Shown here: positions 1 through 64,000 of the stretch, in pieces
How positions within the stretch are numbered: position 1 is the stretch's first letter
How the letters are laid out: every line of letters begins with the position of its first letter
Made by a program: the position numbers and the translations under genes
NCBI GenBank assembly: GCA_016841875.1
Contig: JAENYG010000006.1
Coordinates: 124,001-188,000, forward strand
Source of the DNA: Syntrophomonas sp.
Lineage (GTDB): Bacteria; Bacillota; Syntrophomonadia; Syntrophomonadales; Syntrophomonadaceae
Reading direction: 5' to 3'
Length of the DNA: 64,000 nt
The notes under the pieces: generated by a model
The model's database searches: none
Told to the model about the DNA's origin: nothing
The model's input: only the letters and a program-made list of their open reading frames with translations

Positions 1-784
1 TTTGCCCTATGCGGTTTTGTATGATCTTATCGATACCTTCAAAGGCTCCTCCACAGATAAAAAGGATGTTGCTGGTATCTATTTGTATGAACTCCTGATG
101 AGGATGTTTTCTTCCACCCTGAGGAGGAACACTGGCTACCGTACCTTCCAATATCTTAAGCAGAGCCTGCTGTACGCCCTCGCCGGAAACGTCTCTGGTG
201 ATGCTTGGATTATCGGTCTTACGTGCTATCTTATCAATTTCATCGATATATACGATACCTTTTTCGGCCTTTTCGATATCATAATCAGCAGCCTGGATAA
301 GTTTCAAAAGAATATTCTCAACATCTTCTCCCACATAACCAGCCTCTGTAAGTGAGGTGGCATCTGCAATAGCAAAAGGCACATTCAATATTCTGGCTAG
401 AGTCTGGGCCAGTAGCGTCTTTCCACTTCCAGTCGGGCCCAGCATCATGATGTTGCTTTTCTGTAGTTCTACATCATCCAGTTTCATGCCCAGATTGATT
501 CTTTTGTAATGATTGTAAACTGCAACCGCGAGAGATTTTTTGGCAGTATCCTGACCAATTACATAATCATCCAGAGTTTCCCTGATTTCCAGGGGCTTAG
601 GAATGTCACCCAGTTCCAGACCAAGATCTTCCGCTAGTTCTTCCTCAATTATCTCATTGCATAGTTCGATGCATTCATCACAAATATAAACACCTGGGCC
701 AGCCACCAGCTTTTTTACCTGATCCTGGGTTTTTCCACAGAATGAACACTTTAATTGTCCTTTATCGTCCCCGTATTTATGCAT
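1..784 (-). CDS. clpX: ClpX, ATP-dependent protease unfoldase (partial, 3' end outside window)
   Basis: The reading frame opens with ATG at 784 and runs off the left edge, leaving about 261 codons of the N-terminal part. An N-terminal zinc-binding domain is visible (CSFCGK, then CDECIELC), followed by the AAA+ core with Walker A GPTGSGKT and Walker [10 protein letters not shown]. ClpX recognises substrates, unfolds them with ATP and feeds them into the ClpP chamber in the cytoplasm. An AGGGG ribosome-binding site precedes the start. clpP lies just upstream on the same strand, the usual tig-clpP-clpX order. The C-terminal part, including the ClpP-docking loop, cannot be judged. Confidence 0.97.
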
Positions 785-810
785 TTATTCACCCCTCTTC
801 CAAGGTAGCA

Positions 811-1416
811 TTATTTTTTCTTACTAATGCCCTTTGGATGGCCCATTACTTCATCAATAATACCATATTCTACAGCTTCCTGGGCAGTCATAAAGTAATC
901 CCTTTCGGTATCCTGCTCGATTCTTTCCAAAGGTTGACCAGTTCTTTCCGCCATAATCCTATTCAAAGATTCTCTCATTTTTATTATTCTTTTGGCATGT
1001 ATTTCAATATCTGTGGCCTGACCCTGGGTACCACCACTGGGTTGATGAATCATGATCTCGGCATTAGGCAAAGCATAACGTTTTCCCTTTTCGCCGGCTG
1101 CCAGCAAAAATGCCCCCATACTGGCTGCCAGACCAACACAGATAGTTGATACATCGGCCCTTATATGCTGCATGGTGTCATATATGGCCATCCCAGCACT
1201 GATCGAACCTCCCGGACTGTTGATGTAAAGAGCGATATCCTTGTCGGGATCTTCTGCTTCTAAAAACAACAGCTGAGCTATTACCAGATTAGCAACCGTA
1301 TCGTCTATAGCGCTGCCAAGAAAAATAATTCTGTCTTTTAATAAGCGAGAATATATATCATATGATCTTTCTCCTCGATTAGTCTGCTCTACTACCATAG
1401 GTACTAAATAAGACAT
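811..1416 (-). CDS. clpP: ClpP, ATP-dependent Clp protease proteolytic subunit
   Basis: A 201-residue serine peptidase of normal family length that forms the tetradecameric proteolytic chamber served by ClpX. The catalytic triad is visible as Ser99 (in GLAASMGA), His124 (in IMIHQPSGG) and Asp173 (in ERDYFM). The start at 1416 was chosen over an in-frame ATG nine codons upstream because an AAAGAGGTG ribosome-binding site sits just before MSYLVPMV, which is also the typical ClpP N-terminus. It lies between tig and clpX in a co-oriented housekeeping cluster, with a 26-base gap to clpX. Confidence 0.97.
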
Positions 1417-1466
1417 GCAATTCACCTCTTTAAAACTATTCACTAATTTAACCCACTAGTATTTTT

Positions 1467-2837
1467 TTATTCTTCAGCTTCAATTTCGTCTGCTGGGTTC
1501 TCAATATTTTCATTGTTATTGTCATCCAGCTCTGCTGCTGTAGGATCCTGGATGGTAACTACAGCATGATCGATCAGATAATCTACCGCTTTATCCATCT
1601 TAAGATTATATCGGATATTTTCTATCATACCTTCTATATTCTTACGGACTTCTTCAACTTCCATACCCATTTTTTCAGCCATATCATTAATATATATATC
1701 TAATTCTTCATCATTAATCTCTATACCTTTTTCATCAATTAATTTTTCCAACACAAAATTAGATTTCAACTGTTTTTCTGCTTCCGGCATTAATGAAGTG
1801 ACCAAAACCTCAATACTACTGTTAGTTATAGCCAGATATTGTTCCAGGGTTATTCCCTGAGATGCGAAGCGCTGCTCAAGCTGCTGGGTCATAAGCGCAG
1901 CCTGTGATCTTATCGCTGATTCTGCCAGCACCACCTGACATTTTTCCAAGGCTTTTTCCAAGGCTCCCTGGCGCAGTATGTCCCGACGATTATTTTCATT
2001 CGTTTCATTCAGATTTTTTCTTATATCCTCTCTAAGCTCTGCTACTGTTTCACATTCGCTGACTTCCTGAGCAAATTCGTCATTTAGTTCCCTGATTTGT
2101 TGGGTCTGCACGCTTTTAACTTCAACTTTGAACACTGCCGGTTGGCCAGCTAATTCATCAGCCTGATAGTCTTCGGGGAAACTAACATTCACATCTTTTG
2201 TATCCCCTGCTTTTAAACCGGTCAGCTGCTCTTCAAAACCGGGTATAAAGGTATTGGAACCCAGCGCTAACTGATAATCCTCTCCTTTTCCGCCTTCAAA
2301 GGGTACCCCATCTATGAAACCCTCAAAATTTATCGTAACTGTGTCGCCTGATTCACTGGGTTCAGTTTTTTCTACCAGCTGAGCATAAGTGGAACGCATT
2401 TCATTTAACCTGTTCTCGACCATTTCATCACTAACTGTAAAATCGGGAACATTTATCTCTAAACCCTCTATTTCCCCCAGCACCACTTCTGGCTCAACCG
2501 CTACTGATGCTTTTATGATAAAAGGTTTGCCATCTTCAATAGTCTCCATATCAAAATCGAATTCCGGCTGTCCCATCACCTTAAGTTCCAGGACGTTAAC
2601 AGCCTCGTCATAGACTCCTGGTATAACATGTTCCAGGGCATCCTGGTAAAGTACTTCCTTACCATAATAAGCTTCCAATAGTTGGCGGGGCACTCTGCCT
2701 TTCCTAAAGCCGGGTACCGTAACCTGCTTGACCACTGTACGATAAGCATATTCCATACCCTCTTCAAGCTTATCCGCACTTACCTCTATTTCCAGGAATG
2801 CTTCACCATTGTCAATTTTTTCTACCCTCGCGTTCAT
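1467..2837 (-). CDS. tig: Trigger factor, ribosome-associated chaperone and peptidyl-prolyl isomerase
   Basis: 456 residues with the three trigger-factor parts. The N-terminal ribosome-binding domain carries the signature GFRKGRVPR near residue 45. A FKBP-type PPIase domain follows at about 150-240 (GDTVTINFEGFIDG). The C-terminal region is a helical chaperone domain, ending in an acidic tail rich in Glu and Asn. It binds nascent chains at the ribosome exit tunnel. An AGGAGGAG site precedes ATG 2837. It is probably co-transcribed with clpP and clpX. Confidence 0.96.
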   Translation of the reverse strand: MNARVEKIDNGEAFLEIEVSADKLEEGMEYAYRTVVKQVTVPGFRKGRVPRQLLEAYYGKEVLYQDALEHVIPGVYDEAVNVLELKVMGQPEFDFDMETIEDGKPFIIKASVAVEPEVVLGEIEGLEINVPDFTVSDEMVENRLNEMRSTYAQLVEKTEPSESGDTVTINFEGFIDGVPFEGGKGEDYQLALGSNTFIPGFEEQLTGLKAGDTKDVNVSFPEDYQADELAGQPAVFKVEVKSVQTQQIRELNDEFAQEVSECETVAELREDIRKNLNETNENNRRDILRQGALEKALEKCQVVLAESAIRSQAALMTQQLEQRFASQGITLEQYLAITNSSIEVLVTSLMPEAEKQLKSNFVLEKLIDEKGIEINDEELDIYINDMAEKMGMEVEEVRKNIEGMIENIRYNLKMDKAVDYLIDHAVVTIQDPTAAELDDNNNENIENPADEIEAEE

Positions 2838-2952
2838 TTACGCTCCTCCTAACCTCATCGTTTTAAAAATATTCGATTTATTATTAATACAAATCTTAAC
2901 GCACTAAAATAAGCCGATTTAACCCTTTAAAGAATTTACCCTAATTTCGTGA

Positions 2953-2991
2953 AAAATACAACACCCCGGCAGTTGGCCGAGGCACATTTTT
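2953..2991. terminator. Hairpin after tRNA-Gly, possibly bidirectional
   Basis: A seven-pair GC-rich stem (2964-2970 with 2976-2982) lies just downstream of the minus-strand tRNA-Gly. A T-run follows on the plus side (2985-2992), and a looser T-run a few bases out on the minus side. It separates the tRNA from tig. Confidence 0.6.
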
Positions 2992-2994
2992 TTA

Positions 2995-3069
2995 TGGAGC
3001 GGAAGAAGAGATTCGAACTCTCGACCCTCGCCTTGGCAAGGCGATGCTCTACCACTGAGCTACTTCCGC
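2995..3069 (-). tRNA. tRNA-Gly (GCC anticodon)
   Basis: The reverse strand folds as a complete cloverleaf: acceptor GCGGAAG/CTTCCGC, D-arm, anticodon stem TCGCC/GGCGA around a loop with anticodon GCC, T-arm with GTTCGAATC, and an encoded CCA end at 2995-2997. Length is 75 nt with CCA. Confidence 0.95.
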
Positions 3070-3150
3070 ACTCAATTTGCTTCCTTTAATAGGATAATTA
3101 ATTATCCCCTCTGAAGTCAAGCCTCCATGTGCAAGAAAAATAATTTTTTA

Positions 3151-3687
3151 TTATTCTGTCTTTAACATTGATAGAGTTGGTGCATCCAAAACCCCGGAAA
3201 CAGCTAACCCGTTATCCACCTGAAATTCTTTCAGGGCGTCTTTAAACTCTGCTTCGGATACCGGTGTCGCCAGGTAACCAAGGCTTGCTAAATTATTAAT
3301 TATTGCATCCATCTCATCTTCCGTGATCAATTGTATAGTCACAACTTCTTTTTCATAAGAAGCGCTCAACTGCTCAGCTGTTGCAGATCCGCTATTATTA
3401 ATGCCAGTTGAAATATCAACCGAGTTTTCTGATACTTGTACATATGATTGCATGGTAGTTGGACCATTAACTGCATATTTCCAATGCCTCATCTCTATCA
3501 GGTCCTCATTGGCAGCGGTAGTATCCTTCTTTTCCTTGTTGCTGGTTACAGTTTCATCGAGAGCCTTCATCACCTGGGTATTTTTTTTATTTTGATTAGC
3601 ACTCTCCGTATTATTCGAAGAACATCCGGAAAATGACACTATTATTAGCATAATTATAGCCAGCGAGAATATGGTCTTTTTATTCAT
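3151..3687 (-). CDS. Lipoprotein with C-terminal peptidoglycan-binding motif
   Basis: 178 residues from ATG 3687, chosen because GGGGATGG lies at the right distance upstream. The N-terminus is a lipoprotein signal peptide, with positive MNKK, a hydrophobic stretch and lipobox FSGC-SS, so the mature protein should be anchored outside the membrane. A Lys/Asn/Thr-rich linker follows. The last 50 residues resemble a PG_binding_1 repeat (ALKEFQVDNGLAVSGVLD). It could anchor to or sense the cell wall; no catalytic motif is seen. It is monocistronic, downstream of nothing obvious. Confidence 0.75.
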   Translation of the reverse strand: MNKKTIFSLAIIMLIIVSFSGCSSNNTESANQNKKNTQVMKALDETVTSNKEKKDTTAANEDLIEMRHWKYAVNGPTTMQSYVQVSENSVDISTGINNSGSATAEQLSASYEKEVVTIQLITEDEMDAIINNLASLGYLATPVSEAEFKDALKEFQVDNGLAVSGVLDAPTLSMLKTE

Positions 3688-3979
3688 TATTACCATCCCC
3701 ATACAATTTAGTCATCTATCTCTAAATAAAAGATACCAGATTATGAGGGAAATTTGCACTATATTTATTAATTTTTTGTGTAATTCAGCACATATTTATC
3801 CTAATCCGGGGTATAACTTACAATTTAAGGCCCTGGCCCTGGCGGAATGGGGAATTTCAATCATGTTGTACTATTTTTCTACCATTCTTAATTTTATGCT
3901 CTACAGCAATAAAGGCTGCCAACTTATCGTCAACAGCCTGAGTATATAAACATTTTCAAATTGGTCATATAAGGTCAGC

Positions 3980-5176
3980 TTATTTACTCTTCATTATTGT
4001 TTTGAAAAATTCTGATGATTCATACCCGCAATCGGGAGATACTCTCTGCATTTCTTCTAAAACCTGTACCGCTTTTTCTGCTTGTCCGGTTGCCTCATAG
4101 ACCACCCCTAAATAAAACAAGCTGTCGTCATAGTAATTGCTTTCTGGAAATTTCTCCAGGTATTGCAGGTAATACTGCTCGGCCTCTTCGTAATTTTCTT
4201 GCAGATAACAGGTCCGGGCTAGATAATAAAGTGCCTCCCGGTTTAAATAATCCCCGGTATCCATGGAGACTACTACCCCCAAATTACTCATCGCCATCCC
4301 TAGATTCCCATCCAGGTAAGCCTGGTATCCTTCCTGGTAATAATCTTTTTCCCTTTCGACATCGTAATCTGATCCTCCTCGGCTGTTATCCCCTTCCATT
4401 AATACATTATCAGATAACACCGGAGTATCTTCTGCCACAATTTCAGCCTGGGCCTCATGGGCAGCGACTTCGCTTTGCACCGTATCCTGGGTTTCAAGCG
4501 TACTCTCCGGCTTTGGCATTACCCCTGCTTTGAGCAGCAGCAGCAGACATACCGCAGCAGCTAATGCGAAAGCAGCTTTTTGCAGGGGAAATTTACCCCA
4601 GCCTATCCGTTTACCAGCCTGTGGTTCTTCTATATCTGTCACCGGGTTGTTTTTGTTGTCAAGGTCAGGAATCATGTGCAGATAATCTGACAACGTTTGG
4701 TTGCTGATATCCCTTTCCAATCCTTTCTCCCATACTATCATGGCCTGATCATATTCAGCGCAGGCCATATAACACAGACCTAAAAACTGATATACACTAA
4801 CAAAACCGTCGTTTTCTCCCAAAAGCTCACGCAGTGATTTCAAGGCTGCTTCATAATTTTTTTGTTCAATATTATATAGTGCATGCTTATAGCGTTTTAT
4901 CCAGGATTGGAAAGACGGGGTCTTATAGCGGCCAATTTTATTTTTAGCCTCCTGGTTAGCCGGGTTGAGTCGCAAGACCTCTTCCCAACAAGCTTTTGCC
5001 CGATCGAATTCACCCAGGTAATAATAACAATCCGCCAGAAGATTGATCAGAGTTATGTTCTCGGGTTCATAGCCGACCATTTCAAGAATAATCTCCAGTC
5101 CAGCACTTAGATCGTGCTCCTGTATTTTCTCCAGAGCAGTCTGCAAGGGGATACTCCAGTTTGCACCATTACTCAT
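3980..5176 (-). CDS. TPR-repeat membrane protein
   Basis: 398 residues. The N-terminal half (about 10-165) contains tetratricopeptide repeats (for example LLADCYYYLGEFDRAKACWE). A single hydrophobic segment at about 198-216 is likely a transmembrane helix. After an acidic linker, a second TPR block (about 280-395, YQAYLDGNLGMAMSNLG, YYLARTCYLQENYEEAEQYY) resembles BamD/YbgF-type outer-face TPR domains. The N-terminal block is therefore probably cytoplasmic and the C-terminal block extracytoplasmic. It likely scaffolds protein complexes; the exact partner is unknown. Confidence 0.75.
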   Translation of the reverse strand: MSNGANWSIPLQTALEKIQEHDLSAGLEIILEMVGYEPENITLINLLADCYYYLGEFDRAKACWEEVLRLNPANQEAKNKIGRYKTPSFQSWIKRYKHALYNIEQKNYEAALKSLRELLGENDGFVSVYQFLGLCYMACAEYDQAMIVWEKGLERDISNQTLSDYLHMIPDLDNKNNPVTDIEEPQAGKRIGWGKFPLQKAAFALAAAVCLLLLLKAGVMPKPESTLETQDTVQSEVAAHEAQAEIVAEDTPVLSDNVLMEGDNSRGGSDYDVEREKDYYQEGYQAYLDGNLGMAMSNLGVVVSMDTGDYLNREALYYLARTCYLQENYEEAEQYYLQYLEKFPESNYYDDSLFYLGVVYEATGQAEKAVQVLEEMQRVSPDCGYESSEFFKTIMKSK

Positions 5177-5396
5177 TTTTTTATCACACCCTTGAAATAT
5201 ATTTTTTCATTAATATATTTCAACAGTCCCAGCCCCATCTCCTTCCATTTTTTGTCAATATTTTACTTCTTTTATCCCTATTTTTCGGGTGTTTCAAACA
5301 CTTTTTCCTCTTATATGAGATTGACTTTGTCTGTTTGTCGTACTTAAAGTAGAACGGGAATCGTTATTCATAATTTTTACCGGAGGTTTTGAAATA

Positions 5397-6194
5397 TTAT
5401 TTTAACTCAATGTGAAAAAGCACTTCATCATCCAGCATCATTATATTATCAAAACCAACATTCTTTTGAGCTTTGATAATTAGAGTCTGGCCACCTTTTT
5501 TCCAGATGGAGCTGTATTCCTGATCTGATATCATATAATCAAATCTGGGCGGCGCAGCAAGTCTGCCCCTGGTTAGTCCCTGCAGACAGTCCGCCAGGCA
5601 GCCTGAGCCTACAGCAAATACACTTACTTCAGGTGAATTGACTTTACCAAAAATATCTTCAGCAATGGAAGCCATTCGTACCGCCATATGCAAATCATTA
5701 CAATCCTCCCGATGGTGAGTCCTGGCATGCCTGGTCATTAGTTTCTGTCTCGTTTCTCGCTGTTTGCCTCTTATATATGGAGTATCCGGCGAAAAAACAA
5801 TATCGTTTTCATAATAAGGTTTAATATCCAGAACTGGAGTCCCCCCTACAGCATCTAGACCGCTGACATATATCCGGTTGCCTTCAACAGTGATCAGTTC
5901 AGCTAAACTGAGTCCAATAGGGTTAGGTCTGGCATATGTTCTAAGAGCAAACACCCCATATTCAGGCAGGTCAGGATTAACCTTCCAGGGTGAAGTTACC
6001 AGTTTATCCCGGGGTGCCTTATGAAACCAACTTATTATCCAGATATGAGAGTTTTCCTCAATACCCTTCAGACCCTTAACATACTCGGGATATACTTCCA
6101 CGACTGCCGGCAGCCCCCCCAGCGGCATATCTAATGGTTCTTCTACCTCAGCCAAAATTGTACCAATCGGTGTCAGAACAATATCTCCCCTCAT
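5397..6194 (-). CDS. TrmO/TsaA-family tRNA methyltransferase-like protein with extra C-terminal domain
   Basis: 265 residues from ATG 6194, chosen because GAGGAGG precedes it; an earlier in-frame ATG at 6233 lacks a site. Residues 1-140 match the YaeB/TrmO family (SAM-dependent N6-methylation of t6A37 in tRNA), with RTYARPNPIGLSLAEL and GLDAVGGTPVLDIKPY. The C-terminal 120 residues are not part of classical TrmO. Their SVFAVGSGCLADCLQGLT stretch faintly recalls FmdE-like domains, but the usual HxHxCPG-like metal motif is not evident. The TrmO assignment is good; the C-terminal domain call is a guess. Confidence 0.8.
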   Translation of the reverse strand: MRGDIVLTPIGTILAEVEEPLDMPLGGLPAVVEVYPEYVKGLKGIEENSHIWIISWFHKAPRDKLVTSPWKVNPDLPEYGVFALRTYARPNPIGLSLAELITVEGNRIYVSGLDAVGGTPVLDIKPYYENDIVFSPDTPYIRGKQRETRQKLMTRHARTHHREDCNDLHMAVRMASIAEDIFGKVNSPEVSVFAVGSGCLADCLQGLTRGRLAAPPRFDYMISDQEYSSIWKKGGQTLIIKAQKNVGFDNIMMLDDEVLFHIELK

Positions 6195-6604
6195 AGTCTG
6201 TAAACCTCCTCGAATAATATTTAACATGGTCATGCATTAAGAAAAAGAGTATGAACCAAAATGGGATCAACTCCAAGTGCTCAAATAGTAAAGAAAAAGC
6301 CTTTAAATGCCTTAACACATTGTATTCTCCTGCCGAGAGAAATATCCGTTTTCAGTTATACACTATGGTTAGACATACGGGATCAAAAATCACATACTAT
6401 CATTTCAGTTGTTATATGATGTATTTCAATACATCAGTATAAAAACCTGCTTAAAATAATGAGCAGGGCCTGTTCCTCCGCGGGTATCCTAATAAGCTCA
6501 AAATAGACCTTCTTTAACAACAAAACACTTCATTCATTGAGCTATTGTCATTTAATTATAACGAATTGACATTTTCAAGCTTCAGATGGTATTATAAGTA
6601 GGTT
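6195..6604. other. Intergenic region without recognisable gene
   Basis: About 410 bases of AT-rich DNA between the trmO-like gene and tRNA-Pro. One 63-codon plus-strand frame (6251-6442) has no ribosome-binding site and no recognisable protein features. No other structure was seen. Confidence 0.5.
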
Positions 6605-6681
6605 CGGGGCGTGGCGCAGTTTGGTAGCGCGTCTGATTTGGGATCAGAAGGCCGCAGGTTCAAATCCTGTCGCCCCGACCA
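6605..6681 (+). tRNA. tRNA-Pro (TGG anticodon), intact; presumed integration target
   Basis: Complete cloverleaf: acceptor CGGGGCG/CGCCCCG, D-arm with TTGGTAG, anticodon stem CTGAT/ATCAG with anticodon TGG, T-arm GGTTCAAATCC, and encoded CCA. Partial copies of its 3' end recur at 9314, 17192 and 18688, as expected if mobile elements have repeatedly integrated into this gene. Confidence 0.96.
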
Positions 6682-6695
6682 TTTAGAGTAAAGAA

Positions 6696-6720
6696 CCCGC
6701 CAGTGATGGCGGGATTTTTG
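6696..6720 (+). terminator. Intrinsic terminator of tRNA-Pro
   Basis: Perfect seven-pair stem CCCGCCA/TGGCGGG with a GTGA loop, followed by ATTTTTG. The same hairpin, with small changes, follows the tRNA-Pro fragments at 9362 and 17248. A degraded copy lies at 8434. Confidence 0.9.
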
Positions 6721-6973
6721 TTTTTCTGGGATCAAGGTAATATGTTAACTATGATGCTGAAAACTCAACCGCTCAGCGTGGAATTTACTGTATAGTCATA
6801 TTTTCATGTCATCCTTTCCGTCATTCATTCAGTATAAAAGTGATGTTATTAACGAATTCAATCGATTCCTTTCAATTTGTTTCTTGAGTTCTTCAGAATG
6901 ATCCAGGGCTAGCTGCTCAACCAAGGTTGACTCAATGGAATCTACTCCTGGAAGAACCTGCGATAGTTAATAT

Positions 6974-8050
6974 TTACTTATTCTGATTTCTCGATTTAAC
7001 ATAATCTCTTGCATTTTTTATTCCGCCAAATTCAGAAAACATATCATTTATTTTTTCTTTTTCGATCTGCTTGGAGTTCATCCCCTCATACTTGGCTTCC
7101 TTTTTAAGTTTTTTATAGCTTTGCAGTCGCTCTTCACTAATTACTCCATCTTCTATAGCTTTTCTGACCACACAGCCTGGTTCATTTTCATGCTGGCAGT
7201 TTCTATATTTACACTGTTCTGCAAGTTCATCAATATCAATAAATGTTTTTGATAGGTTTACGCTCTCCAACCCAATTTCACGCATTCCCGGTGTATCTAT
7301 GACGGCTCCGCCGGTTGGAATTATAAACAATTCACGTCTTGTCGTCGAATGCCGTCCTTTATCATCCTTTCTGATCTTTTTTGTTTCAATCAGATTCTCA
7401 CCAAGAATCCGGTTAATCAAGGTTGATTTTCCAACACCTGATGAGCCGATAAAAGCGACAGTCTGTCCAGGTGTGATATATTTCAGTATTGTCCTATAAC
7501 CATCATCGGTCATGCTTGATGTTACAACAACATCAAGCCCAATTGCAATTGTCTCAATTTCACTCAATCGGGCCGATAATTCATCACATAGATCTGATTT
7601 TGTCAGCACAACCACAGGGGTAGCCCCGCTATCCCATGCAATTGAAAGATAGCGTTCAAGTCTTCGCAGGTTAAAGTCATTATTTAGAGACATACAAATA
7701 AATACGGTGTCAATATTGGCCGCAACAACTTGAACATCATGTGCTTTTCCTGCAGCTCTGCGAACAAATATGCTTTTCCTTGTCAGTATATTATGGATGA
7801 TTGCGTTTCCTGAATTCTTATCCTTTCGATCAATCATCACGAAATCTCCTACTGCCGGATAGTCTGACAACTCAACTGATGAATAGCGTAGTTTCCCAGA
7901 TATTTCAGCAAGTACTTCTGATTCATCTGTTACTACCTTATATAGTTCTTTATATTGAGCAACAACTCGCCCTAAGTAAAGTTCAGGATAAAGGGCAGCT
8001 TCTTGTGTAAACCTCTCTGAAAAACCTAAATATAATAACTTATTGTTCAT
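6974..8050 (-). CDS. rsgA: RsgA, ribosome small-subunit-dependent circularly permuted GTPase
   Basis: 358 residues with the RsgA/YjeQ domain order: an OB-fold at the N-terminus (to about 95), then a GTPase with permuted motifs. G4-like TKSD is at 150-153, before G1 GSSGVGKST at 202-210, and G3 DTPGMRE follows. A C-terminal zinc knuckle CKYRNCQHENEPGC closes it. RsgA assists late 30S subunit maturation. The N-terminus (LLYLGFSERF) belongs to the variant type often seen as a second copy. Here it sits in an accessory region beside tRNA scars, so it may be an acquired paralogue rather than the housekeeping copy. Confidence 0.9.
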   Translation of the reverse strand: MNNKLLYLGFSERFTQEAALYPELYLGRVVAQYKELYKVVTDESEVLAEISGKLRYSSVELSDYPAVGDFVMIDRKDKNSGNAIIHNILTRKSIFVRRAAGKAHDVQVVAANIDTVFICMSLNNDFNLRRLERYLSIAWDSGATPVVVLTKSDLCDELSARLSEIETIAIGLDVVVTSSMTDDGYRTILKYITPGQTVAFIGSSGVGKSTLINRILGENLIETKKIRKDDKGRHSTTRRELFIIPTGGAVIDTPGMREIGLESVNLSKTFIDIDELAEQCKYRNCQHENEPGCVVRKAIEDGVISEERLQSYKKLKKEAKYEGMNSKQIEKEKINDMFSEFGGIKNARDYVKSRNQNK

Positions 8051-8491
8051 ATTAAATCACATAACCCCTTTCAACTTGATGCAACTGCCAGGAAGCGTTT
8101 CAAGCGTAACAATTCCGGAATACCCTTCATACATAAAAACCGGGCATAGTATAGCACTATGCCCGGACCGTTAACTTACAAGTGCGGTTTGACACAGTTC
8201 TGTACGAAACAAAATGCACAACAAATAAAAGCAATTAAATTATTGCCTTTAAATTCTTATGCAACTAACATGTTCCACTCAGAACAATAGCCAAACAGGC
8301 ACCACCTTTAATAATGTAATGATTTAATTATATGCCACTATGACTCAAAGTCAACCGATATAAATTATTATTCTCTTGTTAGCAGTACGACCGTGTCCAC
8401 GCGCGATAGAACGGGGCTATGATACCAAAAGAACCCGCCAGCGATGGCAGATTCTTTTATGGATTTCTGCTTTAAATTATTTACTTTCCAG
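8051..8491. other. Gene-free stretch holding a decayed tRNA-Pro terminator
   Basis: 440 bases without a credible gene. Around 8434-8450 a sequence close to the tRNA-Pro terminator (AGAACCCGCCAGCGATGGC) is recognisable, with the right arm degraded. Immediately before it no clear tRNA 3' end survives. The rest shows no identifiable feature. Confidence 0.5.
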
Positions 8492-9199
8492 CTACCCTAA
8501 CCTGCTCCCACATTCACTGCAGAACTTGCTCCCCGGCAGGTTTTCCCTGCCACAGTTGCTACAAACTGCTTTGCCGGGGGCTTTTTCCTGCTTTGATTCC
8601 TCAAACCATATATTCTCACCACTGGTGAAAAATTCTATGTATTTAATGAGTTGTCCGGAAGGTATTAGTTCCGTTGATACGTGATCATCAACAATTTCAA
8701 TGCTCAACATATCGTTGACCCCGGACTGCAGGCAAAGCATAGCCATGCGGCTTAGCTCACCGGAATTATCAACGCTGACCATTTCCAGCGATATTACCTG
8801 GTCAATAATCAATAGCCTATGGGTGAGTCTCTGCACAGCTTCTTCTATGAGCCATTTATCGTCCACCTGGCTTACCATACCTCGGCTGGCCAGTCCATTG
8901 AGAACCAATTCCACCTGCTTGTCACACACTTCGCTTCCTTCTCCACTGGTAATGATATTAACTAACCACTGCCAGTTGGAAGATGAATTGTTAATGACAC
9001 CGGCAACCTCAGCAGCAGAAACAGGAGTAGATTGGAAGGCAGTATCTTCTGCCAGGGTCCGCATCAGCGCCCGACGATGGCCATCCACCAGGGCTGCCAG
9101 CACGATAGCCTCTGGTCCAAGCAGTTCAACGTTAAATTTTTCTACCTGCAGAGAACTGTTTCCGGTATGCTGCCCTATAAATTCTGCCGCTTCATCCAC
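8492..9199 (-). CDS. Hypothetical protein with C-terminal zinc ribbon
   Basis: About 235 residues from a GTG at 9199, of no recognised family in the main body. The last 25 residues form a zinc ribbon (CSNCGRENLPGSKFCSECG). The frame stays open upstream of GTG for 13 more codons encoding protein-like sequence (LLGFILHYPAA) up to a stop near 9240, with no ATG. The true start could be a CTG there, or the 5' end may have been lost when the tRNA-Pro scar at 9314 formed. A sigma-A-like promoter lies upstream (9260-9288). Start uncertain. Confidence 0.55.
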   Translation of the reverse strand: MDEAAEFIGQHTGNSSLQVEKFNVELLGPEAIVLAALVDGHRRALMRTLAEDTAFQSTPVSAAEVAGVINNSSSNWQWLVNIITSGEGSEVCDKQVELVLNGLASRGMVSQVDDKWLIEEAVQRLTHRLLIIDQVISLEMVSVDNSGELSRMAMLCLQSGVNDMLSIEIVDDHVSTELIPSGQLIKYIEFFTSGENIWFEESKQEKAPGKAVCSNCGRENLPGSKFCSECGSRLG

Positions 9200-9259
9200 C
9201 GCTGCCGGGTAGTGAAGAATGAATCCCAGCAGCTGGTTTTATGCAGGTTCTATTTATAC

Positions 9260-9288
9260 TTTATCATAAATTATTCCAGGTATGTCAA
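9260..9288 (-). promoter_or_regulatory. Sigma-A-type promoter upstream of the zinc-ribbon gene
   Basis: On the minus strand TTGACA (9283-9288) is followed after 17 bases by GATAAA (9260-9265), a 4/6 match to the -10 box. It points towards the zinc-ribbon gene and is only about 25 bases from the tRNA-Pro scar. Confidence 0.5.
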
Positions 9289-9313
9289 GTATGTTAAGGC
9301 TCAGGTACCGCAT

Positions 9314-9386
9314 AGGCCGCAGGTTCAAATCCTGTCGCCCCGACCATTTGAAAGTAAAGAACCCGCCAGAGATGGCGGGATTTTTT
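9314..9386 (+). repeat. tRNA-Pro 3'-end duplicate with terminator (att-like scar)
   Basis: 9314-9346 repeats the last 33 bases of tRNA-Pro, from the variable/T-arm through CCA, without change. A near-copy of the downstream terminator (stem CCCGCCA/TGGCGGG, 9362-9379, then T6) follows at the same spacing. No acceptor 5' half or anticodon arm is present, so this is not a tRNA gene. Confidence 0.85.
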
Positions 9387-9530
9387 ATTGTGTTATTTAT
9401 TGCAATATTGACTTCCGGGAGACACAAGAATCCTGGTATGCCATGGGGGAATCTAAAACAGGTTTTTTACCACCGTTTTGTTAGTTGTCCATAAACTATT
9501 ATGGCTAGATCCTCTTCCTGCTATCTGGTC

Positions 9531-9896
9531 AAAAAATCATCCAGTACTTTTATGAATTCGTTGGTCTTGCTGAAAATCGGGCATGCCCGGCCTGGTGGAA
9601 TGTATAGATACAGGCCTTAGGATATAATCCTTTAAGTTCTTTCCTGGCGGTTTCATCAACACTATTATCATCATCCGATTCCATAATTAATATTTCGCCA
9701 TTCCAATCACTCAAATCATCCTTGGTAAATCTATAATTACACATAAAATCATAAGTCAAACTATATAAACCTTGCTCAGGATATATTCCCAGCAGGCACC
9801 ATCAACAACCATTTCTTCATGCTGGTGGTTTTCGTAGAATTTAATAAGCTCCCTGACTTTATTTTCACTTGCATTTTTGTATTTGCTAATATCCAT
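9531..9896 (-). pseudogene. Frameshifted alpha/beta-hydrolase-like remnant
   Basis: Starting at ATG 9896, a 45-codon frame (MDISKYKNASENK...) ends in a stop. The sequence continues in another frame (SLTYDFMCNYRFTKDD..., HQAGHARFSARP), and a third shift restores the likely C-terminus TNEFIKVLDDFLTR ending at 9531. The spacing of NGEILIMESDDD and the HQAGH segment resembles the catalytic Asp/His region of alpha/beta hydrolases. At least two frameshifts make it non-functional. The family call is tentative. Confidence 0.6.
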
Positions 9897-9925
9897 TAAA
9901 CAGCCCCCTGATCATCCTGGGATGA

Positions 9926-10054
9926 CTATACAAAACGTATAATTCCTGTGCTGCCATCCAGTTCTACTTCCTGACCATCGGCAAAAACAGTAACTGCATT
10001 CTCCACCCCGGCTATACAGGGTTTCCCGTATTCTCTGGCTACCAGTGCCCCCAA
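9926..10054 (-). pseudogene. C-terminal fragment of a PEP-synthase-like swivelling phosphohistidine domain
   Basis: One frame of the minus strand reads ALVAREYGKPCIAGVENAVT and continues to GIIRFV and a stop at 9926. This is the end of the mobile phosphohistidine domain of PEP synthase/pyruvate phosphate dikinase-type enzymes. The rest of the enzyme is absent here. A piece of the N-terminal ATP-grasp part lies on the opposite strand at 10590-10890, which suggests one gene broken by inversion and deletion. Confidence 0.6.
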
Positions 10055-10548
10055 TTCCCTTTCTTTTCATAAAAATGATGGCAGAAAAGACCAGAGTGCT
10101 GAGTACTGTCCATAATATCGTGGCTGAAAGCACGTTCCCCCTGCTGGCCAGTATTTCGCTGCCCATGACAGTATCAGGACTGAAACCCTGATTTACTCCT
10201 ACCAGAAGATAAGTGTGGACAACCAGAGAAATAATAAAAAATAATATTGAAAGGGGTAGGCTTTTAAGAAATGCTTTTACCTGTATTGACTAAAACATGC
10301 TTTAAAAAACTGCCCCAGGTCAATTTCTTCTTCTCTCCTGAGGTTGAATCTGCTGCCGGTTCGATCACATCTTGATCAACCCCCGCAGTCTCGTTCGCGA
10401 CTGTTCCGCAGGATGCACAGAAGCGAGCTCCCGTTTTCATCTCCGCCCCACACGACGGACAGTACGGTCTGGGCTTCTTTACCGGTGTCCCGCAATCCGG
10501 ACAAAAAGCATAGTCAGGCAAATCCCTTCCGCATGAAGCGCAATACAT
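10055..10548 (-). pseudogene. Double-zinc-ribbon membrane protein, frameshifted
   Basis: ATG 10548 (with AGGTAAGAG upstream) opens a protein with two or more zinc ribbons: CASCGRDLPDYAFCPDCG, then CPSCGAEM and CASCG. The frame ends at 10264 after VNTGKSIS. In another frame the sequence continues as SLPLSILFFIISLVVHTYLL and then ILWTVLSTLVFSAIIF, two membrane segments. Zinc-ribbon plus membrane architecture is common in such proteins, so a frameshift near 10270 has likely broken the gene. Its end runs into the PEP-synthase fragment. Confidence 0.6.
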
Positions 10549-10589
10549 AGCTCTTACCTGCGGAAAAGCAGCTGAGAAGAAAGACGGTT

Positions 10590-10890
10590 TTTGCATTACT
10601 GATGCCCAGGTGCTTGATGTAGCAGGGCTGGTTAAAAGTGTAGAGAGCTTCTATGAAAAACCTGTTGATATTGAATGGGCATACCGGGACGGTAATTTAT
10701 ATCTGCTACAGGCCAGGCCTATCACTACACATGTTCCCCTGCCAGATGAGATGATAACACCACCGGGTGAAAAAAAGAGGTTATATGCTGACATACTCAT
10801 AGCCAAACAGGGGATTCAATCCATGTTATCAATCATGGGGCTGGATTTTATGGAAAAAAGCCAGCGTCACTTAATGAAGGAACTAATGCT
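10590..10890 (+). pseudogene. PEP-synthase-like fragment (end of ATP-grasp domain)
   Basis: The plus strand encodes VESFYEKPVDIEWAYRDG, then LYLLQARPITTHVPLP, the characteristic end of the PEP/pyruvate-binding ATP-grasp domain of PEP synthases, followed by about 50 residues before similarity fades. There is no start codon with a ribosome-binding site and no upstream domain. It is the probable partner of the inverted C-terminal fragment at 9926-10054. Confidence 0.65.
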
Positions 10891-11156
10891 CGTCGTCTTG
10901 AAACAGAAGCATGCCTTGCTATTTTTCTCAACATGTGATAAGATTCATAGTTGTTATTGTATTTCAATTGCCTGGACTCCAGGGACAGTATAAAGTAATT
11001 CAGGATTATAGAGTGGGAAACTCAATTAATTATGAGTTGACTGCTCTTTTTATGTTTATATGGTGAGATATAATTAAGAACGCTATTCCATTTTAGTTGC
11101 AAACGAATAAAATCAATAATCAATAGTGGCTTGCCACATTTAAAGGAGAAAATAAA

Positions 11157-12308
11157 TTGAAATTTGAAAACCTGAATATCATCACGCCGATTTTGAAGGC
11201 TGTTTACCATGAAGGATATACAATGCCTACTCCAATACAGGAACAGGCGATACCCTTTATACTTGAAGGAAAGGATCTGGTGGGGTGTGCGCAAACAGGC
11301 ACGGGAAAGACGGCAGCGTTTGCTATTCCTTTACTGCAGATTCTTTATAATGAAAAGAAAAATGAAAAAGGGCCACGGAAAATTAAAGCCTTAATTTTGA
11401 CTCCGACACGGGAACTGGCCAGTCAGATAGGCGAAAGCCTTGCTGCCTACGGACGATATACGGCAATTAAGCATACCGTGGTTTTCGGTGGGGTATCGCA
11501 ATATCCCCAAGTAAGTGCTGTAAGGTCGGGAGTTGATATTCTGGTAGCAACTCCAGGTCGTCTGCTGGATTTGATAAACCAGAAACACATCAATCTTAGA
11601 CATGTAAAGCTGTTGGTACTGGATGAGGCAGATCGCATGCTGGACATGGGATTTTTGCATGATGTAAAGAAAATCATAGCTCTGTTAACAGTCACCAGAC
11701 AAACATTATTGTTCTCTGCAACTATGCCACCGGAAATTTTAAAGCTAATAGATGCCATGCTGTCAAAGCCCGTCAAGGTGGAAGTGACTCCTGTAGCGTC
11801 TACGGTGGACACCATTGATCAAACAGTTTATTTCGTTGATCGAAAAGATAAGCAAAACCTGCTCGTACAACTGTTAAGAAACCAATCCATCGATTCCGCC
11901 CTGGTATTTACCCGCACCAAGCATGGAGCTAATAGGGTGGTCAAAGAACTACAAAAGGCAAGAATACCAGCCCAGGCAATCCATGGTGATAAATCGCAGG
12001 GGGCGAGAGAGCTGGCTTTGAAGAATTTCAAGTCGAAACGCACCAGGGTGCTGGTTGCTACTGATATTGCATCACGGGGAATCGATGTACATGAGCTATC
12101 TTGTGTTATTAATTTCGACATACCCAATATACCAGAAACCTATGTCCACCGGATCGGAAGAACCGGAAGAGCCGGACTGGGCGGAACTGCAGTGTCTTTT
12201 TGTGACATAGAGGAAAAGGGGTATCTGAGGGATATACAGAAACTTATATGTAAAAAGATACCTGTCAGCGAAGCTCAGACTTATTCGATGAGTACCGCCA
12301 GCAAATGA
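11157..12308 (+). CDS. DEAD-box RNA helicase (RhlE-like)
   Basis: 383 residues from a TTG at 11157 preceded by AAAGGAG. The helicase motifs are in order: Q-motif PTPIQEQAIP, Walker A AQTGTGKT near 45, PTRELA, LDEADRMLDMGF, SAT, and HRIGRTGRAG near 350. The short C-terminal tail lacks the DbpA RNA-binding domain. It unwinds RNA duplexes with ATP, typically in ribosome assembly or cold adaptation. It stands alone, between debris on the left and a convergent patatin gene on the right. Confidence 0.92.
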   Translation: MKFENLNIITPILKAVYHEGYTMPTPIQEQAIPFILEGKDLVGCAQTGTGKTAAFAIPLLQILYNEKKNEKGPRKIKALILTPTRELASQIGESLAAYGRYTAIKHTVVFGGVSQYPQVSAVRSGVDILVATPGRLLDLINQKHINLRHVKLLVLDEADRMLDMGFLHDVKKIIALLTVTRQTLLFSATMPPEILKLIDAMLSKPVKVEVTPVASTVDTIDQTVYFVDRKDKQNLLVQLLRNQSIDSALVFTRTKHGANRVVKELQKARIPAQAIHGDKSQGARELALKNFKSKRTRVLVATDIASRGIDVHELSCVINFDIPNIPETYVHRIGRTGRAGLGGTAVSFCDIEEKGYLRDIQKLICKKIPVSEAQTYSMSTASK

Positions 12309-12377
12309 TGTTTTTTGCTTTTATCAGTCAATACGGGATAGTTTTCTAATTGAGCAACAAATAAAACAGGAGTTAAC

Positions 12378-13607
12378 TTATTTGAGGGGATCGTGCCCAT
12401 TCTCGAAAATCCCCTCAAATAGCTGGTAAACAACCTCATTGAAGATTTCCTCCTTGGATGCCAGAGGTACCATTCTGGTTCGCTTCAGTAGTCCCGGCAA
12501 GTCCTTCCGCACCCTTCCCCGGTGTGGAACATACTGTTTTTCTATTTCATTCAGAAATTCCTCAAAGGTATAGATTTTAAAACGCTCTACCTGATACCCG
12601 AAAGCCACCTGTTCCAACAAAAGGATAGCGATTTCCTCATAATCAGCCGTTCGAGGAATATTCAGCAACTCGATAAAGCGAGGCACAATCTGTTCAAATA
12701 GCATCCTGCGGTAAGGAAGGCCTTTAAAACCGAGAATTTTCCCGATATATAAGACCTTATCCTCCGGCAAATCAGCGAGCACCTGCAAAAAATGCACCTC
12801 TCCCCTGTCGGGCTTTATATAATATTTTTTTCCCTTCAGGTTCTGAAAAACCCGCATGGCATCAAAGTAACCCAATTGAAGATTCCGCTTCGCAAGTTCT
12901 GAATCAAAATCCATAATCCCCCCGAGATCATCTACCGGAGAGATATAGTGGATATTCATTCCTTTGGTTTTAATCCTTCTATGCCTTCCCGGGCCATAGG
13001 TTCGAACCACGATAATATCAGTATAGCCTTGATCCTGAAGCAGCTTAATGGGAAGATTATCATGAAATCCTCCGTCGATAAAGCGTTTTCCTTCCATACG
13101 TTCTATCTTAAAACCCGGAAAACCGGCACTAGCCATCAGGTAATCCACTAGATGTCCCTGCGGAATATCTTCAACAAACAGTTCCAGGGCTTTGAAATCA
13201 GTCAGAGATACAGTTACGATTCCCAGTTTTATTTCCGAATTTCGCACCCGGTCTTCATTTATGTTTTCTTCGAGCAGACTTTTTAGCGGACTGACATCCA
13301 GACCTCCCTCACTAAGAATCTCCCTTATCCTTCTTGCATAATAAGGTAAATCGGCCGGGTTAATTCTCTGATTGTGGATTTCCGCCAGGCGGGCCTCATC
13401 TACTACCAATGCTTTCGAGGGGCTGATCTCAGACCACATATTATAGGCTTTTTCAATCTCCCCCTGGGCAATCATGGCACCATTTAAAGCACCCACAGAG
13501 GTGCCGCTTACTGCAGATATTTTTATATCAAGCTCCTGAAGGGCCTTGTAGGCGCCGATATGATAAGCGCCTCTGGCTCCGCCCCCTTCTAAAACCAATC
13601 CGTACAT
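12378..13607 (-). CDS. Patatin-like phospholipase / esterase of the RssA group
   Basis: 409 residues. The patatin catalytic features are clear: oxyanion loop GGGARGAY at 8-15, nucleophile Ser37 in GTSVG, and catalytic Asp178 in the DGG motif. The patatin fold ends near residue 220. The remaining 190 residues form a C-terminal extension with VPHRGRVRKDLPGLLKR, common in bacterial homologues and without known function. Likely a cytoplasmic lipid acyl hydrolase. It is convergent with the helicase gene. Confidence 0.88.
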   Translation of the reverse strand: MYGLVLEGGGARGAYHIGAYKALQELDIKISAVSGTSVGALNGAMIAQGEIEKAYNMWSEISPSKALVVDEARLAEIHNQRINPADLPYYARRIREILSEGGLDVSPLKSLLEENINEDRVRNSEIKLGIVTVSLTDFKALELFVEDIPQGHLVDYLMASAGFPGFKIERMEGKRFIDGGFHDNLPIKLLQDQGYTDIIVVRTYGPGRHRRIKTKGMNIHYISPVDDLGGIMDFDSELAKRNLQLGYFDAMRVFQNLKGKKYYIKPDRGEVHFLQVLADLPEDKVLYIGKILGFKGLPYRRMLFEQIVPRFIELLNIPRTADYEEIAILLLEQVAFGYQVERFKIYTFEEFLNEIEKQYVPHRGRVRKDLPGLLKRTRMVPLASKEEIFNEVVYQLFEGIFENGHDPLK

Positions 13608-13797
13608 AAATTACACGCCTCTCTTTCACATCCTTATATGCTGCCTCATTCTGCTTCTCAGCATATCCAATTCATCTTCATCACACCAGATGAAGTCTTG
13701 TTAAGCAGGAATGTGATTACACTTCAAAAAGTAATATGGATTAATTTGATTTTAGATTTTTCGCTTTCAGGATATTCTTTCCACAGCACTTTAACAG

Positions 13798-13838
13798 CCT
13801 GATGCCCCCTGACATTTTAATGTCAGGGGGGCATCAGG
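13798..13838. terminator. Long hairpin at the end of the duplicated orphan gene
   Basis: A near-perfect inverted repeat of about 19 bp (CCTGATGCCCCC... with its complement) separated by a few T/A bases sits just past the stop at 13842. Neither side has a strong T-run, so it may act as a transcript-end stabiliser or bidirectional terminator. Confidence 0.6.
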
Positions 13839-13841
13839 TAT

Positions 13842-15029
13842 TTACTTCCATTTATCTTTTAAATATGTATTTAAAAATTGTGCAGTTGTACCTGCAGCAG
13901 TCATTGAATGCCTAATGGATACCCCAAAATCCTCATAATAGCCATCTTCATTAGTTTCTATATTCAGGTATCCTCTATACGAAGGTCGGTTATAACCATA
14001 AGCACAATTGTTGATATCCATAGATGATGAATTATTATAAAACGTATTATTATCAGCGTCAGCGAAGGAGATTGATAGCTTATCAATCTCTTTATAGGGT
14101 ACTTCTATGCTTTCAGCATCATTGCACATAGCTAGTATTTCACTTTTGCTGTTTTCGTAAAGTAAAGGAATGCATTCATAGTATATATTATCTCCCGATA
14201 ATGATTTTGCCGGAATGTTTCCTCTGTGCAATAGTATTTTTTTCATAGTTATAAAAGCTGAATCATCTATAACTGCTTTTAAATAATAATTATCATAAAA
14301 TATGACGTAAGTATGCATAGTAATACGTGCGCGGCCTATTTTATATCTACCGTACAAAATGTGTTTAATGTTGTCATCAGTATATGTTTCTTCGATACCA
14401 GAATCCCTGCTCTTATTTAGTATAGCGATAATATCAGCTTCATCTGTTATGATATCTTCTATTGGTTCGATAACAGCTTTTTCTCTAAACAATAAGTCAA
14501 TAAAATGAGTAGCTACTCCTATTGTAGTCATATCATGGGTAAAAGTTATTTTTTGCTTACCTAAATTAAGAACAAGCTTGCCCAACTGGGCATACATTCC
14601 ATAATCATATCCCATCTTTATATCATTCATAAATATTTCAGATTGTATATTAATTCTAATAGGAATATTATTTTCTTCGAGTGTTGCAGGCTTATAGGTA
14701 ACATTGTTAATGATTTGATAGGGCAACTCAATATTTCTAGCATCCCATTGCAAAATACTATTTTTATCTATTTGAAAGTAAGAAGGTATTAAATCATGAA
14801 ATATTTTATCTCCTGTGCTTTCTACGGCAATTATTCCATATGTCTTCTGACACGCACTCTTTATTGAGTTTATCCTGTCCTCTGACAAGTGATCAATTAT
14901 TAATGAATTATCAAAAAAGATCACGAAACAACTAACTTTTTTAAAAAGACCTTCTTTTTTACTTGCGAATAAAACATATCTAGCTCCATTATAATAATTA
15001 CTTTGATTATCAGGGTTATTAAATGTCAT
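13842..15029 (-). CDS. Orphan protein with two homologous halves
   Basis: 395 residues from ATG 15029, chosen because GGAGG lies just upstream (five codons inside a longer frame). I do not recognise the family. The two halves look homologous. Each has a hydrophobic strand pair (FVIFFDNSLII / YVIFYDNYYLK), a GDKIFHDLIP / GDNIYYECIP segment, a short basic-acidic stretch before IELPYQII / IEVPYKEI, and a terminal HDMTTIGVATHFIDLL / HSMTAAGTTAQFLNTYL motif. No signal peptide or membrane helix. It is AT-rich relative to neighbours, which fits acquisition by transfer. Possibly a cytoplasmic beta-rich protein of PH-like type. Confidence 0.65.
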   Translation of the reverse strand: MTFNNPDNQSNYYNGARYVLFASKKEGLFKKVSCFVIFFDNSLIIDHLSEDRINSIKSACQKTYGIIAVESTGDKIFHDLIPSYFQIDKNSILQWDARNIELPYQIINNVTYKPATLEENNIPIRINIQSEIFMNDIKMGYDYGMYAQLGKLVLNLGKQKITFTHDMTTIGVATHFIDLLFREKAVIEPIEDIITDEADIIAILNKSRDSGIEETYTDDNIKHILYGRYKIGRARITMHTYVIFYDNYYLKAVIDDSAFITMKKILLHRGNIPAKSLSGDNIYYECIPLLYENSKSEILAMCNDAESIEVPYKEIDKLSISFADADNNTFYNNSSSMDINNCAYGYNRPSYRGYLNIETNEDGYYEDFGVSIRHSMTAAGTTAQFLNTYLKDKWK

Positions 15030-15565
15030 TTCCAATACCTCCAAGTTTATTATAATAATCGCTCTTTATACTGTTTCCTCTACCAGACCAGTCCCTGTCT
15101 GTGCCTGACATCATTTTCGTGTTCCTTCTACATTCACATTACGATTTCCTTGTTCTTTACATGCAAGTGGGGACGGTTCTTGACTTGCATCATATTTTTC
15201 ATTCCCCACTTCTTTCATACTTTTCAATATTCCATAACTGCAGATACTGCAATTCTTTCAACTTCTTTCAGCCGGCGTTCCTCCCGGAGGTCGACGGTCT
15301 GGGCAAGCTAATGCTTTATCTCCATTCCTTTCCCTAGCATTCATCATCACAAAATTACACACTTTTTCCACATCAACCTATCCCCCGGGCACGCTGTAGC
15401 GTAATAATCCCAATGCCCACCAAGAGGTGTATACCCCGGCTCCTAATAAATATCTACTTTCAATTTTATAAAGAAGCATCCCCCCTTTTTGTTTTATTAG
15501 ACAATCCTTTGGAAATGGCCTATACTTTTACTTGCTTTATGACCTTAATGAAAAGGAGCCACATT
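15030..15565. other. Gene-free stretch with a REP-like hairpin
   Basis: About 530 bases without a credible gene. At 15161-15190 ATGCAAGT/ACTTGCAT encloses GGGGACGGTTCTTG, a motif of the kind found in dispersed hairpins linked to REP-associated tyrosine transposases in Firmicutes. Around 15270-15330 the minus strand encodes a few tens of protein-like residues (LPRPSTSGRNAG) that I cannot assign. Confidence 0.4.
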
Positions 15566-15934
15566 TTGTCATATATCTACTTTACCAACATTTTATTACG
15601 CTTCGTGCTGGGGGGCAGTGCAGTAGTGGCTTCCACTTTGATCGCTCGTACTTTTGGTGGACGTATAGGTGGTATTTTTGCTGCTTTTCCGGCGGTTTAC
15701 CTGGCTGCCATTCTAAGCCTGGCCCTGGAATACCGCGGGAATGAATTAATTAGCATTTCTCAGCAGGTTTCCCAGGGTGCCCTGATCGGAATGATAGCTG
15801 ACATTATATGTGCAGTAAGTGCCAGCTTTTTAATATTGAAGAATGGATGGGGAAAAGGACTATGTTTAGCCCTTATTATCTGGTTAGTCAGTGCATCAGG
15901 TATCTACTGGGCCTGGCAGATACTCTCTAGGTGA
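15566..15934 (+). CDS. DUF3147 family membrane protein (first of pair)
   Basis: 122 residues from TTG 15566, chosen because AAAAGGAG precedes it; a longer in-frame start at 15413 gives an unlike N-terminus. Four hydrophobic segments are visible, with the family-like start LLRFVLGGSAVVAST and IGGIFAAFPAVYLAAI. Function of the family is unknown. The stop overlaps the next gene, which encodes a paralogue, so the two are translated together and may form a heteromer. Confidence 0.75.
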   Translation: MSYIYFTNILLRFVLGGSAVVASTLIARTFGGRIGGIFAAFPAVYLAAILSLALEYRGNELISISQQVSQGALIGMIADIICAVSASFLILKNGWGKGLCLALIIWLVSASGIYWAWQILSR

Positions 15935-16326
15935 TGATGATGAAGATTTTTAAAGATCTAACTTTAAGATTTATTCTGGGTGGAACAGCTGTTGCAGCTT
16001 GTTATATCGCCCTGCAGATGATACCCTGGAAATCTTTTGCTGGTATTTTTGCGGCTTTTCCCGCAGTTATGATTTCTGCAGTAATAATGGCGGGTTATTT
16101 CGTAAATTCCAGGCATGCATCTGATGTGGCCCTGGGGGCTGCAGCCGGTATGGCAGGCTGTACAGTCTGTGTTATGACTGCATATTACGGTATGACCAGG
16201 TATTCAAGCTGGTGGCTTATACTAGCTCTCTCGCTTCTCGCCTGGCTGGTGAGCTCAGTAATTTTTATCACTCTAATCCAACAGCTGTTTAAGGCATACA
16301 GAAAACCGTCTGGTGATAAAAATTAG
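15931..16326 (+). CDS. DUF3147 family membrane protein (second of pair)
   Basis: Up to 131 residues; the start could be GTG 15931 or one of the ATGs at 15934-15940. Four hydrophobic segments, with LRFILGGTAVAACYIA and FAGIFAAFPAVMISAV matching the preceding protein at the same places. The two are tandem paralogues with overlapping ends. Integral membrane location is clear; function is not. Confidence 0.75.
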   Translation: MMMMKIFKDLTLRFILGGTAVAACYIALQMIPWKSFAGIFAAFPAVMISAVIMAGYFVNSRHASDVALGAAAGMAGCTVCVMTAYYGMTRYSSWWLILALSLLAWLVSSVIFITLIQQLFKAYRKPSGDKN

Positions 16327-16414
16327 AAACCAAATTTTTAGAACATCCCCGCTTGTATGAATATGGCTTTATGTTCATGTTGAGAGAAATGTTTTGGTTA
16401 AAAAAGGTAGTAGT

Positions 16415-17164
16415 ATGTTTGATAATTTATTCATAAAGAGCATAGGACTGATTAAATCCACCTGCGAAAATGAAGACTATGTTTTTCAACTGCCAGTGAT
16501 AAAAAACCTGATTAAAATACAGCAACTTGAGCTGAATAAAAAAGTAACTTTTTTTATTGGTGAAAATGGCACCGGCAAATCCACCCTTCTTGAAGCAATT
16601 GCTGTTGCTTGTGGATTTAACGCAGAAGGGGGAACCAAGAACTTCAACTTTTCCTCCAAACAAACACATTCGCAGCTATACCGATATTTAACAGTTGCAA
16701 AGGGAATAAGGAAACCTTCAGATGGATTTTTCTTAAGGGCTGAAAGCTTTTATAATGTCGCTTCAGAAATAGACCGATTAGATGAAATATTCCCGCTGCT
16801 GTCAAGTTACGGCGGCAGATCTTTACATGATCAATCACATGGCGAGAGCTTTATGTCTCTAATTTTAAATCGTTTCGGGGGGAATGGGTTATATATTTTG
16901 GATGAACCGGAAGCCGCATTATCTCCTTCCAGACAGCTTTCACTGCTGGTACAAATAAATAACCTGGTTAATAAGAATTCACAATTTATAATTGCTACAC
17001 ATTCGCCAATCATTCTTGCCTATCCTGGGGCTGAAATATATGTCTTCTCGGAAGAAGGCATCACTTTGACCCCATATGATAAAACTGAACACTACGTTTT
17101 GACCAAAGAAGTCCTCGATAATCCCCAGAGAATGTTAAAGTATTTATTTGAGGATCAGCCTTAG
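16415..17164 (+). CDS. AAA/ABC-type ATPase of the COG3910 kind
   Basis: About 249 residues from ATG 16415 (AAGGTAGTAG upstream). An earlier TTG at 16394 is possible. Walker A GENGTGKST lies near residue 55, an ABC-like signature SHGESFM near 145, Walker B GLYILDEPEAALSP near 165, and the switch His in IATHSP. No membrane partner is encoded nearby, so it is probably a stand-alone P-loop ATPase of the RecF/SMC-like group rather than a transporter subunit. Such predicted ATPases are often found in accessory DNA. A tRNA-Pro scar follows 27 bases after the stop. Confidence 0.8.
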   Translation: MFDNLFIKSIGLIKSTCENEDYVFQLPVIKNLIKIQQLELNKKVTFFIGENGTGKSTLLEAIAVACGFNAEGGTKNFNFSSKQTHSQLYRYLTVAKGIRKPSDGFFLRAESFYNVASEIDRLDEIFPLLSSYGGRSLHDQSHGESFMSLILNRFGGNGLYILDEPEAALSPSRQLSLLVQINNLVNKNSQFIIATHSPIILAYPGAEIYVFSEEGITLTPYDKTEHYVLTKEVLDNPQRMLKYLFEDQP

Positions 17165-17191
17165 AGAAGAATGCCCAGGGCCCGTGCCATA

Positions 17192-17270
17192 GAATCAGAA
17201 GGCCTCAGGGTCAAATCCTGTCGCCCCGACCATTTAAGAATAAAAAACCCGCCAGTGATGGCGGGATTTG
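17192..17270 (+). repeat. tRNA-Pro 3'-end duplicate with terminator (second scar)
   Basis: 17192-17232 repeats the last 41 bases of tRNA-Pro with three mismatches. The terminator (stem CCCGCCA/TGGCGGG, 17248-17265) follows at the same spacing. There is no tRNA 5' half. Confidence 0.85.
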
Positions 17271-17313
17271 TATTTTTCTGTTTTCACCCTCGTGATTATT
17301 TTCACCCTCCTTT

Positions 17314-18447
17314 TCACAACCCTTCCTCTGCCTCTTTCTGATGAACATCATTTTTAAGCAGGATATAGAGGACCGCAGCAATAGGTACGCCCAGCAGAAT
17401 ACCCAGCGGACCGGCGAGGCCGGAACCAACAATCGCGGCCAGTAAAACCCAGATGCCGGGTAAGCCCAGACTGCTGCCCACCACCCGTGGATAGATGATA
17501 TTGCCTTCAATCTGCTGCAAGATGACTAAAAAAACGATGAACCAAAGCGCCTGTATGGGAGAAATCATAAGCAATACCAAAAGGGCAATTGAACCGCCAA
17601 TATAGGCTCCCACTAAAGGCAGCAGGGCGGTAATACCAATTAAGGTGCTGATCATCAAGGGATATTCGAAATTGAAAATAAGCATACCAATGAAACATAG
17701 CACGCCTAGAATTACAGCTTCCGTTAGCTGTCCATAGACATACTTATTAAAGGTATCGGTAGTCACCTCATAAACATAAACTACGCTTCGATACATCCCT
17801 GGCGGTAAATAGGTCTGGCAGACGGTTTTACAATTACCGAGAACTCTTTCCTTGTCTGCCAATAGGTAGATGGAAAATATCAGGGAAATAAGCAAGTTAG
17901 CAAGAAAGCCGGCTACCCCAGCAGTAACGCCAATGATACCAGATAGAAGCCCGCCGAAGTTACCACTCAACTGCTTGATTGATTCAAAAACCTGATTAAT
18001 CAAGGATGATAAATCAACGTCGGCCACTTTTATCAAGTTGGCAGCCTGGTTAATCAAACCCTGCATATTGTCTACGTAGGTGCCGATATTGGAGATGAAT
18101 AGTTGGATGCTATCTATTAACTGGGGAACTATAAAGAGAGTTACAACTATCAACAGGAGCAGCGTCAATAAATAGGTCATAACAACAGCTAACCCACGGA
18201 TCAACCTAGGACTGCTATTTTTAAAAATACTTTGCCTCATATACCTTTCAATTAACATGCATGGTCTATGTAAGATGAAGGCGATTGCTATGCCGATCCA
18301 AAATGGCTTAAATAAGGAAACAAACCACCCTAAACCGTGCATAATAGGGCTGAAATTAAGCACCACCAGAATCAAAACTGCGGCATAAGTGATCACCAAC
18401 ATTAAGTCTTTGTTTGTCTTTATATTGATTGGAATCAACCCCTTCAA
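17314..18447 (-). CDS. AI-2E family (PF01594) membrane protein
   Basis: 377 residues with about eight hydrophobic segments in the pattern of the AI-2E/YdiK permease family. There is a hydrophobic pair at 17-65, a coiled middle (about 100-160), the GGLLSGIIGVTAG region, and the C-terminal QQIEGNIIYPRVVGSSLGLP signature near 310. Family members export small molecules or ions (AI-2, Na+/H+); the substrate cannot be told. The start is uncertain: TTG 18447 or a nearby in-frame TTG beside GAAGGGG. It sits between two tRNA-Pro scars. Confidence 0.85.
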   Translation of the reverse strand: MKGLIPINIKTNKDLMLVITYAAVLILVVLNFSPIMHGLGWFVSLFKPFWIGIAIAFILHRPCMLIERYMRQSIFKNSSPRLIRGLAVVMTYLLTLLLLIVVTLFIVPQLIDSIQLFISNIGTYVDNMQGLINQAANLIKVADVDLSSLINQVFESIKQLSGNFGGLLSGIIGVTAGVAGFLANLLISLIFSIYLLADKERVLGNCKTVCQTYLPPGMYRSVVYVYEVTTDTFNKYVYGQLTEAVILGVLCFIGMLIFNFEYPLMISTLIGITALLPLVGAYIGGSIALLVLLMISPIQALWFIVFLVILQQIEGNIIYPRVVGSSLGLPGIWVLLAAIVGSGLAGPLGILLGVPIAAVLYILLKNDVHQKEAEEGL

Positions 18448-18687
18448 ATATCATTTTCAATAGAAATAGGTCAGTGCTTGTAGATTCCGCTAATAGTAAT
18501 CTGTTTTACCAGTCCCCACAATAAGTCTGATTAGATCTTTTCCAAAATTCAACTATTATGCAATAAACAAGTATTTCTATAAAATTAAATGAAATCCTGC
18601 AGTAAAATGATATGAATTGCCGCAAGGTGAGCATAGCCCTTAAACTCGTAATACGATTTCTTCTGCTGAATTCTCAATGCGATACGC

Positions 18688-18704
18688 TCCTGTCACCCCG
18701 ACCA
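18688..18704 (+). repeat. Short tRNA-Pro 3'-end remnant
   Basis: 17 bases match the tRNA-Pro end TCCTGTCGCCCCGACCA with one mismatch, followed by the ATTGAAAGTAA-like spacer seen after the 9314 copy, but no terminator. It is the outermost scar and may mark the right edge of the accessory region. Confidence 0.6.
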
Positions 18705-18760
18705 TTGAAAGTAAGGGTACTTACTAGCCTCGACTCTGGGTACTCCACCTGAAAGCGAAA

Positions 18761-19134
18761 GCCGTGGGCTGAACCCACGGCTCAGACCAATGACAGAAGC
18801 GAATATCTGCGTTATATCTAAAAATCCGCTCAATCAACGTACTCAGGTACGCCTCAATCACGGGTTTTTCTCATGCCTTGATCTTCACCTCTGTCATCGG
18901 TCTGGCATCTTGTCAACTTTGTCGACAATCTGAGCCGTGGGCTGGACCCACGGCTCAGACCAATGACAGAAGCGAATATCTGCGTTATATCTAAAAACCC
19001 GCTCAATCAACGTACTCAGGTACGCCTCAATCACGGGTTTTTCTCATGCCTTGATCTTCACCTCTGTCATCGGTCTGGCATCTTGTCAACTTTGTCGACA
19101 ACCTGAGCCGTGGGCTGGACCCACGGCTTTCTTT
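18761..19134. repeat. Structured tandem repeat, two cores between three identical hairpins (173-bp period)
   Basis: A GC-rich hairpin (GCCGTGGG/CCCACGGC) occurs at 18761, 18934 and 19107, exactly 173 bp apart. Only the last copy is followed by a T-rich tract, so it is the true terminator. Between hairpins lie two nearly identical cores of about 150 bp. Each core has outer complementary arms (CAGACC/GGTCTG), an inner stem (AAAAACCCG/CGGGTTTTT) and an apical CGTAC/GTACG hairpin. A related core occurs at 61051-61252 between different hairpins. Confidence 0.85.
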
Positions 19135-19170
19135 TCCTCATTATAGTAGCAACCTCGAAAGTTGACCTGA

Positions 19171-22023
19171 TCATGGCCCGGTGGCAATCTGATGAATTTT
19201 CCACTGACCGCTTTCCTTCATCAGTGAGATCCAGCGGGTATCCTGCCCTTCCGACCACAATGTCTGACTGCCTGCTGTTAGCTGCAAAGATATACTGACC
19301 ATATACTGCTCATAATCATTGGTCCATTCTGCCTGGTTACTTGCCTGAATACTGATAACAGCTGCTGCGTCAATCGAGCCCAGACTGCTCTGCCACATTG
19401 CCTGACTGCTGCTGTCACCCAGCGCTTCCGTATCTAACAGGGTCAGGGCAGAGTTTACCTCACCACTGTCCACCAGGCTGAAGAATCGTTCAATCACCTG
19501 TTCTCCGGTCAGCTGTTCCGTCCCGCTGTCAGCAGCGGTGTTTTGCGTAATGTATATAGTCCGGGTGTCTCCGTTCCAGATTACCTGGCAGTCCAGGGCT
19601 TCAGCTACGAAGCGCAGCGGCACCATGGTGCGTCCTCCCATTATTTGAGCCGGCTGATCGAGAGCAGTTTCATGCCCGTTAACCTGTGCGCTTTGCATGC
19701 CGATTATCAGTTTAATGGTTGTATCACCCAGGCGGGCCGTTACCATCCGGGCTGCACCGTCCCAGCTCACTTCTGCTCCTAGGGCTTCAAAAATAGCCCT
19801 CATGGGTACCATGGTCCGACCACCTACGATTACGGGCGGCTGATCGAAAGACAATAACTGGCCGTTTAAATAGACTTTGATAACCCCGGCTGAAGAAGCC
19901 TGAGTCTGGGTTGCGGCTGCACTGGCAGCAGCTACCTGTGTGCTGCTGTTAAGGGGCAGTACCCCCATCTGGCCATCATTCTCATTGTAGAAGAAGATAC
20001 CTGCTTTATCATAACGACTGCAGGTGAAGAAACCGGGCGTGTAATGCTTCAGCGGCAATACCTGGGGATTCTGCTGGAACGCTGCCTGGCCCCAGCCGTT
20101 TACCTCCCATTGCCAGCAGGTATTATCAAATGCGAATTGAGAGAATTCCACCGGGTCATTTCCGGTGGCTCTGACTCTTATATGAGGGCTGCCGGCGCTG
20201 GTAATCTCACACAAACCGGACACATCATCTGTTCCCAGCAGTTTGGAGCCGGTGAAACAAACGGTACCCAGCTGCCCATCATTATAATTACCTATAATAA
20301 GACCCAGCTTACCGTAACGTCCGATGGTCATCATAAACATACCGTAGTTGGGTATGTCATACATTTTGTCATTAGCTGCATAACTCTGCTGTGCCCAGCC
20401 TGTCACTTCATCATGCTTATAAGTGCCTTTATCCCAGATTCCCACTTCAACGGCTCCCCCTTCGGAATGAATCTTAAATTGATTGCCGCTGCGGGTCACA
20501 TTACCAAGCCCGGGCACATTCAAACCATTAAATGCTCCCCCCTGGAAAACCTCATAGGTAAGAATTCCATCGTTTTCCCTCAAGAAAACCACATAGATTT
20601 TTTCATACCGAGCCAACATCATCACACAGGTACGATAATGAGGTAAAGCAAAGACTTTTGGATTTTGCTTATATTGAGACAATGCCCAACCGCCTACTTC
20701 GGTATGTCCGTAATACTGCTTGGAGCCTCCCCAGCTGCTTTCCGACTCGGTCAGCTCAGCAACCTGGATACCCTGGGAAGGATTGGTAGGAGTGGCACTA
20801 GGATTTAGCACCAGGTAGGATACCTCCACCGGAGTTGAAGCATTGTTGGCTTTCACCTGCAAATCATAACCCTGATCCCCGTTCTCTAGCGCAGTAAGTG
20901 TTACAAAAGCAGGATCATTAATCAATATGGTCTCTGTCTGAGTAGTCTGCTGGGTGGAACCTCCGGTTCCAATAGTGAACGCATTGCTGATCGCATATGT
21001 TCTCCGCTGGGAGACGGACCAAACCATAATCTTATAACCTTGTCCCGCGGGTATTTCGGCCGGAATATTCCAGGCATAGGTGCCATTTCCACCAGATCCA
21101 ATAGCCGCCCCAGACTTAATATTATACCTGGATATGCCCTGGGATGATACCCTGAAAAGGGATATATCTACCGTGGGGCCCAAGTCAGCCCCGGTATAAC
21201 TCCAGCTAATGATATTGGCAGAACCCTGTGCAAACACTTCCCCCCTTGCTGGCGAAGTAATGCTTATGGAGTTGCCAGTTTCGGTACTGCCTCCGCTTCC
21301 GATAGTGAAATAACCGCTGCAGGCTGCATTACTGAATTCGGGAGTAATAATTTTAATCTGGTAATCACTGCCCTCTGCCAAAGTTGCTGGAATTGTCCAG
21401 GTATAGCTTCCGCTCCCATTAGAACCAGCAGCGGTTTTACTTGCAATATGCGTAACACTGTTACCGCCTTTAAAAAGAGTAATCGTTACCTCTGAGCCCG
21501 CATCACCGGCGTAATTCCAACTGATCGTCTGCTGGGAACCTCCTGCCCATGTATCTCCGGTGCCGGGGGAAACGACGGTAATAGTTGCGCTCTGGGAAGG
21601 ATAGGAGGTGGAGGTGGCGCCCGCACCGATGGAAAAATACACGCTATAATCCCCATCCGGGCAAGTTGGACTGAGAACCTTGATCTGGTAATCGCTTCCC
21701 TCGGCCATAGTATAAGGGATGCCCCAGGTATAACTCCCCGACCCATTAGATCCAGTAGCGGTTTTACTTGCAATATGCATTACGCTATGACCGCCTTTGA
21801 AAAGAGTAATCGTTACCTGTGAGCCCGGATTGCCGGTGTAATTCCAACTGATCGTCTGCTGGGAACCTCCTGCCCATGTATCTCCGGTGCCGGGGGAAAC
21901 GACGGTAATAGTTGCGCTCTCGCTGGCCGCCAGGTTACCAGCCGGATAAATAGTAAAGCAAGATAATGCAAATACAAAAACTAATAACAGACTTAACAGA
22001 GACAGTTTTTTTCGGTGTAACAT
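19171..22023 (-). CDS. Large secreted protein with beta-repeat and copper-amine-oxidase-like domains
   Basis: 950 residues, ATG 22023 behind AAAAAGGAGG. A signal peptide of about 33 residues is followed by three repeats of roughly 105 residues (TVVSPGTGDTWAGGSQQTIS), resembling the Ser-Thr-rich Kre9/Knh1-type extracellular domain. A central region carries three similar segments ending in motifs like FFYNENDGQMGVL. At about 715-830 lie paired copper-amine-oxidase N-terminal-like domains (VGGRTMVPMRAIFEALGAEVSW and a second copy), typical Clostridia surface modules. The last 110 residues look NTF2-like. Probably a cell-surface or matrix protein; no catalytic site seen. Confidence 0.85.
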   Translation of the reverse strand: MLHRKKLSLLSLLLVFVFALSCFTIYPAGNLAASESATITVVSPGTGDTWAGGSQQTISWNYTGNPGSQVTITLFKGGHSVMHIASKTATGSNGSGSYTWGIPYTMAEGSDYQIKVLSPTCPDGDYSVYFSIGAGATSTSYPSQSATITVVSPGTGDTWAGGSQQTISWNYAGDAGSEVTITLFKGGNSVTHIASKTAAGSNGSGSYTWTIPATLAEGSDYQIKIITPEFSNAACSGYFTIGSGGSTETGNSISITSPARGEVFAQGSANIISWSYTGADLGPTVDISLFRVSSQGISRYNIKSGAAIGSGGNGTYAWNIPAEIPAGQGYKIMVWSVSQRRTYAISNAFTIGTGGSTQQTTQTETILINDPAFVTLTALENGDQGYDLQVKANNASTPVEVSYLVLNPSATPTNPSQGIQVAELTESESSWGGSKQYYGHTEVGGWALSQYKQNPKVFALPHYRTCVMMLARYEKIYVVFLRENDGILTYEVFQGGAFNGLNVPGLGNVTRSGNQFKIHSEGGAVEVGIWDKGTYKHDEVTGWAQQSYAANDKMYDIPNYGMFMMTIGRYGKLGLIIGNYNDGQLGTVCFTGSKLLGTDDVSGLCEITSAGSPHIRVRATGNDPVEFSQFAFDNTCWQWEVNGWGQAAFQQNPQVLPLKHYTPGFFTCSRYDKAGIFFYNENDGQMGVLPLNSSTQVAAASAAATQTQASSAGVIKVYLNGQLLSFDQPPVIVGGRTMVPMRAIFEALGAEVSWDGAARMVTARLGDTTIKLIIGMQSAQVNGHETALDQPAQIMGGRTMVPLRFVAEALDCQVIWNGDTRTIYITQNTAADSGTEQLTGEQVIERFFSLVDSGEVNSALTLLDTEALGDSSSQAMWQSSLGSIDAAAVISIQASNQAEWTNDYEQYMVSISLQLTAGSQTLWSEGQDTRWISLMKESGQWKIHQIATGP
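21511..21920. repeat. Identical 83-bp blocks inside the secreted-protein gene
   Basis: 21511-21593 and 21838-21920 are identical over 83 bp and lie 327 bp apart. They encode the start of two adjacent beta-repeats, so one repeat was duplicated recently or is kept alike by recombination. Confidence 0.85.
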
Positions 22024-22660
22024 AAATTGAACCTCCTTTTTACAAAAACACCTAATAACATAATACTGAAGCTATTTTATCTCTATATTCGAATTTTCTC
22101 TCTAGCGGAATCCGGGTACAAAAAGGAATAATAAACAGGAAAAGACAGGCTTAGATCCATGCAATCTACAATATTTAAACCAACCACTGAAGTCTGATTG
22201 AAAAACACAAAATGCTGGCGTTACTGCCCTCCTTTCCCAATTTATGAAGATGCTTTTATTATACCAAATTAATCCATAATGCTTCCTAAAATATTAAGCA
22301 TTAGAACCCTTTGAAAGAAGGTTATGTCTCAACCAAATTTCCAATTTTGTTGACTCTTTACAGTAATATATTGCCACAAATTTCATCACTGCATTGGCTG
22401 CCGGGTGATTATTGACTGTTCAACCATCCGGACTGTTGTTTTATTAGATAATTGTGATGGAATAGCCGATATTTTTAGTGCTTAATATCTGAAAAAAGGG
22501 GGCTCATGTAAAATTTTACCCCTGTACATTGAAAAACCAAAGAAATTATTTAAACATTTAGGACTATCCTAGCCTTTGATGATGGACTATAATCAACATT
22601 AACAATACACCATGAAGGTGTTAATTAGCCGTGGCTTTATTACCAGAAAAAATTCATAAA
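22024..22660. other. Long AT-rich intergenic region, no gene seen
   Basis: The divergent spacer between the secreted-protein gene and the metal-importer operon. I found no tRNA, no cobalamin-riboswitch box and no protein-like frame. A TATAAT lies near 22588 without a good -35 partner. Confidence 0.4.
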
Positions 22661-22674
22661 TCAAATTAATTCAA

Positions 22675-22724
22675 CCATGAAGGTTTTTGCTGCATGAGCA
22701 GCTTTGATTTCATGGCTTTTTTTA
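22675..22724 (+). terminator. Hairpin with T-run in the cbi operon leader (candidate attenuator)
   Basis: CCATGAA pairs with TTTCATGG around an inner GCTGC/GCAGC hairpin, followed by seven or more T. It lies about 50 bases before cbiM in the leader. A similar ACACC-ATGAA-GGTGT element sits 65 bases earlier. The terminator position suggests conditional read-through into the importer genes. Confidence 0.55.
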
Positions 22725-22773
22725 TTGGAATCAAAAGCACGTGCAGAAATTATTAATTTGTGGGGGTGTTGGG

Positions 22774-23487
22774 ATGCATATACCTGATGGTTATTTGAGT
22801 CCTCAGACGGCTGTTCCTTTTGTCGTTGCTATGGTACCGATATGGGGAGTAGCCGTGAAGAAGGTTAAGGAGAATTTGAGAAAACGGGAGGTTCCCGTAT
22901 TGGCTGTGGGTGCAGCCTTCAGTTTTATTATTATGATGTTCAATCTGCCTATACCGGGAGGCAGTTCTGCCCATGCAGTGGGAGCAGTGCTTTTGGCCAT
23001 ACTGCTAGGCCCCTGGGCAGCTTGTATTGGGGTTTCCGTAGCCCTGATAATACAGGCTCTAATATTCGGTGACGGGGGAATCCTGGCTATTGGTGCCAAT
23101 TGTTTCAACATGGCATTTATCATGCCAATGGTCGGTTACTTAATGTATAAACTGATAAAGGGACAGGCAGATGCCATCAGCACTCGTGGAATCATAGCCG
23201 CAGCTCTGGCAGGATATATTGGCTTGAACGTTGCAGCCCTGTTCACTGCTGTTGAATTTGGTTCACAGTACCACCTGTTCCAGACAGCCGACGGTACACC
23301 ATTATATTTCATGTACCCTATTAAAGTAGCTATTGCGGCTATGCTATCTGAACATTTGACTCTGGCCGGTCCGGTTGAAGCTTTGGTTACTGCACTGGGT
23401 GTGTGGTTTGTAGGTAATAGTTATCCAGAACTGGTGGCCCGAAAACAGGCGATTATGTTCAATGGGGGGGTGGCTGACAATGTTTAA
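22774..23487 (+). CDS. cbiM: CbiM-type substrate-specific component of a cobalt/nickel ECF transporter
   Basis: 237 residues from ATG 22774. The family N-terminus MHIPDGYLSP, whose first residues and His2 coordinate the metal, fixes this start; a GTG 11 codons upstream gives an unlike leader. Six or so membrane segments and the PIPGGSSAHAVG motif are visible. Imports Co2+ or Ni2+ together with the downstream T and A components. Nickel or cobalt cannot be chosen from sequence. The stop overlaps the next gene. Confidence 0.9.
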   Translation: MHIPDGYLSPQTAVPFVVAMVPIWGVAVKKVKENLRKREVPVLAVGAAFSFIIMMFNLPIPGGSSAHAVGAVLLAILLGPWAACIGVSVALIIQALIFGDGGILAIGANCFNMAFIMPMVGYLMYKLIKGQADAISTRGIIAAALAGYIGLNVAALFTAVEFGSQYHLFQTADGTPLYFMYPIKVAIAAMLSEHLTLAGPVEALVTALGVWFVGNSYPELVARKQAIMFNGGVADNV

Positions 23488-23794
23488 AACCTATAAGAAA
23501 TTATGGCTGGTACTGAGTTTGTTTATTGTATTAAGTCCTCTGGGATTGCTGGCCACCGGAACCGCTTTTGGCGAATGGGGCTCGGATGAACTGATTGATG
23601 AAGTGGGGTTTATCCCAGCTGGCCTGGAAAAAATGGCTGACCTGTGGCAGCATGCCCCCATGCCGGATTACAGCATCCAGGGATTTGCCGCTACTTTCGG
23701 ACAGTCTGCACTGGGTTATATTGCTTCAGCCGTGGTAGGCGTACTGCTGGTAGTACTCATAATTACTTTCCTATCCCGAATAGTTAAAGATTGA
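23480..23794 (+). CDS. PDGLE-domain (NikN/CbiN-like) accessory membrane protein
   Basis: 104 residues from ATG 23480, which overlaps the end of cbiM; GGGGGGG stands upstream. It has an N-terminal membrane helix, an extracytoplasmic middle with GFIPAGLEKMADLW and MPDYSIQG (PDGLE-type), and a C-terminal helix. Such subunits take the place of CbiN in Ni/Co ECF transporters. Its presence leans towards the Nik-type arrangement. Confidence 0.8.
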   Translation: MFKTYKKLWLVLSLFIVLSPLGLLATGTAFGEWGSDELIDEVGFIPAGLEKMADLWQHAPMPDYSIQGFAATFGQSALGYIASAVVGVLLVVLIITFLSRIVKD

Positions 23795-23807
23795 GGGTTG
23801 GATTATC

Positions 23808-24764
23808 TTGCCTATAGATAAACCTTATAGACCTGAACTGCCGCCCTGGATGCAGAACAATAATACGTCCTGCCAGGAACCGAGTAGAAATAGGGGAAAG
23901 CATTCAGGCTTTATAAAGAAAACTATTAATGAAATAAAAAAAGTCATGGTTGATGACCGAACCAGTGAATATTTCTCACGGCAGCCGGGATTACTGCAGG
24001 CAGTTGACCCTCGGGTCAAACTGCTGGCAGTACTGGCACTTATAATCACTGCCGGCATCACCAGGAGTCTATATATACTTCTTATTCTGGAGCTGACCGG
24101 AGCTGTAATGATGATGATTTCGCGTCTCCCATTCACCAAGCTGCAGCTGCGAATCTGGGGTTTTATACCCATGCTTACCCTGCTGGCTGCCGTTCCTGGT
24201 ATGTTCAATATATTTAATGACGGTACCCCGCTGTTGGTATTTTATGAAAATAGGGACGTATTTTTTATGGGTTTTCAGCTTCCACAAACGCTGTTCATCA
24301 GCCTGCAGGGATTTAAAGCAGCGCTGTTTCTATTTCTTCGGGTGGGAATATCTCTTTCTCTGGGCCTAACTTTGATCTTGACCACCCCACTGGATAGACT
24401 CTTAAAATCTCTGAGAGTGATCGGAGTCCCAACTATTTTTATTATGATTATTGAAATGACTTACCGATATATTATACTGCTGTTGGGTCTATCCCTCGAT
24501 CTATTTGAAGCTCGTAAAGTAAGAACAGTTGGAGAGTTATCTTCTTCGGCCCGCAGGCTTTTATTTGGTTCTTCTCTGGCGGTACTTTTTTCCAGGAGTA
24601 CTATGCTGGCCGAGGAGGTATATCAAGCTATGACAGCACGCGGCTATACTGGTGAAGCGGTTACCATTGAAGAAATGAACCTGGGTAACATAGACCTCCT
24701 ATTTTCTATGTGTATAATTGTATTAACAACTAGTCTGGTAATAGGAGGACGTTTTATTGGCTGA
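23808..24764 (+). CDS. cbiQ: CbiQ, ECF transporter transmembrane (T) component
   Basis: 318 residues from TTG 23808 (GAGGGTTGG upstream). A hydrophilic N-terminal stretch of about 65 residues, longer than usual, is followed by HxDPR-like LQAVDPRVKLLAVL and several membrane helices. The coupling motif (ARKVRTVGELSSSARRLLFG, then MTARGY) contacts the ATPase. Operates between CbiM and CbiO. The end overlaps cbiO. Confidence 0.88.
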   Translation: MPIDKPYRPELPPWMQNNNTSCQEPSRNRGKHSGFIKKTINEIKKVMVDDRTSEYFSRQPGLLQAVDPRVKLLAVLALIITAGITRSLYILLILELTGAVMMMISRLPFTKLQLRIWGFIPMLTLLAAVPGMFNIFNDGTPLLVFYENRDVFFMGFQLPQTLFISLQGFKAALFLFLRVGISLSLGLTLILTTPLDRLLKSLRVIGVPTIFIMIIEMTYRYIILLLGLSLDLFEARKVRTVGELSSSARRLLFGSSLAVLFSRSTMLAEEVYQAMTARGYTGEAVTIEEMNLGNIDLLFSMCIIVLTTSLVIGGRFIG

Positions 24765-25554
24765 TAACATATTCGAACTGCAACAGGTAAGCTTTTCTTA
24801 CAGATCGGAAGGATCTCTATTTTCTGGTTTGAATCTATCTGTCAAGGCGGGAGATAGTATCTGCCTGCTCGGAGCCAATGGTTCTGGTAAATCAACTTTA
24901 TTAAAAATACTTTGTGCCTTGAATTATCCGGAAAACGGATCTTTCAAAGCTTTCGGCCGGGATATTACAGAAAAATTGATGGAAGATGATAATTTTAGTA
25001 AAAACTATTATCGCCAGGTGGGCTTTGTTTTTCAGAATTCGGACGCCCAGCTTTTCACTTCCCGGGTGTGGGATGAGATAGCTTTTGGTCCTTTACAGAT
25101 GGGACTGCCTGCTGATGAAGTGAAGATCAGAGTAAATGACATCCTGCGAATGCTAAATATCGAACATCTGATGGATCGACCTCCCTACCGTCTCAGTGGG
25201 GGGGAAAAGAAGAAGATCGCTCTGGCCGCAGTCCTGGTAATTAATCCTGAAGTGCTGATACTGGACGAACCTACTGCTGGATTGGATCCTAGAAGTCAGC
25301 GCTGGCTGGTTGAGCTCTTATTGCAGCTAAACTCTATAGGCAGAACTATCATTATCGCTACCCATGACTTGAATCTGGCTCACACACTTACCAAAAGAAC
25401 TCTGGTACTATCCGAATATCATCAGGTAGTATTTGATGGTCCAGTCGAAGAGGCTCTGGATAATAAGGACTTGTTGATCAAAGTAAATTTGATTGACGAA
25501 TTCAGCCATACCCATGGACATACGGAACATGTTCATGTATATACCCATGGTTAA
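24757..25554 (+). CDS. cbiO: CbiO, ECF transporter ATPase with His-rich tail
   Basis: 265 residues from TTG 24757 with AGGAGG upstream. ABC ATPase motifs: Walker A GANGSGKST (about 37-45), Q-loop FQNSDAQLF, signature LSGGEKKKIALA, Walker B VLILDEPTAGLD, and the switch His in IATHDLNLA. The last 15 residues contain six His (SHTHGHTEHVHVYTHG), a tail suited to binding Ni2+, Co2+ or Zn2+ and not part of the core family. Last gene of the importer operon. Confidence 0.92.
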   Translation: MADNIFELQQVSFSYRSEGSLFSGLNLSVKAGDSICLLGANGSGKSTLLKILCALNYPENGSFKAFGRDITEKLMEDDNFSKNYYRQVGFVFQNSDAQLFTSRVWDEIAFGPLQMGLPADEVKIRVNDILRMLNIEHLMDRPPYRLSGGEKKKIALAAVLVINPEVLILDEPTAGLDPRSQRWLVELLLQLNSIGRTIIIATHDLNLAHTLTKRTLVLSEYHQVVFDGPVEEALDNKDLLIKVNLIDEFSHTHGHTEHVHVYTHG

Positions 25555-25700
25555 AATGCAATTATATTAAAATCTGGAGGGATAATGTTATCGACCATGA
25601 AAGGTCTTAACTTTAAATAGCTGCTCTGCTAATGAAGCCTTCCTTTACAAATGGCTCATTTCTTCCTCAACCTGATTCACTTTTCTTACCTAACTTAACC

Positions 25701-26219
25701 CTATATGAAGTAAACCCAGAGCAAAACGATGCTTAATAATACTACTACACCAGCCTTTTTCACTATCTTTATCCAGCGGTTTGGTACCTGGTCCGAATTA
25801 TTATTGTCCATAAATGTACCTGGGTAACCAACTGCCGCATTTAACCCCAGCTTCATATCATCTTCATGGGAAACGAGAAGGCCCAGATCAATATTTATGT
25901 TATCATCACTACCCCTGAACTTATCTATCTGCTTTCCATCTATCCAAATCCCGCCAGAGTCACAGATATATATCTCAGTCCCTTCCGGGTAGTTTATCGG
26001 GGTCATAGCAGTATTGGTTTTCGGAGAAATTATTTGTTTTTTCGAAATCTTATCCGCTTCCTTCAAGCGTTTGGATACTATCTCGGGTCGACGGGCCAAC
26101 AAATAAATTTCCCCCCGGTCCAGCCAGACTCCATGACATTCTTGGCAGTAGTCTACCTCCACACCCTGTTTGCTTAAAACGGATTCCAGTTCACGGCCTT
26201 TACAATCAGGACATTCCAT
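25701..26219 (-). CDS. zf-TFIIB-domain protein with C-terminal membrane helix
   Basis: 172 residues. The N-terminus is a zinc finger of the zf-TFIIB type (CPDCKGRELES..., YCQECHGVWLDRGE), repeated in weaker form at about 75-105 (YICDSGGIWIDGKQ) with one Cys pair lost. The C-terminus ends in one hydrophobic helix (VVVLLSIVLLWVYFI). Members are of unknown function. No operon partners. Confidence 0.75.
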   Translation of the reverse strand: MECPDCKGRELESVLSKQGVEVDYCQECHGVWLDRGEIYLLARRPEIVSKRLKEADKISKKQIISPKTNTAMTPINYPEGTEIYICDSGGIWIDGKQIDKFRGSDDNINIDLGLLVSHEDDMKLGLNAAVGYPGTFMDNNNSDQVPNRWIKIVKKAGVVVLLSIVLLWVYFI

Positions 26220-26466
26220 TAACCCTTTCCCCCCAAAACTTACTGTTTAATATTATGGTTTTTTATTTCGATAGTTAAATAATTCCATACTTAATTGTTA
26301 TTTCCTGTATTTTAGCCTATTTTTTTACATAATCATTCAACATCAACCATAATGAGGAAAAGCGGTCTTAAAAACCCCTATGTATTCCTTCTCTCTGAAA
26401 TACAGCTATTCAAACATGTTTACTGGTTTCTCTAGAGGAATAGTAAGTCTCTGGTTTAAGAGAGGT

Positions 26467-27297
26467 TTATTTATATAGATCGGCATAAGCTCTTTGCAGA
26501 GCAGTCAAAGTTGATGGGCCAATAATTCCATCTGCCGGTATAGATTTTTGAGTTTGAAAGTCTTTTACTGCTTTTTCAGTATAGGGACCATATTCACCAT
26601 CCAGCTTGGACCGGTAAAATTTGAGTTTCCTTAGCATCCTCTGAACTTCCTGAACATCACTGCCTCTGTCACCCAGTTTCAAGGCCCGATTATTATAAGC
26701 TTTGCCGATTATGGTTACTGGCGTTCCAACTGGAGTTCTATCATATACTTCAATAACATCCTCGTTGTACAAACGGACACAGCCATGGCTTACTGCTTTG
26801 CCAATGGATTTAGGGTTATTGGTTCCATGGATACCATAACCACCCCAGGAAATACTCAACCGCATCCATCTGACCCCAAATGGACCACCAGGATTCAGGG
26901 CTTTACTGACAATTGTCCAGTTACCCAGGGGGGTAGGCAAACTTGGTCGCCCAACCGCTACCGGGTAAATCTTCATAAAACTATCAGAGATAAAAACCAG
27001 TACTCTCCGGTCAATGTCAATGATAACGCTAGGTGCATCATAAACCCTCTCTATGCTAAAATATCTGGAGGAGTTCATATCTAAAGCTGTCCAGGTAATA
27101 GGCCCAACCACACCATCCGGCTTAAGCCGGCTGGCTTTCTGGAACTTTTTAACCGCTAGTTCTGTAGTTTCAGTGTATATTCCACTGGCCTTTCCAGCGT
27201 AATAACCTAGTTCCTGCAGTCTGACCTGAAGATCTAGTATATCCGGTCCCTGCATCCTTTTCTTTTCCAATTTCAATAATCGAGTTGACCAGGTCAT
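26467..27297 (-). CDS. L,D-transpeptidase (YkuD) flanked by two peptidoglycan-binding domains
   Basis: 276 residues. PG_binding_1 domains lie at about 20-72 and 208-270. Between them is a YkuD domain with the catalytic pattern His157 (GIHGTN), His171 and Cys173 (SHGCVR). It would form 3-3 cross-links in peptidoglycan or attach proteins to the wall, possibly in spore cortex or vegetative wall. No signal peptide is evident, which is common in spore-coat or -cortex L,D-transpeptidases. Confidence 0.9.
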
Positions 27298-27545
27298 TAG
27301 CCCGCCCCCTTATATTAGTTTATTATTATTCATATTTGTACTCTGGAAAAAAATACCTAAACGGGCGAGAAATATAATAGATTTATCATGACCGAATGAT
27401 CCTCTTTACAAATAGGAAGTCTGCCTAAGCCGCTAAGCAATAAATAGGAAATAACTTGTTAACTTACCAGTTCTAGCAGGATTTCCTTTAATTAGAAAGA
27501 ATAATATCTTTGAAGATTATTTTGAAATAGGAGGTACTATAGCTT

Positions 27546-28058
27546 ATGAAAATCAATAAAAAGGTTAGCATTGTTTTAGTAATTCTGCTGGCCCTATCAC
27601 TGATCATGGGTGGATGTGGTAAGGTTGCTGAAAAAGCTACTGAACAAGTAATTGAGAAAGCCATTGAAAGTGAAAGCGGTGAAAAAGTAGACCTGAATCT
27701 CAACGAAGGATCAGCTGAGATTACTACTGATGAGGGTTCCATGAAGATTGGCAGCACTTATGATTGGCCGTCTGGTATGCCATCTGATGTGCCGGAGTTC
27801 AAGTACGGAAGCATTACTGGAGTAATCGAGAGTACTACCGATGCTGGAACCGCATATACCGTAACTTTTGAGGAAGTAGAGGCAGATTCATTTGAGAAGT
27901 ACAGGAGTGATCTGGAAGATAATGGTTGGTCAATACAATTTACACAGCAAATGGGATCAGGATGGTCTTTGAATGCTAACAAAGAAAATAATGACGTGAC
28001 TGTGCTAATGGGTGAAGACTCAACCGGCTTTATCAGTTTCAACCCTCAAGTGCAATAA
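27546..28058 (+). CDS. Lipoprotein of unknown function
   Basis: 170 residues with a lipoprotein signal peptide ending in the lipobox IMGGC. The mature part is acidic, with a helical repeat-like start (KATEQVIEKAIESESG), then a compact beta-rich domain (PSGMPSDVPEFKYGSI...). No family recognised. GGAGG precedes the start. It is monocistronic and followed by a strong terminator. Confidence 0.7.
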   Translation: MKINKKVSIVLVILLALSLIMGGCGKVAEKATEQVIEKAIESESGEKVDLNLNEGSAEITTDEGSMKIGSTYDWPSGMPSDVPEFKYGSITGVIESTTDAGTAYTVTFEEVEADSFEKYRSDLEDNGWSIQFTQQMGSGWSLNANKENNDVTVLMGEDSTGFISFNPQVQ

Positions 28059-28079
28059 CCGCATCGCATATTATACTAT

Positions 28080-28113
28080 GGAGACTTTATCTTATGATGA
28101 AGTCTCCTTTTTA
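28080..28113 (+). terminator. Terminator after the lipoprotein gene
   Basis: GGAGACTT pairs with AAGTCTCC around a loop, followed by a run of five or more T. Confidence 0.8.
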
Positions 28114-28261
28114 ATTTAACTGTGTTCGTCTAGATCTATATATCTAACTCGTACTTTGGAAGATATTTATTGATAGCGATAAAGTATACCCCAGGTCAGT
28201 TTATATACGGTATGATTAGATGGATGGAATTAATTATAGCCATGCTATGGAGGGATTAGAA

Positions 28262-29038
28262 TTGGCAGCAAATGCTAGCAATCTTTACAGTCAGGTTAAT
28301 ATCAATTTATTTAAGGATGGCCGTTTTATAGAAGCAGATGCCCATCTGGTGCGGGAAGAAGAACTATGCGTATTTATTAATGAAACCTATATCTCCACCC
28401 TGGTCTGTTCTCCTGGAGCAGACCGTGAACTAGCATTAGGATTTCTAATCAGTGAAGCTGTTCTCCGCCAGGATAGTGATATTAAATCTATCGATTGCTC
28501 CCAGGGAAGAATTGATATAGTAACTTCCGAGCCCCTGTCGGGAAGTCAATCCGATCAATCATATCTTGAGTTCCGTCAAAAGAGCTCTACCACATTAGAA
28601 AACTTATTGCTCAACCGATCTGCTTCATCAACATTTCAATTCCAGGCTTCCCACCTGCTCAGTTTAATCTTTGAGTTGGACAACCGGGCTCAAACTTTTA
28701 AGATAACCGGTGGGGTACACAGTGCTGCCCTGGCTGACAGCAGGGAGCTTCTGATAAGATATGAGGATATCGGACGCCATAATGCAGTTGATAAAGCCTT
28801 TGGCTATGCTTTTATAAATCAAATATCCTTGTTTGATAAGTGCCTGGTTCTAAGCGGCAGGATATCCAATGAAATTCTGGCCAAAGCAGCACAAAATGGG
28901 ATACCTTTTATTCTTTCCCGTTCTGCCCCAACCTTGCAAGCAGTTCAATGGGCGGAGCAATTGGGAATAACCATGGTGGGATTTGCTCGGGGCAGCCGCT
29001 TCAATGTTTACACTCACCCTGAGCGCATAATTGTATAG
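28262..29038 (+). CDS. fdhD: FdhD, formate dehydrogenase sulfurtransferase / accessory protein
   Basis: 258 residues from TTG 28262, preferred because GGAGG stands eight bases before it; an ATG at 28220 lacks a site. FdhD hands sulfur from the IscS desulfurase to the Mo/W-bis-PGD cofactor. The family pattern is clear: LVREEELCVFINE, ADRELALGFLISEA, TGGVHSAALAD, YEDIGRHNAVDKA, LVLSGRISNEI and ILSRSAPT. The usual CxxC pair in the loop after about residue 105 is not seen; that stretch reads FRQKSSTTLENLLLNRSAS. It sits just upstream of the fdh operon leader, in the same direction. Confidence 0.9.
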   Translation: MAANASNLYSQVNINLFKDGRFIEADAHLVREEELCVFINETYISTLVCSPGADRELALGFLISEAVLRQDSDIKSIDCSQGRIDIVTSEPLSGSQSDQSYLEFRQKSSTTLENLLLNRSASSTFQFQASHLLSLIFELDNRAQTFKITGGVHSAALADSRELLIRYEDIGRHNAVDKAFGYAFINQISLFDKCLVLSGRISNEILAKAAQNGIPFILSRSAPTLQAVQWAEQLGITMVGFARGSRFNVYTHPERIIV

Positions 29039-29203
29039 CTTGAACATTCAGCTCGAGGGGATAATCTTCAAGCCTAAAGCCTTATCAGGGTAGAATCTAA
29101 GACTGCCATTGAATTAAATATTTTATAAAATTTATTGTAACTTTAGCAGGTAAATTACTACCTGGTGCAGAATGGTATATTTGAAAAGAATAATATTTTC
29201 TCC

Positions 29204-29305
29204 GAGCTTTAACATCTAAGGCCTGGCTATGGTGTTTAAGCCTGTGGGTAGATCTGGAAACGGTTCTGCCTCCCGTGTTTGGAAAGGAGTATAGGTTTTA
29301 GCTAC
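29204..29305 (+). promoter_or_regulatory. Moco/Tuco-type riboswitch (first of tandem)
   Basis: Contains the conserved pieces of the molybdenum/tungsten-cofactor riboswitch class: CTGGAAACGG, then GCCTCCC, then TTGGAAAGGAG, within about 100 bases bounded by weakly complementary ends (AGCT-type). The same block with the same spacing recurs at about 29508-29605. It is followed by a terminator at 29353. Identification is by motif from memory; no covariance model was run. Confidence 0.75.
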
Positions 29306-29352
29306 TGATATGTGATTAAAGCTATTTATTAGCTGTGTATTTTAGTTAAATG

Positions 29353-29382
29353 GACCTCCTGTTCAAGCAGGAGGTCTTTGTA
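29353..29382 (+). terminator. Expression-platform terminator of first riboswitch
   Basis: GACCTCCTG pairs with CAGGAGGTC around a short loop, followed by TTTG. The CCTCC arm could also pair with the AAAGGAG block of the aptamer, giving a switch. Confidence 0.7.
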
Positions 29383-29507
29383 GTTAAGACAGGGATATAT
29401 CTCCTAACAGCGTGAGCTGAATATACTGAAAGAGACTACCCTGATAATCAAGTATAATTGAATATTTTTTCAAAAGCTTTGCTCCAAAGCTACTTCACCT
29501 AAAACTT

Positions 29508-29605
29508 CGGTCATGGGGACTTAGCCGACACGGTTTAAAACCGGTACGGTAAATCTGGAAACGGGTTTGCCTCCCTTACTTGGAAAGGAGTCATGGGCCT
29601 GTGAA
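29508..29605 (+). promoter_or_regulatory. Moco/Tuco-type riboswitch (second of tandem)
   Basis: Repeats the conserved blocks of the first copy: TCTGGAAACGGG, TTGCCTCCC, TTGGAAAGGAGT, with different stem sequences, and a CGGTTTAAAACCG hairpin early in the element. The interval to the first aptamer is about 300 bases. A second terminator follows at 29745. Confidence 0.75.
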
Positions 29606-29744
29606 ATTAATTTACGTTACCTGGCTATATGCACAGGTCATGTTCGGTGTGGATTTGTTTATCCTGCACTGTAAATTGCTCATGGGCAAGGGGGAGCGTG
29701 CGTTTGAATATAACACTTGTTCATTATTTACCATGAACTAATGT

Positions 29745-29776
29745 AAACCTCCTCCTGTTCCGGCAGGAGGTTTTTA
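29745..29776 (+). terminator. Expression-platform terminator of second riboswitch
   Basis: AACCTCCT pairs with AGGAGGTT, then T5. It lies 36 bases before the fdhA start. Confidence 0.75.
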
Positions 29777-29811
29777 TATTATTGTGTGAAGGATCAAAAT
29801 GGAAGGAGTGA

Positions 29812-32502
29812 ATGTTGGTGGAAATGGTGAATCTATACATCAATGGGAAGGAGGTAGGAGCTCCAGCGGGGAGCACAATTCTGCAGGCTGCCGAACTAGC
29901 CGGGATACAAATACCACGTCTTTGTTATGACCCGGATTTAAGCGCTCTGGGCGCATGCCGCCTTTGCGTGGTAGAAGTAAAAGGTAATCGACTTTTACCG
30001 GCCTCGTGTGTTACGCCAGTAATGCCGGGTATGGAAGTCTTTACTGAATCCCCTGCAGTAATTGAAGCACGGCGAACCATTCTGGAACTTCTGGTTGCTA
30101 ACCATCCTCTGGATTGCATGACCTGCGATAAACTGGGCGATTGCAAACTGGCAGATTACTGCTACCAGTACGGCATCAAAGAAAGCCCATTTGTTGGAGA
30201 AAAACATGACTATCTGTGTGATGACAGCAACCCATTTATCATCAGAGACCTGAACAAATGCATCCTCTGCGGAGCTTGTGTCAGAGCCTGTGAAGAAATG
30301 ACCGGACAAGACAATCTTTCCTACCTCTACCGCGGTTTTGATAGGAAAGCTACCACGGCTGGCGATGTGCCATATGCCGAATCGGATTGTGTTTTTTGCG
30401 GCCAGTGTGTGGCTGTCTGTCCTACCGGCGCTTTGACCGAAAAAACTATGGCTGGTCAAGCCCGCCGCTGGGAAATAGATCGGGTAAGAACTACCTGTCC
30501 TTTCTGTGGAACCGGGTGTAATTTTGACCTGGCGCTCAAGGATGGAAAGGTAATTGGAGTACTTTCCAACCCGGAAAGTCCTGTAAATGGCCGCAGTCTA
30601 TGTGTTAAGGGCCGTTTTGGCTGGGATTATATCTATAATGAAAAACGTCTCACTACTCCATTGATCAAGAAAAATGGTCAGTTTGAACCAGCCAGTTGGG
30701 ATGAAGCTTACGACCTGATAGCAGCCCGTTTTAATGAGATCAAGAACGAATATGGCCCCGAAAGCTTTGCAGCCCTTAGTTCAGCTCGCTGCACCAATGA
30801 AGAAAATTATCTGGTACAAAAATTTACTCGCGCCTATATGGGAACCAATAACGTTGACCACTGTGCCCGCACGTGACATGCCCCCACCGTGGCCGGTCTG
30901 GCCACCACTTTTGGCAGCGGAGCAATGACTAATCCCATCAGCGATATATCTAATGAGGCAGAATTGATGCTGCTGGTTGGCACCAATACTACTGAAGCAC
31001 ATCCGGTTATTGGCTATAAAATGCGTCAGGCAGCTCGTAAGGGATGTAAAATGGTAGTATGTGACCCTCGCCGGATTGATTTAGTAGATGACGCTGATTA
31101 TTGGTTAAGACATAATCCAGGTACTGACATACCTCTATTAAATGGTATGATGCGTATCATAATTAAGGAAGGCCTGGAAGACAAGCAGTTTGTTGCTGAA
31201 CGCACTGAAAATTATGAAGCACTGAAAGAAACTGTGGAAGCCTATAATCCTGAATATGTATCTGAACTGACTGGCATTTCGGTAGAAGACCTCTATGCAG
31301 TAGCCCGTCTTTACGCTACCACTGATAAGGCTATGATATTCTATACTCTGGGAATTACCGAACATATCTGTGGTACTCGCAATGTTATGAGCATCGCCAA
31401 TCTAGCTATGCTTACCGGCCATGTTGGCAGGCCCGGTACCGGGGTGTGTCCGATACGCGGCCAGAACAATGTACAGGGAGCCTGTGACATGGGAGCCCTG
31501 CCCAACGTTTACCCAGCTTATCAGGCCGTCACCAATGACGAAATAAGGGCTAAATTCGAAAAAGCCTGGGGAGCTTCACTGCCTGGAAACCTGGGATTGA
31601 AGATTCCGGAAATGTTTGAAGAAGCATATGCTGGTAAACTAAAAGCTATGTACATATTGGGTGAAAATCCGGTGTTGACTGATCCCAATGCCAATCATAT
31701 CAAAGCTGCACTGGCAAAGCTTGATTTTCTAGTAGTACAGGAGCTATTTTTGACCGAAACCGCAGCATTCGCAGATGTCATACTCCCAGCAGCTAGTTTC
31801 GCTGAATGTGATGGTACTTTTACCAGTACTGAGCGGCGGGTACAGCGGGTACGTAAAGCCATTGAGCCATTACCCGGTCAGGCCAATTGGGAGACCATCT
31901 GCCAGATGGCAACTAGGTTAGGTTATCCTATGAGCTATGATCATCCCGGACAAATATGGGATGAAATGGCTTCCCTGTCACCATCGATGACTGGCATCAA
32001 TTATGATCGTATTGATAAAATTGGGCTTCATTGGCCTTGTCCCAGTACCGATCATCCAGGAACCCCATTTCTACATGCTGGCAAATTCACCCGGGGACTG
32101 GGTAATTTCCAACCCTCTGATCATATACCACCTGGAGAGATACCGGATGAAGAATATCCATTCCTCCTCTCAACCGGACGTATTCTTTATCACTATAATG
32201 TTACTACTCCTTATTCCAAGGGTATCAACAGCATGTGGGATCGTGAAAAAGCTGAAGTCAACCCGCTGGATGCAGAGAAACTCGGTCTGCAAACCGGCAG
32301 CCGGGCCAAGGTCACTTCTCGGCGCGGAGAGGTTATCAGTGAAATAAAAGTTACCGATCGAGTTATGCCGGGAATGATATGGATGTCATTCCATCATAGT
32401 GCTACACCTACTAATGAAATAACCAGCCATATCCTGGATCCTATTACCGGGACTGGTGAATACAAAGCATGTGCAGTGAAAATAGAAAAGGTCGAGGTGT
32501 AA
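29812..32502 (+). CDS. fdhA: Formate dehydrogenase catalytic subunit, selenocysteine-containing (first copy)
   Basis: 896 residues when TGA at 30874-30876 is read as selenocysteine (codon 355, CART-U-HAPTVAG). The start may be ATG 29812, TTG 29815 or GTG 29818; AAGGAG lies before them. The order of domains is [2Fe-2S] (CYDPDLSALGACRLC), NuoG-type cluster region (CMTCDKLGDC), two [4Fe-4S] clusters (CILCGACVRACE, CVFCGQCVAVCP), then the cofactor domain with CPFCGTGC and the Sec. It interconverts formate and CO2 and would pass electrons to the NuoE/F proteins encoded downstream. Not a pseudogene: frame, domain match and SECIS agree. Confidence 0.92.
30874..30915 (+). promoter_or_regulatory. SECIS element of the first fdhA
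   Basis: Right after the TGA a hairpin forms with GTGGCC/GGCCAC and apical loop GGTCT, the same loop as in the E. coli fdhF SECIS. It recruits SelB for selenocysteine insertion. Confidence 0.85.
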
Positions 32503-32505
32503 AAT

Positions 32506-33534
32506 ATGCGTAGAGTCCCGGTGGAGAATGCGGTGGGTTTGACCCTGGGTCATGATATTACTAGAATAGTACCCCAACGCGAAAAATACTGTGCTTTTTC
32601 CAGAGGCCATATTATAACTGCCGATGATATACCTCGTTTTTTAGAACTGGGTAAAAAGCATATTATGGTCTGGGAACCTGACGATAACCTTATCCATGAA
32701 GATGAAGGGGCCCTGCGGATTGCTAAAGCCGCAGCTGGAAACGGTGTTTATTTTACCCAGCCCAGTCAGGGACGGGTGAATCTAAAGGCGCAGTATGATG
32801 GAGTACTGAAAGTGCAAACTGAACGACTCAATTGGGTAAATAATATTGACAATATAATATTTGCCACCCTGCACAACAACAGCTCAGTATCCAAAGAGCA
32901 GGCCATAGCCGGTACTCGAGTAGTACCTGTAGCCATTGATTGCAATGTGCTGCAGGAGGTGGAAAGACTTTGCTCAGAACCTGCTGCGCTTGTTACCGTG
33001 AAGCCTTATCAACCATTGTGGGTAGCCGTTATAACTACCGGTTCTGAAGTAAATAATGGTTTGATCAAAGATGGTTTTGGCAGAGTAATTCGGCACAAAA
33101 TTATACCCTTCGGAGGGCGCTGGATGAGTCAGGTAACCGTACCAGATGATGCTGACCTAATAGCTCAAGAAATTCAGAACTTTATTGCCGAAGGAGCTCA
33201 GCTAATACTGGTCACTGGCGGTATGTCGGTGGATCCCGATGATGCTACTCCATCAGGAATCAGGCACTCCGGAGCTGAAGTTGTTTTTTACGGGGCACCG
33301 GTACTACCTGGATCACAATTTATGCTGGCCTACCAGGGGACGGTACCTATCTGTGGAATACCAGGAGGAGCTTTGTTCAGCCGCAGAACTACGCTGGATC
33401 TTCTTTTACCGCGTTTATTCTGTGGTGAGGTAGTTTCTCGCGCAGATATCGTCGCACTAGGGCACGGAGGACTCTGCGAGGAATGTAAGGTCTGTCATTA
33501 TCCGCTCTGTCCTTTCGGCAAATCCAGTATATAA
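32506..33534 (+). CDS. Molybdopterin-binding protein (MoaB/MoeA-like) of the fdh operon
   Basis: 342 residues starting three bases after fdhA. The first part (MRRVPVENAVGLTLGHDITR) is the type found in proteins beside Mo/W formate dehydrogenases. The second half carries a MoCF/MogA-like fold: VAVITTGSEVNNG, then LILVTGGMSVDPDDATP. The C-terminus is Cys-rich (CEECKVCHYPLCPFG), a possible Fe-S or zinc knuckle not found in MoeA. Probably handles or inserts the pterin cofactor. Confidence 0.8.
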   Translation: MRRVPVENAVGLTLGHDITRIVPQREKYCAFSRGHIITADDIPRFLELGKKHIMVWEPDDNLIHEDEGALRIAKAAAGNGVYFTQPSQGRVNLKAQYDGVLKVQTERLNWVNNIDNIIFATLHNNSSVSKEQAIAGTRVVPVAIDCNVLQEVERLCSEPAALVTVKPYQPLWVAVITTGSEVNNGLIKDGFGRVIRHKIIPFGGRWMSQVTVPDDADLIAQEIQNFIAEGAQLILVTGGMSVDPDDATPSGIRHSGAEVVFYGAPVLPGSQFMLAYQGTVPICGIPGGALFSRRTTLDLLLPRLFCGEVVSRADIVALGHGGLCEECKVCHYPLCPFGKSSI

Positions 33535-33548
33535 AGGCAGGGTTTATT

Positions 33549-34754
33549 ATGAAGAAAGACCTGAGCATTGAAGAAGCGCAACAGCTAATACTGGAGAATA
33601 TAGATCATCTTCCATCGGAAAGAGTATCCATAATGCAGGCCGCCGGACGCGTTCTGGCTGAAGAGCTGCTGGCTGATAAAAATCTGCCGTCTGCACCCCA
33701 ATCTGCAGTTGATGGGTTTGCTCTGGGTGATGATCAAGCCCCAATTAATACTATTTTTTCATTAAAAAATCATTATGATTTAACTCAAGGAATACTCAGC
33801 AGCGGTGAGGCTGTGAGAGTTGTTACAGGTGGTGAGCTGCAATCCGGAACCCTTTCAGTGATTATGCATGAAAATGTACTGGTTAAAGGTGACACCATAA
33901 GCATACTGGAAGAAATTAAGCCAGGTAACAACATCAAGCAGGCAGGAGAAGATTATCAGCAGGGCAATATACTGGCAAACCATAAAACGCTGCTTTCTTC
34001 AGGTCATATCGGACTACTGGCAGCTTATGGGCATAATGAAGTATTAATATACCAGCGCCCACGAGTTTCCCTTCTCGGCCTGGGGAAAAACGTAATTTCC
34101 TGTTCTCAAACTCCAAAGCGAGGCCAGACTAGAGACAGTAACAACCCTCTATTGGCTGCCCTCATTAACCAGGCGGGAGGCTCGGTAGCAGGATACAAAC
34201 TGGCTTCGGAACTTGAAGAACAAGATTTGATTTGCGGTCTGGATAGTTTAATATCTATGGCAGACTTGATAATAGTAACTGGAGGGACATATGCCGAAAC
34301 ACAGAGCGAGGCTCAAACACTGCTGGAATCTGCAGGTGCCAGTATAATTTACTGGGGTACAGATATTCAACCAGGAAGTCATAATGGCTTAGCACTGTAT
34401 CAATCAAAACCGGTATTTGCCCTGTCTGGAAACCCAGCTGCTTGTGCAGTCGGTTTCAACCTGTTTGTTGTACCTGCCCTGCGCTGCATGCAGGGTTTAT
34501 CCCCCCCACTTAGAAAGGTACAGGCCAGGTGTACCAACGGCTTTAATAAAACAGCCCGTTCACACCGTTTGGTAAGAGGTAAAGTCAGCTATAGCAGCCA
34601 GGGTTGGGAGGTTACCATACTGCCCGGTCAAAAACCCAGTATGCTCAAATCGCTAGTCAACTGTAATGCTCTTATCGACATGCCAGCAGGGCATCCACCG
34701 CTGGAGTCGGGCCAAGAGGTTACTGTGATTCTTTTGGAAACAATATGTGAATGA
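33549..34754 (+). CDS. moeA: MoeA, molybdopterin molybdenumtransferase
   Basis: 401 residues, MoeA-type: N-terminal IEEAQQLILENI, linker QSAVDGFAL, then the MoCF-binding core (LIIVTGGTYAETQS, ALSGNPAACAVGFNLFVVPALR) and a C-terminal beta domain. It inserts Mo or W into molybdopterin using MPT-AMP. Operon order (fdhA, MPT-binding protein, moeA) links it to the FDH's own cofactor supply. Variation from the usual GGxSxG wording at the metal-insertion site (VTGGTYAET) is noted. Confidence 0.88.
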   Translation: MKKDLSIEEAQQLILENIDHLPSERVSIMQAAGRVLAEELLADKNLPSAPQSAVDGFALGDDQAPINTIFSLKNHYDLTQGILSSGEAVRVVTGGELQSGTLSVIMHENVLVKGDTISILEEIKPGNNIKQAGEDYQQGNILANHKTLLSSGHIGLLAAYGHNEVLIYQRPRVSLLGLGKNVISCSQTPKRGQTRDSNNPLLAALINQAGGSVAGYKLASELEEQDLICGLDSLISMADLIIVTGGTYAETQSEAQTLLESAGASIIYWGTDIQPGSHNGLALYQSKPVFALSGNPAACAVGFNLFVVPALRCMQGLSPPLRKVQARCTNGFNKTARSHRLVRGKVSYSSQGWEVTILPGQKPSMLKSLVNCNALIDMPAGHPPLESGQEVTVILLETICE

Positions 34755-34779
34755 TTGAATATTCGGAGGTGAAACAATA

Positions 34780-35226
34780 ATGGCAGACTATAAAGAAATA
34801 GTCGGCGCTTATAAAGAAGTTCCCGGGGGGCTCATAGAAGCCTATCATGCTCTGCAGCGGGAATTTAACTATATACCTGAGGAAGCCGTTGAGGAAGCAG
34901 CACAGATATTCGATATTCCCAAAGCCAAAGCCTATGGGGTAGCCACTTTCTATTCTTATTTCAAGGTAGGTAAACGTGGTAAATATATCATTCGTATTTG
35001 TGAGAGTGCACCCTGCCACATAGCAGGTGCAGCCCAGGTAGTATCTGCCCTGGAAAAAGAACTGGGTATAAAAATGGGTGAAACCACAGCAGACGGCTTA
35101 TTTACTCTGGAATTTACTGAGTGCGTTGGCCAGTGTCAGGCTACTCCCGTTATTACTATTAACAGTAAACCTTATGAAGATCTAACTCCCGATAAAATAA
35201 ATGCCATACTGGCTGAATACAAGTGA
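34780..35226 (+). CDS. NuoE-like [2Fe-2S] subunit of formate dehydrogenase (first copy)
   Basis: 148 residues, a thioredoxin-like [2Fe-2S] protein of the 24 kDa family. The four cluster Cys occur as CESAPC and CVGQC. It would bridge the NuoF-like flavoprotein and the other Fe-S centres. GGAGG precedes the ATG. It has a close paralogue at 40555-41001 in the second cluster. Confidence 0.88.
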   Translation: MADYKEIVGAYKEVPGGLIEAYHALQREFNYIPEEAVEEAAQIFDIPKAKAYGVATFYSYFKVGKRGKYIIRICESAPCHIAGAAQVVSALEKELGIKMGETTADGLFTLEFTECVGQCQATPVITINSKPYEDLTPDKINAILAEYK

Positions 35227-35247
35227 AGCAGGAAAGGAGGGTAAATA

Positions 35248-36471
35248 ATGGCCGAGGAAATGCGCATTTTAATGCGTAATTATGGAAAAATAGATCCTTT
35301 GAATATTGACGATTATATTAATGCTGGCGGCTATAAAGGACTGGAAAAAGCACGCGCTATGAGCCAGAAGGACTTAATTGCAGAAGTACAAAAATCCGGG
35401 CTGCGCGGTCGCGGCGGCGCAGGATTTAATGCTGGCATGAAGTGGGGTTTCTCTTACAATACTCCGGCTGATCAAAAATATGTAGTCTGTAACGCCGATG
35501 AAGGAGAACCCGGCACTTATAAAGATAGGCTCATTATGGAGAATGATCCTCAGAGTGTTCTGGAAGGCATGGCTGTTTGTGGTTATGCTATTGGTTCCAA
35601 TAAAGGCTATATTTACTGCCGGGGTGAATACCCTTATGTAGTCGAAAAACTCAATACGGCCATAGAGCAGGCTAAAGCCAAAGGTGTCCTGGGAGATTTC
35701 GATATTGAAGTCCGCATGGGAGCCGGTGCCTATGTCTGTGGCGAGGAAAGCGCCCTTATCGAATCCATTGAAGGGCACCGGGGAGAACCCAGATTCAAGC
35801 CGCCTTTCCCACCGGTGACCGGTTTATGGGGTAAACCAACTATTGTTAACAATGTCGAAACCTTTGCCAATATACCATTGATATTAGAAAAGGGTGCTGA
35901 TTGGTTTGCGGGCATAGGAGCCAAGAGTTATCCGGGAACCAAATTGATGACTCTAACCGGAGATGTAGCTAACCGTACTTTTATCGAAGTACCTACGGAT
36001 ACTACCATTCGTCAAGTTATATTTGATTTTGGTGGCGGCATACCAGGCGGCAAAAAGTTTAAAGCAGTACAAATAGGCGGAACATCTGGTGGTTTTATTC
36101 CTGAAAGCCTGCTAGATACTGCTATTGACTTTGATTCCATGGGTGCTATTGGAGCAACCCTGGGATCTGGAGCGGTATTTGTCATGGATGAAAGCAGAGA
36201 TGTAGTAGACGTCATTAACCAGATCACCAAGTTCTTTGAACATGAATCCTGTGGAAAGTGTTCACCCTGTCGTGAAGGTACCAAAAGAATGCATGAGATG
36301 GTTAAGTATATTTACAGTGGACGGGGAACTGCCGCAGACCTGGATCTTCTGGAACGGTTGGGGACCGTAATGAGCAAAGCTTGTCTTTGCGGTCTGGGTC
36401 AGGCAGCTCCCAGCCCTGTATTAACTACTTTACAACATTTTAAGGCTGATTACACCGCCAAGTTTAATTAA
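35248..36471 (+). CDS. NuoF-like flavoprotein subunit of formate dehydrogenase (first copy)
   Basis: 407 residues, the NADH-binding NuoF type without an N-terminal thioredoxin-like domain and without a C-terminal ferredoxin. FMN/NADH features: GLRGRGGAGFNAGMKW, NADEGEPGTYKDR, YVCGEESALIESIEG. A [4Fe-4S] motif CGKCSPCREG is followed by CLCGLGQ. With NuoE and FdhA it would form a formate:NAD(+) or bifurcating complex. The last gene of the operon, followed by a strong terminator. Confidence 0.9.
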   Translation: MAEEMRILMRNYGKIDPLNIDDYINAGGYKGLEKARAMSQKDLIAEVQKSGLRGRGGAGFNAGMKWGFSYNTPADQKYVVCNADEGEPGTYKDRLIMENDPQSVLEGMAVCGYAIGSNKGYIYCRGEYPYVVEKLNTAIEQAKAKGVLGDFDIEVRMGAGAYVCGEESALIESIEGHRGEPRFKPPFPPVTGLWGKPTIVNNVETFANIPLILEKGADWFAGIGAKSYPGTKLMTLTGDVANRTFIEVPTDTTIRQVIFDFGGGIPGGKKFKAVQIGGTSGGFIPESLLDTAIDFDSMGAIGATLGSGAVFVMDESRDVVDVINQITKFFEHESCGKCSPCREGTKRMHEMVKYIYSGRGTAADLDLLERLGTVMSKACLCGLGQAAPSPVLTTLQHFKADYTAKFN

Positions 36472-36480
36472 GCCCACAAA

Positions 36481-36514
36481 AATAAGTTCGGTACCAGGTA
36501 CCGAACTTATTTTC
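36481..36514. terminator. Bidirectional terminator between the convergent fdh operons
   Basis: A perfect 14-bp stem (AATAAGTTCGGTAC and its complement) around CAG, with T-rich sequence beyond on the plus side and A-rich sequence preceding it. Serves the plus operon and possibly the minus operon ending at 36594. Confidence 0.8.
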
Positions 36515-36593
36515 TGTTTTTATTTACAATCCCAATCTTTTTCTTCTGACTCCAGTATAAATGTATTATAACAAGGTAGTCAAAAGTTATTTA

Positions 36594-39293
36594 TTATATC
36601 TTTTCCAATCGGGCCGCCGATACTTTATATTCTGGAATTCCCGCCACAGGATCAAGAACATCAGCATTGGTTAAAACATTGGCTGCAGCTTCGGCAAAAT
36701 GGAAATAGGTAAATATTACGTTCTCCCGTATTCCATCTATAACTTCTGCTTTCAGTTCTATGCTTCCCCTGCGAGTAGTTACCCGTACGACTTCTCCACT
36801 TACTATATTCTTCACTTTGGCCAGTTCAGTGTTTATCTGTACCACGTTTTCCGACATATATGCATCCAGGCCTTTAGCCTTCCTGGTCATAGTCCCGGTG
36901 TGATAATGATATAAACTGCGTCCGGTAGTTAAAATAATAGGATACTCTTCATCGGGAACTTCTGCTGGTTCGAGATATTCAATGGCATGGAATAGCCCCA
37001 GCCCTCTATTGAATTTCTCTTTGTGAAGAATCGGGGTTCCCGGATGATCTTCAGTAGGACAGGGCCACGGCAGACCTTTTCCTTCCAGGCGTGCGTATGT
37101 CATACCTGCATAGGAGGGTGTAAGTGTCCTGATTTCTTCAAATATTTCTTCCGCTGAATTATATGACATTGGATAACCTAAGCGGGTAGAGAGCTCACAT
37201 AAAATCTCCCAATCCTGCCTGGCATCACCGATATTGCTGATAGCTTTACGTACTCTCTGCACCCTTCTTTCAGTATTGCTGAAGGTTCCATCTTTCTCTG
37301 CAAAGCTAACTCCAGGCAGTACTACATCGGCTTTCCGGGCGGTTTCGGTCAGGAAGATATCCTGCACCAAAAGAAAATCCAGCTTGTCAAATGCTTCTTC
37401 CACATGATGCAGATCAGGATCACTGACCATAGGATTCTCGCCTACGACTATCAATCCTTTTACTTCACCTTCGTGGGCTTTATTAATGGTCTTGGTCAGG
37501 GTCAGTCCGTTTACTCCCGAAAGTTTTACCCCCCAGGCTTTTTCGAATTTTTCCCGAGCCTCATCATTGGTAACTGCTTGATAAGCAGTAAACACTACCG
37601 GCAAGGCTCCCATATCGCAGGCACCCTGTACGTTATTCTGGCCGCGCAGCGGATTAACCCCGGTTCCCGGTTTACCCAGATTGCCGGTTAATAACGCCAG
37701 GTTACAGCAGCTCTTAACATTATCGGTTCCAGTAGTATGCTGGGTAATACCCATGGCATAACATAATGATGAAGCTTCTGACTCGGCATAGAGATGAGCT
37801 GCTTTTATGATGTCTGCAGCATCAACGCCGCATATTTCAGCCGCTGCTTCCGGTGGATAATTCGCCACAACTTTAGCCATGGCCTCATAGCCTTCAGTTC
37901 TGCTTTCTATGAACTCCCGGTCAGCCAGACCTTCGGATATTATCACGTTCATCATACCATTTAAGAGAGCCACATCGGTACCAGGTTTGAATGGAAGATA
38001 TACATCAGCCATTTCCGCCAGCTCAGTTTTACGCGGGTCGGCTACGACTAATTTAGCTCCGTTTTTCACAACATTCTGCCTGATCTTATAGCCGATAACC
38101 GGATGGTTCTCGGTAGTATTGGTTCCTATCAGGAAAACACATTTAGCATCGCTTTCCAGTTCATTGATGGAATTGGTCATTGCACCACTTCCGAATGCTG
38201 CCCCCAGACCGGCGACAGTAACGGAGTGTCAGAGACGGGCGCAATGGTCCACATTATTGGAACCTATTGCTGCTCTCATTAATTTCTGGGCCAGATAGTT
38301 TTCTTCATTGGTGACCCGGGCCGAAGAAAACATCGACAGTGAATCCGGTCCGTATTTTTCCTTTATCCCCTTAATCTTTTCAGCTGCCAGATCCAGGGCT
38401 TCATCCCAGGAAGCAGGACGAAATTCACCATTCTCTTTAATCAGCGGAGTAGTCAGTCTTTCTGGAGAGTTTACAAAATCCCAGCCAAAACGTCCCTTGA
38501 CACACAGGGCACCACGGTTGACCGGGCTCCATTCTGCATCTCTATTGGAAGTTACGCCAACTATTTTATCGTTCTTAACATTGAGTTCCAAGGTGCATCC
38601 AGTACCGCAGTAGGTGCAGGTGGTTAACACTTTGTCATTTTGCGCTGGCTTACCTTGGCCGGCTGCTATCTTGCTGGTAAGTGCCCCTACCGGACATACC
38701 ATTATACACTGCCCACAGAATACACAGGGGGAATCTTCCAGATTACCATCATAAGCAGTAGCTATATGCGCATGGTGGCCTCGATCCATTACGTTTATCG
38801 CTCTGGCACCGGTAATTTCTTCGCAGGCCCGAACACAGCGTGTACACATAACACATTTATCATAGTCCCGTTCAATAAATGGGTTGGAATCATCTTTAAA
38901 AAGGTTATGGACTTTCCCTGCGAAGCGAGACTCGGTGACTCCATAACGGTAGCAGTAATCCTGCAGATTACATTCTCCATCTTTTTCGCAGGTATGACAG
39001 GTCAATTTATGCCTGGCCAGCATCAGCTCCAAGACTACTTTCCTGGCTTCGACAACGTCCGGGCTTTCGGTTTCAATAACCATACCGTTTTGCGCCGGAG
39101 TAACACAGCTGGCTACCAGGTTGCGCCATCCCTTGGGTTGTACCACACACATCCGGCAGGAGCCGGCCAGTTTTAGATCTGGATCATAACAGAATGTGGG
39201 GATATCTGCTCCTGCTTTACGACAGGCTTCCAAAAGCATAGTACCTTGAGGCACCTCTATCTCTTTACCATCTATAGTTAATTTTATATCCAT
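36594..39293 (-). CDS. fdhA: Formate dehydrogenase catalytic subunit, selenocysteine-containing (second copy)
   Basis: 899 residues on the minus strand when TGA at 38231-38229 is read as selenocysteine, again codon 355 (CARL-U-HSVTVAG). Same domain order as the other copy: [2Fe-2S] CYDPDLKLAGSCRMC, NuoG-type region CHTCEKDGEC, two [4Fe-4S] motifs CVMCTRCVRACE and CVFCGQCIMVCP, then CTYCGTGC. Clearly paralogous to 29812-32502 but diverged. Forms the end of the second operon (NuoE, NuoF, FdhA). Confidence 0.92.
38190..38231 (-). promoter_or_regulatory. SECIS element of the second fdhA
   Basis: Just after the minus-strand TGA, CTGTCGCC/GGGGGCAG form an imperfect stem with loop GGTCT, the same apical loop as the first copy. 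Confidence 0.75.
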
Positions 39294-39313
39294 TTCGTTT
39301 CCCTCCCTTCTAT

Positions 39314-40534
39314 CTACACTAGTTTTCTCAAGTATTCATATTCAAAATGTTCCAGAGTCGAAGTTATCGGAATCGGAGCTGCCTGTCCCAGACCGCATAG
39401 TGATGCTTTCTGCATAATCCGGGCCAGTACTTTGAGGTTCTCAATATCCTTGAGGCTTCCTCTCCCAGTATTAATCCGTTCCATTATCTCTTTGCAGCGG
39501 AAGGTGCCCTCCCGGCAGGGGGTGCACTGACCGCAGGATTCATGTTCAAAGAACTTGGCAATCCGGTTGATTATGTCTACTATATCCCTGCTTTCATCCA
39601 TTACAAATACCGCCCCTGAACCCAGGGCGGCTCCTATAGCACCCATAGAATCAAAATCAATAGGTGTATCAAGGTTTTGAGGTGGGATGAAGGCTCCGGA
39701 GGTACCACCTACCTGAACTGCTTTCAGCTTCTTGCCGCCTTTAACTCCTCCACCCAGTTCATATATTACATCTCGGAGCAGATAATCAGTGGGCACTTCA
39801 AAATAAGTCGGATTTTCAATATCTCCGGTAAGGGTAAGCACCTTGGTTCCAGGATAACTCTTGGCACCTATGCCTGCAAACCAATCTGCACCATTGGTCA
39901 TAATATAGGGCAGACAGGCAAAAGTTTCTACGTTGTTGACTACCGTAGGCATACGCCATAAACCTTCTACTCCTGGAAACGGGGGCTTAAATCTTGGCTC
40001 TCCTCGATGCCCCTCTATAGATTCAATAAGAGCAGTTTCTTCGCCGCATACATAGGCGCCTGCTCCCATACGTACTTCTATATTGAATTCTCCTAGAGCA
40101 CCTGATTCTTTTGCATTCCCAATCGCATTCTTAAGCATCTCTACTACAAACGGATATTCTCCTCTACAATATATGTATCCGTTGTTGGAACCAATAGCAT
40201 GTCCGCAGATGGCCATTCCTTCCAGAAGGGCCTGGGCGTTTTTCTGACATATGATTCTATCTTTATAGGTTCCCGGTTCCCCTTCATCAAAGTTGCATAC
40301 CACATACTTGGTCTCCGGGTACTGGGGTACAAAACTCCATTTCATACCGGCATTAAATCCTGCGCCGCCGCGTCCTCTAAGTCCGGATTTCTTTACTTCA
40401 TCCGTTAAATCCCTGGGATTCATACTGTGGGCCTTTTCCAGACCTTTATAGCCACCGACCTGGATGTAATCGGCTGCGCTTTCAGGATTTATTTTATCGG
40501 CATGTTCAAGCAAAACACGATATTCTTGTGTCAC
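39314..40534 (-). CDS. NuoF-like flavoprotein subunit of formate dehydrogenase (second copy)
   Basis: 406 residues, colinear with 35248-36471: GLRGRGGAGFNAGMKW, NFDEGEPGTYKDR, YVCGEETALIESIEG, CGQCTPCREGT, CGLGQAAP. No N- or C-terminal extensions. Second gene of the minus-strand fdh operon, 20 bases upstream of fdhA. Confidence 0.9.
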   Translation of the reverse strand: MTQEYRVLLEHADKINPESAADYIQVGGYKGLEKAHSMNPRDLTDEVKKSGLRGRGGAGFNAGMKWSFVPQYPETKYVVCNFDEGEPGTYKDRIICQKNAQALLEGMAICGHAIGSNNGYIYCRGEYPFVVEMLKNAIGNAKESGALGEFNIEVRMGAGAYVCGEETALIESIEGHRGEPRFKPPFPGVEGLWRMPTVVNNVETFACLPYIMTNGADWFAGIGAKSYPGTKVLTLTGDIENPTYFEVPTDYLLRDVIYELGGGVKGGKKLKAVQVGGTSGAFIPPQNLDTPIDFDSMGAIGAALGSGAVFVMDESRDIVDIINRIAKFFEHESCGQCTPCREGTFRCKEIMERINTGRGSLKDIENLKVLARIMQKASLCGLGQAAPIPITSTLEHFEYEYLRKLV

Positions 40535-40554
40535 AAAATTCCCCTCCCTTCCTC

Positions 40555-41001
40555 TTATTTGTATCCGGCCAGAATTCCAGGCACCATTTCCGGTTTGACA
40601 TTAAAGACTGGTTCACTGTTTATAGTTACCACCGGGGTAGCCTGACATTGTCCTACACATTCGCTTAACTCCAGGGTAAATTTATTATCAGGAGTTGTTT
40701 CTCCCACTTTAATTCCCAGATAAGCCTCCATTGCTTTTAATACTTCATCCGCTCCGGCAACATGGCAGGGAGCACTTTCACACATACGAATGATATATTT
40801 GCCTCTTTTCTTAACTGAGAGGTAAGAATAGAAAGTTGCTACTCCAAAAGCCTGAGCTTCAGATAATTTGAAAGCTTTAGCTGCTTCCTTCAGGGCTTCT
40901 TCCGGAATATAGTTATACTCCTTTTGGATTGCATGGTAAGCTTCGATGATACCGCCTGGTTTGTCCTTACAGCCGGCGATAATATCCATATAATTGGCCA
41001 C
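40555..41001 (-). CDS. NuoE-like [2Fe-2S] subunit of formate dehydrogenase (second copy)
   Basis: 148 residues from GTG 41001, where GGGAGGG lies six bases upstream. Cluster Cys: CESAPC and CVGQC. First gene of the second fdh operon, and its leader holds a possible structured RNA (41054-41171). Confidence 0.88.
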   Translation of the reverse strand: MANYMDIIAGCKDKPGGIIEAYHAIQKEYNYIPEEALKEAAKAFKLSEAQAFGVATFYSYLSVKKRGKYIIRMCESAPCHVAGADEVLKAMEAYLGIKVGETTPDNKFTLELSECVGQCQATPVVTINSEPVFNVKPEMVPGILAGYK

Positions 41002-41053
41002 TTCACGCCCTCCCTTCAGTCTTTTTTCCTTAAAATAGAAAACACGAGCATAC

Positions 41054-41171
41054 GCCCGCGGCTAAATAATCTATATCAATGACAATACCATAAATACATT
41101 ACAGAAACACCAATATTGTCACAGCAAGCATGCCTAAGAAACATGCCCTTCGAATAAATTATACCGCGGGC
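41054..41171 (-). ncRNA. Candidate three-stem leader RNA before the second fdh operon
   Basis: An outer perfect 8-bp stem (GCCCGCGG 41054-41061 with CCGCGGGC 41164-41171) encloses two more: TGACAATA/TATTGTCA (41080-41087 with 41114-41121), and GCATG/CATGC (41128-41132 with 41142-41146). The layout is that of a three-way junction. It ends about 53 bases upstream of the NuoE-like start on the minus strand. It shows no Moco-riboswitch motif. Could equally be a transcript-end structure of focA. Confidence 0.4.
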
Positions 41172-41225
41172 TCAACACACTCATAAGTAATTTCATCATT
41201 TATTTTGATTAATAGTGATCAATTT

Positions 41226-42116
41226 TTAGCCTTTGGCCGCTTTCTCGATTTTAGCAGCCGGAGCAGGTTGTCTCATGTAAGTGTACCAGTAAACGCCTCC
41301 TACAAATAAAGCGCCACCCACTATATTTCCAAGGGTAACCGGAATAAGATTTGCACTAATAAAGTGCCCATAGCTGAAATATGAAGTAACATCGGCAACT
41401 GACATGCTGTATTGTGTAGCTACCAGATCAGGCACCTTATTTGCGATGGTGATTCCCATCGGAACAAAGAACATATTAGCAACGCAATGCTCAAATCCAC
41501 TGGATACGAAAGCCATAATCGGGAAGAAAATACCGAATATTTTACCTACAACGTCCTTGGAAGCAAATGCCAGCCAGACCGCCAGGCAAACCAGCCAGTT
41601 ACAACAAATGGCCCGGAAGAAAGCTGCGCTGAAGGTTAATGCCATTTTACCTTTTGCTATCCCCAGGGCTTTAATACCCATAGCCGAAAGAATCAGCGCT
41701 CCATTGGCATCTTTACCACACCAGTAGAGACCAAAGAAAATGATATAAACTAACAATACTGATCCGACAAAGTTGGAAATGTAAACTACTACCCAGTTAT
41801 ACAGGAGTCCACCCCAATTGGCCTGACCGTTCATGGCTGAAATAAAGCAGGCCATATTGTTGCCGGTGAACAGTTCTGCACCAGCTATAACAACTAACAT
41901 CAAACCTACGGAGAATACAGCACCAAACAGGAATACTCCGCCTGCACTGGCGGCATCCTCACAAGCACCTATCTTGGTAGCCAGATTGGCTCCAAAGCCG
42001 ATATAAACCCCGGCCAGTATCCCTAAGACAAAAAGTTTTCCAAACGCCATTTCAGCTTTCGCTTTGCCAGCATTACATGCGGCTGCAGCGATTTCTGCAG
42101 GTGATAAAAAGTTCAT
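41226..42116 (-). CDS. Formate/nitrite transporter (FNT) family channel
   Basis: About 296 residues. The start is taken as ATG 42116 (MNFLSPAEIA, the usual family opening); GTG 42128 is possible. Six membrane helices. FNT signatures: GAELFTGNNM, the CNWLVCLAVWLA segment, GFEHCVANMFF and NLIPVTLGNIVGG. Next to the formate dehydrogenases, formate is the likely substrate. Orientation follows the second fdh operon but a 224-base gap with the candidate RNA separates them. Confidence 0.9.
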   Translation of the reverse strand: MNFLSPAEIAAAACNAGKAKAEMAFGKLFVLGILAGVYIGFGANLATKIGACEDAASAGGVFLFGAVFSVGLMLVVIAGAELFTGNNMACFISAMNGQANWGGLLYNWVVVYISNFVGSVLLVYIIFFGLYWCGKDANGALILSAMGIKALGIAKGKMALTFSAAFFRAICCNWLVCLAVWLAFASKDVVGKIFGIFFPIMAFVSSGFEHCVANMFFVPMGITIANKVPDLVATQYSMSVADVTSYFSYGHFISANLIPVTLGNIVGGALFVGGVYWYTYMRQPAPAAKIEKAAKG

Positions 42117-42128
42117 TCTTATCTTCAC

Positions 42129-42632
42129 TCTCCCCTAATAATAATTAGTCAGATTATTGCTGAATAAATTATTACTTCTATTTTCCCTCCCTTCTAAATT
42201 ATTTCCCAATCAACCAGCAACACCTGTCCACTTTACTAAGCTTTATTGTATACCATAAGAAAAAAAAATCGGGGTTTTAGACTTTTTTGTTAATATTATT
42301 CTTCCGTTCGGCATCTTTATTTTATTTGCGTAATATTTTTTTTAACATATCGGTATCAATTATGGATAAAAATTTGAGTCTAGCAGAGTATTTTAACTAA
42401 CATTAACAACATATCCCAAAACATGACATGATTTACAGACCATCAAAGTGTTCAAAAAATTAATATTCAAATAACATTTTTAGCACTTACAACATAAAAT
42501 ACATTATTCAAATATAGTATACCTTTACAAATTTAAACATATGTTTCCTGTTTTACCAAATATTATATTTAGTTTGTAACTCAGCAATATATATATCCTG
42601 CTGGTTAATATATTTAAGGGGGGAAAAAAGGA
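42129..42632. other. AT-rich intergenic region, no gene seen
   Basis: About 500 bases, strongly AT-rich, between the divergent FNT and PG-binding genes. No RNA gene or protein-like frame was found. Confidence 0.4.
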
Positions 42633-43364
42633 ATGACCGGTTATACTTATCTTGGCAGCCGGATCTTACAATTTGGAGATGAAGGTACTGACGTAGAATT
42701 ATTGCAGAACCTTCTCAAAGTGTTACCCGATCCTATAGGCTCACCCATTTCCATTTCCGAGAAAGGTGTTTTTGGCCCAGAAACTGCCGCTGCAGTAAAA
42801 AAATTTCAGTTTTATTTTGATTTAAAAGTAGATGGTATAGTTGGGAAAAATACTTTTCTATTCCTGGGAGTTCCAACTGATTCTTACCTGCCTATCGGTG
42901 CAGCTCCTTTCGGTTCGCGTATTCTGGAGCAAGGCAGCTACGGTTATGATGTCTGGGTGCTGCAAAACCGCCTCGCCACAACGGCTCAAAAATTTGCCGA
43001 TACACTGGGAACCCCGGCTACCAAATATTATGATGTCAGAACAACCAACGCGGTAAAAATGTTCCAGCGTGACGTACATCTAGTAGATGATGGAGTTGTC
43101 GGTCCTAAAACTGTTTATCAAATCTACGACTATGCGGGCATGGGAGCCAGATATCTGCAGAAAGGCATATGGGATCGCAGTCAAGGGTATGACATATACT
43201 GGCTGCAGAGGAATCTTAATGGACTGGGATACTACCAGGGAGAATTGGATGGCAAATTCGGGCCTGTGACTCAGCAGGCAGTAAAAGACCTCCAAAATTC
43301 TTTTTCAATTCCAGTCGATGGTATCGTAGGATCTAAAACCTATTTCCATCTAGCTGCTTACTAA
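42633..43364 (+). CDS. Protein with three peptidoglycan-binding domains
   Basis: 243 residues with three PG_binding_1 units (about 12-75, 90-160, 170-240), each with a GxxGxxVxxLQ start and VDGIVGxxT end. There is no signal peptide and no catalytic domain. AAGGGGGG precedes the ATG. Similar stand-alone multi-PG-binding proteins occur in spore-formers, where they may bind cortex; location is not known here. Confidence 0.8.
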   Translation: MTGYTYLGSRILQFGDEGTDVELLQNLLKVLPDPIGSPISISEKGVFGPETAAAVKKFQFYFDLKVDGIVGKNTFLFLGVPTDSYLPIGAAPFGSRILEQGSYGYDVWVLQNRLATTAQKFADTLGTPATKYYDVRTTNAVKMFQRDVHLVDDGVVGPKTVYQIYDYAGMGARYLQKGIWDRSQGYDIYWLQRNLNGLGYYQGELDGKFGPVTQQAVKDLQNSFSIPVDGIVGSKTYFHLAAY

Positions 43365-43426
43365 CCATATATAATCGATACCAATCAAAATAAAAAATTA
43401 TCTCGCTCCCTTATTAGTTAGCGGGT

Positions 43427-45727
43427 TTAGCAATATTCACTATCAGGCAGATCAAACGATACAAAAAAGGTTGTACCTGCCTGGCTTGTTTCCAATTGAA
43501 TGCTGGCCTTGTGGCGAGCAGCAATACTATAACATACTGGAAGTCCCAATCCAGTTCCCTTTTCTTTGGTGGTAAAAAAAGGTACCCCAATTTTATCAAT
43601 CACTTCTCTGGGTATGCCGTTTCCTTCGTCTTTAATGGACAAGATAATTTTATTCTCTTTCAAGTAAGTTTTTATTAAAAGCTTTTTACCTGCGTCCATT
43701 GACTCCAGGCCGTTTCTGGAAAGGTTACATATTAATTGACGTATTTCTTTTTCATCCAGCATTATTTCAACTACTTCATTTAACTGAAGTTCAAGCCATT
43801 TATCCTGAGCTACGGCATCCGCCTTTACTAAAGGTGCTACGCTCATAACAATCGAATTTAAGTTCCGCAGCTCTAAGTCCACATTCTTATGTCGGGCCAT
43901 ACTCAAAAATTCAGTAATTATCTGGTTGGCACTATCCAGTTCCTCGATCATTATATTAAAATATTCGCTGTAAAACTCAAAACTTTCGAACTCTTTCAAT
44001 AACTGTAAAAATCCCCTGACACTGGTCATGGGATTGCGCACTTCATGACCAAGACTAGCTGCCATTTCTCCTACCAGATTAAGCTGATCTAACCTGGCCA
44101 GTTCCCTCTCCATCTGTTTTTTTTCACTGATATCGTTGCTTATGAGTATCATACACTGCTTTCCCTCAACCTCATAGATCTCGGCTGATACCAGGGCAAT
44201 TATTTCTCTGCCTGTTTTGGATCGCAGAGTATATTCTCGATTGCGTACTGAGCCATTTTCTTTCAGCATCGCCACCAGCTCCGCCCTGTCCTCTGGATTT
44301 ACCCAGATCCCTAATTCGAGAGATGTATATCCTATTATTTCATTATGTGATCTGCCCATCGTTTTACACATTTGCTGGTTTACATCAATGAATCTCCCCT
44401 CATCTATAGTAGATATGGAAAGTTCGTTGGGACAGGCATTTAAAATAGATAGATATCTTCTTTCGGACTGAATAAGGGCTTGTTCCATTTTTTTACGTTC
44501 CGTAATATCCATAAAAGAAACTACTACGGCTTGATTTTCATGAATTACCGCCACCGTCAAGAAAACATTTTTTATATTATCCCAACGATCTCGGAGACGA
44601 AATTCATAATTGTCAGGTACTTTTCGGCCATCTACCTGACGCTGAAAATGATAGCTGATCATCATATCCAGATCACGTTGATCGATAAAGTGAGTCCATT
44701 TCATCTTATGTTCTATTTCTTCCCGTTTATAGCCGGACAGTTTTTCAAACTCCGTATTTACCAGTATGATGTTCATATCGTACTTATACATCATCATGGC
44801 CGTTCCAGTGCTCTCAAAGGTAGCCCGGTAATATGCTTCGGACTCTTTTAAAGCCCTCTCCATTTCCAATCGTTCCGATATATCCCAGCCCACAGCTTGC
44901 AATTCAATCATGGTTCCACTTTCATCAAATATAGCCCGGCTTTTCCATTCCTGCCAGCCAATACTGCCATCCGGTTTAATAATTCTCCAGGGGAATAAAA
45001 CTTCTGGTTCTTCCTTTTGCATGCTCATCAGAAGTTTCCGGATGGCTTCTCTATCAGGCTCATATATCAGATCCAGGAAACTTGTTCCCATCATTTCATC
45101 CTGACTTTTATTAAAGAAACAGCAGAAGGCCCGGTTAACAAAAGTTAGAACTGCGCTAGGACTGCAGCATATAACCAGTTCACTTCTGCTGTCTACCATA
45201 TTATAATAACGTTCCTGACTTAAACGAAGCTCATCCTCTAACGATTTCTGATAAGTAATATCTCTGCCGATTATCTGTATCTCGCCCATATCACTTTTTT
45301 CAGACCATATATGATCTTTGCTCCATTCTACCCACAGCTCGGATTCCGTTGGGCCATCAAAGCGCATTCTAAAAACCTCAGGTTGGTTTTCCCCATCCAG
45401 TTGAATAAAATTTACAAACCCAGGTGATAAGAATTGGGGCATCATTTCCAGCAGCTTGGTTCCAATAATGTCTTGTTGGTCTCGAACTAACAAAGACCTC
45501 ATAGCTTTATTGGTAAATGTCACAGTAAAATCTTGCTTAAATCGACATATTGAATCTTGCTGAGATTCCACTATGTTTTCATAAAGATTCGTCTGTGAAC
45601 TATTATAGTTTTTTCCCGACTTCCTATCATCTGTCTTTACGTTGATCAATTCCGGAATTAATACCCGGTCAACGAGCTGCTGATTATCTTTATCAAATTC
45701 CGGAAACACATCTTTTTCTGCTAACAT
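43427..45727 (-). CDS. PAS-domain sensor histidine kinase (orphan)
   Basis: 766 residues from ATG 45727, chosen because GTGGAG stands seven bases upstream; an upstream frame extension of 35 codons is unlikely. Four or so PAS domains fill the N-terminal two-thirds, with ISERLEMERAL and TERKKMEQAL linkers. Then come HisKA with His561 (GHEVRNP) and HATPase (NLSRNGLE, KDEGNGIP, GTGLGLP). No membrane helix, so a soluble sensor of redox, ligand or light. No response regulator is nearby, as for kinases feeding a sporulation phosphorelay. Confidence 0.88.
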   Translation of the reverse strand: MLAEKDVFPEFDKDNQQLVDRVLIPELINVKTDDRKSGKNYNSSQTNLYENIVESQQDSICRFKQDFTVTFTNKAMRSLLVRDQQDIIGTKLLEMMPQFLSPGFVNFIQLDGENQPEVFRMRFDGPTESELWVEWSKDHIWSEKSDMGEIQIIGRDITYQKSLEDELRLSQERYYNMVDSRSELVICCSPSAVLTFVNRAFCCFFNKSQDEMMGTSFLDLIYEPDREAIRKLLMSMQKEEPEVLFPWRIIKPDGSIGWQEWKSRAIFDESGTMIELQAVGWDISERLEMERALKESEAYYRATFESTGTAMMMYKYDMNIILVNTEFEKLSGYKREEIEHKMKWTHFIDQRDLDMMISYHFQRQVDGRKVPDNYEFRLRDRWDNIKNVFLTVAVIHENQAVVVSFMDITERKKMEQALIQSERRYLSILNACPNELSISTIDEGRFIDVNQQMCKTMGRSHNEIIGYTSLELGIWVNPEDRAELVAMLKENGSVRNREYTLRSKTGREIIALVSAEIYEVEGKQCMILISNDISEKKQMERELARLDQLNLVGEMAASLGHEVRNPMTSVRGFLQLLKEFESFEFYSEYFNIMIEELDSANQIITEFLSMARHKNVDLELRNLNSIVMSVAPLVKADAVAQDKWLELQLNEVVEIMLDEKEIRQLICNLSRNGLESMDAGKKLLIKTYLKENKIILSIKDEGNGIPREVIDKIGVPFFTTKEKGTGLGLPVCYSIAARHKASIQLETSQAGTTFFVSFDLPDSEYC

Positions 45728-45899
45728 TATCATTCTCCACACTAAGACTTGTTTTTTACATATATTTAGCTCTATTTGATCATATGTTGTGAACATAATC
45801 ACATTTAGTCTTACCTTGTATGATTTTGACAAGACCCCTTCTATAACCTTTGGGAAATTTGACGCTCTTTGTCACACATACCGTTTATTTTCATTCATT

Positions 45900-46170
45900 A
45901 TTCGACTAAATATCTTAGCGGGGGTAAATCCACCTTGGATTTCCGGGTTTCGGATAAGAAATAGGGACACCAGCCATAATTTTTCCTGCAGCTGGAATGT
46001 CCCGGATAAGGAACGGGGACACACCAGGTTAATAGCACGGAGTTCTTTAGGAGATCTAGCGGATGGTGGGTAGTAGGATGAGAGTCTCGGGTCAAGGTCA
46101 GGGGACACACCTACCTTGGAGTTCCTGGTTGTAGGAATGTCCCCATTATATAGGAATGTCCCTGAGCAAT
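45900..46170. repeat. Cluster of GGGACA/TGTCCC-type repeats
   Basis: A 270-base stretch rich in GGGGACAC, GGAATGTCCC and AGGGACACC units, including direct repeats CGGATAAGAAATAGGGACACC and CGGATAAGGAACGGGGACACACC. Resembles REP-like repeats. No gene. Confidence 0.5.
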
Positions 46171-46171
46171 T

Positions 46172-46500
46172 TAATATTGATTCCACTGCAAAAACCCTAA
46201 AGATTACTTTTTGAATGCATAAATATTCAGGAGCATTGGCGGAGCATGGCAGAAACACCCAGCGAAGACTAATAGCCAATGGGGGTGAGCCCCACGGATG
46301 GGGCACCCCCGGGCACAACTGATGTTCGGTTATACCTCACCAATACGATCGTGAGAGGGCAGTTGAACACGGATGTGAATCTGCCCGGTACCCCATTTGC
46401 TTTGAGGCAAGCAGTTGGTGTTTCCCATGCGGAGACTGACGACGGCATATTTTTGCATTCAAAATCACGAATAGTACTTTTTGCAGTTGAATCAATATTG
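46172..46500. mobile_element. MITE-like element with about 55-bp inverted repeats
   Basis: Left end (46173-46227) reads AATATTGATTCCACTGCAAA and continues to GAATGCATAAATAT. The right end (46447-46500) read on the other strand gives CAATATTGATTCAACTGCAA and continues to GAATGCAAAAATAT. The interior of about 215 bases is GC-richer and forms strong hairpins (GGGGGTGAGCCCCAC...GGGGCACCCCC) but holds no gene. The right end lies seven bases after the ThiF-like stop codon. Confidence 0.6.
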
Positions 46501-46507
46501 TCTTGTA

Positions 46508-47338
46508 CTAATCGTCGTTCTTTGGCATATCAATAATTTCCATGTCCATGGATAGCATATCTACCAGCATTATTTTTTGTCGTAATAGATTTCCTCTATT
46601 AAGTATTATTTTAAGCACTTCAGCTACCTGCAAGCTGGCCACTAGAGAAGCAGCAAATACTAGTACACTCTTTTCTTCTAGTCTGTACTTCTCCTTACCT
46701 GCATATATCTGTTCTATGACATCTTCACCAGGAAACTGAGTGGATACTTGACCATACCATGTGTTTACGGCCCCATGCACCATCGGAATACCAAGGTGGC
46801 GACAGGCTCTACTAAGCTCTAAGCGAGCCTGTACACTATCCAGTGCATCTACGACCACCTGCTCCCGCTTTAATGACTCTCCAGTTTCCTTTTCATCAAA
46901 CTCCCGGTACATTCCAATAAACTTGATACCCGGGTTTATTCTCCTAACCCGCCGACTTACCGCCTCAATTTTCGAATGCCCGATGAGCCTATATTCAGCC
47001 ATGAGCTGACGGTTAAGGTTGTGTTCCTGAAAGTAGTCATAGTCCCAGGCGCTTATTTCACCTATTCCCAATCGTGCCAGTTCTTCGATGACAAATCCTC
47101 CCAGCCCTCCGCAACCGATCACGCTAACCCTGGAATTCAAAAGCCTGCGTTGTTCATCAATGCTTATGGCTCCCAGGTTACGCTGATAACGCAGTGGGAC
47201 GATACCCTGCCCTAGGGCAGTATCCTCGACCTGGCTTAGCGAACAACCTGTTTTACCTACGATATTCAACTCATCAGATATAGAAAAAGAAAGACTATAC
47301 TGCTCATCCTTAAGTATTTCTATCAATTCTTTTTTCAT
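46508..47338 (-). CDS. ThiF/MoeB-type E1-like adenylyltransferase of the AOR operon
   Basis: 276 residues from ATG 47338, overlapping the MoaD stop; AGGTGG lies upstream. Rossmann/E1 motif VIGCGGLGGFVIEELARLG, then AWDYDYFQEHNLNRQ and ALDSVQARLELSRAC. The CxxC zinc pairs typical of MoeB are not obvious. It would activate the C-terminal GG of the preceding MoaD-like protein for sulfur transfer to a pterin cofactor. Last gene of the AOR operon. Confidence 0.85.
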   Translation of the reverse strand: MKKELIEILKDEQYSLSFSISDELNIVGKTGCSLSQVEDTALGQGIVPLRYQRNLGAISIDEQRRLLNSRVSVIGCGGLGGFVIEELARLGIGEISAWDYDYFQEHNLNRQLMAEYRLIGHSKIEAVSRRVRRINPGIKFIGMYREFDEKETGESLKREQVVVDALDSVQARLELSRACRHLGIPMVHGAVNTWYGQVSTQFPGEDVIEQIYAGKEKYRLEEKSVLVFAASLVASLQVAEVLKIILNRGNLLRQKIMLVDMLSMDMEIIDMPKNDD

Positions 47339-47339
47339 A

Positions 47340-47570
47340 TCAACCACCTGCCACCGGAGGAAAAATAGCCAGGGTATCATTGTCTTCTAATACACTGTCG
47401 AAATTAGCCCGTTTCCCATTAATAAAGATAATCCCTATGGCCATTTCCTTTTTGGAAATTGAGAGATATTCCATTACCTGCTGAACAGTCGTCCCTTCTG
47501 AAAAATCCATATCACGAACCTTGAAACGCCCCTGGCGCAAGTTGGCAAACAGTTTAACGGTTAATATCAT
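47340..47570 (-). CDS. MoaD/ThiS-family sulfur carrier of the AOR operon
   Basis: 76 residues from ATG 47570 behind GGAGAGGTG. A ubiquitin-like beta-grasp protein (TVKLFANLRQGRFKV... SVLEDNDTLAIFPPVAGG) ending in the Gly-Gly required for adenylation and thiocarboxylation. Longer upstream frame is an artefact of the preceding gene. Placed between a ferredoxin-like gene and the ThiF-like activator, so likely a dedicated cofactor maturation pair for the AOR. Confidence 0.88.
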   Translation of the reverse strand: MILTVKLFANLRQGRFKVRDMDFSEGTTVQQVMEYLSISKKEMAIGIIFINGKRANFDSVLEDNDTLAIFPPVAGG

Positions 47571-47616
47571 GGCCTTTTCACCTCTCCCAAGAACTAATAC
47601 ACAATGAATTAGAAAA

Positions 47617-48354
47617 CTACATAAATCCCTGTATTTTCTCAGCCGCAGATTTTCGCCGACAGCTCTCGCATAAATTCTGCGTCGATATGTCCTTGCCTTG
47701 TGCTGCAATATATTCAAGTTGTTCCCTGGTGGCAAAAGGTTTGCCACAGCGCTGACAGTTGACCAGATTGAAAACCTTATTCCAAATAATCCGCTGTCCA
47801 TCTTTTTCAATTACTTTAATTGCATTGGTAGGACAAATTTCAGCACATGCACCACAACCCAAACATACCTCAGCGGCCTCATTATACGGAGTAGCAACCT
47901 GCTTATCTGTCCCCCTCATTATCAGAGATATTGCACTGCTTCCCATTTCCTGGCAGGCTAACACACACAAATTACAAAGTATACATCTTTCATCTGCGTT
48001 ATTCTCCTCCAAGGAATTATCAACACACCCATATTCTTTGTACATATCCTGTATTAATTGACTGCCTGGGGCCTGTTTGTATAAAAGCATTATTATATTT
48101 TTTCTCGTCTTTTCAATCAGTGGGGTAGACGTTGTGACTTTTATTTCGCCTGTAATTGGATAGGTACACGAAGCTACTGTGTTTTTCATGCTTCCCTTTT
48201 CCACCTCTACCATACACAAACGACATCTTCCCTGTCCCTCAAAAGCTTCATTATGACAGAGGGTAGGAATTTTGATTCCTGCTCTTTTAGCAGCTGTTAA
48301 AATAGTTTCACCATATTCAACATCTACATCCCGGCCATCAATCATTATCTTCAT
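47617..48354 (-). CDS. NuoG N-terminus-like ferredoxin subunit
   Basis: 245 residues. [2Fe-2S] ferredoxin domain first (LCHNEAFEGQGRCRLC, then ASC), followed by [4Fe-4S] motifs CILCNLCVLACQ and CLGCGACAEICP. A C-terminal treble-clef-like Cys pair set (CQRCGKPF..., CESCRRK) is added. Like HoxU/NuoG N-terminal domains, it would link the NuoF flavoprotein to other carriers. Gene order is shared with hydrogenase/NuoEF modules. Confidence 0.88.
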   Translation of the reverse strand: MKIMIDGRDVDVEYGETILTAAKRAGIKIPTLCHNEAFEGQGRCRLCMVEVEKGSMKNTVASCTYPITGEIKVTTSTPLIEKTRKNIIMLLYKQAPGSQLIQDMYKEYGCVDNSLEENNADERCILCNLCVLACQEMGSSAISLIMRGTDKQVATPYNEAAEVCLGCGACAEICPTNAIKVIEKDGQRIIWNKVFNLVNCQRCGKPFATREQLEYIAAQGKDISTQNLCESCRRKSAAEKIQGFM

Positions 48355-48365
48355 GACCCACCCTC

Positions 48366-50165
48366 CTATCTAATTCTAACTGCATCAAACCTGCAAGTAT
48401 CTATGCAGGATCCACATGTAATACATTTCTCAACATCAATGGTGTGAGCTTCCTTTTTCTCACCGTGTATAGCATCTACCGGACAATTTTTTATGCAGAT
48501 ACCACACCCCGTACATTTTTCCTTATCAATGTAAAATTCGGTTAAATCCCTGCATACTCCAGCAGGGCACCGGTGTTCTTCTATATGAGCCAGATATTCG
48601 TCCCTGAAATATCTAAGCGTAGATAATACCGGGTTGGCAGCAGTTTTGCCCAATCCACACAGAGCAGCTATCTTAACCGTTTCCGCAATTTCCTCCAATA
48701 GTTCGATATCACTGATTTGCCCTTTACCCTCACATATCCGGGTTAATATTTCCTGCATACGCCGGATACCTTCCCTGCAGGGCACACATTTTCCGCATGA
48801 CTCCCCAGCCAGGAAATTCAAATAATATCGGGCTACTTCTACCATACAGGTACGTTCATCCATTACTATCAGACCGCCGGAGCCCATCATAGACCCGACC
48901 TCTTTCAGAGTATCAAAGTCTACCGGCAAATCCAATAGCTCAGCGGGTATACACCCACCGGAAGGTCCACCGGTTTGAACCGCTTTAAACTGTCTCCCCT
49001 TTAAGATACCCCCGCCTATTTCAAAGATTATTTGTCTTAAAGTGGTACCCATCGGCACTTCTACTAATCCGGTATTGACAACTTTACCCACCAGTGAGAA
49101 AACTTTAGTTCCTTTACTGTTTTCTGTACCTATAGATGCAAATTTGTCTGCACCTTCGTTAATAATTACCGGAATATTGGCCCAGGTCTCAACATTGTTG
49201 ATAACTGTAGGCTGTCCCCAAAGTCCTTTCTCAGCTGGAAAAACATATTTATCTCGAGGTTCACCTATTTTCCCTTCAACAGAAGCTATCAATGCCGTCT
49301 CCTCACCGCACACAAAGGCTCCTCCGCCTCGCACTACCTCTATATCAAAAGCAAATCCTTGGCCCATAATGTTTTCACCTAGAAAAGATCCTTTACGAGC
49401 ATCGATTAATGCCTGATTGAGATTCTTCAAAGCTAGTGCATATTCGTCTCTCACATATATAAAACCATTTGAAGCACCTGTTGCCAGAGCGCAAATCACC
49501 ATACCCTCGATAACCGTATGGGGATCTCCTTCCATAATACTCCGATCCATAAAAGCACCCGGGTCACCTTCATCTCCGTTGCAGATGATATAACGAGGAG
49601 CATTTGACTGTTCAGCACAGCTTTGCCATTTTATTCCAGCCGGGAAGCCTCCTCCGCCCCGACCACGAAGACCCGATTTTATTACTTCTGTAATAATTTG
49701 TTCTGCTGATATAGAAAAAGCTTTTTCCAAGGCCTTATAACCATCTCTATCAATATAGTCCTCTATGGATGCAGGATCGATCTCCCCAATATTACGCAGA
49801 GCAATTTTCTTCTGTTTTTGGTAAAAATCCAATTCAAGATGAGGAGATTTAACTCTTTTTTTGCTGGCAGGATCACGGTATAAAAGACGCTCTATCACTT
49901 CATTATTTTTTATCGTCTTATCTATGATAGCCGGAACATCATCAACCTTTACCTGGCAGTAGGTAATATCATCCGGCAATATTTTTACCAGCGGCCCCTG
50001 CTCACACCAGCCATTGCATCCCGTAGATTTAGCAAAGGTCTTCACCTCAACAGCACCCAGAGACTGAATTTGCTCCTGAATTGCATCAAATACCTGCAGA
50101 CTGCCATTAGCCTGACATCCAGTCCCACAGCATACTAATATTTGTCGGCCTTCATTACTATTCAT
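48366..50165 (-). CDS. NuoF-type flavoprotein with thioredoxin-like and ferredoxin extensions
   Basis: About 599 residues from ATG 50165 (AGGTG six bases upstream; ATG 50180 is also possible). N-terminal thioredoxin-like [2Fe-2S] domain (CCGTGCQANG), NuoF core (GLRGRGGGGFPAGIKW, CGEETALIASVEG, CGKCVPCREG), and a C-terminal two-cluster ferredoxin (CTGCGICIKNCP, CITCGSCIDTCR). This is the HymB/HoxF-like layout. It would oxidise or reduce NAD(H) and connect with the AOR through ferredoxin-type clusters. Confidence 0.9.
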   Translation of the reverse strand: MNSNEGRQILVCCGTGCQANGSLQVFDAIQEQIQSLGAVEVKTFAKSTGCNGWCEQGPLVKILPDDITYCQVKVDDVPAIIDKTIKNNEVIERLLYRDPASKKRVKSPHLELDFYQKQKKIALRNIGEIDPASIEDYIDRDGYKALEKAFSISAEQIITEVIKSGLRGRGGGGFPAGIKWQSCAEQSNAPRYIICNGDEGDPGAFMDRSIMEGDPHTVIEGMVICALATGASNGFIYVRDEYALALKNLNQALIDARKGSFLGENIMGQGFAFDIEVVRGGGAFVCGEETALIASVEGKIGEPRDKYVFPAEKGLWGQPTVINNVETWANIPVIINEGADKFASIGTENSKGTKVFSLVGKVVNTGLVEVPMGTTLRQIIFEIGGGILKGRQFKAVQTGGPSGGCIPAELLDLPVDFDTLKEVGSMMGSGGLIVMDERTCMVEVARYYLNFLAGESCGKCVPCREGIRRMQEILTRICEGKGQISDIELLEEIAETVKIAALCGLGKTAANPVLSTLRYFRDEYLAHIEEHRCPAGVCRDLTEFYIDKEKCTGCGICIKNCPVDAIHGEKKEAHTIDVEKCITCGSCIDTCRFDAVRIR

Positions 50166-50652
50166 CTTCATCACCTGCATCCCCCCTGTATTTTTCTATG
50201 ATTTTCAGGATACCTGATGAAGTAACCTTTGCATGAACGGCATCATTCACCATTACCACCGGAGCTATGGCACAGGCTCCCAGGCAGTTGACAGTTTCCA
50301 GTGAAAACGCCTTATCTTCGGTAGTTTCTCCTGGTTTTATACCCAGGTTGTTGTATATTTGGTCAATTAAAACTGCTGACCCTTTAATATGACAGGCAGT
50401 ACCATCACATACCCTGATGTTATAACGTCCTTTAGGAATCAGACTAAAAGCTTTGTAAAAAGTAGCCATTGAATAGATCTGACTAAAAGGTACCTCAGCA
50501 TGTGTTGCTATCATCTTCAGGGCTTCCTTGGGAAGATAGTTATATTTTTTTTGTACATCCTGCATCATGGCCAGAATATATCTTTTTTCCCGTGGGTAGG
50601 CTGTGACTATAGGACTTATCATATCTTCTGTATTACTTACATCCTCAGCCAT
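50158..50652 (-). CDS. NuoE-type [2Fe-2S] subunit of the AOR operon
   Basis: 164 residues with cluster Cys in CDGTAC and CLGAC, the NuoE pattern. C-terminus acidic (GDAGDEDE) and overlapping the NuoF start. Partner of the following flavoprotein. Confidence 0.88.
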   Translation of the reverse strand: MAEDVSNTEDMISPIVTAYPREKRYILAMMQDVQKKYNYLPKEALKMIATHAEVPFSQIYSMATFYKAFSLIPKGRYNIRVCDGTACHIKGSAVLIDQIYNNLGIKPGETTEDKAFSLETVNCLGACAIAPVVMVNDAVHAKVTSSGILKIIEKYRGDAGDEDE

Positions 50653-50725
50653 ATCATTTATCCTCCTTTAAAGACTGCCGGCCACCCATCTAGAGTGGCA
50701 GGCAGCCTATTATAATGCAAATTTA

Positions 50726-52531
50726 TCAGGATATACCCAGTTCAGATTTTTTTTCTCCGGTGGGAACACCATTTTCATCCCAGCCGCGAATTTCATAATA
50801 ATGGGGAAGCATTTTATCCAGTTCGGTTACACGCCCTTTATGCGGCCCATCAGCCATAGGTACTTCCACTAGCCTTGGGGGTAAGATATCATCATCTTTG
50901 CTAAATCCAGCATTCAAATTGAACAAACGTTCCAGATTCCATATCCGTTCACCAGCCAGCAGGAATTCTTCGTCCGTAAGTTTTAAACCGGTTGCAGTCC
51001 TTACTTGTTCGGAAATTTCAGGCAGACCGATTGCAAAAGTTGTAAAAAGACATATTCCCGCCGAATCACAAAGACCGGTTAAATCCTGGAAAATCTTGAG
51101 AAGTTCTGGTTTTCCTTCAGTAGCATCGGGATCAACTACTACTGGAATCCCTAATACTTCTGGCGATGTCATATAGCCTCTTACATGACATCCCCCTCTA
51201 TTGGATGTAGCATATTCAAGTCCAATCCCCTGCTGTCCGCGGGGATCATAGGCCGGCAGTTCCTGCTTTTTGACTGTCATTGAAAATTCCGGATGTCCAT
51301 AGCTTTCAGCTAAACGGTATGAGCCTTCAGCGAGTTTATCACCAAATCCCTCACGATAAGCAGTTTTCCTGGTCATTTCAACCAGCATATCTGTATCTCC
51401 CCATCTTAACTGGGTTTCCACATCATCTTCAGGGATCAAATGTTTTTCATACATCTCTACAGCGCAGCTGATAGTCCCTCCCAGAGTAATTGGGTCCATC
51501 CCCAACTCATTACACAGGAAGTTAGCCTTGGAAACAGCTTCAAAATCATCAATATTCAAATTGGCTCCAAATACCCAGGTAGCTTCGTATTCTGGACCTT
51601 CACCAAATCCTTTGTATTTCCCTTTGCTTATTTTCGTTACTCGCCCGCATCCGATAGGACAACCAAAACAACCTTTATTGCGAACTAAATATTTTTCGGC
51701 CTGATATTCACCGGAAATTTTTTCAGCATTAGGGAAAATAGCCGCTTCACTAAAATTCTTAACCGGCAAACCACCATGGGCATTAAGAATGTTGACCAGT
51801 ACATTGGTTCCATAAGCAGCCAAACCCTGCCCGGTAACCGGATGAGCCTTCAATTTAGAACGCGCATCTACAATTGCTTGCATAAATCCATCAGGATCTG
51901 CTACTTTAATTCCGCCACTACCTCTTACAGCTATACCTTTTAGGTTTTTAAAACCCATTACCGCACCAACACCGGAACGACCAGCAGCACGATTATACTC
52001 ATTCATAATGCAAGCAAATTTTACTAGATTCTCCCCGGCCGGACCGATACATGATACTTTGGCTTCATCATCGGTCTCTGCTTTAATCATATCGGTAGTT
52101 TGCACCACATCTTTACCCCAGATTTCAGAAGCATCTCTAATTTCCACCTCATCATTATTAATCGAGATGTACACCGGTTTAGCTGATTTTCCTTCGATTA
52201 TTATTCCATCATAACCGGCAAATTTAAGTTCTGGCCCGAAACTTCCACCCGAATTAGAAGCAGCAATAGTACCATTAAGCGGGCCTTTGGTAACAACATT
52301 AAACCTTCCACCTGAAGATGCAGCTGTTCCGGTAACCGGTCCCGTCATATAGATGATTTTATTTTCAACACTCAGCGGCTCTACCTTAGCATCAACTTCA
52401 TCTGTAAAAATCTTCGTTCCTAATCCCCGAGCACCGATATAATTACGCAAATCATCCTTTTTCAGATCCTCGGTCTTAATAGTCCCGCTGCTCAAATCAA
52501 TCCTCAAAACTTTTCCTATCCAACCAAACAT
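50726..52531 (-). CDS. aor: Tungsten-containing aldehyde:ferredoxin oxidoreductase
   Basis: 601 residues, full AOR length. N-terminal domain [16 protein letters not shown], the [17 protein letters not shown] pterin-binding stretch, cluster motif CFGCPIGCG near 290, and a later Cys in [11 protein letters not shown]. The enzyme oxidises aldehydes to acids or reduces acids, using ferredoxin and bis-tungstopterin. It follows the ferredoxin gene by two bases. Together with NuoEFG-like and MoaD/ThiF partners it may form an NAD(H)-linked multi-subunit AOR. Confidence 0.93.
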
Positions 52532-52533
52532 GA

Positions 52534-53013
52534 TTAAATCACCTCCTCATAAACTGCTTTGAATTTCTCCGCATAGTCCCTGCGTCTGCCCACATTGGCT
52601 TGAGCTGGTTCTGCATACGTTATTGCTCCTGATGGGCAATATTTAACACACATAGGGTCCCCGCCACAAAGGTCACACTTGGCAATAATATCGCTTACTG
52701 GATCATAGATAGTTGCCCCGAACGGACAAGCGATAGTACACATCTTGCACCTCAAGCAAACATCATGATTAACCCGCATTGCTCCTGTATCTTCATCTCT
52801 GCTGATAGCACTAACAGGACATACCTCCATACAGGCTGCCACACTACACTGCTGACAAACGATTGGAGTCGAAAATCCCACCTTTTCAAAATTAAATACT
52901 GAAATACGGGAACGAACAGGATTAAATTCATTAGTGTGAACAAATGAGCACATCATCTCACATGTCCTACACCCGGTGCATTTTCCCGGTTGTACAATTA
53001 ATTCTTTGTGCAT
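52534..53013 (-). CDS. Polyferredoxin, electron-transfer subunit of the AOR
   Basis: 159 residues with four [4Fe-4S] motifs ([53 protein letters not shown]), the layout of HycB/DmsB-type subunits and of the AorA-like subunit of multi-subunit AORs. First gene of the operon, with a sigma-54 promoter 120 bases upstream. Confidence 0.9.
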
Positions 53014-53129
53014 ACCTGCCTGGTTCCAAATGCTTGAAACCAGTTATTCACCTCCTTATCTTTGTTGGGTTTTACAAAAGTTACATAACTAATACCATCT
53101 ACTGCAAACATGTTCTATAAAATGTTAAA

Positions 53130-53144
53130 GCAATTTTTGTGCCA
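53130..53144 (-). promoter_or_regulatory. Sigma-54 promoter of the AOR operon
   Basis: The minus strand reads TGGCACAAAAATTGC, a perfect match to TGGCAC-N5-TTGC with GG and GC at the right spacing. It points at the ferredoxin gene starting at 53013 and lies downstream of the activator gene's terminator. Confidence 0.85.
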
Positions 53145-53161
53145 ACCAGATAATCTGGGAA

Positions 53162-53191
53162 AAAAAACGGCCCCTTATCCAAAGGGGCCGA
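53162..53191 (-). terminator. Terminator between activator gene and AOR operon
   Basis: On the minus strand CGGCCCC pairs with GGGGCCG around TTTGGATAA, followed by T8. It ends the activator transcript before the sigma-54 promoter. Confidence 0.85.
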
Positions 53192-53319
53192 ATGCAAATC
53201 TATAATACCAGAATGGGAAGGGAAGCAGACACCGAACTCTCTGTTTACTTCCCTTTACTCCATATCACTTGCAGGTATATTAATCCTGCTTTTATTTACC
53301 GCCAAAATTTATACTTTAT

Positions 53320-53375
53320 ATGTCACAGTAATTGTTACAGGCATGTTGCATGTTGACACACCACAGTGACACTGC
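53320..53375. promoter_or_regulatory. Candidate activator-binding sites (UAS)
   Basis: Two palindrome-like sites, TGTCACAGTAATTGTTACAG (53321-53340) and the perfect CAGTGACACTG (53364-53374), lie about 180-230 bases upstream of the sigma-54 promoter, where enhancer-binding proteins usually bind. Inference only. Confidence 0.4.
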
Positions 53376-53395
53376 CGGTACAGTGCTTTCATAGT

Positions 53396-55438
53396 TTATG
53401 TTGATATACTGTAGTATTTTATTCTCCTATATATAGTGTTGCGAGAAACTCCCATTTCCCGTGCAACCTGGCTTATATTTCCGCCGAAGCGGCTAATCAG
53501 TTCCAGGAGTGCTTGTTTCTCCTGTTCTTCACGGATTTTCCTTTTTTTATTTCTTTCCAGGTTTATGTTTAACGGGCTAGTAATATTGTAATTACCATTA
53601 GACCAATTATTTAACTGTATTTCCTCCCTATCGCTTGTTACCAATCTGTAAACTTCAACCGGAATATCTTTGATTTCGAGGACGTTACCCTGAGCCATAC
53701 ACACCATTCTCTCCACCACATTTTCTAACTCCCTTACATTTCCCGGCCAGTTATACTTTTCCAGTATCGACATAATTTCCGGCTGGATAGCATTTATTTC
53801 CACTCCCTGTCGGCGACAGATCTGATTTACAAAATAGTTAAATAAGAGAGATATGTCTTCCGGGTGCTTACGCAAAGGAGGAAGATTGATTTTCAAAACA
53901 TTCAAGCGATAAAATAAATCACGCCTGAAATCTCCTTTCTCAACCGCTTCCTGCAGGTTTTTATTGCTGGCACAAATAATACGAACATCAACTGGTATAA
54001 CCCGGTTATCCCCAATTCTAATTATAGCTTTCTCTTGTATAGCCCTTAAGAGCGCACCTTGCTTGCCATAAGTCATATCTCCTATTTCATCCAAAAATAA
54101 AGTTCCCCCGCTGGCCATTTCGAATTTTCCCGGTCTCCCTCCTCGGTGTGCACCAGTAAAGGCCCCCTCTACATAACCGAATAGTTCGCTGCCTAATAGA
54201 TCCCGAGGTATAGCCGCACAGTTAAGTGCTACAAAAGGACCATTGCAACGCTTGCTCTGATTATGGATGGCCTGAGCAAATACCTCTTTACCGGTACCGC
54301 TCTCCCCTTGTAAGAGAATATTGTTATCATTCAAAGCAGCCAACCTGCCAATTTTTATCGCTTCTTCAATCTCTGGACTGCTTCCTATAATATCATCAAA
54401 AGTAAATCTAGCCTGCGCACCACTAAAACGATTTACCAGATTCCTAATTTTGGTTATAGGGCTTAATATGATAACCCCCCCGTTGAGTTTACCCTCCTCA
54501 TCTCTAATAGCTTTACCAGATGCAAGACAATGTATATGGCGGCCCTCCCAACTTACGTTTATCTCTATATCTGAGCAGGGGTTACCTGCTGCCAGCATTT
54601 CTTTTACACGTGGCATTTCTCTCAATATATCTTCCAGGTATACACCCTCAATATCCTCTGCAGGTCTTTTCAAGATACGTTCTGCACCTGGATTTACCTG
54701 TTCAATGACCCCTCGCCGGTCAATAATCACTACCCCTTCAGACATAGTGTGAAAAATATTGTGCAATCGATTATTTACCAGTATTAATTCCCGGTTTTGC
54801 TGCTCAACCTGCATCTGCTCCTCAATAGCTGCTACGGCTGCTACTACCATCCCAAGAGTATGCTGATGACTGGTTTCAGAAGGACCGGATATTTGTAAAA
54901 CACCTACCAACTGCTGATTATTATCCAATATTGGAGCTGCTGAACAGGTCCAATCATGTATGGACTGACAGTAATGTTCGGCGCCTGATACTTGTACCGG
55001 TCCTCTCAGCACCAGTGCCGTGCCAATGCCATTAGTTCCAGTTATTTCCTCTATCCAACAGCTTCCTTTAACCAGATTGATTTTTTTACCTTTAACGATA
55101 GTATCACTGGCTCCAAGTATCTCCAGTATATAACCCTTTTCATCCGAAAGCATTACTACAAATCCAGTTCCGGCAACAAATTCATACAACTTCTGCATAA
55201 AGGGAAGAGCAATTCCTATCAAAGCCTTTTTTCTCTGTAAACGTTCATTCAGATGCTTTTCGTCTAAAATTTCGCTCTTAATTTCAACATATGGATCAAC
55301 CCCTGCTTGCTCACATCGGTGCCATGATCCAGCAATTTCGCTGCGCACGATTACTGCATCCAGCTCTCCTTCGTCCACAAATTGCCGCCAGGCTCTTAAT
55401 ATACCTTTTATACTGTCATCGAAAGCCGTTTCAATCAT
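53396..55438 (-). CDS. AcoR-like sigma-54-dependent transcriptional activator
   Basis: 680 residues. N-terminal GAF-like sensor (about 60-200), a PAS domain (about 225-330), AAA+ domain with Walker A GESGTGKE, the sigma-54-contacting GAFTGA, and a Fis-type HTH (about 640-675, [20 protein letters not shown]). It opens sigma-54 promoters in response to a small ligand, by family analogy an aldehyde, alcohol or acetoin-type compound. Located directly upstream of the AOR operon, the expected target. Confidence 0.9.
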
Positions 55439-55813
55439 CTGCTTTCACCTACTCCGCACTATTTATTATTTAAGCCATAACCACGTTTATATTATAAATC
55501 AAAAAACTAGAATACATAACTATTCTTCCATAAGATACAGGTCTCCACTACCTTGACATCAAGACCAGGCAGGTGCATATACGGCAGGTACCTGCAGAAG
55601 ACCACCAATGAAGGATTTTAAGATTATTAAATGGTGCTCCAATATTACGCAGTCAGGTTTTAGACGGTTTAAAATAATGTAAATAAATATTGTATATAAT
55701 TGTCAGAATTTATAAATTATTTTATTGCAGATGACAAAATGTTTGTAATTTCCCGAAACTATGCCATTATGGCATGGTAAAATACAGATATCTTCAAGAA
55801 TAAGGGTGGATTT
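55439..55813. other. Divergent intergenic region with a palindrome near the kinase start
   Basis: The divergent spacer between the activator and the second PAS kinase, without gene. At 55761-55775 ATGCCAT-T-ATGGCAT is a perfect palindrome just before TAAAAT (55778-55783), a possible operator over a -10 region. Confidence 0.35.
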
Positions 55814-58477
55814 ATGAAAGACCATCAGGGGACGGTTACTCCGCTTAGCGATAAATTAAAAAGGTTTTCCCCTAACACGGCTGAAGAACTCCAAATTCAG
55901 CTTGGAGTTCTGGGGCAGCTCAACCAGCCGCTTATAGTTCTCGACATGGAAGAACGGATCATAGGATGGAATAAACAGGCCGAAGAACTCTACCAGTATT
56001 CCTTTGAGGAAGTAGTCGAGCGCAAGTTAGATGAGATTCATAAATACTCCTGGCTAAAAAGCGGTGATCACGAACTGGCCAATAAGGCTCTGGCCAACTA
56101 TGGTTCTTGGACCGGGGAAAACCTTCATGTTACTAAAGCTGGAAACCAGATTTATGTTGAAATGTCACTCAGCTTCTTAACGAATTCCCTGGGACAGAAG
56201 CAAGGTCTTATTTATCTAATAAGAGATATAAGTGACTATACCCGGGCAGTAAATGAAATGAAGCTGAGCAATGCACATTACCGGGATATTATTGAAGATC
56301 AGTCCGAGATGATCTGCCGATTCCTTCCTGATTTTACCATAACTTACGCTAATGATGCTTTCTGTACTTCTTTTGGGATAGAAAAAGAGACTATTATAAG
56401 CAGCAGTCTCTTGAATTATGTTTCCAGGAGTCATGGTATTGCCCTGCAAGATAACTTGAAATTGCTGAGCCCTGAAACTCCAGCAGCTGTTCAGGAAGAG
56501 CAGATGAAATTATTTGATGATAATATACATTGGGTTGAATGGACTAACCGGGCCATATTTAATTCTAATGGCAGCCTGCTTGAGTATCAGTCAGTAGGAC
56601 GAGGAGTAACCCTTCGCAAACAGGTGGAAAAAGCTCTGCAGCAAAGCGAAAGAAAATACCGCTCTTTATTCAATTCCATGCATGAAGGTTTTGCCCTGCT
56701 GGAAATGATTAATGATGATAACAACCATCCCTATGATTTTAAATATATCGATGTCAACCCAGCTTTTGAAAGAATATATGGATTAACCCGGCAGCAGGTA
56801 GTAGGAAAAACCGGGTATGATATACTGCTTCCGGAAGAAGTTATTTATCGTGCTAATGTATATGGGAAAGTAACTCAAACCGGCCAACCAGCTTACTTTC
56901 AGAAATTTGTTGCCGGCATCAACAAATATTTCGAAGTAATTGCGTTTCGCCCAGGCAAGGGTCAATGTGCGGCACTATTTATTGATATTACTGAACGTAA
57001 ACAAGTTAAACAAGCTCTGGTTGAAACTGAGCAGCGCATGTCGGATATTTTGAATTTCCTTCCAGATGTTACCATAGTAATAAATAGCCGGGGTAATTTG
57101 CTGGTATGGAACAAGGCTGCTGAAGATATGACCGGTATTAAAGCCCAGGATATTTCCCACCAGGGGAATTATGAACATGCCCTTCCCTTCTATGGCTATC
57201 GTAGACCAATACTGGTAGATCTGGTACTAAAACCCATGGAGCAGTGGGAAAAAGATTATCCCTCTATAAAAAGAAAAGGAGATATATTAATAGGAGAGAA
57301 TTTTTGCCCGGCGGTCGGGGAATCAGGTGCTTTCCTGAGGGCTACAGCTGCCCCCCTGTATGATACCCAGGGCAATATTGTTGGTGCTATAGAGTGCATC
57401 AGGGATATAACCGAACGCAAAGAAGCTGAAAAGGCATTGCAGCGCAGTGAGGAAAAGTACCGGCGTATAGTCGAGACCGCCAATGAGGGTATCCTAATTC
57501 TTAATGAACATAATAGGATTGAATTTGCCAACCACAAGATGGCTGATATGCTGGGATACAATGTCTGGGAAATGACCAACATGTCCTTGTTCAGCCTGAT
57601 AGATGAAGAAGATACCCCGGGAACAGAAGCCGTGCTGGAAAAAATGCGCAGGGACCAACAAGCCGAATTCGATATAAAATTGAAGACCCAAAAAGGACAT
57701 CCTTTCTGGGGAATATGCTCCACCACCAGTATACATGATTCCACCGGCAAATATGGCGGTGGGTTGGCCATGATAACTGATATTACCGAAAGAAAAAAAC
57801 TGGAAGAAGAAATGGCGCAGCTGGATAGGATGAACCTGGTAGGCCAGATAGCAGCAGGAATCGGTCACGAAATAAGAAATCCTATGACGGCTGTACGCGG
57901 CTATTTGCAATTTCTTACAAACGAAGAATCATTCAAGCAATACCAGGAGATGTTTGAGCTCATGATTGAAGAACTTGACCGGGGCAACTCTATAATTACT
58001 GAGTTCCTGCTGCTGGCCAGAAACAAAGCGGTAGAATTGGAAGTCTCTAATCTCAACCAGATTATAGAAGCTCTCTTCCCGCTAATCAAGGTAGATGCTG
58101 TTTCTTCAGATAAAAATATCCAGTTAGAACTAGGAACAGTACAAGCTTTATTGCTGGACAATAAAGAAATTCGGCAGCTTATTATGAACCTGGTGCGCAA
58201 TGGTCTGGAAGCCATGAATCCCGGTGGAACAGTGATTATCAAGACCTATAGCGATAGTGATGACATGATTTTGGCAGTTACGGACCAGGGTCAGGGTATC
58301 CATTCAGATATCATATCCAGGCTGGGAACTCCATTTCTTACCACCAAAGATCAGGGTACAGGTCTCGGCTTACCTATATGCTATGGCATAGCCAGCCGGC
58401 ATAATGCCATTATAGAAATTCAAACTAGTACCCAGGGAACCACCTTCCTGGTTCGCTTCAGGACCAATCCCATATAA
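55814..58477 (+). CDS. PAS-domain sensor histidine kinase (orphan, five PAS)
   Basis: 887 residues. About five PAS domains (33-150, 158-272, 280-395, 405-540, 545-660) separated by TLRKQVEKAL, TERKQVKQAL, TERKEAEKAL and TERKKLEEEM linkers. Then HisKA with His685 (GHEIRNP) and HATPase (NLVRNGLEAM, TDQGQGIH, GTGLGLP). Soluble, no membrane helix. Kinase core is very close to that of 43427-45727, so the two are paralogues. No response regulator alongside. Confidence 0.88.
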   Translation: MKDHQGTVTPLSDKLKRFSPNTAEELQIQLGVLGQLNQPLIVLDMEERIIGWNKQAEELYQYSFEEVVERKLDEIHKYSWLKSGDHELANKALANYGSWTGENLHVTKAGNQIYVEMSLSFLTNSLGQKQGLIYLIRDISDYTRAVNEMKLSNAHYRDIIEDQSEMICRFLPDFTITYANDAFCTSFGIEKETIISSSLLNYVSRSHGIALQDNLKLLSPETPAAVQEEQMKLFDDNIHWVEWTNRAIFNSNGSLLEYQSVGRGVTLRKQVEKALQQSERKYRSLFNSMHEGFALLEMINDDNNHPYDFKYIDVNPAFERIYGLTRQQVVGKTGYDILLPEEVIYRANVYGKVTQTGQPAYFQKFVAGINKYFEVIAFRPGKGQCAALFIDITERKQVKQALVETEQRMSDILNFLPDVTIVINSRGNLLVWNKAAEDMTGIKAQDISHQGNYEHALPFYGYRRPILVDLVLKPMEQWEKDYPSIKRKGDILIGENFCPAVGESGAFLRATAAPLYDTQGNIVGAIECIRDITERKEAEKALQRSEEKYRRIVETANEGILILNEHNRIEFANHKMADMLGYNVWEMTNMSLFSLIDEEDTPGTEAVLEKMRRDQQAEFDIKLKTQKGHPFWGICSTTSIHDSTGKYGGGLAMITDITERKKLEEEMAQLDRMNLVGQIAAGIGHEIRNPMTAVRGYLQFLTNEESFKQYQEMFELMIEELDRGNSIITEFLLLARNKAVELEVSNLNQIIEALFPLIKVDAVSSDKNIQLELGTVQALLLDNKEIRQLIMNLVRNGLEAMNPGGTVIIKTYSDSDDMILAVTDQGQGIHSDIISRLGTPFLTTKDQGTGLGLPICYGIASRHNAIIEIQTSTQGTTFLVRFRTNPI

Positions 58478-58589
58478 TAAATAATATCCATAATGAAATG
58501 GTCCTCCTGCAGCACAACAATTCTCATTACATTCCACCTTTTGTTAGCTTATTGACATATTTCACAAATAGCCGTAATCTACTTCTAGA

Positions 58590-58601
58590 CCGACAAGTCG
58601 G
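58590..58601. promoter_or_regulatory. Candidate TetR operator
   Basis: The perfect palindrome CCGACAAGTCGG lies about 60 bases before the TetR start, with the shape of many TetR-family autoregulatory operators (CCGAC-N2-GTCGG). Confidence 0.55.
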
Positions 58602-58660
58602 AAAACGATACTAACGGTTGGCAAAGGGGGGTATGGCAACTGTCATCCCGAAAAGAGCGT

Positions 58661-59239
58661 TTGTATGAATTCAAAAAGGAAATGATAGCCGATGCTGCCT
58701 TTCAACTCTTCCTTAATAATCCATTTGAATCAGTTAGCGTTGATAGTATCGCAGGACATAGTGAAATAAGCAAAGGTACTTTTTATTATTATTTTAAAAG
58801 TAAAGAGGAACTCCTGGGTTATGTAATATGCCGTGGACTAGAGCAGTTATCCTCAAAAATCCAGGAACAGTGCGTCAGCCTGGATAATCTGCATGAGGCC
58901 CTCGATGTGCTGATAGAATTACAGTATCATTATTACCGTTCATACCATCAACTGGTTATATTCCTTCTAAGGCGGCAGGATAGCGACAGCATTGCTGATG
59001 ATTTCCTTACCTCTATCAAGAAAAATTACCGAATTAAGCAAGAGCTGATAGCGGGCATTATTAAGAGAGCCATGGATACCGGTTATATTATCAAAGGTGA
59101 TGAATACCAGATTACCAGGGGTATAGAAAATACCATAAAAGGTTTTAGTCTGGGAGATATGGAGAATAGGCACTCTGAAGAACAGGGAAGGGATCTGGAA
59201 TTAATAAAAAGGATAATCTTTGACGGACTCTTGATATAA
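58661..59239 (+). CDS. TetR-family transcriptional regulator
   Basis: 192 residues from TTG 58661. An alternative CTG at 58640 (seven codons upstream, eight bases after GGGGGG) would give the more typical opening SSRKERLYEFKKEM. Helix-turn-helix at about 25-45 (SVDSIAGHSEISKGTFYYYF), ligand-binding helices after 50. Followed closely by an efflux membrane-fusion gene, which it probably represses. Confidence 0.85.
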   Translation: MYEFKKEMIADAAFQLFLNNPFESVSVDSIAGHSEISKGTFYYYFKSKEELLGYVICRGLEQLSSKIQEQCVSLDNLHEALDVLIELQYHYYRSYHQLVIFLLRRQDSDSIADDFLTSIKKNYRIKQELIAGIIKRAMDTGYIIKGDEYQITRGIENTIKGFSLGDMENRHSEEQGRDLELIKRIIFDGLLI

Positions 59240-59256
59240 GTTTTAGAGGAGGAGAA

Positions 59257-60375
59257 GTGGCATTGAATAAGGAAGCAACTGCCGTTGACGTAACAAATGA
59301 ATTTAAGGGTAAGAGTAATAAACGCAGGAACATCAGTATAGGTATTTTGATAATCCTATTAATACTGGGAACCGGGGGGGGTATTTTTTGGTGGTATACT
59401 CTCAAGACAACCATAAGTACTAACAACGCTAAAGTAACTGGGGATATTATAGATATCAGCTTTCGTACCAGCGGGCAACTACAGACAATCCATGTTAAAG
59501 AAGGGGATCATGTTGAACAAGGACAAATACTTGCTGATCTGTACAGTAAACCGTATCAGATCATTTTAGATCAAGCCCGAGCCGGCTTGGCGGTAGCTGA
59601 AGTCAACTCGGCCAAATTCCCCTATGACCTACAATCAATGGAAGCAAGTATACGAAAAGCTGAAGCAGGTGTTTCATCAGCATCATCCAGCCTAAAAAGC
59701 GCAGAAACTTCTCTAGAAGATGCCAGGCGATATTTAGAAAAACAGGAACTGCTCTTTGCCAGTTCTGCCATATCGGAAGAGCAGTTGAACCAGGCACGCT
59801 CTAATAATATCAGGGCTCAGGCCGCAGCTGATGCTGCACAGGCCGGTGTACAGTCCGCTAATGAGACCCTCAAGGACAGTCAACAAAAATTACAGGCAGC
59901 AAACGAGACCACTCCAGCCCTGCTGGAGGCTCAACTAAGTGCTGCCCAGGCCTCCTTCGCCAGCGCTGAGTTGAACCTGGCAAATACCGTTATCAAGGCC
60001 CCAACCAGCGGTTCTATTCTCCGTATAGCTGCCGCAGTAGGAGAGAATATCTCTTCAGGTCAGACTGTGGTTACCATAGCCGATTTGAATACAACCTGGA
60101 TACAAACCAATATTGAAGAAAATAAAATTGCCAGGTTAAAAATCGGGCAAAAAGTAGACGTCAAAATTGACGCTTATCCAGGTCAGATATTAAACGGCCA
60201 GGTGACCTCAATCGGCAGTGCCGCTCAATCCACATTTTCTCTGATATCCAGCGAAAGCACTTCCGGTAATTATACTAAAGTTGCTCAGCGTCTTCCGGTA
60301 AAAATAGAAATCAAGGACCCGGGTATGATACTTAAACCTGGCATGTCGGCAGTAATAAAAATATATATCAATTAA
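59257..60375 (+). CDS. HlyD/EmrA-like membrane fusion protein
   Basis: 372 residues from GTG 59257 (GGAGG upstream; TTG three codons later is possible). Single N-terminal membrane helix (about 25-50), a biotinyl-lipoyl-like barrel (ITFR.. HVKEGDHVEQGQILADL), a long coiled-coil hairpin (Ala/Gln-rich), and the second half of the lipoyl domain (VIKAPTSGSILRI). Adaptor of drug or solute efflux. No transporter partner is encoded next to it. Confidence 0.85.
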   Translation: MALNKEATAVDVTNEFKGKSNKRRNISIGILIILLILGTGGGIFWWYTLKTTISTNNAKVTGDIIDISFRTSGQLQTIHVKEGDHVEQGQILADLYSKPYQIILDQARAGLAVAEVNSAKFPYDLQSMEASIRKAEAGVSSASSSLKSAETSLEDARRYLEKQELLFASSAISEEQLNQARSNNIRAQAAADAAQAGVQSANETLKDSQQKLQAANETTPALLEAQLSAAQASFASAELNLANTVIKAPTSGSILRIAAAVGENISSGQTVVTIADLNTTWIQTNIEENKIARLKIGQKVDVKIDAYPGQILNGQVTSIGSAAQSTFSLISSESTSGNYTKVAQRLPVKIEIKDPGMILKPGMSAVIKIYIN

Positions 60376-60376
60376 T

Positions 60377-60505
60377 TTATCAAAGGATAAAATAAAATGA
60401 ATGATTTTTATCCTTTGCATTATCACTATACTTATGTTATTATTATTTGATAGTGCTATAAGAGCCTGGAAAACTTCTGTAGTTGAGCAGAAGTTTTTTT
60501 TATTT
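60377..60505 (+). terminator. Two hairpins between hlyD and the DUF2179 gene
   Basis: The first (about 60382-60417, AAAGGATAAAA/TTTTATCCTTT) follows the hlyD stop without a clear T-run. The second (60471-60505, AAACTTCTG/CAGAAGTTT, then T5 or more) is a regular terminator for the TetR-HlyD unit. Confidence 0.7.
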
Positions 60506-60520
60506 TTAGAAAGGAGGATT

Positions 60521-61048
60521 ATGATGCTGATCGAGATTGCTATAGTATTCATACTTAATGCTGTCAGCACCTGCCTGGGAACTTTAAAAACCATATTCCT
60601 TAGTAAGCAGATTATTAAACCAGTTTATGCAGCAGTTTTTTTGGATGCGTTTATATTCGCGTATGCATTTAAATTAATCGCAGAATCTTCAGGGTTTGTC
60701 TATATATTGGCCTTCGCTCTGGGGCGCCTGTCCGGTGTCTTTATTGGAAATTTCATCGAAAACAAGATCGCTATTGGACTGCTGGAAGTAACGGTTTATA
60801 AACATATTGAAGATGGAATAAAACTTGCGGACGAACTGAGAAGGTCTGGTTACTCAGTAACTACCGAAAAGGGTTACGGTCTGCAGGGCAGAGAACGCCT
60901 GGTCTTGAATATCATTCTGCCCAGAAAAGAACTGCCCGAATTGCAGGAAACTCTATCCCAGACCGGCAAGCTGAATATGATGATAAAAAACATTTCCCGA
61001 ACCTATGGGAAAATTGGCGCCCGGCATGCCCCGGAAATGCTTCGATAA
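60521..61048 (+). CDS. DUF2179/DUF5698 (UPF0316) membrane protein
   Basis: About 175 residues from ATG 60521, set by AAAGGAGG upstream. Three membrane helices (AIVFILNAVSTCLGTLKTIF; AVFLDAFIFAYAFKL; YILAFALGRLSGVFIGN) followed by a cytosolic DUF2179 domain with SGYSVTTEKGYGLQGRERL. Family function is unclear. Followed by a copy of the structured repeat. Confidence 0.8.
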   Translation: MMLIEIAIVFILNAVSTCLGTLKTIFLSKQIIKPVYAAVFLDAFIFAYAFKLIAESSGFVYILAFALGRLSGVFIGNFIENKIAIGLLEVTVYKHIEDGIKLADELRRSGYSVTTEKGYGLQGRERLVLNIILPRKELPELQETLSQTGKLNMMIKNISRTYGKIGARHAPEMLR

Positions 61049-61050
61049 AT

Positions 61051-61258
61051 GGCCCCCTGTTCACAGCAGGGGTCCTCAGGCCGACGACAAAAGCGAATCT
61101 CAGCGTTATTTCAAAAAACCCGCTCAATCAACGTACTCAGGTACGCCTCAATCGCGGGATTTTTTCATGCCTTGATCTTCGCTCCTGTCATCGGCCTGCC
61201 ATCTTGCCGCCTTTGCCGACAATCTGAGGCCCCCTGTTCACAGCAGGGGTCCTTTTAT
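61051..61258. repeat. Structured repeat copy, one core between two different hairpins
   Basis: A hairpin (GGCCCCCTG...CAGGGGTCC) at 61051-61075 is repeated at 61228-61252 (177 bp apart), the second followed by TTTT. Between lies one core clearly related to those at 18782-19106: shared CGCTCAATCAACGTACTCAG motif, and outer arms CAGGCC/GGCCTG where the other copies have CAGACC/GGTCTG, a compensatory base-pair change. Confidence 0.85.
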
Positions 61259-61429
61259 GGTGTTAAATCTCCTTACCATCCCTCAACCTATTTTATCAGT
61301 CGCATTGCGCATAGCCCCCATAACTTATTTCATGTTTTAATAGGTCTTTTATCTCATTTTGTAGCCATGACCCTTAATATTCATGACCTTTTTACGTATA
61401 ATTAATAAAATAATAGGAGGTTGACTACG

Positions 61430-62416
61430 ATGAAAAAATTAATTTCCATGACCATGATACTTCTGCTGGTATTGGCATTTGGGTCCGGTACTGCCGCAGC
61501 CAAACCCGGAAAGGGTAACAGCGGCAAATCAGCAGTACAGCTGAACGAGGGAGTAAAACAGAGTCAATCGCAAATAAAATCCAACCAGGCCAATGCCCAA
61601 TTGAAACAGGAACTGAAATTGCAGAAGCAGTTATTTATGCAGTTAGAGAAAACCATGCGCTTCTCAGATACCGATGGTCACTGGGCCTCCAAATCCATCG
61701 CCACTCTTGCCGAGCTCGGTGTAATAACCGGCTACCCGGATGGAAGTTTTAACCCAGATGGCGAGATGACTCTGGCAGAAGCTCTTTCTCTTATCATGCG
61801 GGTTACCGATGAAGATCAGGAAGAGGTAGATCCTGCTGGTGAAGAAGACCCCGTTATAACCGATGAAGATTCTGATAGTGAAGAAGACCCCGGTATAATC
61901 GATGAAGATTCCTCTGATGAGCAAGAAGTAGTTGAAGACAGCACAGAAGATACCGAAGACGAAGATTTTTCAGACGTCCCTGGCTGGGCCAAAGGGGCAG
62001 CCAAAAAGGCCTCCCAGAATGGAATTATCAATATAAATCGTTTCCATTCTGCCACCCAGGCCAACCGGGCCCAGGTAGCTGTCATGCTGGCCAAGGCACT
62101 GGGTATTGAACCAGTGGACTGCAGCGATATTTGCTTTGCTGACGGAATACTAATATCACCTGAAGATTTAGGATATATTACCGCCCTTCAACAGCAGGGA
62201 CTCTTCTGTGGAGATGCCCAGGGAAAATTTAACCCTGATGCTGCTATGACCAGGGCACAAATGGCGGAAGTAATTATCCGGCTGCTCACGGAGGAAGAAC
62301 CGGTTGATGAAAGTACTGGGGACGAAGAAGTCGTTGATGATGAAAATGTTGATGATACCAGCAACTCCGATGATGACCCTGCAGATACAGAAGGTGAGGC
62401 AGAGCCTGCAGAATAG
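61430..62416 (+). CDS. SLH-domain surface protein
   Basis: About 328 residues from ATG 61430 behind AGGAGG. Signal peptide, then SLH domain 1 (FSDTDGHWASKSIATLAELG), a very acidic linker (Asp/Glu-rich, about 125-175), SLH 2 (FSDVPGWAKGAAKKASQNG) and SLH 3 (ITALQQQGLFCGDAQGKFNP). The acidic tail also ends the protein. Anchors to secondary wall polymer. It may bind Ca2+ through the acidic parts. Confidence 0.85.
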   Translation: MKKLISMTMILLLVLAFGSGTAAAKPGKGNSGKSAVQLNEGVKQSQSQIKSNQANAQLKQELKLQKQLFMQLEKTMRFSDTDGHWASKSIATLAELGVITGYPDGSFNPDGEMTLAEALSLIMRVTDEDQEEVDPAGEEDPVITDEDSDSEEDPGIIDEDSSDEQEVVEDSTEDTEDEDFSDVPGWAKGAAKKASQNGIININRFHSATQANRAQVAVMLAKALGIEPVDCSDICFADGILISPEDLGYITALQQQGLFCGDAQGKFNPDAAMTRAQMAEVIIRLLTEEEPVDESTGDEEVVDDENVDDTSNSDDDPADTEGEAEPAE

Positions 62417-62487
62417 AAGTAAAACAAGCAGGTATTAAGTACTTTTTTACATTAAATAGACCCTTGCCTGTAATAATACAATCACGA

Positions 62488-62515
62488 GCCCCGGCCGCAG
62501 CCGGGGCATATATTT
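62488..62515 (+). terminator. Terminator after the SLH gene
   Basis: GCCCCGGC pairs with GCCGGGGC around CGCA, followed by an AT-rich tract with only a short T-run. Confidence 0.6.
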
Positions 62516-62554
62516 ACCGTACTCTGGACGATTCCATGTTCCAAGTAATATAGC

Positions 62555-62697
62555 TTAGTATTTCTTTAAGTACCTTTGTATCTCCCAATTATGCACTGTC
62601 TCTGCATAACTGTCCCATTCCTTTTGTGTCGTATTAATAAAGCTATAAAAGACATGATCTCCTAAGGTTTCTCTTACCTGATAATCCTTCTTCCTTA
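62555..62697 (-). pseudogene. Glutamine synthetase C-terminal remnant
   Basis: The minus strand encodes VRETLGDHVFYSFINTT and on to EIQRYLKKY and a stop at 62555, the typical last 45 residues of GlnA. No upstream GS sequence exists. A relic of a lost or displaced gene. The rest of the gap to 63038 shows no further gene. Confidence 0.65.
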
Positions 62698-63038
62698 TTT
62701 AACATCCCATAAAGTGTTAATCGATCATCTCTGCTAGAACAACAAACTTATGCTAAATTGTATCTACTACCATATAATTATAATAATCATGATGCTTTGA
62801 TGTTATTATTAGCCTTTAAGCAAATCGCCTAAGAATAAGATTTATCCAGGTAATATCAATCTTATAATAAATTTCAAATATTCCAAATGATTCCCTTAAT
62901 GAAAAAATATAAGGCGGTCTATGGACACTATCCATCAAAATGAGTATAGTCGATAAAGACGGTTACGCAGGTTGAATAAATACTACCTTACTTTACCGAC
63001 ATATATTAAATTTGACCCTGGGAAGGCGGACAATAAAA

Positions 63039-64000
63039 ATGCGTATCTTAATAGGTGCAGACTCCTTTTATCCATATATTTCCGGAGTATCTGTTACTAC
63101 TTTAAATCTAGCTTCATATCTAGCGGCACAGGGACATGAGGTGGTGGTCATTGCACCATCGAAAAACCGTCGGAATTATAAAGAGAATTCTGATAAAGGC
63201 TTTCTGGTCTGGCGGGTTGGTTCTATACCCAATCCATTTCGCAAAGATTTGCGGATGGGAGTTTATAGATGGCGCCATCTGCGCGGGTTCATAGCATCCT
63301 GGAACCCCGATGTAATCCATGTACAGGATCCTGGTTCTATCGGTTTGGCCTTGCTGGGACCTGCCAAATCGCAGCTGGTTCCAGTAGTTATCAGCCATCA
63401 TTTTACGATGGATTTCGTATTGTCATATTTAAAATTTCTCCGCCCTGCCCATACCTATGTCAGGAAAAGTCTATCTTCGGCGTTAATCCGTTATTACAAT
63501 TCCTGTCAGCATGTTATATGTCCAAGTCAAATGGTTAAAAAAGAACTTCTGGGCCTGGGTATTACCCAACCGGTAACGGTGGTATCAAATGGTGTCAATC
63601 TGGAGCGCTTTATTAACCATAGGAGTCCAGGCGAAATCAGAACCAAGTATAATCTGCCTGATGAACCACTGGTTCTTTATGTCGGTCGAATAGCCAAGGA
63701 AAAGAATATCGAGACCCTGATGCACTCTATTCCACTGGTATTAGCCCGGGTTAACGCCCACTTCGTCTTGTGTGGTGGTGGTGAACTAGTAGCAGATTTT
63801 AAGAGGATGGCAGAGAAGATGGGATTATCCCATAATGTATCCTTTTTAGGCCCGATCGACTATCAGAGCTCCGATCTGCCACAAATATATGGATCAGCAG
63901 CCTGCTTTGCTATTCCTGCTAAAATGGAAACCCAGAGCATAGTCACCCTTGAAGCCATGGCATCCGGGCTGCCGATAATTGCAGCACGGGCAGGAGCTTT
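63039..64000 (+). CDS. GT4-family glycosyltransferase (partial, 3' end outside window)
   Basis: About 320 residues before the window ends. ATG 63039 with GGAAGG upstream. Rossmann start MRILIGADSFYPYISGVSVT typical of GT4 enzymes such as alpha-mannosyl or diacylglycerol glucosyltransferases, acceptor side HHFTMDF, the second Rossmann half beginning VLYVGRIAKEKNIETL, and the sugar-nucleotide EX7E region (ETQSIVTLEAMASGLPI). Donor and acceptor are not determinable; likely involved in glycolipid or surface glycan synthesis. Confidence 0.88.
   Translation, partial: MRILIGADSFYPYISGVSVTTLNLASYLAAQGHEVVVIAPSKNRRNYKENSDKGFLVWRVGSIPNPFRKDLRMGVYRWRHLRGFIASWNPDVIHVQDPGSIGLALLGPAKSQLVPVVISHHFTMDFVLSYLKFLRPAHTYVRKSLSSALIRYYNSCQHVICPSQMVKKELLGLGITQPVTVVSNGVNLERFINHRSPGEIRTKYNLPDEPLVLYVGRIAKEKNIETLMHSIPLVLARVNAHFVLCGGGELVADFKRMAEKMGLSHNVSFLGPIDYQSSDLPQIYGSAACFAIPAKMETQSIVTLEAMASGLPIIAARAGA

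Follow-up and report, generated by a model that had tools for sequence, protein, structure and literature searches.

Tandem riboswitches of the Moco/Tuco (Wco) class (Rfam RF01055) have been described in Syntrophomonas wolfei and Geobacter metallireducens, and S. wolfei carries at least 15 elements of the class, including a triple array of elements that lack the P3 stem (Regulski et al., 2008; PMC2408646). It has been proposed that P3-lacking elements respond to the tungsten cofactor and P3-bearing elements to the molybdenum cofactor (PMC2408646); biochemical proof of P3 as the divider was not found in the accessible literature on the class. A 2022 survey files tandem Moco and tandem Wco riboswitches among the systems with identical ligands (PMC9481103). 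Because both publications document it, the tandem Moco/Tuco arrangement as such is already known, including in S. wolfei. The same survey lists "NOT A AND B" tandems, such as TPP/HMP-PP, in which an OFF switch precedes an ON switch of an unrelated aptamer class (table 2, PMC9481103). What keeps molybdenum enzymes and tungsten enzymes distinct in the cell is still an unanswered question.

The pair described here lies in a 64-kb window, the whole stretch of DNA that was analysed, from the 3.97-Mb genome of a Syntrophomonas sp. with 18 RF01055 elements; genomes of the family and order have up to 19 each. The closest named relative, from a search of a named collection, is Syntrophomonas sp. BL5_bin.17 (formate dehydrogenase [FDH] 98% identical). 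The original prediction was of two successive Moco/Tuco-type elements, of a terminator after each of them, and of a selenocysteine FDH operon downstream, and all of this is borne out (Table 1). The RF01055 covariance model matches both blocks, E1 and E2, at scores well above its gathering score of 36 bits, and these are the only matches in the window. All five genomes of the genus retain both aptamers and both terminator-like hairpins. Two other RNA families, STnc70 and nse_sRNA, gave weak sub-threshold matches only, and a short leader peptide after GGGGGAG was rejected on a frame that is not conserved across species (alignment judged by eye).

Table 1. Features of the tandem riboswitch region and the adjoining FDH operon (window positions).
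Feature	Position	Strand	Evidence or remark
fdhD, formate dehydrogenase accessory sulfurtransferase, upstream neighbour	28220..29038	+	NCBIfam TIGR00129, 197 bits, above cut-off
E1, RF01055 aptamer without P3	29188..29305	+	88.0 bits, E 4e-20, whole model
E1 P1 5' strand CUCC	29200..29203	+	pairs with GGAG 29286-29289
E1 P1 3' strand AGGAG; alternative partner of terminator 5' arm (putative antiterminator)	29285..29289	+	
E1 terminator hairpin, weak U tract (UUUGUAGUU)	29352..29377	+	kept in 5 species
TATAAT-like hexamer shortly before E2, candidate internal promoter	29453..29458	+	weak -35 in window
P0 5' strand UUCAAAAGCUUUGCUCC; includes E2 P1 5' strand (29482-29485)	29469..29485	+	
E2, RF01055 aptamer, distinct subclass: junction CUCCAAAGC, P3-like hairpin, CGG at P4 start	29470..29606	+	67.6 bits, E 4e-14, whole model
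E2 P3-like hairpin, AC(A)CGGUU-UAA-AACCGGU	29528..29545	+	in 15 sequences, 81% of cells are paired; a single double change, C-G to U-A
Conserved platform block GGGGGAGCGUGCGUUUGAA, which forms the 3' strand of P0 or, through 29690-29696 (opposite 29749-29755), a putative antiterminator	29690..29708	+	
E2 terminator hairpin (stem 29751-29770) and U run UUUUU	29748..29775	+	
fdhA: formate dehydrogenase alpha after NuoG-like N-terminal domains, with Sec at the in-frame TGA (30874-30876)	29812..32502	+	
Molybdopterin-binding-domain protein (MoCF_biosynth)	32506..33534	+	PF00994
MoeA-like molybdopterin molybdotransferase	33549..34754	+	MoeA_N, MoCF_biosynth, MoeA_C
NuoE-like subunit	34780..35226	+	PF01257; NCBIfam NuoE/FDH gamma models
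NuoF-like subunit	35248..36471	+	PF01512, PF10589

The gene context, an FDH operon with a MoeA-like gene downstream, fits the role of RF01055 in controlling genes for the synthesis, transport or use of Mo/W cofactors. The in-frame TGA of fdhA falls at the active site (DHCART-U-HAPTVAGL), and its reading as selenocysteine stands because the genome encodes the decoding machinery (tRNA-Sec, 70 bits; SelB, 371 bits). When a SECIS hairpin was sought by folding, the result was not distinguishable from that of shuffled sequences. A second Sec formate dehydrogenase operon with NuoE/NuoF-like genes converges on the first (36594-41001, minus strand; DHCARL-U-HSVT); its FDH is 56% identical to that of the first, and no RF01055 match occurs anywhere upstream of it.

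E1 and E2 were also predicted to have shared motifs at equal spacing but different stems. The spacing is equal in the 3' half of the aptamers, where the motifs form a 44-nt direct repeat (86% identity, spaced 301 nt), and unequal elsewhere, E2 being 19 nt longer, mainly through an extra hairpin. A simple tandem duplication was rejected: Tandem Repeats Finder reports none, and E1 and E2 fall in different similarity groups. The stems do differ, and they differ at P3, by which the published proposal tells Moco and Tuco sensors apart. In E1 a 3-nt linker (UGU) takes the place of P3, which is absent as in the Tuco-type subtype, and E2 has a bulged hairpin at that place. In its motifs, structure, controlled genes, terminator platforms and P3+/P3- types the pair resembles the described class (PMC2408646); E2 departs from it in an altered junction, in the bulge of its P3-like hairpin, and in a separate antiterminator block that would predict an ON switch.

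The conserved RF01055 junction CUCCGAGC does not occur in E2, which we treat as a subclass despite this change because its overall score is well above the cut-off. Pattern searches over related genomes, a phylum spread, the order of a Desulfoscipio-like match, and named loci yielded 15 E2-type members. Five belong to the genus; the rest come from four other genera of the family and from two Desulfoscipio-like genomes of a different family, where the element is mostly the only switch before an orthologous FDH. In all 15, CUCCAA(A)GC replaces CUCCGAGC and CGG replaces GGG at the start of P4, and the P3-like stem of the members carries one bulge. By similarity score the group (137-181) is separate from all other elements collected (at most 110). 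Four pairs changed on both sides across the 15 sequences, including A-U/G-C at 38:45 and C-G/U-A in P3; these covariation counts are modest because E2-type sequences are similar to one another. The closest elements outside the group are switches without P3, mostly located before FDH; the hairpin may therefore have been gained within the E2 line and need not mean "Moco," and its homology to canonical P3 is uncertain.

The uniform junction changes and the tight, separate cluster could reflect a different ligand for E2, for example a nucleotide form or precursor of the cofactor. This is improbable, given that E2 retains most of the remaining aptamer motifs (GGAAA loop, GCCUCCC, UUGGAAAGGAG), that the genes are those of FDH, and that a P3-less, FDH-associated element (L074, 2702-2823) has both changes too (CUCCAAGC and CGG). 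The L074 element is possibly an intermediate between the types. In three loci (L205, L206, and L217) an E2-type element with full platform is present and no intact FDH was seen directly after it by eye; L205 and L206 have apparent FDH remnants there. The 15-member subclass is a defined set for studying altered specificity.

For E1, the regulatory platform is simple. The 5' arm of its terminator contains CUCCU, complementary to the AGGAG of P1, and the terminator stem reads GACC..GGUC in some species and GGCC..GGCC in others. The probability of the antiterminator, computed just before the terminator 3' arm emerges, is 0.66-0.77 in the ligand-free RNA and falls to 0 when P1 is locked, in 5/5 species. 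For the E1 5' flank no other strong partner was found (-5.5 to -7.0 kcal/mol; five species). Ligand binding would hold P1, AGGAG could then not pair with the terminator arm, and transcription would stop. These computations support E1 well as a probable OFF switch.

The E2 platform is built differently. In the 15 homologs the distance from the aptamer to a conserved block is 90-106 nt, and that from the block to the U run 69-80 nt. The block is complementary both to the 5' flank together with the P1 5' strand (helix P0, about 14 pairs) and, through GGGGGAG, to CUCCUCC of the terminator arm. Among 11 homologs tested, P0 has energies of -15 to -19 kcal/mol and the block:terminator duplex -9 to -16 kcal/mol. 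The flank:downstream pairing falls in the best 5% relative to shuffled downstream sequence in 9 of the 11; in L115 and L070 the single best flank partner lies elsewhere than the block. Part of the E2 complementarity is automatic, arising from the GGAG/CUCC common to P1 and the terminator. No pair in P0 changed on both sides among the 15 E2-type sequences, and a block pairs no better with its cognate terminator than with a non-cognate one.

Ensemble folding of the growing transcript gives P1 first in the ligand-free RNA (0.97 at 29610), and P0 replaces P1 completely once the block has been made (29710-29740). With the terminator 3' arm half emerged, block:terminator pairing in the window RNA is 0.27, and it rises to 0.86 when P1 is locked; across the 11 homologs locking raised this pairing in eight, left it unchanged in three and lowered it in none. 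Without ligand, then, the block would displace P1 by capturing its 5' strand in P0, and the terminator would form; with ligand, P1 would hold and the block would be free to pair with the terminator arm, so that transcription would continue. Against an ON switch, the window RNA pairs the block with the terminator even without ligand before the 3' arm emerges (0.83), and the tested Moco RNA of Escherichia coli is an OFF switch. In the fully transcribed RNA the terminator is favoured with or without ligand in most homologs, and the sign of E2 therefore depends on kinetics, which would have to favour the block. We regard ON as the likelier sign for E2, with moderate confidence because the complementarity is conserved and covariation is little. 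If correct, this would be the first ON switch in the class as far as found, as the class has so far been shown only as OFF.

Two OFF switches in series are a somewhat unlikely alternative, by which the E2 block would merely help to open P1 in the ligand-free RNA and the P1 3' strand would then antiterminate, giving a NOR gate with two different ligands and a steeper, digital switch with one and the same ligand. The AGGAG:CUCCU complementarity on which it depends is indeed present in E2 as well as in its homologs, at -7.3 to -8.6 kcal/mol, E. coli offers an OFF precedent, and same-sign tandems are the published norm, as in the S. wolfei triple array (PMC2408646; PMC9481103). The P1-strand antiterminator nevertheless has a probability of 0 at every stage computed in every E2 homolog, and block:terminator pairing is stronger. 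The steeper, same-sign switch suggested in the original prediction is thus not what the two platforms point to: their different construction predicts opposite signs.

The best explanation would be that two transcription-terminating RF01055 riboswitches of opposite sign, E1 OFF and E2 ON, act in series on one FDH operon; we put this forward tentatively, at slightly less than even chances. With E1 OFF and E2 ON in this order, the predicted gate is "NOT E1-ligand AND E2-ligand". Such a gate would share its order and truth table with the TPP/HMP-PP type; unlike that type, it would use one aptamer class and separate two almost identical cofactors. If true, the pair is a logic gate absent from the published list (PMC9481103). 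A single transcript through both aptamers and both terminators is presumed; a candidate internal promoter lies between E1 and E2. Were E2 to have its own promoter at about 29453, E1 would gate only starts further upstream, and the operon would have two independent starts and no series gate. In favour of this, the hexamer lies 11 nt before the P0 strand and reads TATAAT in three of five species and TAGAAT and CATAAT in the others; the poor -35 matches in the window and the low conservation of the rest of the E1-E2 linker make independent starts unlikely.

Like the arrays of S. wolfei, a relative, and of G. metallireducens, the pair consists of elements in series with their own terminators; the S. 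wolfei triple array is all P3-lacking, whereas the pair here is mixed and of predicted opposite sign. A hairpin at the P3 position occurs in 6 of the 18 elements of the genome, and each of its remaining tandem arrays is of one type, either P3+ or P3-, as is each of about 20 further arrays in relatives whose sequences were inspected. The mixed P3-/P3+ pair is found in 5/5 genomes of the genus, in the same order and with similar spacing. Tested on the dedicated transporters of this genome, the P3 rule mostly fits, or fits in part: a P3+ pair lies before a ModA operon, and P3- elements before WtpA and TupA, but a P3- element before a second ModA-type gene (L013, 17314-17435) runs against a simple rule of P3+ for Mo and P3- for W.

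On this basis we tentatively infer the tungsten cofactor as the ligand of E1 and the molybdenum cofactor as that of E2. With these ligands, the operon would be made only when the molybdenum cofactor is present and the tungsten cofactor scarce. A one-class gate of this kind, Wco OFF plus Moco ON, would compare the two cofactors and allow FDH synthesis only with the right metal; it corresponds to the two-input reading of the original prediction, and we consider it rather unlikely. The same OFF and ON signs with one cofactor bound at different affinities would instead form a band-pass, with expression only at intermediate cofactor levels. The core of E2 is closest to P3-less FDH switches and not to canonical P3+ elements, so the hairpin may not mean a different ligand; P3 presence is the published mark of ligand type, however, and P3+ and P3- elements mostly sort with Mo and W transporters here, which leaves the band-pass a quite unlikely reading. 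A natural, conserved and presumably single transcript with both types before one metal-dependent enzyme would allow the P3 proposal and the separation of Mo from W enzymes to be studied on one RNA.

Further arrays were observed during these comparisons. In the genome of the window (C21), a triple P3+ array (L009, 6509-7259) lies before an S-layer-homology (SLH) protein and a Fn3-type protein, and P3-lacking elements lie before other SLH or Big_5 surface proteins (L009, 19655-19774; L013, position 4629). Before FDH orthologs, four elements in series occur in two other genera (L057, 839-1590; L055, 3369-4147), the latter locus with two divergent elements on the other strand besides. In S. wolfei subsp. 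methylbutyratica (L121, 2762-3352), two intact elements and then a degenerate third (47 bits in model R1) precede the orthologous FDH. A further orthologous FDH gene follows a series of five RF01055-type elements (L132, 890-1901; contig JAQUGU010000228.1); the last two of the five are identical over 102 nt, which may be an assembly duplication.
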